The notes under the pieces: model-generated
Told to the model about the DNA's origin: nothing
The model's database searches: none
The model's input: the letters and a program-made list of their open reading frames with translations, nothing else
In this document: piece by piece, positions 1 to 64,000 of the stretch
How the letters are laid out: every line of letters begins with the position of its first letter
Position numbering within the stretch: the first letter of the stretch is position 1
Translations under genes and position numbers: made by a program
Assembly: GCA_016214845.1 (NCBI GenBank)
Contig: JACRMS010000033.1
Location: 62,001-126,000 of the forward strand
Direction: 5' to 3'
Origin: Nitrospirota bacterium
Lineage (GTDB): Bacteria; Nitrospirota; Thermodesulfovibrionia; UBA6902
Length of the DNA stretch: 64,000 bases

Positions 1-74
1 AGGGTAGCAAGGGGTTTCCCGGGGAAGCGGGTTGAGTTGAATCTTGCCGGTATTATCGCTACCGCTTTAGGCAT
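1..74 (-). CDS. kdsB: CMP-KDO synthetase (kdsB), 5' end only
   Basis: Only the first 24 codons are present; the gene reads leftward off the window edge. From the ATG at 72-74 the product begins MPKAVA and continues IIPARFNSTRFPGKPL, the N-terminal CTP-binding segment of 3-deoxy-manno-octulosonate cytidylyltransferase. That cytoplasmic enzyme activates KDO with CTP for lipopolysaccharide inner-core synthesis, so the host should have a Gram-negative outer membrane. The ATG lies about 30 nt past the livG stop on the same strand, with no strong ribosome binding site visible. The call rests on a short but very characteristic motif. Confidence 0.85.
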   Translation of the reverse strand, partial: MPKAVAIIPARFNSTRFPGKPLAT

Positions 75-104
75 AGAATACTTTACAATAGTTGTTTTTT
101 TAGT

Positions 105-878
105 TCAAGAGAGAAAATCAACTTCCTCTTTACCTAAATAAGCCTCTATCACGTATGGATTATTTTGAATTTCATTCGGAGTGCCTTCCGCTATCTTCAC
201 TCCGTGGTCAAGGACAATGATCCAGTCTGAAATACCCATGACGACCTTCATGTCATGCTCGATTATAATTACTGTCTTGCCCCACTCCCTGATCTTTTTA
301 ATAAGCTCCATCAGCGCCATTGTCTCCTGTGGGTTCATGCCCGCGGCAGGCTCATCAAGTAGTAATAATGCTGGCTCCGTTGCGAGGGCGCGCGCTATCT
401 CAAGCCGCTTCTGGTCTCCGTACGGAAGGTTCTCAGCGAGTGTGGAGGCGAAGTCCTGGATGCCCGTGAATTCCAGGTACTCAAGGGCCTTTGATCTTAT
501 CTCATCTTCTTCCCTCTGAAATTTTTTTGTGCCTAATACCGCGGTCAGCAGTCCCTCTTTTGAGCGCGCATGCTGGCCGATCATTACGTTTTCCAGCACG
601 GTCATTGAATTGAACACCCTGATATTCTGAAATGTGCGCGCGATGCCCTTTTCAGTTATTTCGTACGGCCTTCTTTGAGTGATGTCTTCATCTTCAAACA
701 GCACATGCCCTTTTGTCGATGGCAGCACACCGGTCAGGCAGTTGAACAGAGTGGTCTTGCCTGCGCCGTTCGGCCCGATTATGCTAAGGATGATCCCGCG
801 CTTGACCTTAAAGCTGACTTCCTCGATCGCCTTGAGCCCGCCGAATATTTTTGTTAAATTTCTGACTTCCAATATCAT
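105..878 (-). CDS. livG: Branched-chain amino acid ABC transporter ATP-binding protein LivG
   Basis: A 257-residue ABC ATPase of the LivG type, which powers high-affinity import of leucine, isoleucine, valine or related amides from the inner face of the membrane. Walker A GPNGAGKT is at residues 35-42, the Q-loop Gln at 84, the ABC signature YGDQK at 153-157 and Walker B LLLLDEP at 171-177. YGDQKRLEIARAL is typical of LivG rather than LivF. It follows livM and livH on the same strand, separated from livM by a short palindrome. No livF or substrate-binding livK follows; kdsB starts immediately after, so these partners must be encoded elsewhere. Confidence 0.93.
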   Translation of the reverse strand: MILEVRNLTKIFGGLKAIEEVSFKVKRGIILSIIGPNGAGKTTLFNCLTGVLPSTKGHVLFEDEDITQRRPYEITEKGIARTFQNIRVFNSMTVLENVMIGQHARSKEGLLTAVLGTKKFQREEDEIRSKALEYLEFTGIQDFASTLAENLPYGDQKRLEIARALATEPALLLLDEPAAGMNPQETMALMELIKKIREWGKTVIIIEHDMKVVMGISDWIIVLDHGVKIAEGTPNEIQNNPYVIEAYLGKEEVDFLS

Positions 879-897
879 GATGTTGTACCCTTAAAAA

Positions 898-920
898 GGG
901 CGTATGCCATACGCCCCTAC
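898..920 (-). repeat. GTAGGGGC palindrome, terminator-like, between livM and livG
   Basis: GGGCGTATG and CATACGCCC pair with a one-base centre. Read on the reverse strand the hairpin is followed by TTTTT, like a weak intrinsic terminator between livM and livG. The TAG stop codon of livM (917-919) is part of the GTAGGGG arm. It belongs to the family also found near 6.8, 7.5, 28.8, 33.5, 50.3 and 57.7 kb. Confidence 0.75.
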
Positions 921-1978
921 ATTTTTTTAATCAGCCCTTGCGGCCTGAAGATCATCATCAACACGAGGCCTACGCCGAGGGCCAGCATCCTGTATAACTG
1001 GAAATCCCTCAGCACCTCCGGCAAAAGAACGAGTATCAGTGAACCTAAAATAACTCCGGGAATGCTTCCGAGCCCGCCTAAGATTATCATGCAGACAACG
1101 AAAACCGATTCCATGAATGAAAAACTCTCAGGCGACACAAAGTGCATCTTGCTCGCAAACAAAGCGCCGGCAAGTCCGGCCCAGAAGGCGCCGAAGGTCA
1201 GCGCCATGAATTTGTATTTTCTTGTATTAATCCCCATCGCCTCTGCCGCTGTTTCGTCTTCACGGATTGAAAGCCACGCCCTTCCGGTGCGTGAATGGTA
1301 AACCCGTTTCACGATAAATGCCGCTATCAGCACGAACCCTAAAACAAGATAGTAGTAATACACCAGATTGCTGATCTCGAAACCGAGTATGAAAGGAGAG
1401 GGAATATTCGATATGCCGTTCGGCCCGCGCGTCACGCTGTCCCAGTTATTCAGCACGAGTCGGATTATCTCTCCAAAGCCCAAAGTGACAATTGCCAGAT
1501 AATCTCCCCTGAGCCTCAATGCCGGGAAGGCGAGAAGCAGCCCTGCCATAGATGTAAAAAGCAAAGTCAGAGGAAGCGCGCTCCAGAAACCGAGGCCGAA
1601 ATGTGTGGTCAGCAGGGCGTTTGAATACGCGCCGATGCCATAGAATGCCGCGAAGCCTAAATGCAAAAGCCCGCTGAAGCCTACAACAATATTTACGCCG
1701 AGGGCGAGGATTATATAAATGCAGACCAAGATCGCTACATCCGTGTAATAATCTTTGAAGAGAAACGGCAGGATGAAAGCGAATGCTATGAATGCCGCCG
1801 AAAGCAATTTTGTATTTACAGGTTTGGCTGGTTTTTTTATTTTGCCTAACAAATGTGCCAGAAGGACATAAACGCCGTATGAAACGCAGATGCCGACGAA
1901 GAGATACGCGCCGCCTTTGATCCCCATAAAAGGGATGGAAAGCAAAGCACACCAGAACATGAAGAGGACCTTCTTCAC
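917..1978 (-). CDS. livM: Branched-chain amino acid ABC transporter permease LivM
   Basis: A 353-residue polytopic inner-membrane permease. The central part has the LivM hallmark NIVVGFSGLLHLGFAAFYGI and, later, TRGPNGISNIPSP and AWLSIREDETAAEAMGIN, the cytoplasmic loop that contacts the ATPase. The C-terminus LGGLGSIPGVILGSL matches the BPD_transp_2 family. The N-terminus carries extra membrane segments, as usual for LivM compared with LivH. Its start overlaps the livH stop by 4 bases (ATGA), showing translational coupling. Its own stop codon sits in the arm of the palindrome that follows. Confidence 0.93.
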   Translation of the reverse strand: MKKVLFMFWCALLSIPFMGIKGGAYLFVGICVSYGVYVLLAHLLGKIKKPAKPVNTKLLSAAFIAFAFILPFLFKDYYTDVAILVCIYIILALGVNIVVGFSGLLHLGFAAFYGIGAYSNALLTTHFGLGFWSALPLTLLFTSMAGLLLAFPALRLRGDYLAIVTLGFGEIIRLVLNNWDSVTRGPNGISNIPSPFILGFEISNLVYYYYLVLGFVLIAAFIVKRVYHSRTGRAWLSIREDETAAEAMGINTRKYKFMALTFGAFWAGLAGALFASKMHFVSPESFSFMESVFVVCMIILGGLGSIPGVILGSLILVLLPEVLRDFQLYRMLALGVGLVLMMIFRPQGLIKKM

Positions 1979-2877
1979 GGCCTGTTCTCCCCGGATTTCC
2001 CAAGCAGTCCTGTCGGCTTCACAAGGAGGATCAGGATCAAAACAATAAACGCGTACGCATCCTTGTACTCACTCGATAAATAACTTGCGCCGAGGCTCTC
2101 TATGAGACCGAGCACTAATCCCCCGACCATTGCACCGGGAATGCTTCCTATTCCACCAAGCACTGCCGCGGTAAACGCCTTGATGCCCGCTATGTATCCA
2201 ATTGAATAATTCACAAGGCCGTAATACATGGCAACCATCAGCCCCGCAACAGCCGCAAGCCCTGAGCCGATTATAAACGTCACGGAGATTATCCTGTCGA
2301 TATTTATCCCAAGGAGCGACGCCATAGTTTTGTCCTGCGCCACCGCCCTCATTGCCTTGCCTGTTTTTGTCTTCATTATGAAAAGGTGCAATCCCGCCAT
2401 GAGAAGCAGGGAGGCAATGATGATGAATATCTGCAGCGATGTCATTGTCACGTTCAGAAACTCAACCGTTGTTACCGGGATGACATGCGGGAATACCTTG
2501 TCAGTTGCCCCCTGTGTGAGCATCACGTAATTCTGGAGAAAGATGGAAACGCCGATCGCGCTTATCAGGGGATTCAGCCTCGGCGCGTTCCTCAATGGCT
2601 TGTACGCGAGCTTCTCAACGGTGAATCCGTAAGCGGAGCAAACGATAACTGACATGACAAATGTTAAAAACAGTGATAAGAACAAACTGTACTGCGTGAG
2701 TCCTGCCGCCGTGAATATCCCAAGAAAAATAATTCCAAGATACGCGCCAATCATGTAGATCTCGCCGTGAGCGAAATTTATCAACTCTAATATTCCATAG
2801 ACCAGCGTATACCCCAGCGCAATAAGGGCATACACACCGCCGACCGTCAGGCCATTGATTATCTGCTGAAGAAGCAT
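1975..2877 (-). CDS. livH: Branched-chain amino acid ABC transporter permease LivH
   Basis: A 300-residue permease, the first gene of the reverse-strand livH-livM-livG unit. It begins MLLQQIINGLTVGGVYALIALG, the usual LivH N-terminus, and contains NFAHGEIYMIGAY and AVLGGIGSIPGAMVGGL, both family hallmarks. About eight hydrophobic segments are visible. With LivM it forms the heterodimeric membrane channel of the branched-chain amino acid importer. No ribosome binding site stands out. The 146-base gap to the divergent ABC gene at 3024 should hold both promoters, but I cannot point to convincing -35/-10 pairs. Confidence 0.93.
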   Translation of the reverse strand: MLLQQIINGLTVGGVYALIALGYTLVYGILELINFAHGEIYMIGAYLGIIFLGIFTAAGLTQYSLFLSLFLTFVMSVIVCSAYGFTVEKLAYKPLRNAPRLNPLISAIGVSIFLQNYVMLTQGATDKVFPHVIPVTTVEFLNVTMTSLQIFIIIASLLLMAGLHLFIMKTKTGKAMRAVAQDKTMASLLGINIDRIISVTFIIGSGLAAVAGLMVAMYYGLVNYSIGYIAGIKAFTAAVLGGIGSIPGAMVGGLVLGLIESLGASYLSSEYKDAYAFIVLILILLVKPTGLLGKSGENRP

Positions 2878-3023
2878 AGCGGAGAAATTTTAACAAATTA
2901 AAGCGGAGAATTGTATAAAACGGCTGAATGTACAACCAGAGGCCTTATGAGGGCTCCATGACTCTTGCTATCACAAATATAAATCCGATTCCCTCAAAAT
3001 GTAATTTCTGCTAAACTCTTTTC

Positions 3024-4007
3024 ATGTCGATCATTAAAGTTGAAAGCCTTTCCAAAAGCTTTGGAGACTTGAGCGCTGTCGATAATATCTCTTTTGAGGT
3101 TGAAGAAGGCACGATCTTCGGGTTCCTGGGCCCTAACGGCGCGGGAAAGACAACCACCATTAACATCCTCTGCACGCTGCTTGCGCCGACCTCGGGGAAG
3201 GCGTCTATTGCCGGACATGATTGCCTGAAAGAACCGTCTGAGGTCAGGAAGGCCATCGGGATCGTCTTTCAGGACACAACCCTCGACAAGGATTTAACGG
3301 CATATGAAAACCTGATGTTCCATGCATACCTGTATGATGTGAAGAAGAGTGAAATCAAAACGCGCGTCGAAGACGCCCTGCATTTTGTCGGTCTTTATGA
3401 GAGGAAAACCGACCTCGTTAAAAAATTCTCCGGCGGCATGAAACGCAAGCTTGAGGTTGCGCGCGGGCTGGTCCACAGGCCCCGTGTCCTTTTTCTTGAT
3501 GAACCGACTCTCGGGCTTGATCCTCAGTCAAGGGCCAACCTGTGGGATTTCATAGTCAAGCTTCCTGAAAAACACAACGTGACCATCTTTATGACAACGC
3601 ACTACATGGAAGAGGCTGAGGTCTGCAACAAGATCGCCATAATCGACAAAGGGAAGATAATCTCGATCGGGACCCCTGATGAGTTGAAAAAGACCGTCGG
3701 CGGAGATGTTATCTATATCAAGACCTCCGATAATAAAAAGGCGAGAGTCGAAATAGAAAAGCTGTTCAATCTGGAAGTCTCCGAGGAGAATGGCGAATTG
3801 TTTCTGACAACCCTGAAAGGCGACACGTGCATACCGGAGATCATAAAGGCCGTAGGTGAACAGGTCCTCTCGGTAAGGCTCCAGCGCCCTACCCTCAACG
3901 ACGTCTTTCTCAAGATGACAGGCAAACAGATCAGGGAGCAGGATGTGTCTTCGGATGACACGGTAAGGGAAACTGTGCGTGCCTACAGGAGGAGATTCAG
4001 CAAGTAG
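3024..4007 (+). CDS. ABC-2 type exporter ATP-binding protein (DrrA/CcmA class)
   Basis: A 327-residue ABC ATPase. Walker A GPNGAGKT is at about residues 36-43, followed by the Q-loop VFQDTT, signature FSGGMKRKLEVARGL and Walker B VLFLDEPTLGLD. The C-terminal ~90 residues (GTPDELKKTVGGD and LQRPTLNDVFLKMTG) match the DrrA-type extension that follows the nucleotide-binding domain in antibiotic or polysaccharide exporters. Its membrane partner is probably the ABC-2 permease at 6060-6818, separated from it by a PilZ gene and two reverse-strand small genes. The substrate is unknown; the family exports drugs, lipids or glycans. Confidence 0.88.
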   Translation: MSIIKVESLSKSFGDLSAVDNISFEVEEGTIFGFLGPNGAGKTTTINILCTLLAPTSGKASIAGHDCLKEPSEVRKAIGIVFQDTTLDKDLTAYENLMFHAYLYDVKKSEIKTRVEDALHFVGLYERKTDLVKKFSGGMKRKLEVARGLVHRPRVLFLDEPTLGLDPQSRANLWDFIVKLPEKHNVTIFMTTHYMEEAEVCNKIAIIDKGKIISIGTPDELKKTVGGDVIYIKTSDNKKARVEIEKLFNLEVSEENGELFLTTLKGDTCIPEIIKAVGEQVLSVRLQRPTLNDVFLKMTGKQIREQDVSSDDTVRETVRAYRRRFSK

Positions 4008-4070
4008 CCCCTTTTTGATTTTTCTCCTGCCTCTATACAATAACCGCTTTTTTGTTGTAAGATTTTTGCT

Positions 4071-5144
4071 ATGGCGAAAGACAATCTCTGTTTATTAATA
4101 TGCGACAATTATAAAAACGAAGCTGCCTCTGTAATCGAAGCCGGAGGTTTTAAGGACGTAAAGTTATTTACCTTTCCTCCTGCCTGTTACAGCGCCGGGG
4201 ACGAAAAACAGGAGTTGTCCGGTTTTCTGCCTCCGCGCAAAAGCAGGTGCGGACGGACTGTCTTCTTAGGGAGTCACTGCGCGGACCGTTTTGAACTTCC
4301 AGGAAAGGACCGCGCGGATTTTCGTTCTCACCTGACTGATCAGTGTTTCTACATGTTCGCAAATAAAAATATCATTGACGCGTATTTGAAGGAAAAGGCT
4401 TACATCCTGACCCCGGGTTTTCTGTCCCTGTGGCGTCAGTGTATAAAAGAGATGGGGTTAGACAAGAAAACAGCCGGGAAATTCTTCAAGAGATCTTTTT
4501 CAAAATTAGTTCTGCTTGATACAGGAACGGAGAAAAACATTTCAAAAAAACTTCAGCAATTTTCCGAGTTCCTCAACCTGTCCTGTAAGACAGTGCCGGT
4601 AGGACTGGACCACTTCAGCATGTTTCTGAAAGGGACCATCCTTGAGTGGCGTCTGGAAAATATAAAAAACGTCGAGCGTACTGCTGTCAAAAAAACAGTT
4701 CATAAGAACCAATCACTGTTGAGCGAAAAGGATGAAGCCGTCATACCTGAAACCTTCACGGAACGAAATGAAATGGAAGAACAGTCAAACATTGCGGCAT
4801 TCAAAGAAACTGACAGGCGCATGCACAAACGCTTCAGCATTGACAGGACATGTCTCGTGGAGATAAATGACTCCGAGATGGTCGAGCTTAAAGACATAAG
4901 CCTCGGCGGAGCACGCCTTGGCATTTCCCGCCCCCTGCCTGCTGACAGCATTCATGGGGTTAGAATTTTCCCATCAATAAAAAATGAAATATATCTGACA
5001 GGCGCGGTCGTATGGTCATCTTCAAAAGACCCTGCCTGTCCGCATCATTATGAGACAGGGCTTAAATTCGTTAATATTGATGAGGACTCGACCCGCTCGC
5101 TCGATAAATTTTTCAGCTCAATTGCCAACCCAGCCTCGAAATAA
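4071..5144 (+). CDS. DUF1638-like domain plus PilZ domain protein
   Basis: 357 residues. Residues ~1-210 look like the DUF1638-type domain sometimes found in front of signalling modules (YILTPGFLSLWRQCIKEMG, KLVLLDTGTEKN, VPVGLDHFSMFL). After a linker, residues ~247-350 are a PilZ domain with the two cyclic-di-GMP-binding signatures: RMHKR (RxxxR) and DISLGGARL (D/NxSxxG). The protein is therefore a probable cytoplasmic c-di-GMP effector with an unknown input domain. It sits between an ABC ATPase and its likely permease. The window also encodes a GGDEF protein (19957) that could supply c-di-GMP. PilZ is confident; the DUF1638 label is from memory of the family. Confidence 0.75.
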   Translation: MAKDNLCLLICDNYKNEAASVIEAGGFKDVKLFTFPPACYSAGDEKQELSGFLPPRKSRCGRTVFLGSHCADRFELPGKDRADFRSHLTDQCFYMFANKNIIDAYLKEKAYILTPGFLSLWRQCIKEMGLDKKTAGKFFKRSFSKLVLLDTGTEKNISKKLQQFSEFLNLSCKTVPVGLDHFSMFLKGTILEWRLENIKNVERTAVKKTVHKNQSLLSEKDEAVIPETFTERNEMEEQSNIAAFKETDRRMHKRFSIDRTCLVEINDSEMVELKDISLGGARLGISRPLPADSIHGVRIFPSIKNEIYLTGAVVWSSSKDPACPHHYETGLKFVNIDEDSTRSLDKFFSSIANPASK

Positions 5145-5158
5145 GACCGGCAATCAAA

Positions 5159-5644
5159 TCAACTGCCGAACTTTCTGCATAACCCGTCAATATAATCTTG
5201 CAGTTCATCCGGCACGAGCAGTTTGTCTGGCAGTTCAACCTGAAGCACATAAATGGCGTTGAATATTTTTTTCAGAAGGTTTATAACGCAGTAATTTATC
5301 ATCGCATCAGGAAGTGAATCAGGGGCGTTTTCGATAAGCAGCCGCTCTGTAAACCAGCCATCCTTGACGGGAACAATTTCCGTGCAATTAATTCCCGGCA
5401 CAGCCTTTGGAGTTGCCCCTGATGACAGCGCCAGATCCCTTACCCCGATATTAACAAGCTGCAGGCCCCTCATTGCCGGATTCGACATCGGGCGGTGCCG
5501 CCCCTTTGTGATGGGGAGAAAACGCGTGAGGTTAACACCAGAGCAGTAGATCAATGCGCCATTCCCGCTCTTGTCAGGTTTTAAAATAAAATACATGAAG
5601 TCATTTATGTACTGATATGTTTTTGTGTGCTGAATATTCGACAT
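5159..5644 (-). CDS. Hypothetical protein, 161 residues
   Basis: I do not recognise this family. The product is soluble and mildly hydrophobic, without signal peptide or clear membrane segment. It has a glycine- and proline-containing middle (ALSSGATPKAVPGINCTEIVPVKDGWF) and a helical C-terminus. The ATG lies two bases after the stop of the small Cys-rich gene upstream on the same strand, so the two form an operon. Both are inserted, in opposite orientation, between the PilZ gene and the ABC-2 permease. No function is proposed. Confidence 0.6.
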   Translation of the reverse strand: MSNIQHTKTYQYINDFMYFILKPDKSGNGALIYCSGVNLTRFLPITKGRHRPMSNPAMRGLQLVNIGVRDLALSSGATPKAVPGINCTEIVPVKDGWFTERLLIENAPDSLPDAMINYCVINLLKKIFNAIYVLQVELPDKLLVPDELQDYIDGLCRKFGS

Positions 5645-5646
5645 GC

Positions 5647-5883
5647 TTATATTTTATACCGGTGGTAAATTTCGTTTCTTAAAGGACAATTGCATAGTTC
5701 GGTTTTCTTATGAAGCTCCAGGTAAGGACAATCTTTATTTCCCTCGCATTTCACAAAATATACATCGCCGCTCATGTGGCAAATGATCCTGCAAAGATGT
5801 TCCTTTTCTCCTGAGAGACACCTGAAGTCTTTATTGCACTTGGTCGTCTTTTTAATAATTTCATCAGGAATTTCAATCTTCAC
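5647..5883 (-). CDS. Small Cys-rich protein, probable metal binder (GTG start)
   Basis: 78 residues starting at the GTG at 5881-5883. An open frame extends upstream to an ATG at 5919, but a strong AAAAGGAGGG ribosome binding site lies 8 bases before the GTG and would otherwise sit inside the coding sequence, so the GTG is preferred. The product has eight cysteines spaced as KCNKDFRC, HLCRIIC, KCEGNKDC and LCNC, suggesting zinc or iron-sulfur binding. It is coupled to the downstream hypothetical gene (2-base gap). I know no family name. The same layout, a Cys-rich protein with GTG start behind GGAGG, recurs at 15613-15948. Confidence 0.65.
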   Translation of the reverse strand: MKIEIPDEIIKKTTKCNKDFRCLSGEKEHLCRIICHMSGDVYFVKCEGNKDCPYLELHKKTELCNCPLRNEIYHRYKI

Positions 5884-6059
5884 TTTATTCTCCCTCCTTT
5901 TAACCTGAAAACTGAACATCTTCCGCTTGGCCCCTCATTGACAAGATAACATACCATGCTGTCCAGGTTCAATACAAATCTGCCGTCAAAGTCCTTGAAT
6001 TCATAATCTGCTATAATTTAAAACATAAGTTCAATTCAGATTGGAAGGGGTGACTTACT

Positions 6060-6818
6060 CTGGTAGAAGCTAACGCCGTCTATGTTTTAGTCGCGAGGGA
6101 CTTCAAAAAGTTCGTGAGGGAGAAAAGCCGCCTCATCTCCACCCTCATGCGTCCCCTCATCTGGCTTTTCCTTGTCGGCGGAGGCATGTCGCGCCTTGTC
6201 ACTCCGGGCATGGGCGTTTCATACATGCAGTTCATCTTCCCCGGCATACTCGGCATGACGGTCCTGTTCAGCTCCATCTTCTCCTCCATCTCGATCATTT
6301 GGGACAAGGAGTTCGGGCTGATGAAAGAGATCCTCGTTGCGCCGGTATCGAGGCTCTCGATAGTTATTGGAAAGGCATTGAGCGGGACCATTATCTCCGT
6401 CATTCAGGCGACGATAATTCTGATGCTCTTCCCTTTTTTAGGCATCAAGCTGAGCTTGCTCTCCATCCCCTACGCCATTGCCATCTCTTTTCTGCTTGCA
6501 TTTTGCATATCAGCTCTTGGCATTATCATCGCGACATTTTTTGAGAACATGGAAAGTTTCAGCTCTATCATGAATTTTATTGTAATGCCGATGTTCTTCC
6601 TGTCGGGCGCAATGTACCCCGTGAAAAATCTTCCTGAGATATTAAAGCTGATATCAAAATTGAATCCGCTGACGTTTGGAATAGACGCGCTGAAACACGC
6701 GATATTCCGGGACACCATGATATTCGATTTCCCGCTGTGGATTGACTTAAGCGTATTGATAATCTCTTCAACTGTATTTGTTGTATTGGCCGGTATCATG
6801 TTTGAGAGAAAGAAATAA
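6060..6818 (+). CDS. ABC-2 type transporter permease, probable non-standard start
   Basis: An inner-membrane permease with six hydrophobic segments and the ABC-2 family loop KEFGLMKEILVAPVSR. FLSGAMYPVKNLPEILK and LNPLTFGIDALK near the C-terminus are the usual ABC-2 hallmarks. The first standard start in frame is the GTG at 6114, but the reading upstream of it (VEANAVYVLVARDFKKF) looks like the normal amphipathic N-terminus of this family and stays open to a TGA at 6051. The only plausible start is then the CTG at 6060, with GGAAGGGG about 11 bases upstream. If CTG is not used, the gene is 6114-6818. Likely partner of the ATPase at 3024. Confidence 0.8.
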   Translation: MVEANAVYVLVARDFKKFVREKSRLISTLMRPLIWLFLVGGGMSRLVTPGMGVSYMQFIFPGILGMTVLFSSIFSSISIIWDKEFGLMKEILVAPVSRLSIVIGKALSGTIISVIQATIILMLFPFLGIKLSLLSIPYAIAISFLLAFCISALGIIIATFFENMESFSSIMNFIVMPMFFLSGAMYPVKNLPEILKLISKLNPLTFGIDALKHAIFRDTMIFDFPLWIDLSVLIISSTVFVVLAGIMFERKK

Positions 6819-6821
6819 ACT

Positions 6822-6847
6822 GTAGGGGCGATCCGGCGGGTCGCCCT
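6822..6847. repeat. GTAGGGGC palindrome
   Basis: GTAGGGGCGATCC pairs with GGGTCGCCC (one G-T position) directly after the permease stop and just ahead of the SDR ribosome binding site. Member of the GTAGGGGC intergenic palindrome family. Confidence 0.65.
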
Positions 6848-6869
6848 TAATAAAAGGGGGATGACATCC

Positions 6870-7541
6870 ATGAAAAACAAGATCGTCTTCATCACAGGCG
6901 CAAGCTCAGGCATCGGGAGGGAAACCGCTTACAAATTCGCACCAGCAGGGGCAAACCTCATTCTGACGTACAACAAGAAGAAAAAGGGCGGGGAAGAAAC
7001 CCTTAAACGATGTCTTGAATCGGGCGCAAAAGACGCGCTTTTGCTTAAGCTTGATTTAACGGACAACAAAAGCATAGTCTCTGCTGTAAAGCAGGCGCTG
7101 AAGAAATTCGGCAGTGTTGACATCATGATCAACAACGCAGGAACAGGCGTTGTCAAACCGCTGAAAGACAACACGGTTGCTGAGATCGAGCAGCAGCTCC
7201 GCACAAACCTCGAAGGCCTTATAAAAATCACCCGCGCCATGCTCCCTCACGTCAGAGAAACCATCATCAATGTCGGAAGTTTCCTCAGCAAAAACGCCTA
7301 CGGAGACATGGCTGTCTATTGCGCGTCAAAGTACGGCGTCCGGGGATTTACACAGTCTCTCGCTGAGGAACTCCCGGACCTCAAGATCTGCTGTGTCAAT
7401 CCCGACCTGACCGCAACTACGCTGACCGGAAATGAAGGAAGGCCGCCGGAAGCAGTCGCGGATATAATCTTCAAAGCCGCCGCAGGAAAGATAAGATGTA
7501 AAAAAGGCGGAGACGTGGACGTGTGGGAAGTTTTGAAGTAG
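6870..7541 (+). CDS. Short-chain dehydrogenase/reductase (SDR)
   Basis: A 223-residue classical SDR. The N-terminal nucleotide-binding motif GASSGIG follows the first beta strand, NNAG is present in the middle, and the catalytic Tyr-x-x-x-Lys is YCASK, with an upstream GS pair as the candidate catalytic serine. The substrate is unknown. An upstream ATG at 6861 directly abuts the AAAAGGGGG ribosome binding site, so the ATG at 6870, about 9 bases from it, is the better start. The TAG stop is formed by the arm of a GTAGGGG palindrome shared with the convergent gene. At ~223 residues it is slightly shorter than most SDRs. Confidence 0.85.
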   Translation: MKNKIVFITGASSGIGRETAYKFAPAGANLILTYNKKKKGGEETLKRCLESGAKDALLLKLDLTDNKSIVSAVKQALKKFGSVDIMINNAGTGVVKPLKDNTVAEIEQQLRTNLEGLIKITRAMLPHVRETIINVGSFLSKNAYGDMAVYCASKYGVRGFTQSLAEELPDLKICCVNPDLTATTLTGNEGRPPEAVADIIFKAAAGKIRCKKGGDVDVWEVLK

Positions 7542-7565
7542 GGGCACGGCGCGCTGTACCCCTAC
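7538..7565. repeat. GTAGGGG palindrome supplying two stop codons
   Basis: GTAGGGG (7538-7544) and CCCCTAC (7559-7565) are perfect inverted arms around a GC-rich core (ACGGCGCGCTGT). It lies between convergent genes. The left arm contains the TAG stop of the SDR gene (7539-7541); the right arm, read on the reverse strand, contains the TAG stop of the DUF2569 gene (7562-7564). A hairpin here could act as a bidirectional terminator. Confidence 0.8.
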
Positions 7566-8053
7566 GGATTAACAAACGTCGCCTTGACGCGTTTGGACTT
7601 TACGAAATAAGGGATCCCCACGGCCGTTATGAAAATAGTGCTGATAACCCCGATGTTTTCCGGCATGGAGAGTTCTTTGAAGAACAATGAGATCCATGAC
7701 ACATTCGCGACTATTATCAGCATATGAACAGTAAGACATGCGATTATCATTTTCGGCAGCGCCTGCTTTTTCCTGAAAAACAAAAAAGAGACATATACAA
7801 CCAGGACCAGGTGCATTGCAACTATCAGGGTCTGAGAGATAAGCGCCGCCCTTAATCCGGGGAACTGTGTAAAGGTCTCTTTCAATAACTGGTTGTTCAT
7901 CAGCTTAATATTCATTAATATCAAACTGGCCAGAAGCACGGGCGTAGCAACCATACTGACCGCTGGCAAAAAAAGCCAGCCTTCAATGCCTGAGTAATTC
8001 GCCTCTTTATCTTTGTCCCTACTTTTACTGAAAAGTTTTTCAAGTAATCTCAT
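7562..8053 (-). CDS. DUF2569-like integral membrane protein
   Basis: About 163 residues with four predicted membrane segments. The N-terminal GIEGWLFLPA and the C-terminal IPYFVKSKRVKATF are features I associate with the DUF2569 (YdgK-like) family, whose function is unknown. An AAGGAGG site precedes TTG-ATG; the ATG at 8053 is taken as the start. The gene is convergent with the SDR gene and its stop codon lies in their shared palindrome. The 160-base upstream gap contains no other gene. Confidence 0.7.
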   Translation of the reverse strand: MRLLEKLFSKSRDKDKEANYSGIEGWLFLPAVSMVATPVLLASLILMNIKLMNNQLLKETFTQFPGLRAALISQTLIVAMHLVLVVYVSFLFFRKKQALPKMIIACLTVHMLIIVANVSWISLFFKELSMPENIGVISTIFITAVGIPYFVKSKRVKATFVNP

Positions 8054-8215
8054 CAACCTAACATCCTCCTTCTATCTTCATCTTTGAAGGTAGTTACCTT
8101 GATTATATTATCGGAGTCATAAAAAACCAGTGACGCACGTCACAAAATGTAGGCGCGGGCATGTGGGAAAGCAAGATATATTTGCCAGCCTCTGAAGTAC
8201 GGAAAGAAACGGTTT

Positions 8216-8434
8216 TTATTTTTTTGGGTCTATAAGGAGAAGGATGACGCCGACCGCGATAGCTCCAACGCCAGCCCAGGTCGGGACGGTTACAGTTTCT
8301 TTCTCCTTATACTGAAACTCAATCGGGCCAAATTTTGTGTCGTGGGTCTCTTTGGTGTAGGTGAACTGGCCATAGGCCAGCCCCAGAGTGCCGGCAACGA
8401 TCAGTATTAATGCCACGATCTTGATTTTGTTCAT
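8216..8434 (-). CDS. Small two-span membrane protein, 72 residues
   Basis: A short protein with an N-terminal membrane segment (IKIVALILIVAGTLGLAYG), a ~30-residue polar loop (FTYTKETHDTKFGPIEFQYKEKETV) and a second membrane segment ending VILLLIDPKK. This hairpin layout is typical of small conserved membrane proteins of unknown role that occur in many proteobacteria and related phyla. It lies between the DUF2569 gene and the heme-O synthase gene on the same strand, but gaps of more than 120 bases on each side argue for its own transcript. Confidence 0.65.
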   Translation of the reverse strand: MNKIKIVALILIVAGTLGLAYGQFTYTKETHDTKFGPIEFQYKEKETVTVPTWAGVGAIAVGVILLLIDPKK

Positions 8435-8562
8435 TTGTCTTCACCTTCAGAGAGAATTTATGAAATTATAACTTTCCTGATGTTTGATAGCAACACTGAC
8501 GTCTGGTAGACCGGTTCGTTATTCCGGGGTCTTAATCGAAAATCCAGTATTCTTAAAAATCG

Positions 8563-9426
8563 TCAAATAACCCTGTCAACACTCAATAGAGACATGACAA
8601 ATAAAATGTACGTATTCATCTTATTGAATGCGGAACGGTAAACAAATGTGTTCTCGTTTTTCCTGCTCACCAGTTTTACTCCATTCCATATGAGCCAAAT
8701 GGTGACGGCGAAGAGCAAAAGATTAACAGCGCGCGATGTGAACAATCCATAAAGAGACGTTAACAAGGTGGCCACTGCCGTTGCAAAAAGCCAGATGAAG
8801 ACGATCCTCTCAAGCTGTCTTCCCGCAAATAACTTTGTCAATGACGGCAAGCCCGCCTTTTCATAATCGCTGCCGTGAGATAAAAATAAAAGCCAGAAAT
8901 GGGTGATCTGCCAGATGTAGAATAAAAAGCATACGGCTAATATGTGATGGTCGGGGAACTTCCCGCTAGCCGCAAACCACCCTATCGCGGGCGGTATCGC
9001 ACCAATCACAGCGCACGGGACCGATGCAAAGGCCGTCTTTCTTTTCAGGTATGTATAAACTCCGTTGTACAATACAACTGCGCAGCCGCCTAATAGAAAA
9101 GCAGGAAGACTGCCTGTAAAACCAAGTATCAAAAATCCGGCGAGCAAAAGTATCAGCGAAAAAAATAATGCGTGAAGCGGCTTCATCCTGCCTGAAGGTA
9201 TCGGCCTGTTCTTTGTCCTGTCCATGAGCGCGTCAGTGCGTCTCTCCTGGTATTGATTGAGGGCGCAGGAACCGCAGGCAAGAAAGAATACGCCTGCTAC
9301 CGTAAATATAATTTGAAATGTAGAGTTCGTGCCTGCGAGTATGAAACCGGTGGCGGCAGAGAGGGCGGAGAAAAAGGACAGCGTTATCTTGCAGAGTTCG
9401 AGGGATGTTCTAATCGATTTATTCAT
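8563..9426 (-). CDS. ctaB: Protoheme IX farnesyltransferase (heme O synthase)
   Basis: A UbiA-type polytopic prenyltransferase that adds a farnesyl group to heme b to make heme O for heme-copper oxidases. The prenyl-diphosphate-binding loop NQYQERRTDALMDRTKNRP is clear, with Glu where CtaB proteins usually have the first Asp. The second loop, YEKAGLPSLTKLFAG, is also recognisable. About eight membrane segments are visible. The ATG at 9426 is preferred over one 24 bases upstream because GGAG lies at good distance from it. It is the last gene of the oxidase cluster, separated from coxB by a palindromic repeat. Confidence 0.88.
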   Translation of the reverse strand: MNKSIRTSLELCKITLSFFSALSAATGFILAGTNSTFQIIFTVAGVFFLACGSCALNQYQERRTDALMDRTKNRPIPSGRMKPLHALFFSLILLLAGFLILGFTGSLPAFLLGGCAVVLYNGVYTYLKRKTAFASVPCAVIGAIPPAIGWFAASGKFPDHHILAVCFLFYIWQITHFWLLFLSHGSDYEKAGLPSLTKLFAGRQLERIVFIWLFATAVATLLTSLYGLFTSRAVNLLLFAVTIWLIWNGVKLVSRKNENTFVYRSAFNKMNTYILFVMSLLSVDRVI

Positions 9427-9444
9427 TTTAAAATATCTCCGGGC

Positions 9445-9506
9445 TGTCATGCTGAACTTGTTTCAGCAACAAATAACGAGACCCCTGAATCAAGTTCAGG
9501 GTGACA
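9445..9506. repeat. TGTCATGCTGAAC-type intergenic palindromic repeat
   Basis: TGTCATGCTGAACTTG at the left end faces CAAGTTCAGGGTGACA at the right end, with a second partial dyad inside. Related copies are at 57728-57795 and 62962-63051. All lie between genes. Confidence 0.7.
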
Positions 9507-9531
9507 TTCGTGCACAAAATGCTCTGTAGAT

Positions 9532-10446
9532 TCATTTTAATTCCTTAATATATTCTATGATCACGGTAATCTCATCATCCGTGAGCACGCCTTTCTGTGA
9601 AGGCATTATCGCGTCAAATCCTTTCACAACATCCGCGTCAGGTTCAAGTAAAGATTTTTTCAGATACGCTTCATCCACGACAACTTCGCGTTCCTTGCCG
9701 TTTGTAATAACTTCTTCTGTCTTGCCGAATATCCCTTTAAAGCTCGGCCCGATCTCAACTGTCCCGCCCGTGGTATGACAATCAAGGCAGCTGTTCTTTT
9801 TCATGATCGCCAGAGCGTCCTGGACTTTGGGAGCAGCGGCCTCTTCCTTTTTCGCGTACCATTTGGAAAAATCCTCCTGAGACATTACGTTAACTTTAGA
9901 TATCATGGAATGATGACCCACACCGCAGTACTCGCTGCAGAAAAGGTCGTATGTGCCGATCTTGTCGGGGTTGAACCAGAGGTATGTCTCCATCCCCGGC
10001 ACCGCGTCTTCTTTTATGCGGAAGGCCGGGATAAAGAGGGAGTGTATCACATCCTCGGAAATGATGATCAGTTTGACAGGCTTGTTCAGCGGCACGTTCA
10101 GTTCTTCGCTCTTCTGCCCGTTTTCATATGTGAAGGACCAGGACCACATGCGCGCTGTCACCTTCACGGGCAGGGCATCTTTGGGAGGGTTTCTCATTAT
10201 CTTGAAGCCGACCCACCCGTAATAGAACATGGCCAGCACAAGTATCGTTGGAATGACCGTCCAGATGATCTCGAGCTTCAGGTTGCCCTCGATGTTTTCA
10301 GCAATGGGATTCTTCTTCCTGCTGTATTTGACGAGGAAGAATATCATCAGGGACGTGACAAGCACAAGCATGAATACCGATACCCCGACTATGAAGAACA
10401 TCACATTGTCTACGTTGGCCGATCTGTCAAGAAACGTTGTGAACAT
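9532..10446 (-). CDS. coxB: Cytochrome c oxidase subunit II with fused cytochrome c (caa3 type)
   Basis: 304 residues. Two N-terminal membrane helices (about 16-39 and 60-79) anchor a periplasmic cupredoxin domain with the full CuA ligand set: H135, C170, E172, C174, H178 and M181 (CSEYCGVGHHSM). A cytochrome c domain is fused at the C-terminus, with heme motif CLDCH at 220-224 and candidate distal Met in IMPSQ. This makes the enzyme a caa3-type oxidase that takes electrons from cytochrome c or directly from a membrane complex. It follows coxD by three bases in the oxidase operon. Confidence 0.94.
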   Translation of the reverse strand: MFTTFLDRSANVDNVMFFIVGVSVFMLVLVTSLMIFFLVKYSRKKNPIAENIEGNLKLEIIWTVIPTILVLAMFYYGWVGFKIMRNPPKDALPVKVTARMWSWSFTYENGQKSEELNVPLNKPVKLIIISEDVIHSLFIPAFRIKEDAVPGMETYLWFNPDKIGTYDLFCSEYCGVGHHSMISKVNVMSQEDFSKWYAKKEEAAAPKVQDALAIMKKNSCLDCHTTGGTVEIGPSFKGIFGKTEEVITNGKEREVVVDEAYLKKSLLEPDADVVKGFDAIMPSQKGVLTDDEITVIIEYIKELK

Positions 10447-10449
10447 AAT

Positions 10450-10737
10450 TTAATACCTGTACCATACATCAAAGAAAGTCAGTCCGATGATAACGGCAAT
10501 AGTCATGACCGTCAACAGGAGCATCGCGGTAATAAGGAACCTTTCATATTTCAGGTGCATAAAAAATAAGAGGATCAGGGATGCCTTGAGTGTAGCAATG
10601 ATGACGGACGTGAGCGACCCTGACATTCCCAATTTCATGCCTGAGACCGCGACAGTCAGCACGGTTAATATCAATAGACAAAGCCAGACTATTACGTAGG
10701 TTTTGAAACCGATGATATGATTATTTCTTTCTTTCAT
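10450..10737 (-). CDS. Cytochrome c oxidase subunit IV family protein
   Basis: 95 residues with three membrane segments and the pattern KTYVIVWLCLLILTVLTV then LKASLILLFFMHLKYE, the signature of the small fourth subunit of caa3-type and related oxidases (SLILLFFMHLKYE is very typical). It helps stabilise the subunit I-III core. The gene sits directly upstream of coxB (three-base gap) and downstream of coxC, separated from coxC by a 51-base inverted repeat. Confidence 0.88.
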   Translation of the reverse strand: MKERNNHIIGFKTYVIVWLCLLILTVLTVAVSGMKLGMSGSLTSVIIATLKASLILLFFMHLKYERFLITAMLLLTVMTIAVIIGLTFFDVWYRY

Positions 10738-10745
10738 GATCTTAT

Positions 10746-10796
10746 AAAATCTCCCTGTCTCCCCCTTTGAAAAAGAGGGGTGTTAGGGGAGATTTT
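10746..10796. repeat. Long inverted repeat within the oxidase operon
   Basis: AAAATCTCCC at the left end and GGGGAGATTTT at the right end pair, with inner CCCCCTTT / AAAGAGGGG pairing. It lies between coxC and coxD and could adjust expression of the distal genes or be a mobile palindromic unit. Confidence 0.65.
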
Positions 10797-10818
10797 GTAA
10801 TTAAAATTTATCCGTCAC

Positions 10819-11433
10819 TCAGCTTATCAAATAAAATACCGGGAAAAGATATACCCAGATTATATCAACCAGGTGCCAGTAAAGCCCGGTGTTCTCAAGC
10901 TTGATGAATGTCTCTTTGTTTATCCTGTCTTTCTTTGTTAAGGCCATCATGATCGTTATGAGAACAATGCCCGCGATAACATGAAGGCCGTGAATGCCCG
11001 TTAAAAGATAGTAGAGCCCGAAAAATATTGTCTCGCCCTTGCCGCGCTGCAGAAGTTCAGGGGAGTTCGGGTAGATGCCGTGGTGGATCTTCGCACTCCA
11101 TTCAAAATATTTATTGATGAGAAAAAAGAGCGCCAGAAATATCGTGAGACGCTGAAACATAATTGACAGATATTTTTTACCTTCCTTTATCGCGTTGATC
11201 GAGAGCGCCATTGTCAGGCTGCTTGTCAGGAGAATGACTGTATTCACTGTCCCGATGGTCCTGTTCAATTCAGCAGAGGCCGTGTGAAACTCCTGTGAAA
11301 ACTTTGAACGGAATGTCGAATACAACAGGAACAGTCCCGTGAAGAGAAGAAGCTCGGTAAAAAGGAACATCCACATCCCCATCTTCGCGCCCTGGTAGTC
11401 GTGCTTTTCTTCGATGAGGTTTTCTTTGTTCAT
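10819..11433 (-). CDS. coxC: Cytochrome c oxidase subunit III
   Basis: 204 residues, five membrane segments, matching the short COX III of caa3-type enzymes. KMGMWMFLFTELLLFTGLF and GIHGLHVIAGIVL are family hallmarks, and the C-terminus GLYWHLVDIIWVYLFPVFYL is nearly invariant in subunit III. It supports proton uptake and stability of subunit I. The start overlaps the end of coxA by four bases, so the two are translationally coupled. Confidence 0.93.
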   Translation of the reverse strand: MNKENLIEEKHDYQGAKMGMWMFLFTELLLFTGLFLLYSTFRSKFSQEFHTASAELNRTIGTVNTVILLTSSLTMALSINAIKEGKKYLSIMFQRLTIFLALFFLINKYFEWSAKIHHGIYPNSPELLQRGKGETIFFGLYYLLTGIHGLHVIAGIVLITIMMALTKKDRINKETFIKLENTGLYWHLVDIIWVYLFPVFYLIS

Positions 11434-13040
11434 TTGCCCTTCCCGAACCTGTACGGCCCGCCGGTCACTACAGGCTGCTCTTCAAAGTTTTCATGAGGCG
11501 GGGGAGATGAAGTTGTCCATTCAAGCGTGCTCCCGCCCCAGGGATTTCCCGGGGCTTTTTCTCCCGTGAAAATTGAACTGATGAGGTTGTAAAACATTAT
11601 CGCTAACCCGGTTGCGAGTATCCATGAGCCGACCGTTGATATAAACTGCTCTGTCTGGAACCGGGGCAGATAATCATAGTATCTCCTGGGCATACCTTCA
11701 AAACCAAGGATGAACATGGGGAAGTAAAGAACATTGAAACCGATGAACAGGATGATCCATGCTTTTATCGCGAGGGCCTCCCTGTACATCCTGCCGGTGA
11801 TCTTTGGAAACCAGAAATGAAGCGCGGCAAAGAAGGCGAACGCAGTCCCTCCGAACATCGTATAGTGGAAATGGGCCACGATAAAATATGTGCCGTGAAC
11901 AAAAACATTTGTCGCCAGAGCGCCGTTGATGAGCCCGGTGAGTCCGCCGATTGAGAAAAGGAATATAAAAGAAATGGTAAACAGAAGCGGAGAGACCAGC
12001 TCTATTGAACCCTTGTAAAGGCTTGCCACCCAGTTAAACACCTTGATGCCGCTCGGTATGGCAACGATGAAAGTCAGGAAAGAAAAAACCATCCTTGCCG
12101 TATCGCTCATCCCGCTTGTGAACATATGATGTCCCCACACAAGATAACCGGCGGAAGCAATCGCGAGGCTTGAGAAGGCGATGGCCTTATAACCGAATAT
12201 CGTCCTTCTCGCAAAAACAGGGATTATCTCCGTCACCGCGCCCATTGCTGGAAGGATCATTATGTAGACAGCCGGATGTGAATATATCCAGAACAAGTGC
12301 TCAAACATCAACGGGTCTCCGCCTTTTGAGGGATCAAAGAAACCTAAGCCGTAAAGCCTTTCCGCTATCAGGAGTAAAAGTGTCAGCGCGAGCACAGGCG
12401 TTGCAAGTATCTGGACCCATCCTGTCGCGTAAAGCGACCAGACGAAAAGCGGCAGCCTGAACCACTTCATGCCCGGGGCGCGCAAACGGTGAATCGTCGT
12501 TACAAAGTTTATCCCGGTCAGGGTTGATGAAATGCCAAGCAAGAAGACCCCGAAGACAGCAAGCGTCACATTCGTCCCGGTCCTGATGCTGTAAGGAACG
12601 TAGAAGGTCCAGCCGGTATCAGGCGCTCCGCCACCGGTAAAAAGAGACACAATAATTACAATTGCTCCTGAAATATAAAACCACCATGACATTAGATTAA
12701 TTCTCGGAAAGGCAACGTCCCTCGCGCCTATTTGAAGGGGCATTATGAAATTTCCCAGTCCGGCGGGGATGCCGGGAATGATGAAAAGAAAGATCATGAT
12801 AACGCCGTGGACCGTGAAGGCGGCATTGTAAGTAGTGGCGGACATTATGGTCCTGCCGGGCGCGATAAGTTCAAGTCTCATGAGCACACCTAATATTACG
12901 GCGACAAAGAAGAAGCTGAACATTGACGTCAAATAGAGGATACCGATTCTTTTATGATCTGTGGAAAGTATCCACGATAATATTCCTGTATGCCTTCCTG
13001 GCGTTTCGTAAAAACTCTTCTCACTGCTTTCAGTTGTCAT
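11430..13040 (-). CDS. coxA: Cytochrome c oxidase subunit I
   Basis: 536 residues, twelve membrane segments; the catalytic subunit holding heme a and the heme-CuB centre. The CuB His/crosslinked Tyr site is in SHPAVYIMILP, and the His pair ligating heme and CuB in YFIVAHFHYTMFGG. WILSTDHKRIG at the N-terminus is the usual start of subunit I. The frame is open further upstream to 13181, but that stretch overlaps the SCO gene; the ATG at 13040 has GGAAGG upstream and overlaps the SCO stop as ATGA, so it is the start. Second gene of the operon. Confidence 0.94.
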   Translation of the reverse strand: MTTESSEKSFYETPGRHTGILSWILSTDHKRIGILYLTSMFSFFFVAVILGVLMRLELIAPGRTIMSATTYNAAFTVHGVIMIFLFIIPGIPAGLGNFIMPLQIGARDVAFPRINLMSWWFYISGAIVIIVSLFTGGGAPDTGWTFYVPYSIRTGTNVTLAVFGVFLLGISSTLTGINFVTTIHRLRAPGMKWFRLPLFVWSLYATGWVQILATPVLALTLLLLIAERLYGLGFFDPSKGGDPLMFEHLFWIYSHPAVYIMILPAMGAVTEIIPVFARRTIFGYKAIAFSSLAIASAGYLVWGHHMFTSGMSDTARMVFSFLTFIVAIPSGIKVFNWVASLYKGSIELVSPLLFTISFIFLFSIGGLTGLINGALATNVFVHGTYFIVAHFHYTMFGGTAFAFFAALHFWFPKITGRMYREALAIKAWIILFIGFNVLYFPMFILGFEGMPRRYYDYLPRFQTEQFISTVGSWILATGLAIMFYNLISSIFTGEKAPGNPWGGSTLEWTTSSPPPHENFEEQPVVTGGPYRFGKGK

Positions 13041-13825
13041 AACTTTGTTTCCTTCCTGTATTTTCTGCCCGTTACAACGAGATAGATAAAGAAAGAAACT
13101 AAAGTAAGGATCATCAAGGTCGCAACCACCCTGAGCGTATTGAAAACGTACTTCCTCCCCTGGGTATCGTAACTCATGCAATACATCAACGCCTTCCTCG
13201 CTATGGAAACAGGAATGCCCTGAGCCGCCTCTGTAACAGCCAATTCAAACTCAAGAGGGAAAAACGTCACCCCGTAGAGATACCTAACGATCCTGCCTTC
13301 CGGCGACAGGAATATCAAGACCACGGGATGTGAAAAGCCCATCTCTTCTCTCTTGAACTGAAATCCCACCGCCTGTGTAAATCTTTGTATACTTTCAGCG
13401 CTGCCTGTCAGAAATCTCCACGCGTCGTCGGGAAACGGGATGTTTGTAGCTTTCAGGTATCCGGGTTTCTTTTCAGACGCGATCTTGGGGGTATCATTTT
13501 CATCAAAGCTGACCGCAAGGACCTGGTAGTCCTTTCCCGGCTGCAGCTTTGATTTTTCTATTACATCTGCAAGTCCCATTAGCAGGATGGGACAGGTATT
13601 GTTGCAGCTAAGATAGACAGGGACTATGACCGTCGGCTTGTTAATTAACTCCTTAAAGGTGACGGTCCCGCCTGCTTCATTATAGAATGGGATATCAAGA
13701 GGCACTTGCGCTCCGAGTTGCTCATTGACATTAATTTCCTGCCCGGTCTTTCCGGCTTCATGCGCGTAAGCATTATCAAGGAGCAGTAATATGCAAAACG
13801 CAAACAGAAATAAAAACTTTTTCAC
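13037..13825 (-). CDS. SCO1/SenC/PrrC-family copper chaperone
   Basis: 262 residues. A signal peptide (about 1-21, ending NAYA) is followed by a thioredoxin-fold domain with the copper-binding CNNTC (C74, C78) and a distal His in FSHPVVLIF. An extra C-terminal membrane helix (about 236-255) anchors it. SCO proteins deliver copper to, or keep reduced, the CuA site of subunit II. It is the first gene of the oxidase operon and its TGA overlaps the coxA ATG. The gap to the divergent gene at 13920 should hold the operon promoter. Confidence 0.9.
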   Translation of the reverse strand: MKKFLFLFAFCILLLLDNAYAHEAGKTGQEINVNEQLGAQVPLDIPFYNEAGGTVTFKELINKPTVIVPVYLSCNNTCPILLMGLADVIEKSKLQPGKDYQVLAVSFDENDTPKIASEKKPGYLKATNIPFPDDAWRFLTGSAESIQRFTQAVGFQFKREEMGFSHPVVLIFLSPEGRIVRYLYGVTFFPLEFELAVTEAAQGIPVSIARKALMYCMSYDTQGRKYVFNTLRVVATLMILTLVSFFIYLVVTGRKYRKETKL

Positions 13826-13919
13826 CCTGTTATTTACCTCTCTCTATTTTAACGTTATATTATACACATGCCTTGCTTATAGGTATATCATATTATTCAT
13901 GGCATTTTAAGTTAAATTT

Positions 13920-15533
13920 ATGGACGGCGGATCTGAAATCAATAATTTACCCGTAAGAGTATACAGGAAGATCGGAAACTCTCCAGGGGCTTCAGAAGAA
14001 CTTCTTGCAAAATTCCGTATCCACCTGCCTGACCGTCCCGGATCACTTGCAGCCTTCGCCTCAGTTATCGCGGACCGCGGCGGGAATATTTCCTTTTTTC
14101 ATTATGACCGCTCCAAAGACAGCAACAGGGTTGTGGTTGAAGTGCGATTTGAGCAGGACGACAGTCTTCAATCGCTCTTAAATTCACTGAAAGAAAATCA
14201 TTACTCTTTTGACAGCTCTCAATTTTTCCAGGACGACCTGCAGATCACCGCTCTCGAAAATATCCTTGAAATAAAGGTCAGGCTGGGAAACATCCCCGGC
14301 ACATTGGCTGCGTTCGCCAGCGCTCTTGCGGAACATGACGCAAATGTCATCTTCATGCTTTACGATGAAGATATTGATCCCGGATCGGCGGACATTTCAA
14401 TGGTAACAAAAGACCCTGAAGAGATCGACCGTCTGCTTAATGCAATAAATGAGAAGGGATATTATTACAGGGTGGTTTACCGCGGGACCGACGAGCAGGA
14501 AGTGTCGCATATCATCGGCCTTAAGCTGGTGGAGAAATTCTTTATAAGGCTGAAAAAGCTCCTGCCACAAAGCGACATCGAGGAGCTTAAATCCCTCGTT
14601 GAATCATCAAAAGACCTTTCCCAGGACCTGCTGCAATTTTATAAAGAGGCGGGGAACAACCTTGAGGCGGGTGATGTGTTTGAGAAAGTCCTCACGTTCG
14701 CCTCACGTTCACGAAGCAGGACAGGCGATAAATTTTCAGTCATTGAGATGCCTGTACTGAAATTCGGTGATGTGACGCTGTCAGGTTTCAGGCTGCCTAC
14801 AAGTGAGAATCTCTATGTATTCAGGCACGGAGATGAGCTGACAATGATAGACTCCGGCCACGGAATTTACTATGAAGATATAAAGCGGCTGCTGAAGAAT
14901 AAGTCCCTCGACCCCGCAAAAGTCAAAAGGATATTTGTCACGCATCCAGATACCGATCACGCCGGGGCCTCAGGATATTTTGAAGATGAGTTCGGCGCCA
15001 GGATTTTCATGCATCCCGGCAGTGATGACGTGATTTCAAATATGAACAGGGCGCATGGCATCTCAGGTGGGCTTTTGGACCTGAATAAATACTACACACG
15101 CCTTTCCGTCAAATTCACTGCGTGCAAATTCCCCATGAGGGTACATCATCTGGCTACAGACAAGCTCGGAAGAATAGGCGGATTTAAAATAATTGATACC
15201 TTTGAGATAGGGGACCTCAGGTTTGACGTGCTGGAAAGCCATGGGGGCCATACCGCTGGACTGGTCTTTTACCTTAACAGGGAATACGGGCTTATATTCA
15301 CCTCGGATTTCCTGCTTAATATACAGAGTCTTTCGCCGGAGGAAAAAGAACACATGAGCATTTACAGGTATTTGCTGACAAACCCCAACAGCAATTCAAA
15401 TATTTATAAAGAGGAAACTGCCGCGTTAAAGCAATTGATAGAGTCTCTGAACAGGGAACTGAAGCGTTTTTCGAGGGCAGTGTGTATTTTCCCAGGGCAC
15501 GGAGAATATTACCGATTCCGGGACCTCATTTAG
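13920..15533 (+). CDS. Tandem ACT domains fused to a metallo-beta-lactamase fold hydrolase
   Basis: 537 residues. Residues ~28-100 (FRIHLPDRPGSLAAFASVIADRG) and ~115-190 (VRLGNIPGTLAAFASALAEHD) are two ACT-type ligand-binding domains, which usually sense amino acids. A helical linker leads to an MBL-fold domain at ~265-535 with SENLYVFRHGDELTMIDSGHG, metal motif THPDTDH, later HGGHTAGL, TSDFLL and a terminal PGHGE. The first metal motif is HxDxDH rather than the usual HxHxDH, as in some diiron flavodiiron-like enzymes. The protein could be an amino-acid-regulated hydrolase or oxygen/sulfur-reactive diiron enzyme; the substrate is unknown. No strong ribosome binding site precedes the ATG. Confidence 0.78.
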   Translation: MDGGSEINNLPVRVYRKIGNSPGASEELLAKFRIHLPDRPGSLAAFASVIADRGGNISFFHYDRSKDSNRVVVEVRFEQDDSLQSLLNSLKENHYSFDSSQFFQDDLQITALENILEIKVRLGNIPGTLAAFASALAEHDANVIFMLYDEDIDPGSADISMVTKDPEEIDRLLNAINEKGYYYRVVYRGTDEQEVSHIIGLKLVEKFFIRLKKLLPQSDIEELKSLVESSKDLSQDLLQFYKEAGNNLEAGDVFEKVLTFASRSRSRTGDKFSVIEMPVLKFGDVTLSGFRLPTSENLYVFRHGDELTMIDSGHGIYYEDIKRLLKNKSLDPAKVKRIFVTHPDTDHAGASGYFEDEFGARIFMHPGSDDVISNMNRAHGISGGLLDLNKYYTRLSVKFTACKFPMRVHHLATDKLGRIGGFKIIDTFEIGDLRFDVLESHGGHTAGLVFYLNREYGLIFTSDFLLNIQSLSPEEKEHMSIYRYLLTNPNSNSNIYKEETAALKQLIESLNRELKRFSRAVCIFPGHGEYYRFRDLI

Positions 15534-15612
15534 CAGCCCGATTTTGATTCTCAAACTATGTCTTGAAAATGCCAAATCATGTCATTGCTGACAATAATTG
15601 CAAAACAAAAAC

Positions 15613-15948
15613 TCAACACTCCATTGCCATCTTTTGATCATTCATATAATTGAATATGCCTTCGGGATCGCACGATATGCACATATCAATTCCCTGGATT
15701 ATCTGCATGTCTTCACACAGCAAATACGCCTTTTGCAATTCAACGTCTTTAAGCCTTTCAAGCACCAGTCTTTTCGGCCTGAGATAGACTTCTCCGCAAT
15801 TCATGCATATCCAGATGAAGTTATTCTTTGCCGTTTCAAGGCACTTATCACAAACATAAAGAACGACGCCCGGCATTGCTTCTGCGTGCGTTGACGTGTA
15901 CTCCTTTTTGCATATTGAGCACTTTTGAAACTTATTGTTGATCTCCAC
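15613..15948 (-). CDS. Zinc-ribbon-like Cys-rich protein (GTG start)
   Basis: 111 residues. Four CxxC pairs are spaced along the chain (CSIC, CDKC, CMNC, CISC), enough for two zinc ribbons, plus a further Cys in LLCED. No catalytic domain is visible, so a structural or nucleic-acid/protein-binding role is likely. An ATG 18 bases upstream has AAAGGAGG inside its own coding sequence; that site is ideally placed for the GTG at 15948, which I take as the start. The first codons after it read EINNKFQKCSIC. Confidence 0.65.
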   Translation of the reverse strand: MEINNKFQKCSICKKEYTSTHAEAMPGVVLYVCDKCLETAKNNFIWICMNCGEVYLRPKRLVLERLKDVELQKAYLLCEDMQIIQGIDMCISCDPEGIFNYMNDQKMAMEC

Positions 15949-16480
15949 TTTCTTTCCTCCTTTCATTTAGCACTGCATCAACCTCTCTTCTGGAAAGTTA
16001 TCATGCAATATCCGTGCCCTGAAAATAAGGGGACATTATTGCAAGTGTCTCACTCTGTCTTACTATTCGGATAATCCTGGACAAAAAATAACCCGGTTCA
16101 GAAAATATGTTTAAAAACAGGGGAATACTTTTGGAGGTATACCGGTCGAAATTAAATAATGATTATTCTTTTAACGGCTATCAGAGGCGGAAAAAAAGTG
16201 ACGTTAAGACGCGCCATTTTCTGAACGCCCTGAATAATTTTTGACGTTTCGCGGAGCATCTCCAAAGCCATATTCGTGCACAAACTATCCAAGGCTCTTA
16301 GTAAGTCAAAGCTAAAGCTTTCTTAGCTATGTGTCGATACTAACCATACTGGCACTTCGAGTCAACATCTTATTGATAGGTAGAAATCTGAAGGAGGTGA
16401 CATCTCTTTAAATTATTTAAATTACAAAATCAGCAACTCCCTGATGTGGAGTTGAATTAATCAATGATAGAGGAGAAAAA
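15949..16480. other. 530-base intergenic leader/upstream region of the Cache gene
   Basis: No gene is visible. It contains a full anti-SD match AAGGAGGTGA at 16391-16400 without a credible start codon after it, an A/T-rich TTTAAATTATTTAAATTA stretch, and a small hairpin CAACTCC/GGAGTTG (16434-16454) just before the Cache gene. CATACTGGCAC near 16345 is shared with the promoter region at 25914 but lacks a sigma-54 -12 element here. A structured leader is possible but I could not match it to a known riboswitch. Confidence 0.4.
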
Positions 16481-16942
16481 ATGAAAAAAGTTTTAGTTAG
16501 TATCTTCGTTACTCTTTTTACACTGAGCATGGTCAGCGTAACCTTCGCAGGTGACAGCGGCACAAAAGCCGAGGCAGAGGCAATGGTGAAAAAAGCGATT
16601 GCCTATATAAAAGAGGCCGGCAAAGAAAAGGCCTTCGCAGAAATCAATAATAAGCAGGGAAAATTTGTGGACAGAGACCTTTATATTTTTGTATACGACC
16701 TGAACGGTAAGGTCCTTGCGCACGGCGCAAACGCGAAAATGATCGGTAAAGACTTGATAGAGATGCAAGACCCAGACGGGAAATTCTATGTAAAAGAAAG
16801 AGTGGAAATTGCAAAGACAAAGGGCAAGGGCTGGCAGGACTATAAGTTTACAAATCCGACAACCAAAAAGATTGAGCCGAAAACGGCTTATATCGAAAAG
16901 CTTGACGACATGATCATAGGCTGCGGCGTTTATAATAAGTAA
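16481..16942 (+). CDS. Secreted single-Cache domain protein
   Basis: 153 residues. A signal peptide (MKKVLVSIFVTLFTLSMVS, cleavage after VTFA) precedes a small ligand-binding domain of the Cache type: KAIAYIKEAGKEKAFAEINN, FVDRDLYIFVYDLNGKVLAHG and TAYIEKLDDMIIGCGVY are the usual sCache_2 landmarks. Such domains bind small organic acids or similar ligands in the periplasm. It ends just before a terminator and a chemoreceptor gene, so it may serve as a soluble sensor for that receptor, but the pairing is inferred only from position. RBS GAGGAG lies before the ATG. Confidence 0.82.
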   Translation: MKKVLVSIFVTLFTLSMVSVTFAGDSGTKAEAEAMVKKAIAYIKEAGKEKAFAEINNKQGKFVDRDLYIFVYDLNGKVLAHGANAKMIGKDLIEMQDPDGKFYVKERVEIAKTKGKGWQDYKFTNPTTKKIEPKTAYIEKLDDMIIGCGVYNK

Positions 16943-16949
16943 GGCGCAG

Positions 16950-16992
16950 GCCGGCTAAGCGGACAACGACCGTTTAGCCGGCTGGTCTTTTT
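16950..16992 (+). terminator. Intrinsic terminator after the Cache gene
   Basis: GCCGGCTAAGCGG pairs with CCGTTTAGCCGGC (one G-T pair) around a 7-base loop, followed by GGTCTTTTTC. It separates the Cache gene from the chemoreceptor gene starting at 17010, allowing partial read-through. Confidence 0.8.
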
Positions 16993-17009
16993 CATCAGGA
17001 GAAGTAACA

Positions 17010-18650
17010 ATGAAGCGATTTTTAAATAATTTAAAATTATCAAAGAAATTATTGGTGGCCCCGCTGGTGGTGATAATCTTCATGTTTATTCTTGGCGGGG
17101 TATCATACGTCAGTCTCATCATACAGAAATCCGCCACTGAAGATATTTTCAATCACAATTTCAAGAATTATCAAACTACGGCCACTGTCGGCAAAGACCT
17201 TGCCTCAGTTCACGCTAATGTTTACAAAGCAATAAGTTGGGCCAACGCAAATTATGATGCGAAAAAAATTGAGCAACTCGGGAAGGAACAGCTCTCCGCA
17301 TTGGACCGTTCAGTGGAAGCGATAGCAACTGCGCTTAAAAAGAAAGATAATATCAAGGAAGAAGCGGACCTTTTACAGTCTGTATCCAATAGTCTTGCTG
17401 AATACAAAAAAGCCGCGTATTCGGCAATTGATCTTTCCGGTTCAGATCTGAACATGGCAACAATGTACATGAATACTGCAGACAATAAATTTCAGATACT
17501 TTATAAAAACCTCCATGAGCTCCTGGAGCTTCAGAATAAACTGAGCCAGGACAGATATGACTTTTCCTTAAAGAGTTTTCACTCCGCTTTAATAATATTT
17601 ATTATTATGGTTGCTCTCGCAATAGGGGTATCTTTGCTTGTAAGCATAGCAATTTCAAATCTCGTCACTGCGCCAATTGAGAAAACAATTATCGTGACCG
17701 AAAAAATTGCAGAAGGTGATCTGACCCAGAAGATTGATCTTTATTCCAATGATGAGATAGGCAAGCTGGTATCAGCGATAAGGACCATGGGAGAAAGACT
17801 CAAGTCAGTGCTTTCTGAAACAAAATCAACAGCAGACAATGTCGCATCTGCCGGACAGGAACTGAGCGCCAGTTCAGAACAGATGTCTCAGGGTGTCGCA
17901 GACCAATCCGGGAAGGCGTCGCAGATAGCTTCAGCTTCGGAAAAGATGTCACAAACGATTGTGAACGTCGCAGCCAACTCTTCGACCATGGCCGCTTCGG
18001 CAATTGAAACAGCCAAGGTCGCAAAACAGGGTAAAGAAATCGTCAGCAAATCAGTTGATGAGGTCAAGGCTATTGCAACCACAGTTAACAAGTCAGCCCA
18101 GCTTATGTCGTCGCTTGGTGAACGCTCACGGCAAATAGGAAACATAGTCAAAGTAATTAAGGACATATCGGACCAGACAAACCTGCTGGCTTTGAACGCG
18201 GCCATTGAAGCGGCGAGGGCTGGTGAGCAGGGCAGAGGTTTTGCCGTCGTTGCAGATGAGGTAAGAAAACTTGCGGAAAGAACAACGACTGCAACGTCCG
18301 AGATAGGCGCAATGATCGGTTCGATCCAGCAGGAAGTTGAAGAAGCAATTGATAATATGAATGAAGGCACAAAAAGGGTTGAGATAGGAGTTGAATTTGC
18401 TTCCAAGGCAGGTGATGCCCTGCACATTATTGTAAACAGCGTAGAAGATCTTCAGTCCATTGTTCAGCAAATTGCCTCTTCAACAGAAGAAATGTCAACG
18501 GTGTCTGAGCAGATAAGCGGTGACATCGGGATGATAGCCAGTGTTACCGAGGATACTTCCGCGAGTTCAGAACATATAGCGCAGTCAGCTTCTAATTTGG
18601 CAAAGCTCTCATCAGATTTGCAGAGTCTTGTGGGGCAGTTCAAGCTGTAA
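17010..18650 (+). CDS. Methyl-accepting chemotaxis protein with 4-helix-bundle sensor
   Basis: 546 residues. Membrane helix 1 (about 14-36), a ~150-residue helical periplasmic domain of the 4HB type, membrane helix 2 (about 195-217, [19 protein letters not shown]), HAMP domain ([12 protein letters not shown]) and a long cytoplasmic signalling coiled coil with the conserved hairpin tip [41 protein letters not shown] in spirit (only its parts are quoted here: [31 protein letters not shown]). It relays ligand binding to CheA/CheW. No che genes are in the window. It ends 11 bases from the convergent htrA gene. Confidence 0.93.
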
Positions 18651-18661
18651 ATAATTAGCGC

Positions 18662-19786
18662 CTACCCGGTGTCTTCAAGTCTCACTCTCACTTTAATTTT
18701 ACTGTCATCACGCAACACTCCCAAAGTCACTTCGTCTCCTATGCGGTACTTTTCAAGTTCATTTCTCAGATCATCAAAAGACGACACACGTTTATCATTT
18801 ACTGTTTCAATGATGTCGCCGAGTATGATTTCGTCTCCAATCTTTTTTGTTCCTCTCAAACCGGCTTTTTCCGCTGTGCTGCCCGGCTGGATATTGATTA
18901 ACAGGACGCCTTTGATCCCCATCCTTCTGGTGATGCTCACATTAGCGACAGATACGCCTATGCCGGGACGGCTCACCCTTCCGTGCCTGATAAGCTCCGG
19001 GACAATGCGGTTGACTATGTCCACGGGAATAGCGAAACCGATCCCCGCGCTTGCGCCCGAAGGGCTGTATATCGCAGAGTTCACGCCTATGAGCCTTCCA
19101 GCGCTGTCCAAAAGAGGGCCGCCTGAATTGCCCGGGTTAATAGCAGCGTCAGTCTGGACGACCCCCTGAATGGCCCTGCCGGTGGCAGATTTCATCTCGC
19201 GGTTAAGCGCGCTGACAATGCCGGTGGTCATTGTCTGGTCGAATCCGAAGGGATTGCCGATAGCAAAAACCTTCTGCCCTACTTTGAGGCCCTTTGATTC
19301 ACCAACCGTGATCGGCCTTAATTTTTCCGCAGGAGCGGAAATTCTCAGGACAGCAATGTCCTTGTCAGGGGCCGCTCCGACAACAACCCCCTTCCAGGTG
19401 GAATGGTCTGCAAGGGTCACCTCTACACGGCCGGCGTCTTCAATGACATGGTAATTTGTGACGATCATGCCGTTGTTGTCCCAGATAAATCCTGAGCCTG
19501 TCCCCTGCGGGACCTCATAAACATCCATGCTGAAAAGACTTCGCCGAAGCTCGATGCTTGTAATGTAGACCACTGACGCGGAGGTGGATTCAAACAGTTC
19601 AATGTTGTTTTTCTCATCTGCCGCAAGGTCGCCTCTCGCGGTAACAGGACGCGGTTTCGCATGAGGATCATAAAGCGTCCCGGGGCGGGACAAATACCAC
19701 CAGATGCCTGCAAGTATCAGGATAAGCAGCAGCCACGGCAGAAAGTTCCTGCGGTTTTCGCGACGATCATGGTTGTACTGGTCCAT
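18662..19786 (-). CDS. HtrA/DegP-family serine protease with one PDZ domain
   Basis: 374 residues. An N-terminal membrane anchor (FLPWLLLILILAGIWWYL, about 17-34) positions a trypsin-like domain in the periplasm. The catalytic triad is visible: His in TNYHVIED, Asp in DKDIAVLRI, Ser in NPGNSGGPL. One PDZ domain follows (about 275-370: GVLLINIQPGSTAEKAGL, LGDIIETVNDKRVSSFDDL). This DegS/HhoB-like single-PDZ layout fits a regulatory or quality-control protease that senses misfolded envelope proteins. The gene stands alone between two convergent or divergent neighbours. Confidence 0.92.
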   Translation of the reverse strand: MDQYNHDRRENRRNFLPWLLLILILAGIWWYLSRPGTLYDPHAKPRPVTARGDLAADEKNNIELFESTSASVVYITSIELRRSLFSMDVYEVPQGTGSGFIWDNNGMIVTNYHVIEDAGRVEVTLADHSTWKGVVVGAAPDKDIAVLRISAPAEKLRPITVGESKGLKVGQKVFAIGNPFGFDQTMTTGIVSALNREMKSATGRAIQGVVQTDAAINPGNSGGPLLDSAGRLIGVNSAIYSPSGASAGIGFAIPVDIVNRIVPELIRHGRVSRPGIGVSVANVSITRRMGIKGVLLINIQPGSTAEKAGLRGTKKIGDEIILGDIIETVNDKRVSSFDDLRNELEKYRIGDEVTLGVLRDDSKIKVRVRLEDTG

Positions 19787-19956
19787 TATTAAAATATATT
19801 ATGACATTTTGTCCCCGATTGCAAAAAAACGAAGACCTGATATACTTCGCTTTAAGGATTTCTACGGGGGCTTTACTTCAATATTTATCAAAGATGAATG
19901 ACAAATACAAGACAAAAGAACAGTTCGTAAAAGACTATGGAGGTCTCACTTAACAA

Positions 19957-22329
19957 ATGACAAAAGTGCTTATTGTTGAGGATGAGGCAATAGTCGCGGA
20001 AGACCTGAAGGGCACGCTTAACGAGCTCGGCTATGATGTCCCCGCGATCTCGCAAACCGCTGAAGAAGCTGTCAAGGCTGCTGGAGAGATACGCCCGGAT
20101 ATCATTCTGATGGATATCGTACTCAAAGGTAATCTTGACGGGATCAAAACGGCAGAACAAATAATGACAAGCTTCGACATACCGGTGATCTATCTTACAG
20201 CTCATGCAGACGGAAAAACATTTGAACGCGCAAAGGCGACCTCGCCTTTCGGCTATATCGTAAAGCCCTTTGAAACACCTGACCTTCAGCGTGTACTCGA
20301 GATGGCGCTTAATAAACATGCCCTGGAATCCAGGGTCAGGGAAAGCGAAGAAAAATTCCGGTCTTTGTTTAACCAGGCTTCCGACAGCATTTTCCTCATG
20401 TCGTCAACGGACAGGGGGTTAATCATCGAAGACGCCAACGAAGCCGCCTGCACTATGCATGGTTATACCAGAGAAGAGTTAATCGGAAAGCCTATATCAG
20501 TTCTGGATGAGCCTGAAACCGGCAGACATATACCGGAAAGAACAAAAACATTGTTAGCAGGAAGGCCATTGCATTTTGAAGGAAGACATGTCAGGAAGGA
20601 CGGCTCAGTCTTTCCTGCAGAAATATCGGCCCAGCTTATTCATATCGGTGGAAAGCCCTATATCCTTGCAATTGACAGGGATATCACCGTACGTAAAAAA
20701 GCGGAAGAGAAGCTGAAACAGATAAGCGCCTATAACCGCAGCCTGATTGAGGCGAGCCTTGATCCTTTCGTCACTATCGCTGCCGACGGTAAAATCACTG
20801 ATGTGAACATTGCCACGGAAAAGGTTACGGGCTATTCGAGAAAAGAACTTATCGGAACTGATTTTTCAGACTATTTCACAGAACCCGAAAACGCGAGGGC
20901 AGGCTATCAGCACGTCTTCAGAGAAGGCATGGTCCACGATTATGCGCTGGAGATCAGACATCGGGAAGGGCATATAACACCTGTTATCTACAATGCATCG
21001 GTTTACACTAATGAGGAGGGTGAAGTCATCGGTGTATTTGCTGCAGCCCGCGATATTACCGAACGCAAGAGAGCTGAGGAGGATTTACAAAATGCAATAA
21101 AAGCCCTTGCTGACGAAAAAGCGAAACTGGACGCGATCATTGCCGCCATCGGTGACGGCATCAGTATTCAGGACACGAATTTTAAGGTGTTATATCAAAA
21201 CCAGCTACACATAAATATGTTGGGGTATAAGGTTGGAGAATACTGTTACAAGGCATATCAGAATAGAGACGCAGTCTGTGAAAGATGCCACCTGGCAATG
21301 TGTTTTCAGGATGGTAAAGTCCACAGGCTGAAACAGTCGAGGACTACAGACGGTGAGACATTTTACTACGAAATTATAGCATCTCCTGTAAGAGATTCAT
21401 TCGGCAAAATCATTGCCGGGATAGAAGCCGTCAGAGATATTACCGATAGTAAACGCCTGGAAGACGCGCTTCATCGGTCCCATCAGGCCTTGATCAATGT
21501 TCTGGACGGCATAGAGGCCATTGTTTATGTCGCAGATATGAAAACATATGAATTACTGTATTTGAACAAATATGCGAAAAGTATTTTCGGCGATGCCGTA
21601 GGGAAAATCTGCTGGCAGGCGCTTCAATCCGGACAGGCCGGACTGTGCGGCTTCTGCACCAATGACAAACTGCTCGACGGCTGCGGCAAACCTGTCGGCG
21701 TTTATCATTGGGAATTTCAAAACACTGCAAATGGCAGATGGTACGATATTCGCGACAGGGCCATCGAATGGATAGACGGAAACATTGTAAGGCTTGAGAT
21801 CGCAACCGACATTTCCAGTCTTAAGGAAGCGGAAGAAGCGCTCCGCTCCATGTCGTTTGTCGACGACCTGACAGGCCTGCATAACCGCCGAGGTTTCCTG
21901 ACCCTTGCTTACCAGCAACTGAAAACAGCCCGCCGTGACAAAAAAATTATGATGCTGATTTTCGCCGACATCGATAATATGAAATCGATTAACGACACTC
22001 TCGGTCATATTACAGGGGATCAGGCTTTAAGAGATGCCTCGGCAGTCCTGAAAAAGACCTTTAGAGAGTCGGACATTATCGCCCGGATAGGCGGGGATGA
22101 ATTTGTGGTCCTTGCAATGGAAACACCAGATGCAAATCCCGCATCGCTCACAAAACGTTTACAGGCCCACCTCGATGAATATAACGCCCCGGAAGGGAAA
22201 ACGTTCAACCTGTCATTGAGCATCGGGATTACATACTATGACCCTGAGAATCCCTCCACTGTTGACGAGTTGCTTTATAAGGCTGATACCCTGATGTACA
22301 TCAACAAGAAAGAAAAGAAGAAAGTATAA
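19957..22329 (+). CDS. Receiver-multi-PAS-GGDEF diguanylate cyclase
   Basis: 790 residues. A receiver domain (1-120; acceptor Asp in ILMDIVLKG, Lys in IVKPFE) is followed by about four PAS domains, two of which carry Cys-rich ligand motifs: YCYKAYQNRDAVCERC and a later ICWQALQSG..LCGFC. A GGDEF domain closes the protein (about 640-785) with an intact GGDEF active site and an RESD inhibitory I-site exactly five residues before it, so it should make c-di-GMP and be product-inhibited. No EAL domain. The Cys motifs suggest metal or redox sensing. The PilZ protein at 4071 is one possible target of its product. Confidence 0.9.
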   Translation: MTKVLIVEDEAIVAEDLKGTLNELGYDVPAISQTAEEAVKAAGEIRPDIILMDIVLKGNLDGIKTAEQIMTSFDIPVIYLTAHADGKTFERAKATSPFGYIVKPFETPDLQRVLEMALNKHALESRVRESEEKFRSLFNQASDSIFLMSSTDRGLIIEDANEAACTMHGYTREELIGKPISVLDEPETGRHIPERTKTLLAGRPLHFEGRHVRKDGSVFPAEISAQLIHIGGKPYILAIDRDITVRKKAEEKLKQISAYNRSLIEASLDPFVTIAADGKITDVNIATEKVTGYSRKELIGTDFSDYFTEPENARAGYQHVFREGMVHDYALEIRHREGHITPVIYNASVYTNEEGEVIGVFAAARDITERKRAEEDLQNAIKALADEKAKLDAIIAAIGDGISIQDTNFKVLYQNQLHINMLGYKVGEYCYKAYQNRDAVCERCHLAMCFQDGKVHRLKQSRTTDGETFYYEIIASPVRDSFGKIIAGIEAVRDITDSKRLEDALHRSHQALINVLDGIEAIVYVADMKTYELLYLNKYAKSIFGDAVGKICWQALQSGQAGLCGFCTNDKLLDGCGKPVGVYHWEFQNTANGRWYDIRDRAIEWIDGNIVRLEIATDISSLKEAEEALRSMSFVDDLTGLHNRRGFLTLAYQQLKTARRDKKIMMLIFADIDNMKSINDTLGHITGDQALRDASAVLKKTFRESDIIARIGGDEFVVLAMETPDANPASLTKRLQAHLDEYNAPEGKTFNLSLSIGITYYDPENPSTVDELLYKADTLMYINKKEKKKV

Positions 22330-22362
22330 CGGAACGCATAAATGACTGCTGCTGAATTTCGT

Positions 22363-23613
22363 TTATGAGATATTGCTGTCTTCCCGTGAAAGCGCCCCGG
22401 CTCCTGAATTTAAAGTCTTTCCGTTCTGCCTGTTATTTTGTTTACCAGTTTTAAAAAAAGCTATCTCGCTGGCAAGGAGTTGTTCGCTCTGAGCAAGCTC
22501 AAATGACGTGGCATACATTTCCTGTGCGTGTCCGGTAGTATTTGAAGAGATAGAAGCTATCTCCTCGATGTCCTGATTCACCTGTTCCGCTGTAGCGGAC
22601 ATTTCCATTGTTGACGCCGCGATCTGCTGCAGCATTTCCTGCAGCGTATTTACACTGCCTACAATTTGCTTCAGTGATTCTCCCGCCTTATTTGAAAGAC
22701 CGACCCCCGACTCAACTCTTTGAAGGCTTTCGTCCATCGCGATTCCGGCATTCGTTGTCTGTATCTGGATGGTCTTGATCATCTCTCCGATCTCGCCGGT
22801 AGATTTCGACGTTTTTTCAGAAAGCTTTTTTACCTCATCTGCGACAACCGCAAACCCCCTGCCTACATCTCCTGCCCTTGCAGCTTCAATGGCCGCATTT
22901 AACGCCAGCAGGTTTGTTTGAGCGGCGATATCATTAATTACTTCGACGATCTCGCCGATCTGATTTGAATGTTCGCCGAGTGATTTGATAAATCCGGCAA
23001 GCTCCGACATCGCAGTTTTTATCCTCAAAACCTCTTCGACAGAGGCGTTGACCACTCCCCCGCCTTCCTGGGCGAGTTTTAAAGTTTCATTTGCCGCTGT
23101 TGAAATGTTGGACGTATTTTTGGCAACGTCTGCAACAGCCTCGGCCATTTCATGAGAGGCGGCCGCTACCTGCGCCGACTTGTCTGCCTGGGCGATCATC
23201 TTTTCGGAAATCGTATCGGTAACAACATTCAAATGCTGATTTGCCGAGGCGACCTTGTCACCTGCTTCCTTAACTTTGCTGACGACGTTATGGACCTTCT
23301 CTATAAAGACATTCATCCACTTCATAAGCTCGCCGACGTCCCCCTTCCAATCTCCCTCTAATCTTTTGGTAAGGTCCCCTTCTCCTTCAGCAATGTCCCT
23401 CATCTCATAAGCAATACTGAACAGTTCGTTTTTCTTTTTATAGTAAAAATACATCCAGACCAAAAAAGTGATAAGTGTTAATATCCAGAGTCCGGCCAGG
23501 ATAAATTCTTTTCCCTGAATATTGCTGTTTTCAAATAAAACTATTCCTGTTATTGCAGCAATAACAATGATCGCAATGATTAAAAATTTATGTCTCTTGA
23601 TATGCAATTTCAA
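22363..23613 (-). CDS. Methyl-accepting chemotaxis protein with minimal periplasmic part
   Basis: 416 residues. Two closely spaced membrane helices (about 11-29 and 37-56) leave only a few periplasmic residues, so the signal is probably cytoplasmic or membrane-derived. A HAMP-like stretch ([19 protein letters not shown]) precedes the signalling coiled coil with the conserved tip ([31 protein letters not shown]). The start is a TTG at 23611-23613 with GGAGAAAAG upstream; no ATG is in a better position. It is convergent with the GGDEF gene. No adaptor or kinase genes are nearby. Confidence 0.9.
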
Positions 23614-23826
23614 TTGTGAACTCTTTTCTCCTGAAGTTGCTTACATATTACCCATTATCGGCATTTTCAAATCAAATCTTAAGCTATACTCTTAGGGTTC
23701 TTCCCGACCTCCTGATACAGGTCGCCCTGATATGTTTTTGTTGCTGCGCTTAAGCAAAAAATTCAATCATATTTCTCTGTTAAGCTGAGCTGTAAATTGC
23801 AGGGATATATCCGGGGAAGACGGAAT

Positions 23827-25521
23827 TTATGTTTCGGCCTTACTGATTTCAGCAGGTTTTAATACCAATATCCTTATCGCTTCAAATATCAGCAATAGAC
23901 TCAGAGAAAACAGGATGATCCCGAAGATGGCGGAGATCAGCGCATCCGGCTTAAGCTCTAAAACTTGTGACGGGGCAGACAATAATTTCAGAGAGGGCAC
24001 GATTAATAAAGCCAGTGACCATAACGTCATTGTCAGCATGAACAGCATTGGAACTATTGCATACATCGCGTTCTTGCCGTTCTTGATCAACCAAACTGAT
24101 ATTGACAGCAGAACAAGGCTTGCAAGCAGTTGGTTGCTTGTTCCAAAAATAGGCCATGCTACCAGATATCCTTTTTCTTTTGTAAGCATAAGAAACGCAA
24201 ACGGCACAAGCAGGGTGATCAATGCGGCAAAAAGACTTCCCGTTTTTGACTGCCAGCCTGTCAGCTCCTGAAAAATATACCTTGCAAGTCTTGTTGTAAC
24301 ATCAAGAGTGTCATATACAAAGGTTGAAAATGCGAGCAGCGCAAATGGGAATGCAATATTAAAACCAACACCCACCAGCCCCAGATAACCGGCAAGGCCG
24401 TTGGCATAAATAAGATTCGGATCACTGCCAAGGCTTTGTGAGCCCTTCGGTATCATCATGAGCGTTGCAAGCGCAAGCACGCCGACCAGGCCTTCAAGGA
24501 GCATGGCCCCGTAGCCGACAATACGCGCGTCGGTTTCTTTCATGAGCTGCTTTGATGTGGTGCCTGAACTTACTATTCCATGAAAGCCTGAACATGCGCC
24601 GCAGGCGACCGTGATAAATAAGACAGGGAAGATTAATTTTCCGTTCGCCAGACTTTTCATTCCGTCGATATTGAATGCGGGGTACTCAATACTGAAACCG
24701 CCGAACAATGCGCCGGACAATCCGATTATAATTGTCATATACAAAAGCCATCCGCCAAGATATCCGCGCGGCTGAAGCAGCAGCCAGACCGGTATCACGG
24801 ACGCGCCAAAACAGTACATCAATAAAACGATATCCCATTGCTTTACTGTAATGCCTGACAGAAGAGAGATCACCGGCTGGGGCAGTCTCGGCCCGATCCA
24901 TATAACAAGAAAAACCAGCGGCAGGAATATCACTGTAGCAAGCGAAAGCCTTATCCTGAACTTGTACAGAAGGACACCCATCATTGCTCCAAGCAGGAGA
25001 TAAAGTATGGAAGACGCTGCCACGCCGGGGCCGTAAGCCGTGTCTGCCGTCACTGTTTTGAAGGTCTGGGCGGTAATGTCTGTAAAGGCTATGATGACAT
25101 ATATCAGGGCAAGCCAGATGAAGATAAGAAAGAGGATATATGAAGTGCGGGACATATGCTCTTTTACGATCTCGCCGATTGACGCGGCCTTATGTCTGAT
25201 CGACGCTGACAGGCTTGTTAAATCATGCACCCCGCCTATGAAGATAGAACCGATTATTATCCACAACAGAGCTGGCAGCCACCCGAACCAGATGCCTGCC
25301 AGGATAGGCCCCACAATCGGACCTGCTGCCGCGATTGCGGAAAAGTGCTGCCCCAAAAGCAAAGAGGCTTTTGCGGGGACAAAATCCACCCCATCATTTA
25401 CCTGGCAGGCCGGGGTCTGGCGTGAATCATCCAGGTCCATCTGTTTCGACAGGTAGCTGCCGTAAAACAGATACCCGGCAATAAATATAATTATGGAGAA
25501 GACAACTACAAGGCTGATCAT
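23827..25521 (-). CDS. cstA: Carbon starvation protein CstA family (peptide/pyruvate transporter)
   Basis: 564 residues with about sixteen membrane segments. Family hallmarks: DGVDFVPAKASLLLGQHFSAIAAAGPIVGP in parts (VPAKASLLLGQHF, AAAGPIVGPILAG), GACSGFHGIVSSGTTSKQL and FGTSNQLLASLVL. CstA proteins import peptides or pyruvate, often under carbon limitation. At 564 residues it is the shorter form, close to BtsT-like relatives in other phyla rather than the 700-residue enterobacterial form. It stands alone; a repeat-rich 450-base region separates it from the divergent microprotein gene. Confidence 0.92.
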   Translation of the reverse strand: MISLVVVFSIIIFIAGYLFYGSYLSKQMDLDDSRQTPACQVNDGVDFVPAKASLLLGQHFSAIAAAGPIVGPILAGIWFGWLPALLWIIIGSIFIGGVHDLTSLSASIRHKAASIGEIVKEHMSRTSYILFLIFIWLALIYVIIAFTDITAQTFKTVTADTAYGPGVAASSILYLLLGAMMGVLLYKFRIRLSLATVIFLPLVFLVIWIGPRLPQPVISLLSGITVKQWDIVLLMYCFGASVIPVWLLLQPRGYLGGWLLYMTIIIGLSGALFGGFSIEYPAFNIDGMKSLANGKLIFPVLFITVACGACSGFHGIVSSGTTSKQLMKETDARIVGYGAMLLEGLVGVLALATLMMIPKGSQSLGSDPNLIYANGLAGYLGLVGVGFNIAFPFALLAFSTFVYDTLDVTTRLARYIFQELTGWQSKTGSLFAALITLLVPFAFLMLTKEKGYLVAWPIFGTSNQLLASLVLLSISVWLIKNGKNAMYAIVPMLFMLTMTLWSLALLIVPSLKLLSAPSQVLELKPDALISAIFGIILFSLSLLLIFEAIRILVLKPAEISKAET

Positions 25522-25560
25522 ATTCTATGTTATATAATTTTTAGTAACTATCTTACAAGG

Positions 25561-25672
25561 TATTTCAGTAGTCAGTATTTCAGTAGTCAGTAGTCAGTAG
25601 TCAGTAGTTTGGAAATCCCTAACTATTGTCTACGGGTCTGCCAACTACTAACTACTAACTGCTAACTACTGT
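25561..25672. repeat. CAGTAGT / ACTACTG inverted simple-repeat element
   Basis: TATTTCAGTAGTCAG occurs twice in tandem, then AGTCAGT units run to TTTGG. After a ~25-base centre the mirror sequence CCAACTACTAACTACTAACTG returns, giving a long imperfect hairpin. The same element in shorter form is the core of the repeat at 41101-41243. The rest of the 25522-25969 gap holds this repeat and the promoter elements listed next. Confidence 0.75.
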
Positions 25673-25844
25673 TTTTAATTGATTCAATTTCGTTGCATAA
25701 TGCAATCATCAGCCTTCTGATGCAACAGCCCGTCTCCCGAAATTAAAAGCACCATCTAACATCTTTGAATTTCAATCTTTTCAGGACCGCAATCAGGAAT
25801 TAAGCATTCTCCCGATTAACTGCCAATTGCAAATTGCAACAAAT

Positions 25845-25870
25845 GGCACACAGAACACCGACTGTGTGCC
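25845..25870. promoter_or_regulatory. Palindromic upstream site for the microprotein promoter
   Basis: GGCACACAG and CTGTGTGCC form a perfect 9-bp dyad with an 8-base centre. Its centre is about 87 bases before the transcription start expected from the sigma-54-like promoter at 25919, the normal place for an NtrC-type activator site. The right arm could alternatively pair with CGCATACTGGCAC at 25914-25926 if the region is transcribed. The function is inferred from position and symmetry only. Confidence 0.5.
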
Positions 25871-25918
25871 AATGCGTATTACTTTATTAATTCAATGAGT
25901 TAAACGGTCCTTCGCATA

Positions 25919-25936
25919 CTGGCACGGATATTGAGA
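25919..25936 (+). promoter_or_regulatory. Sigma-54-like promoter for the microprotein-USP-TauE operon
   Basis: CTGGCACGGATATTGA has the full -24 element TGGCACG and TTG of the -12 element at correct spacing, but the usual GC at -12 reads GA. Expected start near 25945, leaving about 25 bases before the ATG at 25970, with AAAGGAGG in between. One mismatch at a key base lowers confidence. Confidence 0.55.
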
Positions 25937-25969
25937 TAAGAAAGGAAAACAAGTAAAGGAGGTGTACAA

Positions 25970-26143
25970 ATGAAAAGGCTGTTAAGAAAATTAGAAAACA
26001 TCTATGCAGCAGCCGCCTATGCAGAAGAAGGTGAACACGATACGGCAAGGGAAATCATGAGAGATGAAGAGCAAAAAGTTGACCGTATAACACCGACAAA
26101 AAGGCCCCGGAAAGAAATGAGAGCGCCCGGAAGAGAAAGGTAG
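25970..26143 (+). CDS. 57-residue microprotein with the LEDI-TAR motif
   Basis: A short gene with an excellent ribosome binding site (AAAGGAGGTG). The product starts MKRLLRKLENIYAAAAYAEE and continues GEHDTAREIM, then a basic tail ending RAPGRER. The first ~30 residues match the first ~30 residues of the next gene (LEDIMSAAAFAEAGEFETAR) and an internal segment of the USP-like protein at 54528 (LEDIMSAVTFAESGEHETAR). It should form an amphipathic helical hairpin and is too small for a catalytic domain. No family name is known to me. First gene behind a sigma-54-like promoter, 27 bases before the USP-like gene. Confidence 0.75.
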   Translation: MKRLLRKLENIYAAAAYAEEGEHDTAREIMRDEEQKVDRITPTKRPRKEMRAPGRER

Positions 26144-26170
26144 AAATATCTGATGCCTCGAGGAAATAAG

Positions 26171-26650
26171 ATGAAAAAGCTGACCAAAAAACTGGAAGAC
26201 ATCATGTCCGCAGCCGCTTTTGCAGAGGCAGGCGAATTTGAGACAGCAAGGGAGATCATAAAAGGGAAACGCAGGATACTGCTTGCTCTAAGAGGAGATG
26301 AATCGGATGTAAACGCTTTCAGGTACGCGCTCAGCATGTGCAAACGTATAAATGCCGGGCTCGACATCCTGTACGTCTCTGAATCCGCGGCGACTTTATT
26401 GAATAACTTTAAAAACACACTTGAAAAGGAGGGAGTAAATTATGTGATCACTGAAAAAACAGGCTGTGTAAAAAAGGAGATCATTGATTACACAGAGAAG
26501 AGGAAAGATATCCAATTCGTAGTAATTGAATCATCGGAAGTTCTTAATATCGATTGTAAGCAGGACGACGGGACGCTCTCTGATGCGTGGAGGAAATTAA
26601 AATGTCCGCTGGTCCTGGTCTCAAAAGGCGCATCGCCTTCAATGGCGTAA
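26171..26650 (+). CDS. USP-like protein with N-terminal LEDI-TAR motif
   Basis: 159 residues. Residues 1-32 are the helical motif shared with the microprotein. Residues ~36-155 look like a universal stress protein fold: strand RRILLALRG, helix ESDVNAFRYALSMCKRI, strand LDILYVSES, later FVVIES and CPLVLVSKG. The nucleotide-binding Gly pattern of ATP-binding USPs (GxxGxG...GS) is absent, so it is probably a non-ATP-binding member. The ATG at 26171 is chosen over one 18 bases upstream because GAGG lies 7 bases before it. A TauE/SafE exporter gene follows after ~95 bases, so a regulatory role in that system is likely. Confidence 0.72.
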   Translation: MKKLTKKLEDIMSAAAFAEAGEFETAREIIKGKRRILLALRGDESDVNAFRYALSMCKRINAGLDILYVSESAATLLNNFKNTLEKEGVNYVITEKTGCVKKEIIDYTEKRKDIQFVVIESSEVLNIDCKQDDGTLSDAWRKLKCPLVLVSKGASPSMA

Positions 26651-26654
26651 AAAA

Positions 26655-26728
26655 ACAGTGATTAGTGTAAGTAAAAGGCACTGAAGCACGAAACACTGAC
26701 ACTAACAACTGACACTGACACTTAAATT
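26655..26728. repeat. ACTGACACT-rich spacer repeat
   Basis: A low-complexity stretch of repeated CACTGACACT-like units with partial inverted symmetry (AGTGATTAGTG at the left end), placed between the USP-like and TauE genes. A close relative (CTGACACTGACACT) lies in the equivalent position at 55012-55062. Confidence 0.55.
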
Positions 26729-26746
26729 AAAAAGGAGGAAAACAAA

Positions 26747-28030
26747 ATGGGAATCGGAAGACGTGTATTTGAATTCCTGAAAATGGCGTCCATCGAGCAC
26801 GCCAAATGGGACTACGAAGTCTCAATGAGCATTTTAAAGAAAAGGAAGAAGTTGTGGATACTCGGCGTAGCGCTGCTGCCGATCATAGCAGTCGCCTTTG
26901 TCGAAGCAGGAGATATGTTAGGCAGCAAGACCGCATATGCGCCGGCATTTTATTCCACAAATATTTTTCTTATCTCAATAGCGATAGGTTTATGCGCGGG
27001 ACTGATTACCGGATGTATCGGCGCGGGCGGCGGTTTTATTATCACACCCGCTTTGATGGCGGCAGGAGTGAAGGGCATCCTCGCGGTTGGGACCGACCTG
27101 TTCCATATATTTGCAAAGGCGATCATGGGGACGGCCGTTCACAAGAAACTCGGCAACGTCTCGGGTAAACTTGCAATCGCGTTCCTTGTCGGGTCTGCGG
27201 GCGGCACTTTCATCGGCGGAGCCATCAACCATGCCCTTTACGATTATGACCCCAATTTAAGCGAGGCGTTTATCAGCCTGGTTTATGCAATACTGTTAGG
27301 CTTTCTGGGGGTCTACGCCCTTGCGGATTTCCTGAAAGCAAGAAAATCAAAAGACACCGGCGACGCACACGGCGGCTCAGCAGGCATGACGGACCTGTCA
27401 ATTAAGATACAAAAGGTAAAAGTCCCGCCGATGATAAAGTTTGATGAAGACTATGTGCCGGGCGGCAGAAAGATCTCAGGCGTGATCGTGGCCCTCGGAG
27501 GCGTTGTAGTCGGGATCATGGCGGCAATCATGGGCGTAGGCGGAGGGTTCATTACATTCCCCATGTTCGTCTATATATTCGGCGTTTCTTCAATGACAAC
27601 CGTAGGAACCGACATACTTCAGATCATCTTCACGGCGGGTCTCGGCGCGGTAACCCAGTATGCGATTTACGGCTATGTCTTCTACACACTGGCAATGGGA
27701 ATGCTCCTGGGCTCGCTTATCGGCATTCAGGTTGGAGCGCTCACCACAAAGGTTGTTAAGGGCATACACATCAGGGGATTTTACGCGGTTTCAATTCTGG
27801 CCGGTTTCATCAACAGGGCGGCAACACTGCCGAAGAAGCTCGTGGAGCTTGAGGTAATAGACTGGTCCAAACCGGTTGTTAAGGGCATCGAAACCGCCGG
27901 CAACGTCATCTTCTGGATAGTTGTCGCGGCGTTTGCAGCATGGGTTATAGGTAAGTTTGTTGTAAATATCGGAACCTTAAGAGGAGAGGATGAAAGTGTA
28001 GCTCCTGTCCTTGTAAAGGAGGAGGCATAA
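26747..28030 (+). CDS. TauE/SafE-family anion exporter (sulfite/organosulfonate), large form
   Basis: 427 residues. Two homologous membrane halves each carry the family glycine motif: GCIGAGGGFIITPALMAAGV and IMGVGGGFITFPMFVYIFGV. A soluble N-terminus (residues 1-35), a central loop (about 200-235) and a C-terminal extension with an extra membrane helix make it longer than the ~250-residue typical members. The family exports sulfite, sulfoacetate or related anions; the substrate here is unknown. GGAGGAAAACAAA precedes the ATG. The next gene begins one base after its stop, indicating a co-translated membrane partner. Confidence 0.85.
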   Translation: MGIGRRVFEFLKMASIEHAKWDYEVSMSILKKRKKLWILGVALLPIIAVAFVEAGDMLGSKTAYAPAFYSTNIFLISIAIGLCAGLITGCIGAGGGFIITPALMAAGVKGILAVGTDLFHIFAKAIMGTAVHKKLGNVSGKLAIAFLVGSAGGTFIGGAINHALYDYDPNLSEAFISLVYAILLGFLGVYALADFLKARKSKDTGDAHGGSAGMTDLSIKIQKVKVPPMIKFDEDYVPGGRKISGVIVALGGVVVGIMAAIMGVGGGFITFPMFVYIFGVSSMTTVGTDILQIIFTAGLGAVTQYAIYGYVFYTLAMGMLLGSLIGIQVGALTTKVVKGIHIRGFYAVSILAGFINRAATLPKKLVELEVIDWSKPVVKGIETAGNVIFWIVVAAFAAWVIGKFVVNIGTLRGEDESVAPVLVKEEA

Positions 28031-28031
28031 C

Positions 28032-28742
28032 ATGATAGTAAGAAATAAAAAAATGTTCAGTGTCGGAGTTGTTTTTGCGATATCGTTTCTGGCCGTGCTG
28101 GCCTTGATCTTCTCGCCTGTCTTTAACGGCAAGAACGGTCTCGTGTTTTCAGATGACATGTTCAATAAACTTTCAAAGGGGTCGTCATACTTTATCCCGA
28201 AGGTGGCCAAGTCGGTTGAACCTCTCGCAGGCAAGCCCCTTACTATCACCATAAAACTCGAAAAGGCGGAAGATGTCGAACACACCTCAAAGCTTTTCAC
28301 AACCGCAGGCGCTAACGTCGAGGCCAAAGATACAGAGCTGAAGATAAACGGTGACCTCGGGGCCATCCTGCAGAGCGCGCTCGCGGATTCCGATTCTATG
28401 TATAAGAATGACGGCAAAACCGTTTCCGAAAGATACGGATATGACGAAAAAACGGTAATGAAAAACTGGTGGGCGGCATTAAACAAGATAGGCAAAGAAC
28501 TGAAGAAGCAGAAAGTTATAGCCGAAGCAAAAGTAGTAGACGATGTCACTAAAAAGGCCGTCGAACCCGCTTATAACTTCTACAAAATTGACGCCAATAA
28601 AGTCGCCGATCATGCAGGCATGATGTCAGGGCTGCTCGTGTTCTACGTGGCTTATACAATGTGGTGGGGCTATGCCATATTCTACATGTTTGACGGCCTC
28701 GGCCTCAGCATGAAAAAGGCAAAGGTGAAAAAAGAGGCATAG
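28032..28742 (+). CDS. Bitopic membrane protein coupled to TauE (unknown family)
   Basis: 236 residues. A membrane helix near each end (about 9-27 and 195-217) flanks a ~160-residue domain expected outside the cytoplasm (EPLAGKPLTITIKLEKAEDVEHTSK in part: KPLTITIKLEKAEDV; ERYGYDEKTVMKNWW). No family is recognised. The ATG is two bases after the TauE stop (TAACATG), so it is almost certainly made together with the exporter and may be an accessory or periplasmic domain subunit. The TauE at 55076 is followed in the same way by a different extracytoplasmic protein (56004). Confidence 0.7.
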   Translation: MIVRNKKMFSVGVVFAISFLAVLALIFSPVFNGKNGLVFSDDMFNKLSKGSSYFIPKVAKSVEPLAGKPLTITIKLEKAEDVEHTSKLFTTAGANVEAKDTELKINGDLGAILQSALADSDSMYKNDGKTVSERYGYDEKTVMKNWWAALNKIGKELKKQKVIAEAKVVDDVTKKAVEPAYNFYKIDANKVADHAGMMSGLLVFYVAYTMWWGYAIFYMFDGLGLSMKKAKVKKEA

Positions 28743-28795
28743 AAGATGTTTTAGTGTTCCAAGCACCATCGACACCTATCTATGCCATTGGGTTG

Positions 28796-28832
28796 AAAAG
28801 CAGGGGCGGGTTTGAAACCCGCCCCTGCTTTT
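28796..28832. terminator. Bidirectional terminator built on the GGGGCGGGTTT palindrome
   Basis: AAAAGCAGGGGCGGGTTT and AAACCCGCCCCTGCTTTT are perfect 18-bp arms around one base. It has an A-run on one side and T-run on the other and lies between the convergent genes ending at 28742 and 28831. The core is shared with the palindrome at 33482-33518. Confidence 0.85.
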
Positions 28833-29289
28833 ATGTCGCTAACACTGAGACAACCGGGCATTTGAGTTCGTGTTCAAGCATGTTGTGCGCAAACTCCCTG
28901 ATCGTGCCGATAAACGCCGCATGATGCGCTTCCTTTGTAGGGGTAGGCACTACAACAAGTTTGATGTTTATATCTTTGACCACCCGTTTAATAACATCTT
29001 CCACGCTTCCTCTTTCAACCTGTGTGTCTACGGTGATGCCGTCGTCAAGGCAAAACTGTACAACCCTCTCAAGAAATCCGATGATATCTTTTTCCATATG
29101 CCTTGAGACGTTCTCGTATGAAGCAAATTCATGCACGGCAAGGGCCACTTTATCGGATTCATCAAATTCCGGGATTGCGCTAAGCAGCAGGATTGCAGCC
29201 CCCATATCTCTCGCTCTTTCGCGCGCGTACCTGATGGTTTTCCTGTACGGCAGCCCCGGATGGACTAATACAACTATTTTCTTTTCCAT
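28831..29289 (-). CDS. Universal stress protein-like protein
   Basis: 152 residues. USP fold: MEKKIVVLVHPGLPYRKTIRYA (strand and helix), AILLLSAIP, then VDTQVERGSVEDVIKRVVKD, IKLVVVPTP and C-terminal CPVVSVLAT. The ATP-binding Gly motif is replaced by PTKEAHHAAFIGTIREF, so ATP binding is unlikely. The frame is open upstream to 29424, but AAAGGAGG precedes the ATG at 29289, which is the start. It is transcribed after the TauE gene at 29369 on the same strand and is probably part of that unit. Confidence 0.78.
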   Translation of the reverse strand: MEKKIVVLVHPGLPYRKTIRYARERARDMGAAILLLSAIPEFDESDKVALAVHEFASYENVSRHMEKDIIGFLERVVQFCLDDGITVDTQVERGSVEDVIKRVVKDINIKLVVVPTPTKEAHHAAFIGTIREFAHNMLEHELKCPVVSVLAT

Positions 29290-29368
29290 TGTGTCCTCCT
29301 TTTTAAAACTTACGTTTCTAATGCTATAAGCAAGACCACTGAAATGCCGTTCAAGCTTGTCCGGAATT

Positions 29369-30565
29369 TTATTCCTCTGCCGGGACCTTGACCTGCTGGG
29401 CGAGCCTTCTTTCATACAACACACCCTGCACCATCTTTATGATGATCAGTCCGCTTAATGCGCACGCAGCGCCTAACATGAGATAGCCGGAATAATTATT
29501 CCATATCTTCTCCATCGCATTAGCCGCAAGCACGGCGTCCGGCTGCTGCGCCATCCATTCCTTTACTGCTGACTTGTTCATCATGATCCAGTCCTTGATC
29601 TCACCCTTACCTGTCAGCCCGCTCGTCGCCTTTGCCCATGCATTTAAAGCAGGTTCGTACGTAGATTTGTAGCCCGCTGAGATATGCTTGAAAATAACGG
29701 ACACACCGGCAAGAAGCATTGTGACAGCGAAGTAAAGTCTGATGGTCAGTCCTTTAACATATTTTGTTGCAACTGTCCCGAACTGCGCTCCAACTGCGGC
29801 GCCCAGGAGCATTACTACCGCGGCAAGAAGTTCGACCCTTGCTTTGTACGCATAAGAAAATGCGCCGTAGGCCCCGGAGATCATTACCTCAAAGAGGTCC
29901 GTGCCGACTGCCAGTGTTGTCGGGCAGCCAATAACATAAAGCAGGGAAGGCATTCTTATGAAACCTCCGCCGACTCCTAAAAAGCCCGCGAGAAATCCTG
30001 TGAAAGTCGCAACACCGCCAATGACCCAGAGAGAGATGGTAATGCCGGATGCCTTGAGATTTATCATGGGGGGAATGTAAATGCCCTGCATCTTCTTTGC
30101 AAGCCCTGAGGTGCCTGCGTCTTTTACTTTGTGCCCGGATGAGCCTCTTGTAAGTTTGAAATATTCATAGAGCATGTATGATCCGAGCCCGAACAGCAGA
30201 ACCATATATACAGTCCTGACAATAGGCCCGACCCTTCCAATCTTTTCGAGATACATTATAAGCATTGACCCGCCTTCAATCCCGATGGCCGTGAAGACCA
30301 CCATGATGAGGCCGAGCTTCATATCCACATTGCCAAGCTTTCTGTGTTTTGCCGTAGAGACAATTGATTTCCCCGCGATATGCGCCATGTCTGTGCCTAT
30401 CGCGTACGCCATAGGGAAACCGAAAACATTCAGGGCCGGCGTGACCATAAAGGCCCCCCCGATCCCGAAGAACCCGCCTATGACACCGACAGTCAGTCCA
30501 AGCAGGACCAACTGCCAGGCCATTATTTCAACTCCTGCTATGGGTAAATATAGCATCATGTCCAT
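29369..30565 (-). CDS. TauE/SafE-family anion exporter
   Basis: 398 residues. Two glycine motifs mark the two halves: GGFFGIGGAFMVTPALNVFG and GFLGVGGGFIRMPSLLYVIG. About eight core membrane segments plus a ~100-residue C-terminal extension containing a further membrane helix (SGYLMLGAACALSGLIII). Like the TauE at 26747 it is larger than the standard family member. It exports sulfite or related sulfonates in known relatives; the substrate here is unknown. A 56-residue membrane peptide is encoded 30 bases upstream and a USP-like gene follows, with a GntR regulator at the head of the group. Confidence 0.85.
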   Translation of the reverse strand: MDMMLYLPIAGVEIMAWQLVLLGLTVGVIGGFFGIGGAFMVTPALNVFGFPMAYAIGTDMAHIAGKSIVSTAKHRKLGNVDMKLGLIMVVFTAIGIEGGSMLIMYLEKIGRVGPIVRTVYMVLLFGLGSYMLYEYFKLTRGSSGHKVKDAGTSGLAKKMQGIYIPPMINLKASGITISLWVIGGVATFTGFLAGFLGVGGGFIRMPSLLYVIGCPTTLAVGTDLFEVMISGAYGAFSYAYKARVELLAAVVMLLGAAVGAQFGTVATKYVKGLTIRLYFAVTMLLAGVSVIFKHISAGYKSTYEPALNAWAKATSGLTGKGEIKDWIMMNKSAVKEWMAQQPDAVLAANAMEKIWNNYSGYLMLGAACALSGLIIIKMVQGVLYERRLAQQVKVPAEE

Positions 30566-30595
30566 TTTTTTGACCCTCCAATTTTCAGGATACCT

Positions 30596-30766
30596 TTAAT
30601 GTTGAATTTCGATCTTGTCATTTTTTATTCCGAGCATCTTAAAGATCATCTCCGCTACAAAAGCGATAAAGATGCCGATGCCCGCCATTGTGCCGATAGT
30701 TAGAAGTCCGAATGCCGTGTGGTTGTTCTTGTTAAGCTCCGCGATCCAGCTCATGAAATTTTCCAT
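30596..30766 (-). CDS. 56-residue single-span membrane protein upstream of TauE
   Basis: A small gene with a strong GGGAGGTGAGACA ribosome binding site. The product begins MENFMSWIAELNKNNHTAFG, has one membrane helix (LLTIGTMAGIGIFIAFVAEM) and a short charged tail KNDKIEIQH. It is 30 bases upstream of the TauE gene and in the same direction, so it may be a small accessory subunit. No family name is known. The reading is supported by the ribosome binding site and membrane pattern, not by recognised homology. Confidence 0.7.
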   Translation of the reverse strand: MENFMSWIAELNKNNHTAFGLLTIGTMAGIGIFIAFVAEMIFKMLGIKNDKIEIQH

Positions 30767-30784
30767 TGTCTCACCTCCCTTCCA

Positions 30785-30872
30785 TATAAGTCAGAAGTAA
30801 GAAATAGGAAGTTAGAAGTCAAAAATAAAATCATTTTTCTTCACTTCTCACTTCTTACTTCTCAGTTTTAAC
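30785..30872. repeat. AGAAGTAAGAA / TTCTTACTTCT inverted simple repeat
   Basis: AAGTCAGAAGTAAGAA at the left end mirrors TTCTTACTTCTCAG at the right, with an A/T-rich centre. It separates the GntR gene from the small membrane protein gene and could form a hairpin in the transcript. Confidence 0.6.
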
Positions 30873-30874
30873 TT

Positions 30875-31621
30875 TTAAATTTTCAGCCGTTCAAACTCAG
30901 ATGTCCGGGGATACTTGTCTGTCCTGTATAAAGATTCGGAGAAACTTAAGGGCGTGTCGCCGTGCCCGTAATATATGTGCCTTGTCCTGAGGACAGGTAA
31001 ATTTGATGCAAGCTCCAGATGCGCCTCATCTTTTTCACTGACAAGTGATACATCAACGATCTCTTTTATCCTTTGAATTTTTGTCCCGCACCTTCTTTCA
31101 ATAAACGCGTATGGAGAGGTGTCTGCCGGATACTTATCGTTGATAAAGCCGCTCATGAGGTTGTAGGAGATGAACAACTTTTGCAGCGTCAGCGGCGTGC
31201 CGTCGACAATTATCAGCCGCAAAAGGAAAAAACAATGGTCCTCGTCGGAGAGATTGAGATAATTGATCACGCACCTGTCCGGCTGAAGGGTCTTGTTTTC
31301 AATTACACGGGAAACACACGCGGAATATTCGCAGACGTCACTCTCCCCGAAATTTATCAGCATGGAAATGCTGTCATCCGGTTTGCTTCTCCTGACGAAT
31401 GTGCCTTTGCCCTGGATTTTTTTCAGGTAGCCTAATGAGACAAGTTCTTCAATTGCTAATCTGACTGTTGCCTTGCTTACATTGTATTGGCCGCAAAGCT
31501 GCTCTTCTGTCGGTATCTTTGTGCCGACTTTCCATTCACCTTTTTGTATGTGTTCTTTTAATATTTCAAGAAGCTGGTAATAGAGTTTTTGCGGCCTTGT
31601 CCGGTCAATCGAAAGCTGCAT
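30875..31621 (-). CDS. GntR-family regulator with UTRA ligand domain (HutC type)
   Basis: 248 residues. N-terminal winged helix (about 8-75: KLYYQLLEILKEHIQKGEW, GTKIPTEEQLCGQYNVSKAT, RLAIEELVSLGYLKKIQGKG) and a C-terminal UTRA effector domain (DEDHCFFLLRLIIVDGTPL, PVLRTRHIYYG, LSFSESLYRTDKY). HutC-type regulators are usually repressors released by a small metabolite related to the neighbouring pathway. Located at the head of the small-peptide, TauE and USP group, it is the natural regulator for that exporter. The ligand cannot be told from sequence. Confidence 0.88.
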   Translation of the reverse strand: MQLSIDRTRPQKLYYQLLEILKEHIQKGEWKVGTKIPTEEQLCGQYNVSKATVRLAIEELVSLGYLKKIQGKGTFVRRSKPDDSISMLINFGESDVCEYSACVSRVIENKTLQPDRCVINYLNLSDEDHCFFLLRLIIVDGTPLTLQKLFISYNLMSGFINDKYPADTSPYAFIERRCGTKIQRIKEIVDVSLVSEKDEAHLELASNLPVLRTRHIYYGHGDTPLSFSESLYRTDKYPRTSEFERLKI

Positions 31622-32054
31622 AATAACTGTCCTCTACAGCGTCATTCCCGCTTGCCGGGAATCCTTCTTTGAAGCAGAGGAAAGATTCCGGACAAGCCGG
31701 AATGACAACAAGTTAAGTTCTATGTACGATTACTTTGGGTTCGTAGATACATCAGGACATTACAATATCCGTGCCTAACCAAATAACGTTTTCAAATTAT
31801 GCTGTTAGCTGATTAACGTCAAAACAGGGGCGCACTATAATTACTGCACTCACGCAGGGAGAAAAAATAATGATTTGTTTTACAACCGGTTCAAAGTTAA
31901 GAAGTTAGAGGGGAAATACCGGCGGGGAAAAAGTTACAAAGAAATTTCTGGCATGCAAAAATTTACTGCAGGCAGTAATCCTGCAACTGTACTGTTTCAA
32001 TCTCCGGTTATATAATAAAACCCACATTACAAACAGGCACATTACCTGACTTGA
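31622..32054. other. Divergent intergenic region, GntR to AraC
   Basis: No gene. It holds a palindromic repeat (31641-31708), a TATAAT box at 32011-32016 upstream of the AraC gene without a good -35 partner, and a CTGCAGGCAG dyad near 31966 that could be an operator. The rest shows nothing I can name. Confidence 0.4.
31641..31708. repeat. GTCATTCCCG-type intergenic palindrome
   Basis: GTCATTCCCGCTTGCCGGGAATC faces GATTCCGGACAAGCCGGAATGAC, giving outer and inner dyads; only parts are needed to see it (GTCATTCC / GGAATGAC). Copies of this family also lie near 52131 and 53624. It sits just upstream of the GntR gene start. Confidence 0.7.
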
Positions 32055-32954
32055 ATGAAAACAAAAAATAATAAGGAACTCGAAATAATCCGCCGGCTCG
32101 TCGGCGATGCTACCAGTGAGCAGCTTCGCTACGTGGATTCTTTTGTCACCGGCGAGATCGGGCTCTTCATGCCGGTAGGCGGAGCATGCCTTTATGCCTT
32201 GACCCCGGAGCACAGTCACCCCGCGTATATGTTCGTCCTTAATTTCGATGACCAGACCGGCGTGAAGCTCAACGGCCGGACCATAACAGCGCGCCCCGGA
32301 AAGATCTTCTGTTTGTCACCCGGGACCGCCCACCAGGAGCTCCCTTCAGACTTCACTCCCCGCTATATCGCAATTCTGATCGGGAAGTCTTTCTTCGAGA
32401 GGCAGCTTTCGTTCTACCCGGTGAAAAGAGACATATGTTTCGATGGGGAGTTTCATAATATAACTTCCAATCTGGTCCCTCTTCTGAATAAGTTCATGAT
32501 AGAGGCCGATAACTCTGTTCCGGGCTGCGACGCTGTTTTGCACGGCCTTGGACTGGAAATCTCCCATTCGATTATCAGGGGTATTTTCGATGTGAAAGCA
32601 GTAGAAGACAGAATTACAGGCCGCGTCGAAATCGGCAGGGTCATCGAATATATCCATGCGCATATGCACACGAAGATGACTATAGGAAATATGGCCGGGA
32701 TCGCCTGCATGTCTCCTTCACATTTTTCACACGTATTCAAGGCAGAAACAGGGAAGACGCCGCTGGACTGTTTAAATGAGATGCGGATGCGGCGGGTGAA
32801 AAAGCTCCTTATTGCGGGGGACAGGTCAATTACAGAGATCGCCCTTGAGTGCGGGTTCGGCAGCCCGGCATACCTTACGGCAAGTTTTTGCAAAAAATAC
32901 AAGATCACACCTTCGAAGTTCAGAACAGTCAATAAACAAAAGCAGGATTTCTAA
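32055..32954 (+). CDS. AraC-family transcriptional regulator
   Basis: 299 residues. An N-terminal cupin-like sensor domain (about 30-130; HSHPAYMFVLNFDDQ, PGKIFCLSPGTAHQE) precedes a C-terminal pair of helix-turn-helix motifs (about 195-295; TIGNMAGIACMSPSHFSHVF, TPLDCLNEMRMRRVKKLL, ITEIALECGFGSPAYLTASF). AraC proteins generally activate nearby catabolic or transport genes on ligand binding. The neighbours are a GntR regulator upstream (divergent) and a PNPOx-like gene downstream; the target is not obvious. The start has no strong ribosome binding site. Confidence 0.88.
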   Translation: MKTKNNKELEIIRRLVGDATSEQLRYVDSFVTGEIGLFMPVGGACLYALTPEHSHPAYMFVLNFDDQTGVKLNGRTITARPGKIFCLSPGTAHQELPSDFTPRYIAILIGKSFFERQLSFYPVKRDICFDGEFHNITSNLVPLLNKFMIEADNSVPGCDAVLHGLGLEISHSIIRGIFDVKAVEDRITGRVEIGRVIEYIHAHMHTKMTIGNMAGIACMSPSHFSHVFKAETGKTPLDCLNEMRMRRVKKLLIAGDRSITEIALECGFGSPAYLTASFCKKYKITPSKFRTVNKQKQDF

Positions 32955-33043
32955 ATAATATCGCAGGATATTGAAAGCCTGAGATCTTGAATTGCCCGTA
33001 TAATTATCAGAGCCGCTAAATAATTATATGGAGGAGAAGTGCA

Positions 33044-33466
33044 ATGAATAAATCCGAGATACTCGCTTTCCTGAATGCCAATCCGGTTTTCCACATCGCA
33101 ACCCTTGACGGGGACAGGCCTCGTGTCCGGGGCATGCTCCTGTACAGAGCCGATGAAAAAGGTATCTTGTTCCACACCGGAAAGATGAGAGACCTTTACA
33201 AACAACTCACTGCCAATCCCCGCGTGGAGCTTTCTTTTAATAATGGCAGTGACGAAAACCTCATTCAGGTAAGGCTCAGCGGTACCGTTGAGCTCGTGGA
33301 GGACCTTGAGCTGAAAAAGGAGATCGTGAGCAACCGTGACTTTCTGAAACCCTTTGTGGAGCAGGCAGGATATGAGCCTCTCGCAGTGTACCGCATAAAA
33401 AACGGTACAGCTTCAATATGGAAAATGCATACCAATCTTGAGCCGAAAGAGTATGTGGAGTTATAG
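33044..33466 (+). CDS. Pyridoxamine 5'-phosphate oxidase-family flavin protein
   Basis: 140 residues of the split-barrel flavin fold: NANPVFHIATLDGDRPRVRG, LFHTGKMRDLYKQLTANPRVEL and VRLSGTVELVEDLELKKEI are characteristic. Members bind FMN or F420 and have varied, mostly unknown roles; the short form like this is usually not the vitamin B6 enzyme PdxH. The ATG follows GGAGGAG. It may be co-transcribed with the AraC gene 90 bases upstream. A perfect palindrome follows and probably terminates transcription. Confidence 0.85.
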   Translation: MNKSEILAFLNANPVFHIATLDGDRPRVRGMLLYRADEKGILFHTGKMRDLYKQLTANPRVELSFNNGSDENLIQVRLSGTVELVEDLELKKEIVSNRDFLKPFVEQAGYEPLAVYRIKNGTASIWKMHTNLEPKEYVEL

Positions 33467-33481
33467 TGTGATTGTCCGGCT

Positions 33482-33518
33482 CTACGTAGGGGCGGGTTTC
33501 AAACCCGCCCCTACGTAG
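33482..33518. repeat. Perfect 37-base GTAGGGGCGGGTTT palindrome
   Basis: CTACGTAGGGGCGGGTTT and AAACCCGCCCCTACGTAG are perfect 18-bp arms around one C. The core GGGGCGGGTTT is identical to that of the 28796-28832 palindrome but the outer arms differ. No T-run follows, so it is a palindromic unit rather than a standard terminator. The remaining ~180 bases up to the promoter at 33705 show nothing else. Confidence 0.85.
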
Positions 33519-33704
33519 CAGGTAACACATTCATGTTCGTGCGAGGATTTAACAATACTGCATGAGTCGGTAGTTAAGTTGAATATACGTTATCTCCAAG
33601 GGCATTTATCCGCAGCACAAATGACAATAGCCGAAAAAACAAATTTCCATTCAGCTTGGTTCATGCCGCACTTGAGTCTGTATCTTTTCTGGGGGAGAAG
33701 GCTG

Positions 33705-33732
33705 TTGACACGTAAGAAATATGTGAGATAAT
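33705..33732 (+). promoter_or_regulatory. Sigma-70-type promoter for the small secreted protein
   Basis: TTGACA (33705-33710) and GATAAT (33727-33732) with a 16-base spacer, a consensus -35 and one mismatch in the -10. It predicts a ~75-base 5' leader before the ATG at 33816. Confidence 0.65.
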
Positions 33733-33815
33733 TATTTTATATACTTTAGAACATAAGGTGAACTTCATGTCCTCAAAAACCGGAGGGCAAATTCAGCAAA
33801 AAAGGAGAAACAACC

Positions 33816-34220
33816 ATGAAAACTTTTTCAGCAGCGTTAATCTTTTCAGCAGTAATGATTTTTTCTTTCAATGCTCAGGCGGAACTGACGGAGAAAGATA
33901 AGACCCTGCATGAGATGCACGCGATGATGCGTTTGATGGATAACGCCCTTTGCCAGGCCCTTGAAGGCGCAAACCTCCTGATGTTCGGACAAATGAGCGG
34001 CGCTGAAAAGATAGACAAGGATTTGATCGAGCGCGGAACAGCCATGGTAAAAGACGGTAAGGCTGTTATATTGAAGACCCTTGCGAGCACTGAAATGAAG
34101 TCTATGCATAAAGAAGGCGGATATAATGAGAAGGTCATGCATGACTTACATTCATTGGGGGACAGGATGCTTCATGTGATAGAAGAAGTTGAGAAACTGC
34201 ACAGCGAAGCCCTGAAATAG
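33816..34220 (+). CDS. Secreted small helical protein, 134 residues
   Basis: A signal peptide (MKTFSAALIFSAVMIFSFNA, cleavage after QA) precedes a ~110-residue mature domain predicted to be a helical bundle, rich in His and Met: LHEMHAMMRLMDNALCQALE, MKSMHKEGGYNEKVMHDLHS and MLHVIEEVEKLHSEAL. Such composition can indicate periplasmic metal (copper or zinc) binding, but there is no recognised family. A strong AAAAAAGGAGAAAC ribosome binding site and a good promoter suggest efficient expression. It stands alone upstream of the convergent CDF metal exporter operon. Confidence 0.7.
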   Translation: MKTFSAALIFSAVMIFSFNAQAELTEKDKTLHEMHAMMRLMDNALCQALEGANLLMFGQMSGAEKIDKDLIERGTAMVKDGKAVILKTLASTEMKSMHKEGGYNEKVMHDLHSLGDRMLHVIEEVEKLHSEALK

Positions 34221-34378
34221 ATCAATACGAAATAGTCTTACAAGTTCACATAAAAACTTAAGGGTTGTGGATTGGACCGTATTATACCTTATAACCTTCC
34301 GTCCCTCCGGTAATATTCACAACTTTATCCCAAATTAACACTCTTCAATATAAATGAATGACTAATACAAGCTCCATC

Positions 34379-35401
34379 TTAATGTGAATGAGGAGGAAGG
34401 TCATCATGGCTGTGTTCAGTGATGAGATGATGCTGTTCTCCTGAGGCATGTAACGCGTCTATGTGAATTGTGACATTCGATAAATACCGCAGATGGTGTA
34501 AAAGCTGATGACGCACTTCCATAGCGACGTCATGTCCCTTTTCAACGGTGAGAGATGGAGTTACCGCTATATTTACTTCAGCGTAAAGCCTGTGGCCTAT
34601 CCATCTCACACGCACTTCAGTAACGTCCTGAACTCCTGGGGCATGGTTAACGGCATGTCTGATCTCGTCGATAATTTCCGGATCAATACCATCAAGCATT
34701 CGGGTGAGGACGGCCTTCCCGGAATCCCATACAATGCGGAGAATAACTGCGCTGATTAAAAAACCTACAACAGGGTCTGCAAGTGGATATCCAAGCCAGA
34801 CCCCAACTGCTCCGAAAAGCACCGCAAGGCTGGTCAAGCCGTCAACGCGCGCGTGATGCCCGTCTGCAATAAGGGCAACGCTGCCAATCTCCTTGCCAAC
34901 TCTTATGCGGAACAGGGCGACGGCTTCGTTGCCTAAAAAGCCCACAATCGATGCGACAGCTACCGCCCACAGATATTCCACTTTTTGAGGATGCATCAGG
35001 CGGTCAATGGATTGATACCCTGCAACAACTGCGCTGAATAAAATGGTTAGCACAATAGCAACCCCGGCCAGGTCTTCAACACGTCCATACCCGTATGTAA
35101 ACCGCTTTGAGGGTTTTCTCCTTGCGAGCGTAAAAGCAAACCACAGAGGTATTGCTGTCGCTGCATCGCCTATGTTATGAATTGTGTCCGCGAGGAGAGC
35201 GACACTGCCTGTGAGCAGAACAATAATAACCTGGAACAGGGCGGTGGCGGAGAGTCCAGCGAACGACCATTTGACAGCCCATATCCCCCGCTGAGTAGTA
35301 AAGATGGATGGGTCAACAACGCCATGCACATGACCGTGTGAATTGTGTGCGTGGTCATGTTCCTGATCGTGATCATTTTTGTGTGCGTGTCTCTTATTCA
35401 T
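34379..35401 (-). CDS. Cation diffusion facilitator (zinc/divalent metal exporter)
   Basis: 340 residues. Six membrane segments with the two intramembrane metal motifs: ADTIHNIGDAA and ADGHHARVDGLTS (HxxxD in each). A C-terminal cytoplasmic domain (about 225-315) matches CDF dimerisation domains. Both ends are His-rich (HAHKNDHDQEHDHAHNSHGH at the N-terminus; EQHHLITEHSHDDLPPHSH at the C-terminus), typical of CzcD/ZitB-like zinc exporters. Its ATG overlaps the stop of the preceding gene by one base (TAATG), so it is the last gene of a five-gene reverse operon with polyamine-related enzymes. Confidence 0.92.
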   Translation of the reverse strand: MNKRHAHKNDHDQEHDHAHNSHGHVHGVVDPSIFTTQRGIWAVKWSFAGLSATALFQVIIVLLTGSVALLADTIHNIGDAATAIPLWFAFTLARRKPSKRFTYGYGRVEDLAGVAIVLTILFSAVVAGYQSIDRLMHPQKVEYLWAVAVASIVGFLGNEAVALFRIRVGKEIGSVALIADGHHARVDGLTSLAVLFGAVGVWLGYPLADPVVGFLISAVILRIVWDSGKAVLTRMLDGIDPEIIDEIRHAVNHAPGVQDVTEVRVRWIGHRLYAEVNIAVTPSLTVEKGHDVAMEVRHQLLHHLRYLSNVTIHIDALHASGEQHHLITEHSHDDLPPHSH

Positions 35402-36012
35402 TACTTCCCTCCTCCGGATTCAGTGTAATCAGTATCGCATCGCAATTTCATAAAAAGAAGCGGCATCGCTAATATGATAAGAAGAATACCCTGTCCCATT
35501 ATGAGAGAACTAACTCCCGCAATGGTTATAAGATAAAACGAGGTGGCAAGCGTGCCGATAATGCTCCCGAAAGTGGAGAGCGCATAGAGCGTCCCGATTG
35601 TTTTCCCCGACGTGTGGAGGCTGCATATCATAAGCTTGGCCGTATAGGGACTTACGATACCGAGAAAGACAGAGGGGACCAGAAAAAGAATCGCAGACGC
35701 AAGCAAAGGGCTTGACCTTACTCCCATGTCCTTCATGAATATCCAGTCCGACACCGGGCCGCTGTATAAAGGAAATGTCAGAAGAAGGACACCCGGCGCA
35801 ATGATTATAAGACCGAGTTTTCTTGATGACGGTCTTATGTCAGCAATCCTTCCCCCAAGATAATATCCGGCAGACAGCCCTGTCAGAAAAACACTTATCA
35901 GGCTTCCCCACACGAAAACGGAATTGCCGAAATTAGGGGCAAGTATTCTGCTGCCCAATATCTCAAAAGACATGACCACTGCGCCACAGACAAAAACAAT
36001 AAAATATATCAT
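35401..36012 (-). CDS. Membrane half of a fused MFS/spermidine-synthase-type protein
   Basis: 203 residues, about six membrane helices. The sequence (VVMSFEILGSRILAPNFGNS, LTGLSAGYYLGGRIAD, LGIVSPYTAKLMI, IGTLYALSTFGSIIGTLATS) matches the membrane region that normally precedes a spermidine-synthase-like domain in single-chain proteins. Here the chain ends after the membrane part, and the synthase-like domain is a separate upstream gene (36026-36946) 13 bases away. The pair probably works as a complex. Substrate unknown. Confidence 0.82.
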   Translation of the reverse strand: MIYFIVFVCGAVVMSFEILGSRILAPNFGNSVFVWGSLISVFLTGLSAGYYLGGRIADIRPSSRKLGLIIIAPGVLLLTFPLYSGPVSDWIFMKDMGVRSSPLLASAILFLVPSVFLGIVSPYTAKLMICSLHTSGKTIGTLYALSTFGSIIGTLATSFYLITIAGVSSLIMGQGILLIILAMPLLFMKLRCDTDYTESGGGK

Positions 36013-36025
36013 CGGGCTTGCCTCC

Positions 36026-36946
36026 TCATTTTGCCTCTGAGTCCTGGTATTTGTAGAGATTCACCGGGGCAAAATCATCGGTGAGAATATTTGCGCCGGA
36101 CCATTCGTATGCCATCGAATATTCAAATCTTGACGCTGTTTCGGGAAGATCAAAGTCGAATTGCCTGAGAGACTGAAGCTTTTTTGCCGCTGCCTCAATT
36201 CCGTCTTTGTCCTTCAGGTCAAAGTTTTTCGTGACAACGAAGATGAAGTTGCCCGATTTCTTCCCTTTGAATATATAGAGGTAAGGGAATACCTTCTTGT
36301 ACGTCATAATCATGGAATCGAATAATTTATTCCTGTAGGGAGATAGGATGTTTGAGACAACAACGCCGTTGTCCTTTAATCTGCTTTTCACCTCCCGGAG
36401 GAATTCAACTGTTGTGAGATGAAAAGGGATGTAGTCACCTTGGTAAGCGTCAAGAAAGATAATGTCATATTTCTTCTTGGAGCGTTTGATGAACTGCCTT
36501 GCGTCCCCGGCATGGACCTTAAGGTTTTTATTCTCTTTAAAATAAAAATATTCCTTTGCGACCGAAACAATATCAGTGTCAATTTCAACGGCGTCTATGT
36601 TTGCCTCAGGGTAATAACGGTTCATATATCCCGGCATGGCCCCGATTCCAAGACCGGCAAAGAGCACATCTCCGGGGTCAATACGCAAAAAGGCGAGAGA
36701 GACAAAAGTTGTTCGAGTATATTCAAAAAGCAGCTTATCGGGAGCGTCCAGAGATATTCCACCCTGTATCAAGTCTTTTTTGTTGTTCCGGAGATATCTT
36801 TCATGTTTGGCCGCGTCTTCCGTGACAGCAATGTACTGATAGAGAGAATTCTTCTCCATCAGCAGTTTCTCTGAAGGCTCAAGGGCAAATCCGCTCAAAG
36901 GGAAAAGCAGAAAGCAAAGAACGGTTAAATAAATTTTATTAAACAT
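36026..36946 (-). CDS. Spermidine-synthase-like protein with signal peptide
   Basis: 306 residues. An N-terminal signal peptide (KIYLTVLCFLLFPLSGFA) precedes a Rossmann methyltransferase-like domain of the spermidine synthase family: VLFAGLGIGAMPGYMNRYYP (cofactor-binding loop), IDAVEIDTDIVSVAKEYF, HAGDARQFI and IIFLDAYQGDYIPFHL. Family members transfer aminopropyl groups or bind related nucleosides. An exported version is odd because the usual donor is cytoplasmic. The gene lies in a reverse operon with a SpdH-like oxidoreductase, a His-rich small protein, its membrane half and a metal exporter. Confidence 0.82.
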   Translation of the reverse strand: MFNKIYLTVLCFLLFPLSGFALEPSEKLLMEKNSLYQYIAVTEDAAKHERYLRNNKKDLIQGGISLDAPDKLLFEYTRTTFVSLAFLRIDPGDVLFAGLGIGAMPGYMNRYYPEANIDAVEIDTDIVSVAKEYFYFKENKNLKVHAGDARQFIKRSKKKYDIIFLDAYQGDYIPFHLTTVEFLREVKSRLKDNGVVVSNILSPYRNKLFDSMIMTYKKVFPYLYIFKGKKSGNFIFVVTKNFDLKDKDGIEAAAKKLQSLRQFDFDLPETASRFEYSMAYEWSGANILTDDFAPVNLYKYQDSEAK

Positions 36947-36997
36947 ATAATGGACTCCACGATTTAATGTGTTATTCTCAACAAAATTAAAAGAGGA

Positions 36998-37423
36998 TTA
37001 ACCGACCGGAGGGGACACGCCTGAAAAGACCGCAGTGAAATTGCTTTCAGGCATAAGTTCATCAAAACAACGTGCAATATTATGAAATGCTTTTTTGTGC
37101 GTTAAGGCGAAACCCGAAGTGAAGTGGGCCGCTGTATTTTTGGGTTTGTTTTGAAATTTGCCTGTTGCGCCTGACCCATTAATATACTTTTCAAGGTGCA
37201 GGTGAAAGCCGGTATGTTTATGGCTGTACATATCGTATTTCTCAAGATCATCATAATGGTCACGAACATTAAAATGATGCTCTGAAGGATGGTCATGGGA
37301 GTGATAAAAAGGCATCAAAAAGGAAACTATCAGAAAGAGAACAGCGATTATTAGTCTATAGAAATTGTTTGAAGCCATGTTGTAGTTTATACTATTCATC
37401 ATTTCCGCCGCCATATCCGTCAT
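36998..37423 (-). CDS. His-rich small membrane-anchored protein
   Basis: About 141 residues, unknown family. An N-terminal membrane segment (FYRLIIAVLFLIVSFLMPF) is followed by a His/Asp cluster (YHSHDHPSEHHFN, DHYDD, SHKHTGFHLHLEKY) likely to bind metal on the outside of the membrane. The ATG at 37423 overlaps the stop of the SpdH-like gene as ATGA, so they are coupled; the frame is open further upstream but only inside that gene. The CDF exporter at the end of the same operon supports a metal-related role. Confidence 0.6.
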   Translation of the reverse strand: MTDMAAEMMNSINYNMASNNFYRLIIAVLFLIVSFLMPFYHSHDHPSEHHFNVRDHYDDLEKYDMYSHKHTGFHLHLEKYINGSGATGKFQNKPKNTAAHFTSGFALTHKKAFHNIARCFDELMPESNFTAVFSGVSPPVG

Positions 37424-39294
37424 GAAATTTCCATAACCTGCCTCGCCGCCCTGGTCCCTTCTTCCACTGCGCCGAGCCAGTGCTGGTGGCCGTTCAGCTC
37501 CGAGTGACCGAAGGCAATGCGTCCGAAACGCCTCCTGATAACAGTGCCCGGCGCAGACTGTCCGTCCCTGCCGAAGTAAAATCCAGGCTGAGGATTCACA
37601 TAAGCATGACCCCACCGGTTCAGGACAATGCCTGCTATGTCCTTTTCAGGGTCGAATCCAGCCTTGCCGAAAAGCCTTGCCATCTGTTCTTTTATCTTCT
37701 TTTCATAATCCGCATAGCTTGTTGAAAGCAGCTCAATGCGTCCTTTTACTCCCTGCTCATGAATAGGGAATCCCGGATAATAAAACGGCACATAAAAAGT
37801 TATGATGGTCGGTTTGTCAGGATCAAGCGGGGGATTATAGTCGCCGACAATCATCGGCTGTCTTATGTTGCAACTGAATCCAAAGCCGTCGAACCATCTG
37901 CATGAAGTCAACCCGAGTTTATACAGAAACCTCCAGTTCGTGACAGCTACATTAACTACAAGCATCGGAGAGCGATGAAATTGTTTGTACGCCTCGTTAT
38001 GTTCTTCAGGAAGTTTTTTCACAATCCTGCGGGTGACCCAACTGCCGTTGGCCATCACTACACTGCGTGCTTTCAAACAATATATCTTTCCGCCTTTCAC
38101 ATAAGTCACCCAGACGAATTCCGATTTATCAGGTTCCGCATTATGTTCAATATTCACTGCCAATGCATCAAGCCGCATACTGATGCTGTTGGAAGGACGA
38201 TCCAATGCCTCAAAATTGATCCGTTGGTTCAGGACATCTTCAAAGGACTTGCTTTTGGAGATTGCTTCGGGAATGAGAGCTTTTGTAAAGAAGCGCGCGA
38301 ATCCGTCATTGCCGCCTGGGAATGAATGCCAGTCGCTTTTTTCAGACCTTGCCCTTTTAGTAAACCCGGCAGGAAATCCCTGAAAGCCCGGCATTGCAAC
38401 CTGATACGCCCCGAAAGCCGAGATAACATCAGAACCCAGCCCTATGCTGCTTGCAAGGACCGGGTCAATAAATCTTGTGATCGCAGGACTCAGCCCCATC
38501 ACCTTTTCCAGATAGTCTTTATACGTCATGGTATCAAGCCATTGGTTGAAGTCTGCTCCTTTATAATTTCTTTTATTGCTATTTCTCCAAGTGACAAAAT
38601 CCTTCTTCACGTTTTCTGAAAAAGGAGTGTCTTCAAAATTCCTGCTCCACATATCAATCGCCCATTTTGAGGCAGCAGCGTCTTCAAAAAAATAACCGTT
38701 ATTGGGAAAATCATCGTACCACAGCATGAAGCCGTAATTCGTCCGGTCAAAGTAAAGCTTTTTATCTGCAGGAGTTAACTTCTGATATTCAAACCTGTGA
38801 GGTATCCCCAGTTCGGAATAAATATCGTAGCCGGAGGATTCAGGGTCATCAAGGACGACAAATGAATTTGCTCCCTGAGGGGCAATCAGTCTTTGACCAT
38901 TAACGATAAACTCATTTCGCTTTGATTCACCGCCGAAGACAGGATGGTTTTCGATAATGAGACATTTTTGCCCCCTGCGCTTTGATTTACTGAAATGAAA
39001 AGCTGCGCCAAGCCCGCTCATGCCACCGCCGATTATCACAAGATCGAATATCTCCCCTGTATCAATAGCGTCATCCGGGATAGTTTCATAGCGGCCGTCC
39101 CGCATTGCATGAGCATAACGAACGACACTTTCGGTATTGCCATGTGAAGCGGAATAATCACCAACGCCGCCATCCCCGTCCCAGGAATTTGTTTGCGCAA
39201 CTAAACGGATTGGCGCAGGAAGTTGCAAAAGGGCCGCACCAGCACCGATCAAAGCGGCATTGAGAAAATCCCTTCTAGTTATTCCTGTGGTCAT
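37420..39294 (-). CDS. SpdH-like FAD-dependent oxidoreductase, Tat-exported
   Basis: 624 residues. A twin-arginine signal (TRRDFLNAALIGAGAALLQL) directs the folded enzyme out of the cytoplasm. A Rossmann FAD motif (LVIIGGGMSGLGAAFHF) and GGESKRNEF follow, with RYAHAMRDGRYE upstream; this layout and length match the spermidine dehydrogenase (SpdH) group of NAD(P)/FAD-binding proteins. C-terminal FGHSELNGHQHWLGAVEEG contributes to the FAD site. The enzyme would oxidise an amine outside the membrane. First gene of the reverse operon with spermidine-synthase-like proteins, which supports a polyamine or related amine substrate without proving it. Confidence 0.8.
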   Translation of the reverse strand: MTTGITRRDFLNAALIGAGAALLQLPAPIRLVAQTNSWDGDGGVGDYSASHGNTESVVRYAHAMRDGRYETIPDDAIDTGEIFDLVIIGGGMSGLGAAFHFSKSKRRGQKCLIIENHPVFGGESKRNEFIVNGQRLIAPQGANSFVVLDDPESSGYDIYSELGIPHRFEYQKLTPADKKLYFDRTNYGFMLWYDDFPNNGYFFEDAAASKWAIDMWSRNFEDTPFSENVKKDFVTWRNSNKRNYKGADFNQWLDTMTYKDYLEKVMGLSPAITRFIDPVLASSIGLGSDVISAFGAYQVAMPGFQGFPAGFTKRARSEKSDWHSFPGGNDGFARFFTKALIPEAISKSKSFEDVLNQRINFEALDRPSNSISMRLDALAVNIEHNAEPDKSEFVWVTYVKGGKIYCLKARSVVMANGSWVTRRIVKKLPEEHNEAYKQFHRSPMLVVNVAVTNWRFLYKLGLTSCRWFDGFGFSCNIRQPMIVGDYNPPLDPDKPTIITFYVPFYYPGFPIHEQGVKGRIELLSTSYADYEKKIKEQMARLFGKAGFDPEKDIAGIVLNRWGHAYVNPQPGFYFGRDGQSAPGTVIRRRFGRIAFGHSELNGHQHWLGAVEEGTRAARQVMEIS

Positions 39295-39454
39295 TTGCTC
39301 AAGTATTTTTTTAGGTTCATACTTTTCTTGAATTAAGTATAAGATAGTTGCTGAGAAACAACAATTGATTGATTTATAAAATTAAGACAATATCGCATTG
39401 GGGGATCAGGTCTTATTTCTTGTTTTTTATCCACCTCTATAAAGCAATACATCT

Positions 39455-39859
39455 CTATTCGATCCCTTCTTCCCTCTTAAACCCTATCTTCGGACCCTTC
39501 TTTTCCGGCAGGGACATTAACTGTCGGATTGCCTCGAATATTGTATATATTTCTTCATCATGTTTTTCTATTTTGCTTTCAAGCTCTTTTAATTTGTGTG
39601 CCAACTCTTTGTGGGTCGAAAGAACTTCTCGTAGTTTAACAAAGGCCCGTATAATGGCGATGTTCGCAAGTATGGCTGTCTCACTATTGAGAACAGTGGC
39701 CAGCATTACAACTCCTTGCTCGGTAAATACATAGGGGCGATGGCCTCCGAGATGCTTTTGTGAAGGTATCGCATTTTGCGATACCATACCCTTAATCTCT
39801 TGTTCGTCCAGTTGACAGCGGGAAAGAGTAACCACAGAGAAAGAGGATGCAACAAGCAT
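39455..39859 (-). pseudogene. ORF6N-domain protein, 5'-truncated
   Basis: The C-terminal ~115 residues match chromosomal ORF6N-type proteins (RPYVFTEQGVVMLATVLNSE, IIRAFVKLREVLSTHKELAH, FEAIRQLMSLPEKKGPKIGF). The normal N-terminal half (start of the ORF6N domain) is missing: upstream of QLDEQEIKGMV the reading turns into unrelated residues, and the next gene remnant begins directly there. Such proteins derive from phage antirepressor-like DNA-binding proteins and are often mobile. A short product could still be made, but the domain is incomplete. Confidence 0.65.
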
Positions 39860-39860
39860 T

Positions 39861-40075
39861 TACTGCACAACGATCGCGTTTAGTTCGTGGGAATCGAGAA
39901 TTTTGTTTATTATCCTGGCGGGTTTATTTTTCAAAGCTCCGCTCTTCATGCCGGCAATAAGCAGGTCATAATTTTTTGCCTCGGCAATGATCCCGTCGGA
40001 CTGGCCTGTTTTAATGATCGAGGCCGGTTTGATGTCCATAGAGTTCAGGATGTCTTTTGCAGAAACTATGGCCTG
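39861..40075 (-). pseudogene. Universal stress protein remnant (C-terminal part)
   Basis: Reading on the reverse strand gives SAKDILNSMDIKPASIIKTG, then IIAEAKNYDLLIAGMKSG and ends ILDSHELNAIVVQ, which has the pattern of a USP second half (strand-helix-strand with LLIAGMKSG and a final AIVVQ). A TAG stop precedes it in frame and no start or N-terminal half is present. It abuts the ORF6N remnant and a hairpin repeat, so it is gene debris beside the intact tandem USP at 40189. Confidence 0.6.
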
Positions 40076-40119
40076 CTACCATTGCCTGTGTGCCCCATGG
40101 TTATCAGTTTGACGATGCC

Positions 40120-40154
40120 GGTAGCAGTTACAGTGTGCTACTTTAACTGCTACC
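40120..40154. repeat. GGTAGCAGTTA hairpin
   Basis: GGTAGCAGTTA and TAACTGCTACC are perfect 11-bp arms around a 13-base loop. A further half copy (GCTACC) lies at 40075-40080 at the edge of the USP remnant. Could be the scar or the agent that broke the gene. Confidence 0.65.
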
Positions 40155-40188
40155 GAATGAATACTGAAATATGCTAAAGTATATTCCG

Positions 40189-41046
40189 ATGGGACGGTAC
40201 AGAAAAATACTCGTGGCGGTTGACGGTTCAGAGTCAAGCAAGAACGCCTTCAGGCAGGCCTGCAAGATAGTGCGCGATGATAAAAGCTGGATAACCGTCA
40301 TCACCTCGGTCCCCATTTACCAGGACCAGTTTGAGGTCCTCAGCACCAGGGAAAAGGTCACCAGGACCCTCAAGGACGAAGGGCAAAAAGTCCTCTCCGA
40401 AATTCAAAAGATAGCAACCGAGGAAGATATCTACATAAGGACAAGGCTTGAAGAGGGAAGCCCGTTCGACACTGTTACGGACATTGCGGACGAAGGCAAT
40501 TATGATCTGATAGTGATGGGCAGGCACGGTAAAGGCCGCATTGAAAAGGCCCTTGTCGGCAGCGTCACGGCCCGCGTCATCGGCTATACCCAGCGGGACG
40601 TGCTTGTTGTTCCGGGAGATGCGTCTATCGGGTGGGGCCATATCCTTCTGCCTACAGATGGTTCAAAATACAATAAGGCCGCGACGGAGAAGGCGGTCGA
40701 CCTCGCAAAGTCATACGCCGGAGATCTGAAGGTCCTTTCCGTTGTAGACGTCACGGACGAGTTCCATGCCGAAGCGCCCGGCGCGGTTGAGGAGCTTGTC
40801 AGACAGGCAAAGAAGATCGCGGGTGATGTCAGGGAAAAGGCGGAGGCGGAAGGAATAACAACAGAGGCATTTGTCAGGGAAGGCGAAAGCTTCAAAGTCA
40901 TCACGGAGCTCTCACGGGAATTCCATTCCGATGTCATAGTCATGGGCAGTCATGGACGGACCGGGATACGTCGTCTCCTCATGGGCAGCGTCACTGAAAA
41001 GGTCATCGGTTACGCCCCCTGCCCGGTGCTCGTCGTAAAGGCGTAA
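40189..41046 (+). CDS. Tandem universal stress protein
   Basis: 285 residues, two USP domains in one chain. Domain 1 (about 1-140) opens YRKILVAVDGSESSKNA and has the ATP-binding Gly motif VMGRHGKGRIEKALVGSVTA; domain 2 (about 142-285) has HILLPTDGSKYNKAA and VMGSHGRTGIRRLLMGSVTE and ends CPVLVVKA. Both nucleotide sites look intact. Tandem USPs bind ATP and act in stress adaptation. An alternative ATG lies 18 bases upstream (40171); neither has a strong ribosome binding site, and the family N-terminus favours 40189. Upstream is USP debris in the opposite direction. Confidence 0.88.
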   Translation: MGRYRKILVAVDGSESSKNAFRQACKIVRDDKSWITVITSVPIYQDQFEVLSTREKVTRTLKDEGQKVLSEIQKIATEEDIYIRTRLEEGSPFDTVTDIADEGNYDLIVMGRHGKGRIEKALVGSVTARVIGYTQRDVLVVPGDASIGWGHILLPTDGSKYNKAATEKAVDLAKSYAGDLKVLSVVDVTDEFHAEAPGAVEELVRQAKKIAGDVREKAEAEGITTEAFVREGESFKVITELSREFHSDVIVMGSHGRTGIRRLLMGSVTEKVIGYAPCPVLVVKA

Positions 41047-41100
41047 TTTCCAATCCCGATTTAAACCACAATATTCATATTGAACCCTGTTCCAATGTTT

Positions 41101-41243
41101 GCTGAAATGGAAGGCTGCGGAAGAATCCTTTAAAAAAGGTAGTTAGTAGTTAGTAGTCAGCAGTCGGGGAAACCCAACTACTAACTACTGACTACTGTTT
41201 TGTTGTCGATTATAGAAATTCTGTAGCAGACTTCCATTTCAGC
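41101..41243. repeat. Nested palindromic element, 143 bases
   Basis: Outer arms GCTGAAATGGAAGGCTGC (41101-41118) and GCAGACTTCCATTTCAGC (41226-41243) match at 17 of 18 positions. Between them lies a second dyad made of GTAGTTAGTAGTTAGTAG and CTACTAACTACTGACTAC, the same simple-repeat element seen at 25561. It fills the gap between the USP and the histidine kinase gene. Confidence 0.75.
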
Positions 41244-41299
41244 AATTCTCCTTCCATCCGAATTCAAAATATTGTATCCTTATATACCGGGGCGAATGA

Positions 41300-43009
41300 A
41301 TGAACTTTAAGATCTGGCATAAAATGATCATCGGCATCACGATCCCGTCCCTTATTGCCCTGGCAGGCGGCATACTTACCTACGAATACATAAACGACGT
41401 CAAGCACAGGCATGGCTTTGTTGAAATAGCGGATGACCTGAAAGGGCGCGCGCTTGAGGTCAGGCGTAACGAGAAGAACTTCCTCCTTCACAAAACCGAC
41501 GCGTATTACAAATACTGCCAGGACGCAATAAGCGGTTTTAATAATTCGGTGGACAGCATATCCGAGGAGATCGTTGACCAGATCGGCAAAGACGATTTCC
41601 TCCTGCTGCGCCATTCCACGCAGGCATACTCAGGACTTATATACGCCCTTCTTAGAAATTACCAGCAGGAGACCGATGTCATTGAACGGGTAAGGGAAGA
41701 GGGCAGAAAAATGGAAACCTTTGTGGCAAGCGGCAAGCACGCAAGAGAGCTTTCGACAAACTTCATCCTTGACATGAGGCGCTGGGAAAAAAACTACATG
41801 CTGTTCCGTGATAAAGCGTCCTTTGACAAACTGAACATGTCCCTTTCTTTATTTAACAACATCATCCCTTTCTGTTTTGAATGCGCCCGATACACGGAAG
41901 CTATTCATAATCTCTTCTCGGTTTACAATGAGATCGATGCCAAGGTGAACGACCTGCAGATAATCGGGACTAAACTTGAAGAGATCACAAACAAAATAGC
42001 CGGCCGCGAGAGACAGAAGGTGAGCGATTTTTTCACGCACACTCAGCGTCTTTTACTGATGGCGCTTATACTGCTCTGCACCCTGGGGCCGTTGATAGTT
42101 TACAAGACCGCAACTTATATAGTAGCGCCGATCAAAAGGCTCGCCGACATTACAAGAAAGATCTCAGAGGGAGATATAACCCTGAGGGCGCCGATAAAAG
42201 AACATGACGAGACCTTCACCCTCGCCATGTCCTTCAATACAATGCTCGACCACCTGCAGCTTACGCAGGAGTCCCTTGAAAAAAGCATGGAGCTTCTCCG
42301 CGAAAAACAGGAGGAGGCTGAGAAACGCGCCTCACTGGGCTTCCTCGTCTCAGGCGTCGCCCATGAATTAAACAACCCTTTGAACAACATCTCCCTGACC
42401 GCGGAGACAATGAAGGAAGATATAAAAGAGCTCAGCCCCGAACAAATGACGGAATACGTCCAGGACATACTCACGCAGTGCGAGCGCGCCCAGCAGGTCG
42501 TGGAAAACCTGCTCGACTTCGCGGGAGCGCGAAAGTCTTCCAACAAGAGCAACCTCAATATAGTCAGCGTCGTGCAGGAATCAATAAATCTCATTGCCAA
42601 CCAGTTAAAGGTGAATAACATAAATCTGCGTCTTGATTTCCATGACAGCATTTTATTTGTAAAAGGAAACCGCAGCAAGCTGGAAGAGGTCTTTATCAAT
42701 TTAATGGTGAATGCCGTACACGCGATGAAGGATTCGGGGACCCTGTCCATATGCATCAGGCCGGACTCTGAAATAAAAAATGTTTTTATTGAGATCAGCG
42801 ACACAGGGTGCGGAATATCCCAGAAAGACCTCAAAAACATATTTGAACCTTTCTTTACCACCAAACCGGTAGGAGAAGGCACCGGGCTTGGTTTGTCAGT
42901 GGCCCGGAGTCTTATAATGGAGCACGAAGGCGAGATTGAAGTTGACAGCACCGAAGGGGTAGGAACCGCCTTTATAATCAGATTGCCGTTAATTGAAGGG
43001 AGTGTTTAA
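41300..43009 (+). CDS. Membrane sensor histidine kinase (HK-A)
   Basis: 569 residues. Membrane helix 1 (about 7-27), a ~220-residue helical periplasmic sensor ([19 protein letters not shown]), membrane helix 2 (about 250-272), HAMP (KISEGDITLRAP), a coiled coil, HisKA with phospho-His in [13 protein letters not shown], and a HATPase domain (NLMVNAVHAM, DTGCGISQ, GTGLGLSVA). It is a close paralogue of the kinase at 50387; the sensor and HAMP regions are especially similar. A single-domain receiver follows at 43121, its likely partner. The sensed signal is unknown. Confidence 0.92.
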   Translation: MNFKIWHKMIIGITIPSLIALAGGILTYEYINDVKHRHGFVEIADDLKGRALEVRRNEKNFLLHKTDAYYKYCQDAISGFNNSVDSISEEIVDQIGKDDFLLLRHSTQAYSGLIYALLRNYQQETDVIERVREEGRKMETFVASGKHARELSTNFILDMRRWEKNYMLFRDKASFDKLNMSLSLFNNIIPFCFECARYTEAIHNLFSVYNEIDAKVNDLQIIGTKLEEITNKIAGRERQKVSDFFTHTQRLLLMALILLCTLGPLIVYKTATYIVAPIKRLADITRKISEGDITLRAPIKEHDETFTLAMSFNTMLDHLQLTQESLEKSMELLREKQEEAEKRASLGFLVSGVAHELNNPLNNISLTAETMKEDIKELSPEQMTEYVQDILTQCERAQQVVENLLDFAGARKSSNKSNLNIVSVVQESINLIANQLKVNNINLRLDFHDSILFVKGNRSKLEEVFINLMVNAVHAMKDSGTLSICIRPDSEIKNVFIEISDTGCGISQKDLKNIFEPFFTTKPVGEGTGLGLSVARSLIMEHEGEIEVDSTEGVGTAFIIRLPLIEGSV

Positions 43010-43120
43010 TACGTTTAGTTTCAGCCACGAATTGACACGAATGAACACGAACAGAAAAAATATTAACAATCCCATTAGAGAAGATTCGTGTTTATTCCCC
43101 GGTGACAAGGAGTTCAAATA

Positions 43121-43507
43121 ATGTCCACAAAACTCCGTCTCATGATAGTTGATGATGAACCGATTGTAGGCAAAAGGCTTAAACGCCTGCTGGAAAAAGA
43201 AGGCTATCATGTTGAAACCTTTACCGACGGCTTTGCGGCAATTGAGGAATTGACTAAAAAGAAGTACGACATCGTCATCACGGACCTGAAGATGGACCAT
43301 GTTGACGGCATCATGATATTAGAGACCGCCAAAGCTAATAATCCTGAAGTGAAGGTGATCATTATAACCGGGTTCGGCAAAAAGGAGACCTCCTCCAACG
43401 CCTTTAAAAAAGGCGCCTTCGATTTCATTATCAAACCGTTCAAGTTCGAGGAGCTTCTTCAGGTCATCAAAAAGGCCGGGATATCATTGGAGGAAGGGCT
43501 GCTGTAA
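43121..43507 (+). CDS. Single-domain response regulator
   Basis: 128 residues, a receiver domain only. Acidic pocket DDEP near residue 11, acceptor Asp in IVITDLKMD, Thr/Ser region IIITGFG and the conserved Lys in IIKPFK are all present. Without an output domain it should pass phosphate on or act by protein contact. It follows HK-A by 111 bases and precedes a small membrane protein gene. Its sequence is closest within the window to the receiver parts of the NtrC-type and Lon-fused proteins at 46870-50222. Confidence 0.9.
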   Translation: MSTKLRLMIVDDEPIVGKRLKRLLEKEGYHVETFTDGFAAIEELTKKKYDIVITDLKMDHVDGIMILETAKANNPEVKVIIITGFGKKETSSNAFKKGAFDFIIKPFKFEELLQVIKKAGISLEEGLL

Positions 43508-43531
43508 TCACTTCATAATCGGTGAATTGAC

Positions 43532-44011
43532 ATGACAACAAAGACCCCGATATCAAAAACTATTGCCGCCGGATTGGCCGGTGGAATGACGCTGAATGTT
43601 GTAATGCTGCTGACATTCCGGTTGATCGGTTTTGGATGGAATGGCGGCGGGATACTTCTCGACCCATCTGTTCAGAGTCCAAAGCTCATCGCCGTATGGA
43701 CAAAACTCGAACCCTTACCGCTGGTAGTGAATGCCCCGGTCCCGATTATCCTGGGGCTTATTTTATTCGGCATCGGCCATGCTTTCGTTTATCAATGGCT
43801 TGCGCCTTCCTGGCCGGAAGGGACCAAAGCGCGCGCGTGGCGCATGGCTGCCCTTGTATTTTTTCTCTCATTTTTATTCTGGGAGTTCTTCACCCCTTTC
43901 AACCAGTTCGGCGAGCCCCTGCCGCTGATCGGATTGGAATTGATATTCTGGGCAGCTATTGCTATCGCGGAGGCCTTTGTCATCGCAGCGGTGTTTGAAC
44001 GGGGGAAATAA
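43532..44011 (+). CDS. Four-span membrane protein, 159 residues
   Basis: Unknown family. Hydrophobic segments at about 10-30, 64-84, 100-118 and 133-153; GHAFVYQWLAPSWP in the second and FFLSFLFWEFFTPFNQFGEP before the last are likely conserved features. It starts 24 bases after the receiver stop and may be the last gene of the kinase-receiver operon. After its stop the base composition shifts to A/T and an accessory island begins. Confidence 0.65.
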   Translation: MTTKTPISKTIAAGLAGGMTLNVVMLLTFRLIGFGWNGGGILLDPSVQSPKLIAVWTKLEPLPLVVNAPVPIILGLILFGIGHAFVYQWLAPSWPEGTKARAWRMAALVFFLSFLFWEFFTPFNQFGEPLPLIGLELIFWAAIAIAEAFVIAAVFERGK

Positions 44012-44049
44012 AATATTACTCAGAAGAAGGCATGAGAGATTGGCTCTGG

Positions 44050-44081
44050 CATCACCTATCCAGAACATTAGGGAAATTCTT
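44050..44081. repeat. Left direct repeat flanking the toxin-antitoxin module
   Basis: A 32-base sequence containing CATCACCTATCCAGAACATT and GGGAAATTCTT. It matches 44818-44849 at 29 of 32 positions in the same orientation; the pair encloses the BrnT-like toxin and antitoxin genes. Confidence 0.75.
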
Positions 44082-44158
44082 GCTATAATGCTATCAACCC
44101 TCAAATAATCATCCATATCCCTGTGGACAAAAGGCACACAAAGTAATACAATATTCTT

Positions 44159-44446
44159 GTGAAATATTTTGATTGGAATGTTGAAAAGAACAAAGAGATT
44201 GTTAAAGAGCGCGGAATATCATTCGAGGAAATTGTCTTCTCGATCATGCATGACGGGCTATTGGATATCATCGAACATCCAAATAAAACAACGTATCCCA
44301 ATCAGAAGATATTTATTGTAAGTATTGATGAGTATGTCTATCTTGTTCCTTTTGTAGAAGATGAACATACTATATTTTTAAAAACAATAATTCCGAGCCG
44401 GAAGATGACAAGGAAATATTTAGGAGACAAAAATGAAACTGACTAA
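44159..44446 (+). CDS. brnT: BrnT-family toxin
   Basis: 95 residues. FDWNVEKNKEIVKERGISFE is the BrnT N-terminus (WDxxKxxxNxxKHGIxFE pattern), and the middle carries the usual beta sheet of this RelE-like ribonuclease (YLVPFVEDEHTIFLKTIIPS) with SRKMTRKY at the C-terminus in place of the typical ARxMTxxExxxY. Start is a GTG at 44159; no ATG is in frame nearby. BrnT cleaves RNA to stop growth until bound by its antitoxin. It overlaps the downstream antitoxin gene by 14 bases, the normal order for brnTA. Confidence 0.82.
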   Translation: MKYFDWNVEKNKEIVKERGISFEEIVFSIMHDGLLDIIEHPNKTTYPNQKIFIVSIDEYVYLVPFVEDEHTIFLKTIIPSRKMTRKYLGDKNETD

Positions 44447-44705
44447 GGAAGAGCAGTCCATTCTTGATTCAGTAGATAAAGGCGAGTGGAAGTCTGTTCA
44501 GGGAGCCAAAGCGAGAATAAAGAAGTATCGGGAGTATGCCAAAGCGACATTTCGCAAAGACAAGAGAGTAAATATCAGAATGTCTCAGAAGGACCTTACT
44601 GATATTCAGAAGAAGGCAATTGAAGAAGGACTTCCTTATCAAACGCTGATATCAAGCGTGCTTCACAGGTTTATCGCAGGACGTCTGACCGAAAGAAAAT
44701 CATAG
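44433..44705 (+). CDS. BrnA/CopG-like antitoxin
   Basis: 90 residues. The N-terminal half is charged (ILDSVDKGEWKSVQGAKARI) and the C-terminal half has a ribbon-helix-helix pattern (KDKRVNIRMSQKDLTDIQKK, EGLPYQTLISSVLHRFIAGR). This layout is that of CopG-type antitoxins that pair with BrnT and repress their own operon. Overlap with the toxin gene supports the pairing. The gene ends about 110 bases before the right copy of the flanking direct repeat. Confidence 0.82.
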   Translation: MKLTKEEQSILDSVDKGEWKSVQGAKARIKKYREYAKATFRKDKRVNIRMSQKDLTDIQKKAIEEGLPYQTLISSVLHRFIAGRLTERKS

Positions 44706-44817
44706 GGACGGCAAAGTTCCACAGTACAATAATGCAAAAGCATTAAATTGTGGTAATGGAATTGGTTCTGAACTATTTTTTTTCTTGCTTTCTCAAATTG
44801 CGCTTTTGTATGATAAA

Positions 44818-44849
44818 CATCACCAATCCAAAACATCAGGGAAATTCTT
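44818..44849. repeat. Right direct repeat flanking the toxin-antitoxin module
   Basis: Copy of the 44050-44081 repeat (CATCACCAATCCAAAACATC, GGGAAATTCTT) in direct orientation, about 770 bases apart. Confidence 0.75.
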
Positions 44850-45010
44850 TGTACTGCGCTTGCAGAGAATGGGTTGCAGTAAAACAAACAGGCTTTTAGC
44901 AAAACCAAAAAGTCGGTAAGATAAAGAAAAATATTTTTTCAGTATTTTGCTATCCAGATGAGGCAATATGCCTTCTTCTGTCTGATATCTGATAGGTGTA
45001 ATAAGGAGCG

Positions 45011-45297
45011 ATGATGCGAAAAGTTATATTGATTTTGATTATCTGTCTGTCATTAATGTCTTGCAGGACCCTTGAAAAAAATATGAATTCATGGATGGCC
45101 ATAATGAATCAGAGTTAGTCTCGAGCTGGGGCGCTCCAACCAGGGTGATTGACACTCGCGATGGATATAGAATCCTTACCTGGGAAAACTACTCTTTGCA
45201 ATATAAATGGGGGCAATTTATACAAAATGTATGCAGCAAGTCTTTCACTGTTGATTCAAGAGGAACTATTATTAGATGGTCATATAATGGTTGTTAG
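45011..45297 (+). pseudogene. Small lipoprotein gene broken by a one-base frameshift
   Basis: From the ATG at 45011 or 45014 (RBS AAGGAG) the reading gives a lipoprotein signal, MRKVILILIICLSLMSC, with lipobox LMSC, then RTLEKNMNSWM before hitting a stop at 45117. In the next frame the reading continues GHNESELVSSWGAPTRVIDT and ends RWSYNGC. Adding one G to the run at about 45094-45096 (ATGGCC to ATGGGCC) joins them as NSWMGHNESELVSSWG, a sensible small-lipoprotein sequence. Either a true frameshift mutation or a sequencing or assembly error. Confidence 0.75.
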
Positions 45298-45318
45298 CTG
45301 TGCGTAAAATTAGATGAA

Positions 45319-46206
45319 ATGAAAATATTAACGACCATTGGCTTTGATAATAGCGCTCGCCTTTGTAGGAATACTTATTATTTTGAATATAAAGGAGTTC
45401 GTTTTAAGCTGATTCAGAGAAATATGAGGAAGTGGTGTGATGCTTTATTCACAATAATACAAAATGATGATAACTCTAAGAACCTGGCGTTTAATGCAGC
45501 ATCGGAATTTTTAACAGCATTAAGTTGGCAAAACGACTCAAGAATAAAATTACGGCCTCCTGGTGGTATAAGCGTACCGGATAACTTTCAACTTAGAAAA
45601 GCAAAAAGCGGATTCTTTAGTTTTCCGGAAATTCCGTATCATATTGTTTCAAGAGGATACGATATATGCATCATTCCAGAAATTGAAACAGAAGAACAAA
45701 AAACTGCCCTTATCCTTTTTAGAGAAGCACTAAGTTCAAACAATGTATATCTATCATTTTTGTTTTACTGGCAAATATTAGAAACTGGCGGTAACGAACC
45801 CATCGGATGGATTAATAGCGTTATTCGGAAGAAGAAAAATTATAATAGGCTCTTAGTATCAAAAGCTGAAATTAACCATTTACCGCTTAATGGAAAAAGT
45901 CTTGGAAATTATTTATATGATGACTGTCGTAATGCAATTGCACATATAAGACGCGATTCGGGAAAAGTAAAACTGAAATTTGATTCATTGGACGATATAA
46001 AAAGATTAGCTATAAGCACTAATGTAGTAAAGAAATTTGCAAGGTTTTATATAGAAAACAACATAAGGCTTCAAAATAACTTATATCTTGTTAGACAAAA
46101 AGGAACAGATTTCCCTGTCTTTGTTAATGAAGGAATATATAAGAATAGCGGGCATAGATTAGCTTATAAGCGATTGTCGCTTGATAAAGTCCATAAGAAA
46201 AGATGA
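45319..46206 (+). CDS. HEPN-like (MauJ/Apea-type) protein in AT-rich island
   Basis: 295 residues, markedly AT-rich compared with neighbouring genes, suggesting recent acquisition. The C-terminal third holds DDCRNAIAHIRRDSGK, an R-x4-H motif characteristic of HEPN domains (RNAIAH), preceded by helical NNVYLSFLFYWQILE. Proteins annotated as MauJ-like or Apea-like HEPN have this shape. HEPN domains are often RNases in toxin or defence systems. No partner nucleotidyltransferase lies next to it (the one at 53739 is distant). Function uncertain. Confidence 0.5.
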   Translation: MKILTTIGFDNSARLCRNTYYFEYKGVRFKLIQRNMRKWCDALFTIIQNDDNSKNLAFNAASEFLTALSWQNDSRIKLRPPGGISVPDNFQLRKAKSGFFSFPEIPYHIVSRGYDICIIPEIETEEQKTALILFREALSSNNVYLSFLFYWQILETGGNEPIGWINSVIRKKKNYNRLLVSKAEINHLPLNGKSLGNYLYDDCRNAIAHIRRDSGKVKLKFDSLDDIKRLAISTNVVKKFARFYIENNIRLQNNLYLVRQKGTDFPVFVNEGIYKNSGHRLAYKRLSLDKVHKKR

Positions 46207-46286
46207 CATTATGACCTAACACTTCTAATGCCTCCTGATCTCAATGGTAGGAATAGTTCCATAGTGCAGAAGTGCAACCGTGCAGC

Positions 46287-46448
46287 AAAGAGTTGGTAGA
46301 TTCTATTTTAATGCAGCTTGACAAGCCCGATCCGGAGATTGACCGCATCTGGGCGGATGAGGCACGAAAACGCTGGCAGGCTTTCAAGGCGGGTAAATTG
46401 GAAACAGTCCCTTATGAAGAGGTAATGGAGACGTATCGCTCCAAATGA
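46287..46448 (+). pseudogene. Remnant of an addiction-module antitoxin (with toxin start)
   Basis: The frame reads AKELVDSILMQLDKPDPEID, RIWADEARKRWQAFKAGKLE and ends VMETYRSK, clearly the C-terminal three-quarters of a TIGR02574-type addiction-module antitoxin. The normal N-terminal helix and start are missing. Directly after its TGA an ATG opens MKVRFL, as a ParE/RelE toxin would, but the frame then degenerates and stops after 18 codons. The module is therefore a dead remnant. Confidence 0.65.
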
Positions 46449-46586
46449 ATGAAAGTCCGCTTCTTAAACGGTTCTCTCTCGCGCCGCATGATTCCCCTTC
46501 TTTAATAAACAATTTTTCGGTAGCCCCCCAAAACAAAATCTGATAAGATTGTCTTAGCTCTGATAGATGAAAGGAGGCGTTATACG

Positions 46587-46865
46587 ATGCAGCTTACAGA
46601 AGATAAGGTACCGGCATATGAGGTCGTAAAGGAAAAGATCGAGCAGATCGATAACACTATTGTGATAGCAAGGGTGTTTTTTATGTTTGACACCTTTACC
46701 TACAGGTTCCAGTTATTTAAAAAGGACAAGATGTGCATGGTGGAGCTTCCAAAGAAATTACTTGATACCGTAAAAAATGACGGCACAGCGCCGCAACTGC
46801 AATTGATGAATATATTAAACGTGTATATTGAAAGCTCCGAGTGCTGGAATGAACTTGCAAAGTGA
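46587..46865 (+). CDS. Hypothetical protein, 92 residues
   Basis: A good ribosome binding site (AAAGGAGGCG) supports this gene. The product is soluble, with an alternating strand-rich centre (TIVIARVFFMFDTFTYRFQLF) and two helices. I recognise no family. It is convergent with the NtrC-type gene, whose stop lies four bases after its own. No function proposed. Confidence 0.6.
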   Translation: MQLTEDKVPAYEVVKEKIEQIDNTIVIARVFFMFDTFTYRFQLFKKDKMCMVELPKKLLDTVKNDGTAPQLQLMNILNVYIESSECWNELAK

Positions 46866-46869
46866 CCGG

Positions 46870-48225
46870 CTAATCCTCCAGCCCGTACTTCTTTAACTTC
46901 CTCCACAGCGATACGCGGTCTATGCCGAGAGTCTGCGCGGCAATGGTCCTGTTGCCGCCGACCTCTTTCAGCACCCATTGGATATACGACATCTCCTGGT
47001 CTTCAAGGGACGGGATCTTGCCTTCCTTCTTCCTGAACGTCTTGATGCTCAGCTCCCTGAGGTCTTCGGGAAGGTGGGTAACCTCAACCGTATTCCCGTG
47101 AGCAAGGGCCACGCCTCTTTCAATTATATTTTCAAGCTCTCTCACGTTCCCGGGAAAATCATAGTTCATAAGAATGCCCAACACATCAGGGGTCACCTCG
47201 GTCACGTCCTTTTTCATCAGGGTGGAATATTTTTTCAGGAAGTAATAGCTCAGAAGCGGAATGTCGTCGCGCCTCGCGGAAAGCGGGGGGATATGAAATG
47301 AGACAACGTTCAGCCTGAAGAACAGGTCCTCCCTGAATCTTCCATCCTTTATGGAATCCTTGATGTCGCGGTTTGTCGCCGCGATAAATCTCACGTCAAC
47401 CTTTACCGGCTCAGTCGCGCCTAAGCGCAGAACCTCTTTTTCCTGAATGACCCGAAGGAGCTTTACCTGCATCGCGGGCTCCATCTCCGTTATCTCATCG
47501 AGGAAAAGCGTGCCCCGGTCTGCCATCTCCATCAAGCCCTTTTTCATATTTGCCGCCCCGGTAAAAGCGCCTTTTTCATACCCGAAGAGCTCGCTGGGCA
47601 AAAGCCCCTCTGCAAAGGCCCCGCAGTTGATTGCAAAGAAAGGTTCATTGCCCCTCTTGCTGTGGGCGTGGATATAACGGGCGAACAATTCCTTCCCTGT
47701 CCCGCTCTCTCCGCTGACGATCACATTGCAGTCAGTAGGCGCTATCTGCTTGGCAGTCTCAAGGAGCTTTTGCATCTTTATGTCCTGGCTTATGATCTTG
47801 ACCCTGCCCTTGAAACTCTCGATCTGCTCCCTCAATTGCGCGTTCTCCTTTTTCAGCATTACCTTTTCAACCGCCTCCCTCACGACCTTCCTGACCTCAT
47901 CAAGCTTGAACGGTTTTTCAAGATAATAAAATGCGCCCTTCTTCATCGTGTCAATGGCGGACGGAAGGGACGCGTACGCGGTGATCATTATGACTTCGGA
48001 GTCAGGGTACAGCTCCCTGCTCTTTGCAAGGACCTGAAGGCCGTCGACCTTGTCCATGCGCAGGTCCGTAAGCACGACATCGAATTCCTGGGATTCCAAA
48101 AGCTTAAGTGCGTTCACCCCGCTGATAGTCGCGGCAACCTCATAGCCCTCTTTCTTCATCGCATTCTCCAGGCTCCTCAGTGCGATCTTCTCGTCATCCA
48201 CGATCAGCAGTTTTCCGTTGTTCAT
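46870..48225 (-). CDS. NtrC-family sigma-54-dependent response regulator (A)
   Basis: 451 residues. Receiver (1-120; DDEK, acceptor Asp in VVLTDLRMD, Lys in YLEKPFK), AAA+ domain (about 140-375; Walker A GESGTGKE, sigma-54 contact loop GAFTGA, Walker B GTLFLDEI) and a Fis-type helix-turn-helix at the C-terminus (NRTIAAQTLGIDRVSLWRKL). It activates sigma-54 promoters when phosphorylated. Its ATG overlaps the stop of the REC-Lon gene (ATGA), so the two are made together, an unusual pairing of activator and protease. Nearby sigma-54-like promoters at 25919 and 54482 are candidate targets. Confidence 0.93.
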   Translation of the reverse strand: MNNGKLLIVDDEKIALRSLENAMKKEGYEVAATISGVNALKLLESQEFDVVLTDLRMDKVDGLQVLAKSRELYPDSEVIMITAYASLPSAIDTMKKGAFYYLEKPFKLDEVRKVVREAVEKVMLKKENAQLREQIESFKGRVKIISQDIKMQKLLETAKQIAPTDCNVIVSGESGTGKELFARYIHAHSKRGNEPFFAINCGAFAEGLLPSELFGYEKGAFTGAANMKKGLMEMADRGTLFLDEITEMEPAMQVKLLRVIQEKEVLRLGATEPVKVDVRFIAATNRDIKDSIKDGRFREDLFFRLNVVSFHIPPLSARRDDIPLLSYYFLKKYSTLMKKDVTEVTPDVLGILMNYDFPGNVRELENIIERGVALAHGNTVEVTHLPEDLRELSIKTFRKKEGKIPSLEDQEMSYIQWVLKEVGGNRTIAAQTLGIDRVSLWRKLKKYGLED

Positions 48226-50222
48226 TTCACCAGCACCAGGTCCACGATGTCCCCGATCTTTTCCGCAAACTGTATATCGAGTCCCTTTTTTGCATCCTGA
48301 GGGAGGTTCTCAATGTCCACTCTGTTTCTTGAAGGCAATACCACTATCTTCACGCCTGCGCGGCGCGCTGCAAGCAGTTTCTCCTTGACCCCGCCGACGG
48401 GCAGTACCCTTCCGCTCAATGTCAGCTCGCCCGAAACGGCAATGTCCCTTCTTGCGGCCCTTCCGGTCAAAAGGGATATCAGCGACATCGCGATAGTGGC
48501 CCCTGCTGACGGCCCGTCTTTCGGGATCGCGCCAGCGGGGACATGCACATGTACGTCTTGGGCCTCAAAAAAATTTTCATCAATATTAAAAAATGCGGCG
48601 TTGCTTCTGATGTAGCTCAAGGCAGCCTGCGCGGATTCACGCATGACGTTCCCAAGAGAGCCGGTCAGTATAAGCTCGCCCTTCCCCTTCATCTTCGCGG
48701 CCTCGACAAAAATGATTGCGCCTCCGGTCTCAGTCCATACAAGTCCGGTTGTGACGCCGATACGGTTTTCCTCATCAGTGACCTCAAAATAATATTTCCT
48801 CGTGCCGAGATATTTCTCCACGGTCTCTGGTGTTACTTTTAAGCTTCCCCCGGCTTCCTTGTTGTGGACATATTCTGTCGCGATCTTCCGGCAGATAGTG
48901 GCGATCTGCCTTTCAAGGTTTCTTATGCCTGCCTCACGGGTATATTCCTGGATGATCTTTGTTACCGCCTCAGGAGTAAATTCCGGCGGGCAATCCGACA
49001 GACCCTTTTCGTGTGTCTGCTTGTGCACCAGGTATTGTAAAGCGATCTGTGTTTTTTCATCCTCTGTGTAGCCGGAGAATTCGATGATCTCCATCCGGTC
49101 CCTCAGGGCGGGTTGAATGTTGTCCGCGACATTGGCGGTGACGATGAACATAACGCTTGAGAGGTCAAAAGGGACATCGAGGTAATGGTCGATGAAGTTA
49201 TGGTTCTGCTCCGGGTCCAGGGCCTCAAGTAAAGCGGATGCGGGGTCTCCTTTGAAATCCTGCCCGATCTTGTCCAGTTCATCAAGCATGAGCACGGGAT
49301 TTAAAGATTCAGCCCTGTTGATCTCATCAATAATGCGCCCGGGCATCGCGCCCGCGTAGGTCCTTCTGTGCCCCCTTATCTCTGCCTCGTCCTTGATGCC
49401 GCCCAATGATATCCTCACGAACTTCCTGCCGAGCGCGTCGGCAATGGCCCTGCCGAGCGAGGTCTTCCCTGTGCCCGGAGGGCCCGCGAAACAGAGGACA
49501 GAGCCTTTTGTGGAGCGGGTTGAAAATTTCTTCTCAAGCGCCTTCTTCACTGTGGCGCGCACGTCCTCAAGCTTGAACGGTTTTGCGATATAATGGAACG
49601 CGCCTTTCTTTATTGAATCAACCGCGGTGTCAACAGTGGCGTATCCGGTTATCATGATGACCTGCGTGTCGGGATATTTTCCCTTTGCCTTTTCGAGGAC
49701 GTCAAGGCCGGTGATGTGCTCCATCTTGAGATCGGTCATGACCACGTCAAAATCGGAGGCATCCAGTTTATTGCAGGCCTCCTGCCCGCTGTTGGCAGTG
49801 ACCACCGTGTAGCCTTCCTTTTTGAACATGTGTTCGAGGTTGCGTATCACGATAGCTTCATCATCCACCACCAGTATCCTCGGCTTGTTATTCATCACGA
49901 GTATCTTCACTGCGAGATGCTCTAATATCCTCTGCTTGATCTCGCCCAGCCCGTAATGCCTTTCGTTCAACACCCTCTCAGCCCTTTGAAGGTCGAGGTT
50001 GTCTTCGGTCTTTTTGTTCCAGGGCAGGCCGATGAGATAATCGAGATAGTTAAGCCCTATTGTGTATTCCGCTACGGAGGGGCTGATCTTGGACAGCATC
50101 TCTAATTCGCCGTTCGCTACGTTCAGGGCGTGAGCAGGCAGTTTGACGGAATTGATTTTCCGCCGCAATTCGTCTACGGCCTCGGCCTGGAGTTTCTCGT
50201 CTGATTTTTTAAATATGCTCAT
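48222..50222 (-). CDS. Lon-type AAA+ protease with an internal receiver domain
   Basis: 666 residues from the ATG at 50222 (GGGAC upstream; an earlier ATG at 50267 has none). Residues ~10-108 are the Lon helical region before the ATPase (ISPSVAEYTIGLNYLDYLIG, LPWNKKTEDNLDL). Residues ~112-230 are a complete receiver: D120/D121, acceptor D164 in VMTDLKMEH, T192 and K214. The Lon AAA+ module resumes at once (Walker A GPPGTGKT 247-254, Walker B LMLDELDK) and ends in the protease domain with S572 (PKDGPSAGAT) and K613. The normal N-terminal substrate-binding LON domain is missing. Phosphorylation should therefore gate proteolysis. Coupled to the NtrC-type gene downstream. Confidence 0.92.
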   Translation of the reverse strand: MSIFKKSDEKLQAEAVDELRRKINSVKLPAHALNVANGELEMLSKISPSVAEYTIGLNYLDYLIGLPWNKKTEDNLDLQRAERVLNERHYGLGEIKQRILEHLAVKILVMNNKPRILVVDDEAIVIRNLEHMFKKEGYTVVTANSGQEACNKLDASDFDVVMTDLKMEHITGLDVLEKAKGKYPDTQVIMITGYATVDTAVDSIKKGAFHYIAKPFKLEDVRATVKKALEKKFSTRSTKGSVLCFAGPPGTGKTSLGRAIADALGRKFVRISLGGIKDEAEIRGHRRTYAGAMPGRIIDEINRAESLNPVLMLDELDKIGQDFKGDPASALLEALDPEQNHNFIDHYLDVPFDLSSVMFIVTANVADNIQPALRDRMEIIEFSGYTEDEKTQIALQYLVHKQTHEKGLSDCPPEFTPEAVTKIIQEYTREAGIRNLERQIATICRKIATEYVHNKEAGGSLKVTPETVEKYLGTRKYYFEVTDEENRIGVTTGLVWTETGGAIIFVEAAKMKGKGELILTGSLGNVMRESAQAALSYIRSNAAFFNIDENFFEAQDVHVHVPAGAIPKDGPSAGATIAMSLISLLTGRAARRDIAVSGELTLSGRVLPVGGVKEKLLAARRAGVKIVVLPSRNRVDIENLPQDAKKGLDIQFAEKIGDIVDLVLVK

Positions 50223-50273
50223 TTTTGTCCCTGAAAAATGATAACTAAAACATGTCCTATTATGCAATTTAAA

Positions 50274-50300
50274 TGTAGGGACGATTCGCGGACCGCCCCT
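50274..50300. repeat. Degenerate GTAGGGAC palindrome in the divergent promoter region
   Basis: GTAGGGACGATTCGCGGACCGCCCCT is a decayed copy of the GTAGGGGC palindrome, quoted here by its ends GTAGGGACG and CGCCCCT. It lies between the divergent REC-Lon and histidine kinase genes and is followed by a short half copy of the CCGGGCAA repeat (50309-50330). Confidence 0.5.
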
Positions 50301-50386
50301 GATAGATTATCCGGGCAAGCCGGGCAATGACAGCATTGATCCATTCACTTTATCAAAACCCGCAAATATTGTATCCTTAAAAACAG

Positions 50387-52096
50387 ATGAACCTGAAGAT
50401 CTGGCATAAGATGATCATAGGCATTGCCATCCCTTCGCTTATTGTAATTCTCGGCGGATTGCTGAGTTACGAATATTTGAATAACGTCAAAAAGAGGCAG
50501 GGCTTTGTCCAGATAGCGGACAATTTAAAAGAACAGTTGCTTGAGGTAAGGAGAAATGAAAAGAATTTTCTCCTTCACAAGGACGAACAGTATTATAAGT
50601 ATTGCCAGGACGCTTTAAACGTCTTCAGCAATTCCGTCAACAGCATATCTTCGGAGATAGTTGTGGAGATCGGCAAGGACGATTTCCTGCTGCTACGCAA
50701 TTCCATTCAGACCTACTCAAGCCTTATATACGCCTTGTTGAGAAATTACGAGCAGGAAACGGATGTCATTGAAAAGGTAAGGGAGGAAGGCAGAAGACTG
50801 GAAAACTATGTGGCCGCGAGGAGTCATACAAGGGAGCTTTCCACGGACTTTATTCTTAACCTGCGGCGTCTTGAAAAAAACTACATGCTCTTCCGAGATA
50901 AAAACTCATTCAGCAGATTGGAAAGCGCCCTTTCGCAGTTAAAGAACATTACGCCTTTTTGCATTGAATGCAGCCAGTATACAGACTCCATTGAAAATCT
51001 TTTTTCCATCTACCAGAAGAGCGATTCAATGGTTAACGACCTGCAGGTCATCGGGGGCAAGCTTGAAGAAATAACAAACAGGATCGCAAACGGCGAGAGG
51101 CAGAAGATCAATTCCTTTATCAACAAGACCCAGCGCAACCTGCTCCTGGCCCTCGTGCTGCTCTGCACGCTGGGGCCGTTATTCGTGTATAAGACCGCCA
51201 ACCTCATAGTCGCGCCGATCAAAAGGCTCGCACAGATAACAAGAAAGATCTCAGATGGAGATATATCCTTGAGGGCCCCCATCAGGGAGCATGACGAGAC
51301 ATATCTGCTCGCCAATTCATTTAACTCAATGCTGGACCATCTGCAACTGACGCAGGAATCACTTGAGAAAAGCATGGAGCTTTTGCAGGAAAAACAGGCC
51401 CAGCTCATTGAGACCAAGAAACTCGCGTCCATCGGGACGCTTGCATCAGGAGTGGCGCACGAGCTCAACAATCCGCTCAACAATATTTACACTACCGCGC
51501 AGCGGCTGATCAAAAAATCAGGTGATGAATGTCCGCCGTATATTAAAACCGGGCTGAACGATATCTTCAGCCAGACCATGAGGGTCAAAAAAATTGTCGG
51601 CGACCTCCTTGAATTCGCAAGGGGAAGAGAGCCGCAGATGCGGGAAGTGGAATTGAACAATCTTATCACCGCCGCATACAAACAACTTGGAAACTCTGTC
51701 AGGCATGAGAATGTGAAATTCACGCTGAATTCAGGCCGGGATGAGATACCCGTGCTTGTCGACCCTGAGCAAATGGAGCAGGTCTTTATCAACCTGTTCG
51801 CCAATGCCATTGACGCCATGTCAGGTGAAGGCAGCCTGACCGTGAATACCGGATTGGATAGCGGTACTGTTAAAATAACAGTATCGGACACCGGCAAGGG
51901 TATGCCGCGCGAGACAATTGAAAAAGTATTTGAACCGTTCTTTACCACAAAGGACAAAGGCACCGGCCTAGGGCTGGCCATTGTATTTAATATCGTCCAA
52001 AAGCATAATGGTCAGATAAGCGTGGAGAGCGAAGAAGGAAAAGGAACAACGTTCACAATAACCTTGCCGGGTAAAAATAATATTGTGGGGGGTTGA
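50387..52096 (+). CDS. Membrane sensor histidine kinase (HK-B)
   Basis: 569 residues, the same length and layout as HK-A at 41300: membrane helix, helical periplasmic sensor ([19 protein letters not shown]), second membrane helix, HAMP ([12 protein letters not shown]), HisKA with [13 protein letters not shown] and HATPase ([27 protein letters not shown]). The sensor halves of the two kinases are nearly colinear, while the catalytic halves differ more, as expected after duplication and domain replacement. An NtrC-type activator (52272) follows and is the likely partner; the divergent REC-Lon/NtrC pair could also be addressed. Confidence 0.92.
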
Positions 52097-52249
52097 TTAG
52101 TGTCTGTGTATAACCTCAGCATTTAAACAGTCATTCCCGCAGTTTGTTGAGCGGGGATCCAGTCTTTTCAGTAAGTTCTGGATACCCGATTAAGGACTTC
52201 GGGTATGACGAAAATAAGAAGCGGCAATTTATACACAGACACCAATTAA
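52093..52249. repeat. Nested palindromic element with 21-bp terminal arms
   Basis: TTGATTAGTGTCTGTGTATA at the left end (plus one A) and TATACACAGACACCAATTAA at the right match as inverted arms with two mismatches in 21. Inside is a copy of the GTCATTCCCG palindrome (52131-52210). The whole looks like a small non-autonomous mobile element or a palindrome inserted in another. Confidence 0.7.
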
Positions 52250-52271
52250 CCCCGTTCTTGAAAGGCAACTA

Positions 52272-53603
52272 ATGAACTTTAAAATACTTGTCGCAGAGGA
52301 TGAGGAGATAACACTCAACAACATCCTTGACACCTTAAAGGAAGAAGGCTACACCGTCTCTATTGCAAAAGACGGAAAAGAGGCCTCGCAGAAGATCGAG
52401 GGTGAATACTTTGACGTCCTCATCACTGATATAAAAATGCCTTTCGTCACCGGCATAGAGCTCCTTGAAAAGGTAAAAGAGAAGAACCTCTATACAGAGG
52501 TAATAATAATCACCGGCTTCGGGAGCATCGGCTCCGCAGTTGAGGCGATGAAGAAAGGCGCTCACGATTATATTACAAAACCGTTCGACCTTGATGAGCT
52601 GTCGCTCCGGGTCAAAAAGCTTTACGAACAGAAGGCGCTGAAGAAAGAGAACATCGCGTTAAAGACATTTCTTGGAATGAACAAGGAAGTCCCGGTCATC
52701 GCAAAGAGCGCAAGCATGAAAAAGATCCTGTCCGTCATTGAAGGGATGAAGGACTCTGATTGCAGCGTGCTCCTCACGGGAGAGAGCGGCGTCGGAAAAA
52801 ATCTCATTGCCAAGATCATACATTCAACCAGCAGCAGGAAGAACATGCCCTTTCTTTCCATAAACTGCGCGACCCTGAATGAGGAGCTGCTTTCCAGCGA
52901 ATTGTTCGGACATGAAAAGGGCGCGTTCACCGGGGCCGTCATGACAAAACAGGGGCTTGTCGAGATCGCGGACACAGGAATACTTTTCCTTGACGAGATC
53001 GCCGAGCTGTCGCCGGGCATTCAGGCAAAACTATTAAAGGTTGTTGAAGAAGGCGAGTTCTACAGAGTCGGCGGTACAAAACCCATAAAGGTTGATGTGA
53101 GATTTGTTGCAGCTACGAATCAGGATGTGAAACGTCTCATATCCGACGGCAGGTTCAGGGAAGATCTGTACTACAGGCTGAATGTCATGGAGATAGATAT
53201 TCCGCCTTTACGCGAGCGCATAGACGACATAAAACCTCTGAGCGCGTATTTCCTTCAAAAGCATCTCCCGAAGTCCAACAAAAAGATCACCGGCTTTTCA
53301 AAAGAGGCGATAGATATCCTGATAAACTACAGCTTCCCCGGCAACGTCAGGGAGCTTGAAAATATAATTGAACGCGCCATCATCCTCGAAAAGACCTCCA
53401 TGATCACACCTGAAAGCATCCCCCAAAGTATCCGCCTCCTGCAGATAGAGACCCTCGACCCTGATAAATTAAAAACCGCTGACGAGCTTGTAAAAGAATA
53501 CGCGGAGAAGGTTTTAAAAATGTTCGGCGGCAACCGTTCAAAAGCAGCGGAAGTGCTCGGCATCTCACGCACAAGCTTGTGGAAGATATTGAAGGAAGAA
53601 TAG
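52272..53603 (+). CDS. NtrC-family sigma-54-dependent response regulator (B)
   Basis: 443 residues. Receiver (1-120; EDEE, acceptor Asp in VLITDIKMP, Lys in YITKPFD), AAA+ domain (about 135-370; Walker A GESGVGKN, GAFTGA, GILFLDEIAEL) and a Fis-type helix-turn-helix (NRSKAAEVLGISRTSLWKIL). Walker A has Asn after Lys where Glu or Thr is usual, but NtrC relatives vary there. It follows HK-B and, like the activator at 46870, is a candidate regulator of the sigma-54 promoters at 25919 and 54482, the second of which lies only 0.9 kb downstream. Confidence 0.93.
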   Translation: MNFKILVAEDEEITLNNILDTLKEEGYTVSIAKDGKEASQKIEGEYFDVLITDIKMPFVTGIELLEKVKEKNLYTEVIIITGFGSIGSAVEAMKKGAHDYITKPFDLDELSLRVKKLYEQKALKKENIALKTFLGMNKEVPVIAKSASMKKILSVIEGMKDSDCSVLLTGESGVGKNLIAKIIHSTSSRKNMPFLSINCATLNEELLSSELFGHEKGAFTGAVMTKQGLVEIADTGILFLDEIAELSPGIQAKLLKVVEEGEFYRVGGTKPIKVDVRFVAATNQDVKRLISDGRFREDLYYRLNVMEIDIPPLRERIDDIKPLSAYFLQKHLPKSNKKITGFSKEAIDILINYSFPGNVRELENIIERAIILEKTSMITPESIPQSIRLLQIETLDPDKLKTADELVKEYAEKVLKMFGGNRSKAAEVLGISRTSLWKILKEE

Positions 53604-53623
53604 CACTGTCTGTTTTTATTTTT

Positions 53624-53702
53624 GTCATGCCCGATGTTTGTAATCGGGCACCCAGAACCTGTTTTAAAGACCGGATTCCGGCTTAAGAACTGCCGGAATG
53701 AC
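53624..53702. repeat. GTCATGCCCG-type palindromic repeat
   Basis: GTCATGCCCGATG and ATCGGGCA make an inner dyad, and GATTCCGGC/GCCGGAATGAC a second; short GTCTGT/ACAGAC arms flank the whole at 53608 and 53718. Located between convergent genes, related to 31641 and 52131. Confidence 0.65.
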
Positions 53703-53738
53703 ATAATGAGTTTATAGACAGACTCTGCCTGCCAATCA

Positions 53739-54146
53739 TCAGGCGACATGTGAAACCTTTCTGATAAAAGCCTTCAGATATTTTTCATTCATTCTGCGTA
53801 TCTTTTCGGTATCGAGATAAAGATGCCATGCCCGCAATTTCTGGTTGATGAAAATCCCTTTTCTGCCCTCATACAGAGGTTTACCATGAGAAAATATTTC
53901 GTGCAGAAGCAAAGAGGCTGTGTCTATCGTGAGAACAACAAGGTCAATATTTTTGCCGTTAAAGAGCTCATCAAGCCCGCCAATCAATTTCAGCTTTGAT
54001 GTCCTGCTTCCCCTTTTCAACAAAACCGCGAGGTCGATATCGCTTCCGGCATGTGTTGTTTCAGTGGCCCCTGAGCCAAACAGCACAAGCAGCTCAATAT
54101 TATTCTCCCTGCAAAACTTTCCAATCCCTTTAAGTTTCATGGTCAT
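53739..54146 (-). CDS. MNT-type nucleotidyltransferase domain protein
   Basis: About 135 residues. LLVLFGSGATETTHAGSDID is the nucleotidyltransferase signature GSxAx(n)SDIDL with the metal-binding Asp pair, followed by a third acidic strand (KNIDLVVLTI). This is the MntA-like family, often the antitoxin of HEPN-MNT type VII modules that modifies its HEPN partner. No HEPN gene is adjacent, so it is solitary. The frame is open upstream to 54323, but the homologous start is the ATG at 54146 or 54140; no good ribosome binding site decides between them. Confidence 0.8.
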   Translation of the reverse strand: MTMKLKGIGKFCRENNIELLVLFGSGATETTHAGSDIDLAVLLKRGSRTSKLKLIGGLDELFNGKNIDLVVLTIDTASLLLHEIFSHGKPLYEGRKGIFINQKLRAWHLYLDTEKIRRMNEKYLKAFIRKVSHVA

Positions 54147-54299
54147 AATAAACGATATATTATTTGCTCTTAAATTAACAAAACAATAAGTAGATGTCAA
54201 AAGATTTAGATAAAAAATAGGGTTAAGAGTCATGAGTGAAGAGATAAGAGTTTGTTTGTTATCTGTTACAATCACATCTGCATCTCCACTGTTAACACT

Positions 54300-54314
54300 G
54301 TTCATATTCTGAAC
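54300..54314. promoter_or_regulatory. Distal GTTCA-N5-TGAAC dyad upstream of sigma-54 promoter
   Basis: GTTCATATTCTGAAC is a perfect 5-bp dyad with a 5-base centre. The near copy GTTCATATTCTAAAC lies 117 bases downstream (54417). Two such sites on the same DNA face ahead of a sigma-54 promoter fit an activator-binding enhancer. Confidence 0.55.
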
Positions 54315-54416
54315 GTCGCACAAATCATCTCGTCATCACTCTCTATTTCCTATTCAAATCAACAGGCTATCACAACATTGCTTCAGTTATGTTCGCTCAA
54401 TAACAACTTTCATGCT

Positions 54417-54431
54417 GTTCATATTCTAAAC
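54417..54431. promoter_or_regulatory. Proximal GTTCA-N5-TAAAC dyad upstream of sigma-54 promoter
   Basis: GTTCATATTCTAAAC, one mismatch from the perfect dyad at 54300; both copies also share the flanking CTG and GT. Its centre is about 84 bases before the predicted transcription start near 54508. Confidence 0.55.
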
Positions 54432-54481
54432 GTATTTTTTGACCTCAAAATATTTCCCTTTACTTTCGGAGAGATGCCGAG

Positions 54482-54497
54482 TGGCACCATTCATGCT
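54482..54497 (+). promoter_or_regulatory. Sigma-54 promoter of the second USP-TauE operon
   Basis: TGGCACCATTCATGCT has GG and GC separated by exactly 10 bases, the -24/-12 pattern of sigma-54 promoters, with full TGGCAC and ATGCT. Transcription should start near 54508, about 20 bases before the ATG at 54528, with AGGAGG between. Confidence 0.75.
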
Positions 54498-54527
54498 CTA
54501 CTACTGCTGAAAATTCAGGAGGTAGAA

Positions 54528-55007
54528 ATGAGAAAACAACTTTTATTCGTTACCTACGAGAATGAGGATTTTGATGAAGGCCTTTCTTACGCGGTTGATC
54601 TTGCCAGGGCAATGAAAGAGGACCTGACCATCTTAATGGCCCGCAAGAAAAGCCTGGCGCGAAGGCTTGAGGACATCATGTCCGCTGTCACATTCGCTGA
54701 GTCCGGCGAACATGAGACGGCCCGGAAAATATTCTCGGACAAGATGGACGCAGTGTCCAGAGTCAAGCTCAATCAGTTTCTTGAGCAATGCCAGAACGAG
54801 GGCATTGTAACGCGGGTCTATACAGTAGCGCTCGATGCGATCTCGGCGATCAAAGATTTTCTGAAGGAAAAAAATACCGTTGACATGGTGCTGCTCAGTC
54901 CGAGCGTCACTGACAACGGCAGCATTACATCAAGTGATCTACAAAAACTCGTCAGGACGGCCTCAAGGCCGATTGTGACGATGGCGCGGCAGATCTATGC
55001 CGCATAA
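54528..55007 (+). CDS. USP-like protein with internal LEDI-TAR motif
   Basis: 159 residues. USP fold: strand KQLLFVTYE, helix, strand DLTILMAR, then an insert carrying the motif LEDIMSAVTFAESGEHETAR (about residues 45-64), then helix, strand TRVYTVALD, VDMVLLSPS and C-terminal PIVTMARQI. No ATP-binding Gly motif. The insert corresponds to the free microprotein at 25970 and the N-terminus of the protein at 26171. The frame is open upstream to 54252, but CAGGAGG and the sigma-54 promoter place the start at 54528. A TauE/SafE gene follows after 68 bases. Confidence 0.8.
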   Translation: MRKQLLFVTYENEDFDEGLSYAVDLARAMKEDLTILMARKKSLARRLEDIMSAVTFAESGEHETARKIFSDKMDAVSRVKLNQFLEQCQNEGIVTRVYTVALDAISAIKDFLKEKNTVDMVLLSPSVTDNGSITSSDLQKLVRTASRPIVTMARQIYAA

Positions 55008-55011
55008 ATTA

Positions 55012-55062
55012 TGAGAGTCAGTATTGCATCTGACACTGACACTCAAGACTGACACTACATTA
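55012..55062. repeat. ACTGACACT-rich spacer repeat (second copy)
   Basis: CTGACACTGACACT and GACTGACACT units with a leading GAGTCAGT, between the USP-like and TauE genes, matching the position of the repeat at 26655-26728. Confidence 0.5.
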
Positions 55063-55075
55063 AGGAGAGAGTTTC

Positions 55076-56002
55076 ATGAATTTTATGTATCTGTATTTAC
55101 CGGTTGCATTAACAAGTATTAACATCCTGATCCCGGTCGGGCTTGGCCTCGCGGTAGGCCTGCTGTCGGGTCTTTTCGGAGTCGGAGGCGGCTTCCTGAT
55201 GACGCCTCTTTTGATAATGTTCGGCATCCCGTCAACTGTCGCGGCGGCAACGGACTCAAACCAGATAGTGGCGGCGTCAACGTCAGGCACTTACGCCCAC
55301 TGGAAGGTCGGCAACGTGGATTTTAAGATGGGGCTTTACCTTCTTGCGGGAGGCTTTGTCGGCGGGCTACTCGGAGTCCAGGGCATCAAGGTCCTGCACG
55401 CAATGGGCAACGCTGACTTTGTAATAAAAATGACCTACGTGCTCATGCTCGGCATAGTCGGCACTTACATGTTCATCGAGAGCCTGACCAGCATGAAGAA
55501 AAAGAAGACGGTGGAAGTGAAGGCTGAAAAAGAATCAGCGATGACAAGAGTCCTGAAGTCGCTTCCTCTTCAAACACGTTTTGAAAAATCAGGCGTTACA
55601 CATTCACTTTTAATCCCGGTTTTTTTCGGCGGTTTTGTCGGGATACTTGCGGCGATAATGGGAGTAGGCGGCGGCTTTCTGATGGTGCCGGTCATGGTCT
55701 ACATCCTGAGAATGCCGATGCATGTCGTTGTCGGCACGAGCCTTTTTCAGATATTGTTCAACTGCATTGAGGTCACATTTTTACAGGCATATACAAATCA
55801 CAGCGTGGATTTCATCCTTGCGGTGCTCTTATTGTTAGGCTCCACAGTCGGGGCGCAGGTTGGAGCAGTATTCGGCAGAAAACTAAAAGGCGAACAGCTC
55901 AAGGTAATACTTGCCGTAATCGTATTGGCCGTAACGGTCAAGATAGTCTTTGAACTTACACTAACACCGGCATTACTTATATCACAGGCAGGAGGACACT
56001 AA
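55076..56002 (+). CDS. TauE/SafE-family anion exporter
   Basis: 308 residues. Two halves with glycine motifs GLFGVGGGFLMTPLLIMFGI and IMGVGGGFLMVPVMVYILRM, about eight membrane helices and a polar central loop (SMKKKKTVEVKAEKES). This is the standard-length member among the three in the window. It exports sulfite, sulfoacetate or similar anions in known relatives. AAGGAGAG precedes the ATG. The next gene starts one base after its stop region (TAAGATG), giving a coupled exporter-partner pair. Confidence 0.87.
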   Translation: MNFMYLYLPVALTSINILIPVGLGLAVGLLSGLFGVGGGFLMTPLLIMFGIPSTVAAATDSNQIVAASTSGTYAHWKVGNVDFKMGLYLLAGGFVGGLLGVQGIKVLHAMGNADFVIKMTYVLMLGIVGTYMFIESLTSMKKKKTVEVKAEKESAMTRVLKSLPLQTRFEKSGVTHSLLIPVFFGGFVGILAAIMGVGGGFLMVPVMVYILRMPMHVVVGTSLFQILFNCIEVTFLQAYTNHSVDFILAVLLLLGSTVGAQVGAVFGRKLKGEQLKVILAVIVLAVTVKIVFELTLTPALLISQAGGH

Positions 56003-56003
56003 G

Positions 56004-56813
56004 ATGAAAGAAGACAGAAGGCAGAAGTCAGAACACAGAAGACGGATTATCCCGATGATTATCTTTGCGCTTTGCGCTTTGCTCTTTGCTCTACGCAGTA
56101 ATACATCGGCGGAGCTGACGGCTGTCGCAAACCATGACCATATCAAGATAGATTTCTTTTATCACGGCAGCACTGTCAGTGTGAAAGGGACATCTGATCC
56201 CGGTGTAGACCTGGTCATTAAAATAACTTCACCGGACGGGCACGAGGTATTGAAGCAAAAAGGAAAGATGGCCGGCATCCTGTGGATGAATACCGGCACA
56301 TTGAATTTCGAGAACACGCCGGACCTCTACTCCGTTCACAGCACAAAAAAGCTTGAAGATCTTTTGAGCAGGGATGAAATGGACAAATACGTTATCGGTT
56401 ATCCGGCCCTCGAAAAGCACATTGAGTTGACCCCGGTTTCAAAGGGAGAAGAGAAAGATAAATGGTTCAATGAATTTGTGCGCTTCAAGGAATCTTCAAA
56501 ACTGTACGCGGCGTCTTCAGGGAAGATATCCACCACAATGTCAAACGGCAGACAGAATTATTACATCATGACCGAGTGGCCCTATCAGGCCCCTCCCGGC
56601 AACTACCTTGTGACCGTGTACGCGGTAAAAGATAAAATGGTCGTCGAGAAGGCAGAGGCCAAGGTGCTGGTTGAACAGGTCGGCGTTATAAAGACACTTT
56701 CAAGCATGGCCAAGAACAGCGGCGCGTTATACGGATTTTTGTCTATAGTAATCGCGCTTGGGGCAGGATTCGGGGTCGGCCTGATATTCAGAAAAGGCGG
56801 AGGTTCACACTAA
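56004..56813 (+). CDS. TIGR02186-type (Alph_Pro_TM) extracytoplasmic membrane protein
   Basis: 269 residues. An N-terminal signal or anchor (PMIIFALCALLFALRS) is preceded by a highly charged stretch KEDRRQKSEHRRR. The large outside domain starts KIDFFYHGSTVSVKG and contains LVIKITSPDGHEVLKQKGKM and YPALEKHIELTP; a C-terminal membrane helix (FLSIVIALGAGFGVGLIF) anchors it. This matches the TIGR02186 family, which is typically encoded next to TauE-like exporters and has no known biochemical role. The coupling to the TauE stop and to the USP gene two bases downstream suggests one functional unit. Confidence 0.82.
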   Translation: MKEDRRQKSEHRRRIIPMIIFALCALLFALRSNTSAELTAVANHDHIKIDFFYHGSTVSVKGTSDPGVDLVIKITSPDGHEVLKQKGKMAGILWMNTGTLNFENTPDLYSVHSTKKLEDLLSRDEMDKYVIGYPALEKHIELTPVSKGEEKDKWFNEFVRFKESSKLYAASSGKISTTMSNGRQNYYIMTEWPYQAPPGNYLVTVYAVKDKMVVEKAEAKVLVEQVGVIKTLSSMAKNSGALYGFLSIVIALGAGFGVGLIFRKGGGSH

Positions 56814-56815
56814 TT

Positions 56816-57673
56816 ATGTATCAGAAAATATTAGTCGGATATGATGATTCACTGCACAGCAGGGCGGCGCTTATCGAGGCCTCCAACTGGATAAAAAGAC
56901 ACGGGGGAAAACTTATCCTCACCCATGCCGTTTATTTTGACACGGAGGAATTCGGCATTGCTCCTGCTCAGTCTGAAAAACGCCTGAAGGTCGGGGAAAA
57001 GATCTGCGTTCAGACAAAAGAGATGGTGACTACAGAGTTCGGTATCGATGTGCAGACCCTGCTCTGTGAAGGAGACCCGTCAAACGTCATAGTGGATGTA
57101 GCAAGTGAAAACAAGGCGGACCTTATTGTGCTTGGCACCTACGGCAGAAAAGGCCTGAACAGGCTTTTGATGGGAAGCGTGACATCACAGGTGATCCTGG
57201 ATTCTCCATCCGATGTGCTTATCGTAAAAAAACCGTGCAGCAAATGCACCGGGGAATACAAATCAATTCTGGTCCCTTTTGACGGCTCGGCGTTCAGCAA
57301 GATGTCGCTCAACCGCGCCATTGAATTGTCCCATATCGACGGGGCGCAGATCACCGTGCTTTATGTTATCCCCCGCTATGAAGAAATGATAGATTTCTTT
57401 AAGAGCGATTCAATAAAGAACAGCCTCCATGAGGAAGCGAAAAAAATAGTTGACGGCGCAAGCTATCTTGCCTCGATCCAGGGTGTGACCGTGAAAATGG
57501 AGATAGACGAAGGGCACGCGGCAGACAAAATAGCTGAGACCGCAAAGAGGCTGGGAATCGATCTGATAGTCATCGGAAGCTACGGCTACAGAGGAGTCAA
57601 TAAGGCAATTATGGGAAGCACCACTGAGAGGGTAATTATCAACGCGGCTTGCCCCATACTTGTTGTGAGGTGA
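56816..57673 (+). CDS. Tandem universal stress protein
   Basis: 285 residues, two USP domains. Domain 1 opens YQKILVGYDDSLHSRAALIE and has the ATP motif GTYGRKGLNRLLMGSVTS; domain 2 opens YKSILVPFDGSAFSKMSLNR and has GSYGYRGVNKAIMGSTTE, ending CPILVVR. A CSKC pair at the domain junction (KPCSKCTGE) could sense redox state or bind metal. It starts two bases after the TIGR02186 gene and is the last member of the sigma-54-driven operon, before a hairpin terminator. Confidence 0.88.
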   Translation: MYQKILVGYDDSLHSRAALIEASNWIKRHGGKLILTHAVYFDTEEFGIAPAQSEKRLKVGEKICVQTKEMVTTEFGIDVQTLLCEGDPSNVIVDVASENKADLIVLGTYGRKGLNRLLMGSVTSQVILDSPSDVLIVKKPCSKCTGEYKSILVPFDGSAFSKMSLNRAIELSHIDGAQITVLYVIPRYEEMIDFFKSDSIKNSLHEEAKKIVDGASYLASIQGVTVKMEIDEGHAADKIAETAKRLGIDLIVIGSYGYRGVNKAIMGSTTERVIINAACPILVVR

Positions 57674-57687
57674 AAAAAATAATGTAG

Positions 57688-57710
57688 GGGCACGTCGCGA
57701 CGTGCCCTTT
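57688..57710 (+). terminator. Hairpin terminator, GTAGGGGC family
   Basis: GGGCACGTCG and CGACGTGCCC are perfect 10-bp arms followed by TTTTG. Probable end of the USP-TauE-TIGR02186-USP operon. The palindrome belongs to the GTAGGGGC family. Confidence 0.75.
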
Positions 57711-57727
57711 TGTAAAAGCGCATTTGA

Positions 57728-57795
57728 TGTCATTCCGAACTTGTTTCGGAATCTAAAAAAAAGAACGGAGATGCTGAAACAAGTTCAGCATGACA
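57728..57795. repeat. TGTCATTCCGAAC-type palindromic repeat
   Basis: TGTCATTCCGAACTTG and CAAGTTCAGCATGACA face each other, with TTTCGGAATC and TGCTGAAAC inside. Its right end overlaps an ATG at 57790 that is not taken as a gene start. Confidence 0.65.
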
Positions 57796-57810
57796 ATCCG
57801 AGAGGTTTAC

Positions 57811-58230
57811 ATGAAAGGTTACAGAAAAATATTAATAGCAGTGAACGGTTCAAAGGATGTTCTTACGAAGGGCCTGAGACTGGCCCACGATGAAAAATGC
57901 TGGGTAACTGTTGTCAAGGTCATTCCTGCCAACGAAGGCGACCTGAATCTTGTGGGAGTCAAGAACATTGAAGACGTATTGAACAGCGGCGGGCAAAGGG
58001 CGGTTTCTGAATTGAAAGATATCGCTGAGGCCGAAGGCGCGTTAATAAAGACAAGGCTTGAAGAAGGCGCGCCTGACAAAAAGATCGTGGAAGTCGCGGA
58101 AGAGGAAAGATGCGACATTATCATAATGGGTGTGAAGAAACGCAACTGGCTCAGAAAGCTTTTCGGCGACAACACCGTCGGGAAGGTCATCAATCAGGCG
58201 CCCTGCCCTGTATTGGTTGTCGGAGCGTAG
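57811..58230 (+). CDS. Universal stress protein with degenerate ATP motif
   Basis: 139 residues. One USP domain: YRKILIAVNGSKDVLTKGLR, WVTVVKVIPANE, IKTRLEEGAPDKKIVEVAEE and C-terminal CPVLVVGA. Where ATP-binding USPs have GxxGxG, this has GVKKRNWLRKLFGDNTVGK, so ATP binding is doubtful. The ATG at 57811 is chosen because GAGAGG lies 5 bases upstream, and the upstream ATG at 57790 lies inside the repeat. It resembles the first domain of the tandem USP at 40189. Confidence 0.83.
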   Translation: MKGYRKILIAVNGSKDVLTKGLRLAHDEKCWVTVVKVIPANEGDLNLVGVKNIEDVLNSGGQRAVSELKDIAEAEGALIKTRLEEGAPDKKIVEVAEEERCDIIIMGVKKRNWLRKLFGDNTVGKVINQAPCPVLVVGA

Positions 58231-58325
58231 ACTGGTCCAACATAAGACCGTCTGGTTTAAATTTTTAAATCAAACAGCCTCGTTAGAAGTGATCTTACAA
58301 AAGCCCGCCCTGACGGATAATAAAA

Positions 58326-59972
58326 ATGTTTATACATGAAAAATTCGATAGGTTAATTAAAAGAGGGTTCCTGTCCGAAGCAGATTTGTACGGGACCGCA
58401 GAGGAATCAAAGTCTTCGGGGAAATACCCTGAGGACTTATTGATCGAAAGAGGCGTCCCGAAGCATGAGATATTGTTTTGCCTCGCCGGATATTACAATT
58501 ATCCTTTTACCGAGTACGATGAAAGCGTGTCAGCTTCTTATTTTCTGACAATGCGCCTGAACATGGAAAAGCTTAAGACCGCGCTCTGGTTCCCGCTTTC
58601 GGTAAGACAAAACAAGGCTGAGGTCATCGCATACGCCCCGGATGGTCCGGCAATTATTGAAGACATCAAAAGGACGCTGAGAGTTGAGGACATTGAATTT
58701 ATTATCGCCCTCCCCTCTGACATCATCAGGATCATCGAGCACAGCTTTGATGTAAATCCCGGGTTCCCGCCTCCGGCAGGCAGGACGCCGCTTGCAAAGG
58801 TCAGGACGTTCCTTGCGGAAAGACGCTCCCTGTACGCGTGTCACAGGACATCGCTCGCAAAGGGACGGACTGGGCTTGCCTTTCTTCGCACCGGGATATC
58901 TTTCATGACCATTTCAATGGTGCTTTTGAGGATCTTCGGCGCGGGGTATTTAAACATAATTGAGGCGATACTTTTCGTTGCGGGAATCGTGATTGCGGTA
59001 GACGGAATTATCTGGTATCTGCCCGCAAGAAAAACCGGCAAGAATATAACCGGCTGCTCCTCAACGGAGCCGACATGGGGAACGACGGTGCTTCAAGCGC
59101 ATGATGCTGAAAAAAATCCGCGCTTCACACGCTCCGGCGTTGTGCAGGATGCGGACAAACTGCGCGCGGGATGGGAAAATCTGTCCCCGGTAATGAGGAG
59201 GAGATTTCTTGCAAGCGACAGGACTGACATGGCCGAGGAGAGGACTACCCTTGCCTGTTTCAGGACGCTCATGGCGCGGGCGCGCACGGGGCTTGCATTT
59301 ACGCGCACGGGTGTTGCATTTACCGGACTGGGCATCGCGCTGCTAAGACAATTCCATGAAGGCCCCTGGACGATATTTGACGCGGCCCTCGTTTTGATCG
59401 GGACATTAATGGCCATGGAAGGTTTTTACTGGTACTTCCCCGGCAGGCACGCTGGCATGGAAGGATTTAGATCAGTGAAGAAGGCAGGCACAAATCAGAG
59501 CATATGGGATTTTGTTTTTCCTCCCGCGATCAATCAACCCGGTTCTCAATACGAACATTTCCCGCCTGTAAAAGCAGCTCACGCCCCGGGCATATGGGCG
59601 ACAACGGGCCTCGCGCTTGAAAGGACGCTGCTCGCTGACAGGCGTAATGTTATGGCAAGGCTCCGCACGGTCATGGCGCGGTCGAGAACAGGGCTGGCGT
59701 TTATCAGGACAGGGATGAGCATATCCGCGGTCGGCATGGGGCTTATGGTTTATTTCGGCGTTGCTAATATCGCATGGACGATATTTAATGCCGCCTTGAT
59801 ATTGACCGGATTAGCATTTATTGCAGACGGCCTTTACTGGCATATTCCCGCTGAGAAAACAAAACAGCAATTCCCGTACTGTTTCGGAGATATGGAGATC
59901 AGTGTCCCGGACTACGGCAAGCCTGTACGCGGATGGGGGAAGGTGGTTTTCAACAATGATAACGACGGCTGA
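58326..59972 (+). CDS. MshEN-like domain plus three expanded DUF202 membrane domains
   Basis: 548 residues. Residues ~1-145 resemble the N-terminal domain of GspE/MshE ATPases (KFDRLIKRGFLSEADL, LLIERGVPKHEI), which in several proteins binds c-di-GMP. Three DUF202-type units follow, each an array R-T-x-L-A-x-x followed by two membrane helices: Arg at 153, 160, 167, 174, 181, 188; at 299, 306, 313, 320, 327; and at 433, 440, 447, 454, 461. Each array ends RTGLAF.RTG and leads to a hydrophobic pair ending WYLPAR, WYFPGR or WHIPAE. Overlaps the next gene by 17 bases. Function unknown; membrane signalling is inferred from the operon. Confidence 0.82.
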   Translation: MFIHEKFDRLIKRGFLSEADLYGTAEESKSSGKYPEDLLIERGVPKHEILFCLAGYYNYPFTEYDESVSASYFLTMRLNMEKLKTALWFPLSVRQNKAEVIAYAPDGPAIIEDIKRTLRVEDIEFIIALPSDIIRIIEHSFDVNPGFPPPAGRTPLAKVRTFLAERRSLYACHRTSLAKGRTGLAFLRTGISFMTISMVLLRIFGAGYLNIIEAILFVAGIVIAVDGIIWYLPARKTGKNITGCSSTEPTWGTTVLQAHDAEKNPRFTRSGVVQDADKLRAGWENLSPVMRRRFLASDRTDMAEERTTLACFRTLMARARTGLAFTRTGVAFTGLGIALLRQFHEGPWTIFDAALVLIGTLMAMEGFYWYFPGRHAGMEGFRSVKKAGTNQSIWDFVFPPAINQPGSQYEHFPPVKAAHAPGIWATTGLALERTLLADRRNVMARLRTVMARSRTGLAFIRTGMSISAVGMGLMVYFGVANIAWTIFNAALILTGLAFIADGLYWHIPAEKTKQQFPYCFGDMEISVPDYGKPVRGWGKVVFNNDNDG

Positions 59973-61182
59973 AATAACTGTGGACAAGAGATTTCACATA
60001 CTTCTGAATTGGGGCGTTATAACAAAAGAGCAGCTCGCTGATGCCGAAAGGACAGCCGCTGCGAGAAGCATTGACCTTGAAAAGGTCCTCATCAGGGAAT
60101 ACGGCATTCCGCACCAAACAGTATTGAACGCGCTTTCAGAATATTATAAATGCCCTTCCGCCGAATACGATGAAAGGCTGCCTGTTCCTCCTGAACTTTT
60201 GTCCGGCCTGGACGGAGAACGGCTTTCCATAAGCCAGTGGTTCCCGATCATCAAAGAAGGAGACACCGCTGTCATAGCCGCAAATAATCCCGAAGACCCC
60301 GTGGTGATCGAGGAAGTCAGGAAATATATCAAGGCAGAGAGATATGAGATCCGCGTGGCACTCGGCGAGGACATACAATGGTTCATACAGGACTTCCTCC
60401 ACGCAAAGCCCGGCCTGCTCATAGGCACTGAAAGGACCGGACTTGCATACTGGCGCAATACCATGGCTCACTGGAGGACGAGGCTCGCGTGTTACAGGAC
60501 CGACCTTGCAGCAGCAAAGACCGACCTTGCATTTCTCAGGTGGGGGCTCGGCCTTATCGCGATATCCGACACCCTTATCCGCACGCATAAGTACGAATCG
60601 CTTTTATATTTTTACTGGCTCATGATCGCGGCGGGTTTTTCGCTCGCAGTCTTCGGCCTGCGCGGTTATCTTAAAATTCGTCGGACAAGGTTGAAGCCTC
60701 CCGGACACTATACGCTCGTTGAGGTGACCGCGGCAATCCTGAATTTCCTTGAGAACTATCACTTCATCGAACAAGCAGGATTTCAGTCAGTGACAAAAAA
60801 GACCATGCTGGCGCGTCTCGGAGATTTTCTTGCCGACTACTGCACCATCCTTTATCCATCGCCCGCAAGCAGGGAGCGCACGCATCTCGCGCGTGAGAGA
60901 AACGTCCTCGCGGGGCACCGCACCGTGGCCGCGTGTTACCGGACCATTTACGCCAGGGCAAGGACAGGGCTTGCCTTTATAAGGACAGGCGTTACCTTTA
61001 TGAGCGTCGGGCTTGGACTCATGCGTTATTTTGGATTCAGCTTCCTGACGATGTTCGATTCCCTGCTTGTTATAATGGGGATATTAATGCTCGTTGACGG
61101 CGCGTTGTGGTACCTGCCCGTGAGAAAGGAGCAGTCTGAGATACCGCGATGCCCCGTGCCGCAACAGGTGATAAAATCCTGA
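59956..61182 (+). CDS. MshEN-like domain plus two expanded DUF202 membrane domains
   Basis: 408 residues from the ATG at 59956 (GGGGAAGGTGG upstream); an earlier in-frame start at 59821 lies inside the previous gene. Residues ~1-150 resemble the GspE/MshE N-terminal domain (LLNWGVITKEQLADAE, VLIREYGIPHQTVLNALSEY). Arrays of R-T-x-L-A-x-x follow with basic residues exactly 7 apart: 160, 167, 174, 181, 188 (Lys), 195, and 308, 315, 322, 329, 336, 343. Each is followed by two membrane helices. It is a paralogue of the preceding protein with one DUF202 unit fewer. The kinase gene starts one base after its stop. Confidence 0.82.
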   Translation: MITTAEITVDKRFHILLNWGVITKEQLADAERTAAARSIDLEKVLIREYGIPHQTVLNALSEYYKCPSAEYDERLPVPPELLSGLDGERLSISQWFPIIKEGDTAVIAANNPEDPVVIEEVRKYIKAERYEIRVALGEDIQWFIQDFLHAKPGLLIGTERTGLAYWRNTMAHWRTRLACYRTDLAAAKTDLAFLRWGLGLIAISDTLIRTHKYESLLYFYWLMIAAGFSLAVFGLRGYLKIRRTRLKPPGHYTLVEVTAAILNFLENYHFIEQAGFQSVTKKTMLARLGDFLADYCTILYPSPASRERTHLARERNVLAGHRTVAACYRTIYARARTGLAFIRTGVTFMSVGLGLMRYFGFSFLTMFDSLLVIMGILMLVDGALWYLPVRKEQSEIPRCPVPQQVIKS

Positions 61183-61183
61183 T

Positions 61184-62596
61184 ATGAGAATTGAACGCAA
61201 GATCATACTTTCCGATACATTCAAGCTCGTGCTGATCGTCCTGATAGGCATATTCGCCCTTCAGAATATCAATCTCGTGCTCACGAAACTCCGTTTTGTC
61301 GAGATCGCTGACGACCTCAACGCGTCGTTCCTTGAGATGAGGCTTTCAGAAAAGAATTTTTTCCTTTACAAAGACGAAAAGGCGCTCCCCGATATCAGGA
61401 CGAAGATAAACAAGACCATGCGGACTATAGAGCTTGCACAGAAAGACGTGGTGCGCGCCGTAGGTGAAGAAAATCTCCAGACGCTAAGGCTGTACCTGAA
61501 AAATTATTCGGATGTCGTGGAGGAGATCGGAAAAAGCAATAACCGGGACGCCGGGCTGGAAATAAAACTCCGGACCGAGGGAAGGAAATTAAAAGAATTC
61601 TCAGAGAACATCGCCCACATCGAGAGGTTGAGTGTCAACGACATCTTTTCAAGATCGAAAAGGATTCTGTTCTACTGCTTTGTGGCCATATTTTTGTCCG
61701 CCATCGTGGTGAGCCATTTTCTCTCACAGAAGATCGTGAGGTCCCTGCGGGAAATTGAAAATCTTGCAAAGACCATATCAGAGGGAAAGTTCGATACGAT
61801 CGAAGGCATAAATACACGGGATGAACTGGGTTCAGTTATTACAGCCATCAACTCCATGTCCGATGAGCTCAGGCACCGCGAGGAGCAGATCATCCAGTCC
61901 AAGAAACTCGCGTCCCTCGGAGTCCTCACCGCTGGAGTAGCGCATGAATTGACGAACCCGGTCAATAATATCTCGATGATCGCACAGACTTATGCGGAGC
62001 TGTATGACAAGCTGAGCAGGGAGCAAAGAATAGAATTCATGACCAGGATTGACGGCGAGACAGACCGGGTCAAAAATATTGTGAAAAACCTCCTCGACTT
62101 TTCAAAGCCCAAGGAGGCGGAACTTGAAGAGACTGACATCAATACAGTTATACATAAGACGCTCCTTCTCATGCAGAATACGCTTGACGTCTATAATATT
62201 GAGACAAAATTAAACCTGAAAGACGGACTCCCCCGTGTTTTTATTGACGGCCATCAAATACAGCAGGTGCTCGTAAATCTTATCACCAACGCCGTGCAGG
62301 CAATGCCAAATGGAGGAAAAATTATTATTGCATCAAGGACCGGGGCCAGCAAAGACCACATTGAAATAACGGTCATGGATTCGGGAAAAGGGATCCCGCC
62401 TGAATACCTGCCGCATATTTTTGACCCGTTCTTCAGCACCAAGGGAGAGGGAGGGACCGGGCTCGGGCTTTCGGTTAGTTACGGAATAATAAAAAATCAT
62501 AAAGGCGAGATCAGAGTGGCAAGCAAGGTAGGTGTCGGCACCACTTTTACGATTGATCTGCCGGTCAATAAAAAACAGGAGGAGATAAATGTCTGA
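61184..62596 (+). CDS. Membrane sensor histidine kinase of the DUF202 operon (HK-C)
   Basis: 470 residues. Membrane helix 1 (about 11-30), a short ~130-residue periplasmic helical sensor (FVEIADDLNASFLEMRLSEK), membrane helix 2 (about 160-180), HAMP (KTISEGKFDTIEGI), HisKA with phospho-His in GVAHELTNPVNNI and HATPase (NLITNAVQAM, DSGKGIPPEYL, GTGLGLSVS). The sensor resembles that of HK-A and HK-B but is about 100 residues shorter. Coupled to the upstream DUF202 gene and overlapping the receiver gene by 8 bases, so all four are one operon. Confidence 0.92.
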   Translation: MRIERKIILSDTFKLVLIVLIGIFALQNINLVLTKLRFVEIADDLNASFLEMRLSEKNFFLYKDEKALPDIRTKINKTMRTIELAQKDVVRAVGEENLQTLRLYLKNYSDVVEEIGKSNNRDAGLEIKLRTEGRKLKEFSENIAHIERLSVNDIFSRSKRILFYCFVAIFLSAIVVSHFLSQKIVRSLREIENLAKTISEGKFDTIEGINTRDELGSVITAINSMSDELRHREEQIIQSKKLASLGVLTAGVAHELTNPVNNISMIAQTYAELYDKLSREQRIEFMTRIDGETDRVKNIVKNLLDFSKPKEAELEETDINTVIHKTLLLMQNTLDVYNIETKLNLKDGLPRVFIDGHQIQQVLVNLITNAVQAMPNGGKIIIASRTGASKDHIEITVMDSGKGIPPEYLPHIFDPFFSTKGEGGTGLGLSVSYGIIKNHKGEIRVASKVGVGTTFTIDLPVNKKQEEINV

Positions 62597-62957
62597 TCAC
62601 AGGATCATGGTTATTGACGACGAGAAGATCGTCTGCGACATGGCAAAGATGTCCCTTGAGCAGGAGGGATATTCGGTTGAGACTTTTTTGAACGCGGAGC
62701 CTGCGCTTGCAAGATTGAAGGAGACCAGCTTCAACGTAGTTGTAACGGATTACAAGATGAAGGGCATAGACGGGATGGAAGTGCTGAGGACGGTGAAGAA
62801 ACTCTATCCGGAAACAAAGGTCATCATGATTACCGCGTTTGCAAATCTTGACACTGCGATAGAGGCCTTGCGCGGGGACGTGCATGACTTCTTTCCCAAG
62901 CCGGTAAAGATAAAGGAGCTGAAGGCCTCCATAGGGCGCGCGCTGGTGAAACAATAA
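62589..62957 (+). CDS. Single-domain response regulator of the DUF202 operon
   Basis: 122 residues, receiver only: DDEK near residue 11, acceptor Asp in VVVTDYKMKG, Thr in IMITAFA and Lys in FFPKPVK. No output domain. Overlap with the kinase gene marks it as the cognate partner. With no DNA-binding output, its phosphorylated form may act on the MshEN-DUF202 proteins or on the PEP-synthase-like product downstream; that is inference from operon position only. Confidence 0.9.
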   Translation: MSDHRIMVIDDEKIVCDMAKMSLEQEGYSVETFLNAEPALARLKETSFNVVVTDYKMKGIDGMEVLRTVKKLYPETKVIMITAFANLDTAIEALRGDVHDFFPKPVKIKELKASIGRALVKQ

Positions 62958-62961
62958 TCAA

Positions 62962-63051
62962 GAGACCCTGAAACAAGTTCAGGGTGACACAATGTCTCTG
63001 ACTGTCATGCTGAACCTTGTGCTGAACTTGATTCGTATTGTTTCAGCATAT
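62962..63051. repeat. Composite TGTCATGCTGAAC-type palindromic repeat
   Basis: GACCCTGAAACAAGTTCAGG at the left and TGTCATGCTGAACCTTG, then TTTCAGCA at the right; parts of at least two repeat units fused head to head. Same family as 9445 and 57728. Confidence 0.65.
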
Positions 63052-63075
63052 CTTGGTACAGGTTAGATTATAAAT

Positions 63076-64000
63076 ATGAAAAGCTTTTTCGAACACCTGA
63101 AATCCATTCTGGAATCTCACACAAAGCGGCCGGGCAGCGTCCTGTCCTTCAAGGACACTTTTGACAGTTTCAGGGAAGTGCTTGACAGTAACAACAGGGC
63201 GCTTGAACTTATCACGGACATGGGCGAGAAGCTTGGTGGGGATTACCTCTTTGATATAAATTACATAAAAAGCTCTTACTCGGACTTATATTCTGCAATG
63301 TCACAATCCGTGCGGAGCTTTGATGCGCTTACTGCAGGCAAGTACGCTGAGCTCCATGACGTGTTCAGCCGCATTGATAACAGGACCAAGGGCATGATAT
63401 TCGATATAACTTCGGCAACCACGGAAATTACCGCCTTCTACGAAGATATCACATGGGACATGTCAGGTGAGATCGGCGGGAAAAACGCAAACCTCTCCGA
63501 ACTGAAAAATTATCTTAAGCTCAATGTCCCTGACGCCTTTGCCGTGACAACTCATGCCTTTGATGAATTAGTCGAGCACAACGGGTTAAGGCACAAGATC
63601 GGAGCACTCTCTGAAAATGAAGTCAACGGGCAGGCGCTTAAGGAAATACGGGAGACGATCTTAAATGCGGAAATCCCGGCCTCTGTTTACAGCGCCATTT
63701 ACAGCGCCGTCAGGAAGCTCAAGGCGAGATGCGGGCCGGAGTGTTTTCTTGCCGTGAGGAGCAGCGCTACCGAGGAGGACAGCGAATTTTCATTCGCCGG
63801 CCAGTTCGAGACAATATTAAATGTACCTTTGGAAAGCCGGGAAGTCATGGAGGCTTATAAAAAAGTTGCCGCGAGCCTGTTCTCGGCAAAGACTGCGGCT
63901 TATTTGAAACAGATGGGATTCGACATCAGGAATATCAAAATGGCGGCGGCCTGCGTGGTAATGGTGGATGCGGCGGTCAGCGGCGTAATTTATTCATCAA
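63076..64000 (+). CDS. PEP/pyruvate-binding-domain protein (PEP synthase-like), 3' end outside window
   Basis: The frame is open from the ATG at 63076 to the window edge (308 codons). Residues ~1-150 are a helical extension not found in ordinary PEP synthase (SFFEHLKSILESHTKR). From ~155 the nucleotide-binding domain of PEP synthase/PPDK appears: GGKNANLSELKNYLKLNVPD, FAVTTHAFDELVEHNG, FLAVRSSATEEDSEFSFAGQ and ETILNVPLE. AVRSSATEEDS is the ATP-binding signature. The full protein should have a phosphohistidine and a catalytic domain further on. The N-terminal extension, unusual for PpsA, may be regulatory. Confidence 0.85.
   Translation, partial: MKSFFEHLKSILESHTKRPGSVLSFKDTFDSFREVLDSNNRALELITDMGEKLGGDYLFDINYIKSSYSDLYSAMSQSVRSFDALTAGKYAELHDVFSRIDNRTKGMIFDITSATTEITAFYEDITWDMSGEIGGKNANLSELKNYLKLNVPDAFAVTTHAFDELVEHNGLRHKIGALSENEVNGQALKEIRETILNAEIPASVYSAIYSAVRKLKARCGPECFLAVRSSATEEDSEFSFAGQFETILNVPLESREVMEAYKKVAASLFSAKTAAYLKQMGFDIRNIKMAAACVVMVDAAVSGVIYSS

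Follow-up and report, generated by a model that had tools for sequence, protein, structure and literature searches.

Two adjacent MshEN-DUF202 membrane proteins with conserved arginine arrays in a Nitrospirota bacterium: a possible anion conduit linked to a two-component system

What might be the function of two adjacent membrane proteins in which an MshEN-fold domain is followed by several DUF202 units with an arginine at every seventh residue? The genes, here termed A and B, are located in a stretch of 64,000 nucleotides (the window) from a Nitrospirota bacterium, upstream of genes for a histidine kinase and a single-domain receiver. The features are listed below in window coordinates.

58326..59972, + strand: gene A, MshEN-fold domain and three DUF202 units, 548 aa (Pfam, AlphaFold2, 61 homologues aligned)
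58326..58754, + strand: A residues 1-143, MshEN fold without the c-di-GMP motif (5HTL fold match; motif in 0/61)
58782..58889, + strand: A array 1, R153-R188, 6 Arg, period 7
59199..59306, + strand: A array 2, R292-R327, 6 Arg, period 7
59622..59708, + strand: A array 3, R433-R461, 5 Arg, period 7
59956..61182, + strand: gene B, MshEN-fold domain and two DUF202 units, 408 aa (Pfam, AlphaFold2, 58 homologues aligned)
59980..60405, + strand: B residues 9-150, MshEN fold without the c-di-GMP motif (5HTL fold match; motif in 0/58)
60433..60540, + strand: B array 1, R160-R195, 5 Arg and K188, period 7
60877..60984, + strand: B array 2, R308-R343, 6 Arg, period 7
61184..62596, + strand: histidine kinase, HAMP, HisKA and HATPase, 470 aa (domain matches)
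62589..62957, + strand: single-domain receiver, 122 aa (domain match; five related loci)
63076..64000, + strand: PPDK-like dikinase, start only in the window (ATP-grasp, phosphohistidine domain and uncharacterised C-terminal domain)

The locus and its relatives

The first four genes are tightly packed, with a 17-bp overlap between A and B, a 1-bp gap between B and the kinase gene, and an 8-bp overlap between the kinase and receiver genes, confirming the preliminary description of overlapping or abutting genes. The start of gene B is most likely the ATG at 59956 rather than the TTG of the longest frame. The proposed architecture is borne out by Pfam: MshEN (PF05157; cut-off 23.1) matches A at 9.1e-08 (32.4 bits) and B at 5.9e-09 (36.2 bits), and DUF202 (PF02656; cut-off 23.4) matches three stretches of A (7.8e-15, 55.5 bits) and two stretches of B (3.3e-05, 24.7 bits). 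Neither A nor a profile built from the five units retrieved a meaningful match when searched against PDB sequences.

A homology search recovered the combination of MshEN and DUF202 in more than 80 genomes, usually together with the kinase and receiver. The relatives (61 of A and 58 of B) are from Nitrospirota, Desulfobacterota-type bacteria, Acidithiobacillus and Actinomycetota MAGs, and A and B are adjacent, overlapping or nearly touching, in 66/66 pairs; a missing A or B in some homologue rows is an ORF-picking artefact of long opposite-strand frames in GC-rich contigs, not biology. Counting with the unit profile over the 47 positive genomes of the class gave exactly five units in 39, the exceptions being six units in five genomes, eight in two, and three in one at a contig edge. 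Each of the five unit types clusters as one homologue set across phyla, with good support for A1, A2, A3 and B1 and weaker support for B2, as expected if the five positions are fixed. The A/B pair is an evolutionarily fixed, concatenated five-unit version of DUF202 in which every position has its own distinct unit, and with it the idea of a DUF202 pentamer becomes directly testable in bacteria.

Arginine arrays of the DUF202 units

The R-T-x-L-A type heptads that are the hallmark of DUF202 are present on the first membrane helix of the units. The exact seven-residue spacing and the single lysine reported in the preliminary description were both reproduced, but its total of 28 basic positions was not; a recount gives 29 (28 Arg and 1 Lys) across the five units, with five or six in each. 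None of 20,000 composition shuffles contained chains of at least five as numerous as those of the real A and B. Two heptads had been taken as usual for DUF202, which does not hold for the plain single-unit proteins of this and related genomes. These show three to four rings, so that the arrays of A and B are longer by two to three rings. The single-unit bacterial proteins (~77-132 aa; PF02656), one of which is encoded in this genome (L001), have the R-T-x-L-A heptads and the pair of membrane helices in common with A and B, but consist of only one unit and have no MshEN domain.

Among the 61 A and 58 B relatives, arginine occupies 1732 of the 1733 aligned array cells, and the ring pattern (6,6,5 in A and 6,6 in B) is kept in almost every intact homologue. 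Acidic residues amount to at most 0.2% at heptad positions a, b, d and e, and the a/b/d/e face is more conserved than c/f/g (p = 2e-9), indicating that the charge faces a conserved interface and that the arrays are without acidic neighbours. AlphaFold2 models of the single chains, with A and B folded separately (A: pLDDT 85.6, pTM 0.80; B: pLDDT 81.6, pTM 0.61), predict each array as one unbroken helix entering the first hydrophobic segment (A 153-204, 288-342 and 428-477; B 156-210 and 304-359), in support of the earlier proposal of a straight helix with an arginine stripe leading to the membrane. Each unit is modelled with two long membrane helices, so all arrays would sit on the same side of the membrane.

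Positive charge beside membrane segments is common, and hydrophobic helices border the arrays in the models; A and B might accordingly be assembly factors, their conserved coiled-coil-like repeats being purely structural and the arginines holding the helices to phospholipid head groups. This interpretation is considered improbable, because lipid anchoring requires neither such invariance with lysine almost excluded nor the exact spacing kept across 29-36 residues in every unit.

Kinship to Vtc1 and a candidate five-unit pore

A pore-helix fragment of yeast Vtc1 scores 1.5e-11 against DUF202 (PF02656), and by Pfam profile position K24/R31 of Vtc1 correspond to R174/R181 of A. The VTC complex is a 3:1:1 pentamer in which five TM1 helices line a channel whose entrance holds phosphate; vacuolar polyphosphate (polyP) is lost when the basic residues are mutated (PMC9911596). 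VTC (Vtc1/Vtc3/Vtc4) resembles A/B in its DUF202-type membrane domain, with basic residues seven apart on the first membrane helix, and in the number of such domains, five per complex against the 3+2 units of A and B. The two systems differ in that the units of A/B are concatenated on two chains, carry five to six rings instead of two, and are modelled with two membrane helices in place of three; Pfam finds neither SPX nor VTC/TTM polymerase domains in A or B. No VTC chain was among the listed structure-search matches of A and B, an absence that excludes nothing but also lends no weight to the comparison, and the best PDB matches of the plain DUF202 protein of this genome are Vtc1 chains, at an E of only ~0.4.

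The explanation tentatively favoured here is that A and B form a pseudo-pentameric, arginine-lined conduit, or a holder, for an anion or polyanion, which is gated by the receiver and served by a dikinase handling a phosphorylated ligand. The three units of A and the two of B would assemble so that the five array helices line a shared interior from the cytoplasm to the membrane, as in the polyP pore of VTC. Such an interior would contain five complete rings of five arginines plus a sixth, outermost ring with four, and the ring at the level of B K188 would comprise four arginines and one lysine in this genome. From helix geometry, the stack would be ~60 angstrom long, and its rings may bind and pass, or hold, the anion or polyanion. 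Counting against a conduit, the same conservation would be expected of a receptor or scaffold whose arginine face binds acidic lipids, nucleic acid or another protein. If the pentamer idea is true, a single A:B pair should complete one ring, the yeast polyP channel would be connected to a bacterial family, and the arrays would offer a natural arginine ladder for studies of anion conduction or polyanion binding.

MshEN-fold domains, two-component system and dikinase

The N-terminal domains had been proposed to bind a nucleotide. Their MshEN fold is real, as the modelled domains match 5HTL (A: Z 13.9, rmsd 3.6, 138 aligned; B: Z 14.1, rmsd 3.8, 139 aligned) and 2D28 (Z 12.7 for A and 13.6 for B), yet the two-copy 24-residue RLG...Q c-di-GMP motif, strict or relaxed as defined in PMC5013675, occurs in 0/61 A and 0/58 B homologues. 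As the scanned proteins included no true positive control for this pattern, the c-di-GMP family NF053729 served as a second test; B scores 19.2 bits, below the cut-off of 38, and A has no match. The first ~35 residues, the expected seat of motif I, are missing in ~23 of the 61 A homologues. The ATPases of type II secretion and type IV pili share the fold in their MshEN, XpsE-N and PilB-N domains, and A and B differ from them by lacking a match to the T2SSE ATPase domain (Pfam); the motif is lost as in XpsE, whose N domain is a published non-binder of c-di-GMP with the same fold. Binding of c-di-GMP was therefore rejected on the motif (0/119 homologues) and the sub-cut-off NF053729 score. An MshE/PilF-type regulator, in which MshEN binds c-di-GMP and the arrays relay the signal, is very improbable on these grounds, despite the profile matches and the fold match to c-di-GMP-bound 5HTL. 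Instead, the MshEN-fold domains may act as protein-docking domains for the lone receiver.

The HisKA H-box, the HATPase domain and the receiver domain, the hallmarks of a two-component system, are all present. The H-box was found in 48/48 neighbouring kinases checked, and the receiver is 74-91% identical across five related loci. The kinase has its own two hydrophobic segments on either side of a ~130-aa loop. Where the downstream order is visible, the kinase is next in 43/55 cases, followed by the receiver in 38/51 and the dikinase in 31/45. Judging from gene order only, the kinase-phosphorylated receiver might open or close the conduit via the MshEN-fold domains.

The tight linkage, the membrane segments of the kinase, and a ligand-motif-free MshEN fold that suits protein docking would also fit a membrane co-receptor or scaffold, in which the arginine helices bind an anionic ligand, be it a polyanion, an acidic lipid or nucleic acid, and A/B signal the ligand or membrane state through the kinase to the lone receiver. 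This is possible but unlikely, since it leaves the fixed five-unit count and the correspondence with VTC unexplained. The A/B pairs of Acidithiobacillus (L107 and L108), which have no kinase or receiver alongside, count against it and also against receiver gating of a conduit. A cultured carrier, Acidithiobacillus montserratensis GG1-14, encodes A and B with no kinase gene alongside. An apparent B-kinase fusion (872-aa frame, L030/L068), considered as proof of interaction, proved to be a frameshift, as B can be read on in a different frame up to a stop codon of its own.

Returning to the conduit, the dikinase probably acts on the phosphorylated ligand by making, charging or consuming it, and would be indicated as the ligand source if the pentamer idea holds. 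Complete in L039 (862 aa, L039:1077-3665), it has an invariant His522 (83/83 homologues) and co-occurs with A/B in 41/47 genomes against 8/183 genomes without the pair. Like the PPDK, PEP synthase and rifamycin phosphotransferase superfamily, it combines ATP-grasp and phosphohistidine domains with an invariant catalytic histidine; in contrast to PPDK and PEP synthase, it lacks the PEP-binding TIM barrel (no PEP-utilizers_C match in four homologues) and carries its own strongly conserved C-terminal domain with no Pfam match.

The linked phosphohistidine dikinase, the DUF202 kinship to Vtc1 with pore residues likewise seven apart, and the sum of five units could also point to a bacterial VTC-like polyP translocator proper, with the polymer made by the dikinase or another enzyme. 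This is rather unlikely, as A and B have no polymerase domain and the known polyP synthases hardly occur in the class (PPK1 in 3/230, PPK2 in 0/230 and VTC in 2/230 genomes), none of the three families being found in this genome; polyP is thus unlikely as a general ligand. Of 20 named genomes with the A/B pair, 3 have PPK1 and 7 have PPK2; a polyP link via co-occurrence with PPK1, PPK2 or VTC is not supported in the class, and the evidence is mixed elsewhere. Highly speculative is a prokaryotic counterpart of VTC assembled from other enzymes, in which the dikinase, of a type not recognised before, would produce a polymer rich in phosphate or a phosphorylated polyanion with no known polyP kinase involved. 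The product would then cross the membrane through a pseudo-pentameric DUF202 pore of two chains and 29 basic residues, controlled by the two-component system.

In the literature search, no paper was found that describes the function of bacterial DUF202, joins MshEN with DUF202, or joins YidH with polyP; text matches to "DUF202" in PMC10434189 and PMC6393860 are other DUF20xx numbers. As for the plain proteins, their DUF202 gene has a gene for a glycogen phosphorylase or a permease next to it or close by in the four genomes inspected.

Gene block and arginine arrays

Genes A and B encode adjoining membrane proteins and open a four-gene block. The features discussed here, in window coordinates or in those of compared loci (L) and genomes (G), are the following.

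Features of the block, its surroundings and compared loci
58326-62957, + strand: four-gene block A-B-kinase-receiver
58326-59972, + strand: gene A, 548 aa; MshEN and three DUF202 stretches (Pfam)
59956-61182, + strand: gene B, 408 aa, start ATG 59956, 17-bp overlap with A; MshEN and two DUF202 stretches (Pfam)
61184-62596, + strand: histidine kinase, 470 aa, beginning 1 bp past B
62589-62957, + strand: single-domain receiver, 122 aa, 8-bp overlap with the kinase
63076-64000, and L039:1077-3665: PPDK-like dikinase with invariant phosphohistidine
55076-58230, upstream of A: TauE/SafE permease, TIGR02186/Alph_Pro_TM protein, two universal stress proteins
9452-9499, 57735-57788, 62968-63036: CTGAAACAAGTTCAG-type inverted repeats, one copy flanking the block on each side
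L001:1390-1788 (G000 C33:140151-140390); L036, L037, L040: plain DUF202 genes near phosphorylase

The preliminary description had read A and B as MshEN proteins with three and two DUF202 units, overlapping or abutting the kinase and receiver genes; Pfam and the gene spacing bear this out, and the observation is extended below. An exact period-7 scan of the basic arrays that start the units (A1, A2, A3, B1 and B2) revealed chains of 6, 6 and 5 in A and 6 and 6 in B, 28 Arg plus a single Lys, hence 29 positions; the one Lys reported earlier thus stands, and the count of 28 positions is corrected to 29. None of 20,000 shuffles reached this number of chains. The intergenic CTGAAACAAGTTCAG-type repeats gave 11 matches with ≤3 mismatches, against 2 expected.

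Distribution and neighbouring genes

Regarding the spread of this architecture, for which a homology search had been proposed, 15 of 61 near genomes contain some match to A (about eight at full length), and a collection scan yielded 88 relatives, of which 80 were kept. Hosts include Nitrospirota, Acidithiobacillus, Actinomycetota MAGs and Desulfobacterota-type MAGs, some of the last being titled merely "Deltaproteobacteria" and placed under Myxococcota by the tree tool. A and B are adjacent in 66/66 loci and overlap in 65. The pattern 6,6,5 plus 6,6 recurs in practically all intact pairs, longer counts reflecting an extra basic residue beside the array. With 61 sequences of A and 58 of B aligned, Arg fills all 1733 array cells except one (1732 Arg), which is Lys, K188 of B from this window. 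Because only two of ten genomes of the host's genus carry A/B and the tree of relatives intermixes phyla, the distribution probably reflects loss and transfer, a reading limited by titles and bins.

Downstream, where contigs reach, the kinase follows in 43/55 loci, the receiver in 38/51 and the PPDK-like protein in 31/45, all lower bounds owing to ORF picking. An apparent B-kinase fusion (872-aa frame, L030:280-2898 / L068) was rejected as a frameshift artefact, B reading on in a different frame as far as a stop codon of its own. The upstream permease, TIGR02186/Alph_Pro_TM and universal stress genes also adjoin A/B in many Nitrospirota loci. Since Acidithiobacillus pairs stand alone, with neither kinase nor receiver adjoining, A and B appear to be the core, and the kinase, receiver and other neighbours added control. 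The PPDK-like protein contains ATP-grasp and phosphohistidine domains (His invariant in 83/83); a domain search found no PEP barrel. Its strongly conserved C-terminal part matches no Pfam family and bears HD, HE and NxxFRFxGG motifs. This dikinase is often present in two or three copies at Desulfobacterota-type loci; its subfamily occurs in 41/47 class (Thermodesulfovibrionia) genomes with A/B versus 8/183 without (Fisher 8e-31, uncorrected for shared ancestry). At L039:8039-12650, downstream of A/B, lies a three-gene run of a VTT-domain protein, a VirJ-type hydrolase and a lysyl-phosphatidylglycerol synthase-like protein.

Predicted fold and the N-terminal domain

AlphaFold2 models of A (pLDDT 85.6, pTM 0.80) and B (pLDDT 81.6, pTM 0.61) place a mixed domain at the N-terminus and the DUF202 units after it. 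In agreement with the straight, Arg-striped helix predicted earlier, each entire array lies on one continuous helix of ~50-55 residues, which runs on beyond the array as the first membrane helix and is followed by one further long helix. As each unit would cross the membrane twice, the arrays and MshEN domains would all share one side of it, the cytoplasmic one by inference. In the heptad register with Arg at position a, conservation extends to b, where Thr predominates, d (Leu/Met) and e (Ala), and c, f and g are variable (mean entropy 0.38 versus 1.03 bits, p = 2e-9; 3e-5 without a). Acidic residues make up ≤0.2% at a, b, d and e and 7-10% at c, f and g. This pattern indirectly suggests a conserved positive face without compensating acids, which would fit helices that surround a common interior or a bound anion.

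Structure searches with the models matched both N-terminal domains to the MshEN fold 5HTL (A: Z 13.9, rmsd 3.6, 138 aligned; B: Z 14.1, rmsd 3.8, 139 aligned). However, the proposed reading as nucleotide-binding domains fails: the published c-di-GMP motif (PMC5013675), strict or relaxed, occurs in 0/119 A and B sequences, the c-di-GMP family score of B is 19.2 bits against a cut-off of 38 and A has no match, and the motif I segment is absent from ~23/61 A homologues. Overall, the earlier interpretation is partly supported. The second-best fold match is the N domain of XpsE, a published c-di-GMP non-binder.

Five units, the VTC channel and possible ligands

The yeast polyphosphate polymerase-translocator VTC has five subunits (3:1:1), whose five TM1 helices ring a channel; basic residues line its upper wall, phosphate ions lie at its mouth, and mutation of the channel's basic residues abolishes vacuolar polyP (PMC9911596). 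A and B likewise sum to five, as 3+2 units. A Vtc1 fragment with K24 and R31 matches DUF202 from profile position 1 (E 1.5e-11); the first unit of A matches from R174. Because both matches begin at the same profile position, K24/R31 correspond to R174/R181, and the A unit extends the array by one ring on the deeper side (R188) and by three on the outer side (R153, R160, R167). A PDB search with this genome's plain DUF202 protein likewise ranked Vtc1 chains first, at weak E values of 0.4-0.6.

At least three DUF202 unit matches occur in 47 of 230 class genomes: five units in 39, six in five, eight in two and three in one (at a contig end). A is duplicated next to B (A-A-B) in L047 and G080, giving eight units in G080. 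In the unit tree, the A1, A2, A3 and B1 units fall into one group per type, each spanning phyla with good support; the B2 group is weaker. Since unit types group separately across phyla, the five positions became distinct early and have remained so, as expected of a ring with fixed positions; other fixed assemblies would match too. The best, still tentative, reading is that A and B form a two-chain pseudo-pentameric DUF202 module, its interior lined by Arg, which may act as a controlled conduit or receptor for an anion or polyanion.

PolyP is the obvious guess for the ligand of this putative module but is not favoured, because the known enzymes that make it are nearly absent from the class (PPK1 in 3/230 genomes, all <90% complete; PPK2 in 0/230; VTC in 2/230). 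Among A/B carriers beyond the class, PPK1 occurs in 3/20 and PPK2 in 7/20. The ligand would then be a different anion or phosphorylated polymer; alternatively, and speculatively, an enzyme not yet recognised makes polyP, a role for which only the dikinase presents itself as a candidate.

In this genome and three others, a glycogen phosphorylase gene (DUF3417 + Phosphorylase) adjoins or lies close to the plain single-unit DUF202 gene; in this genome the two genes overlap by 17 bp.
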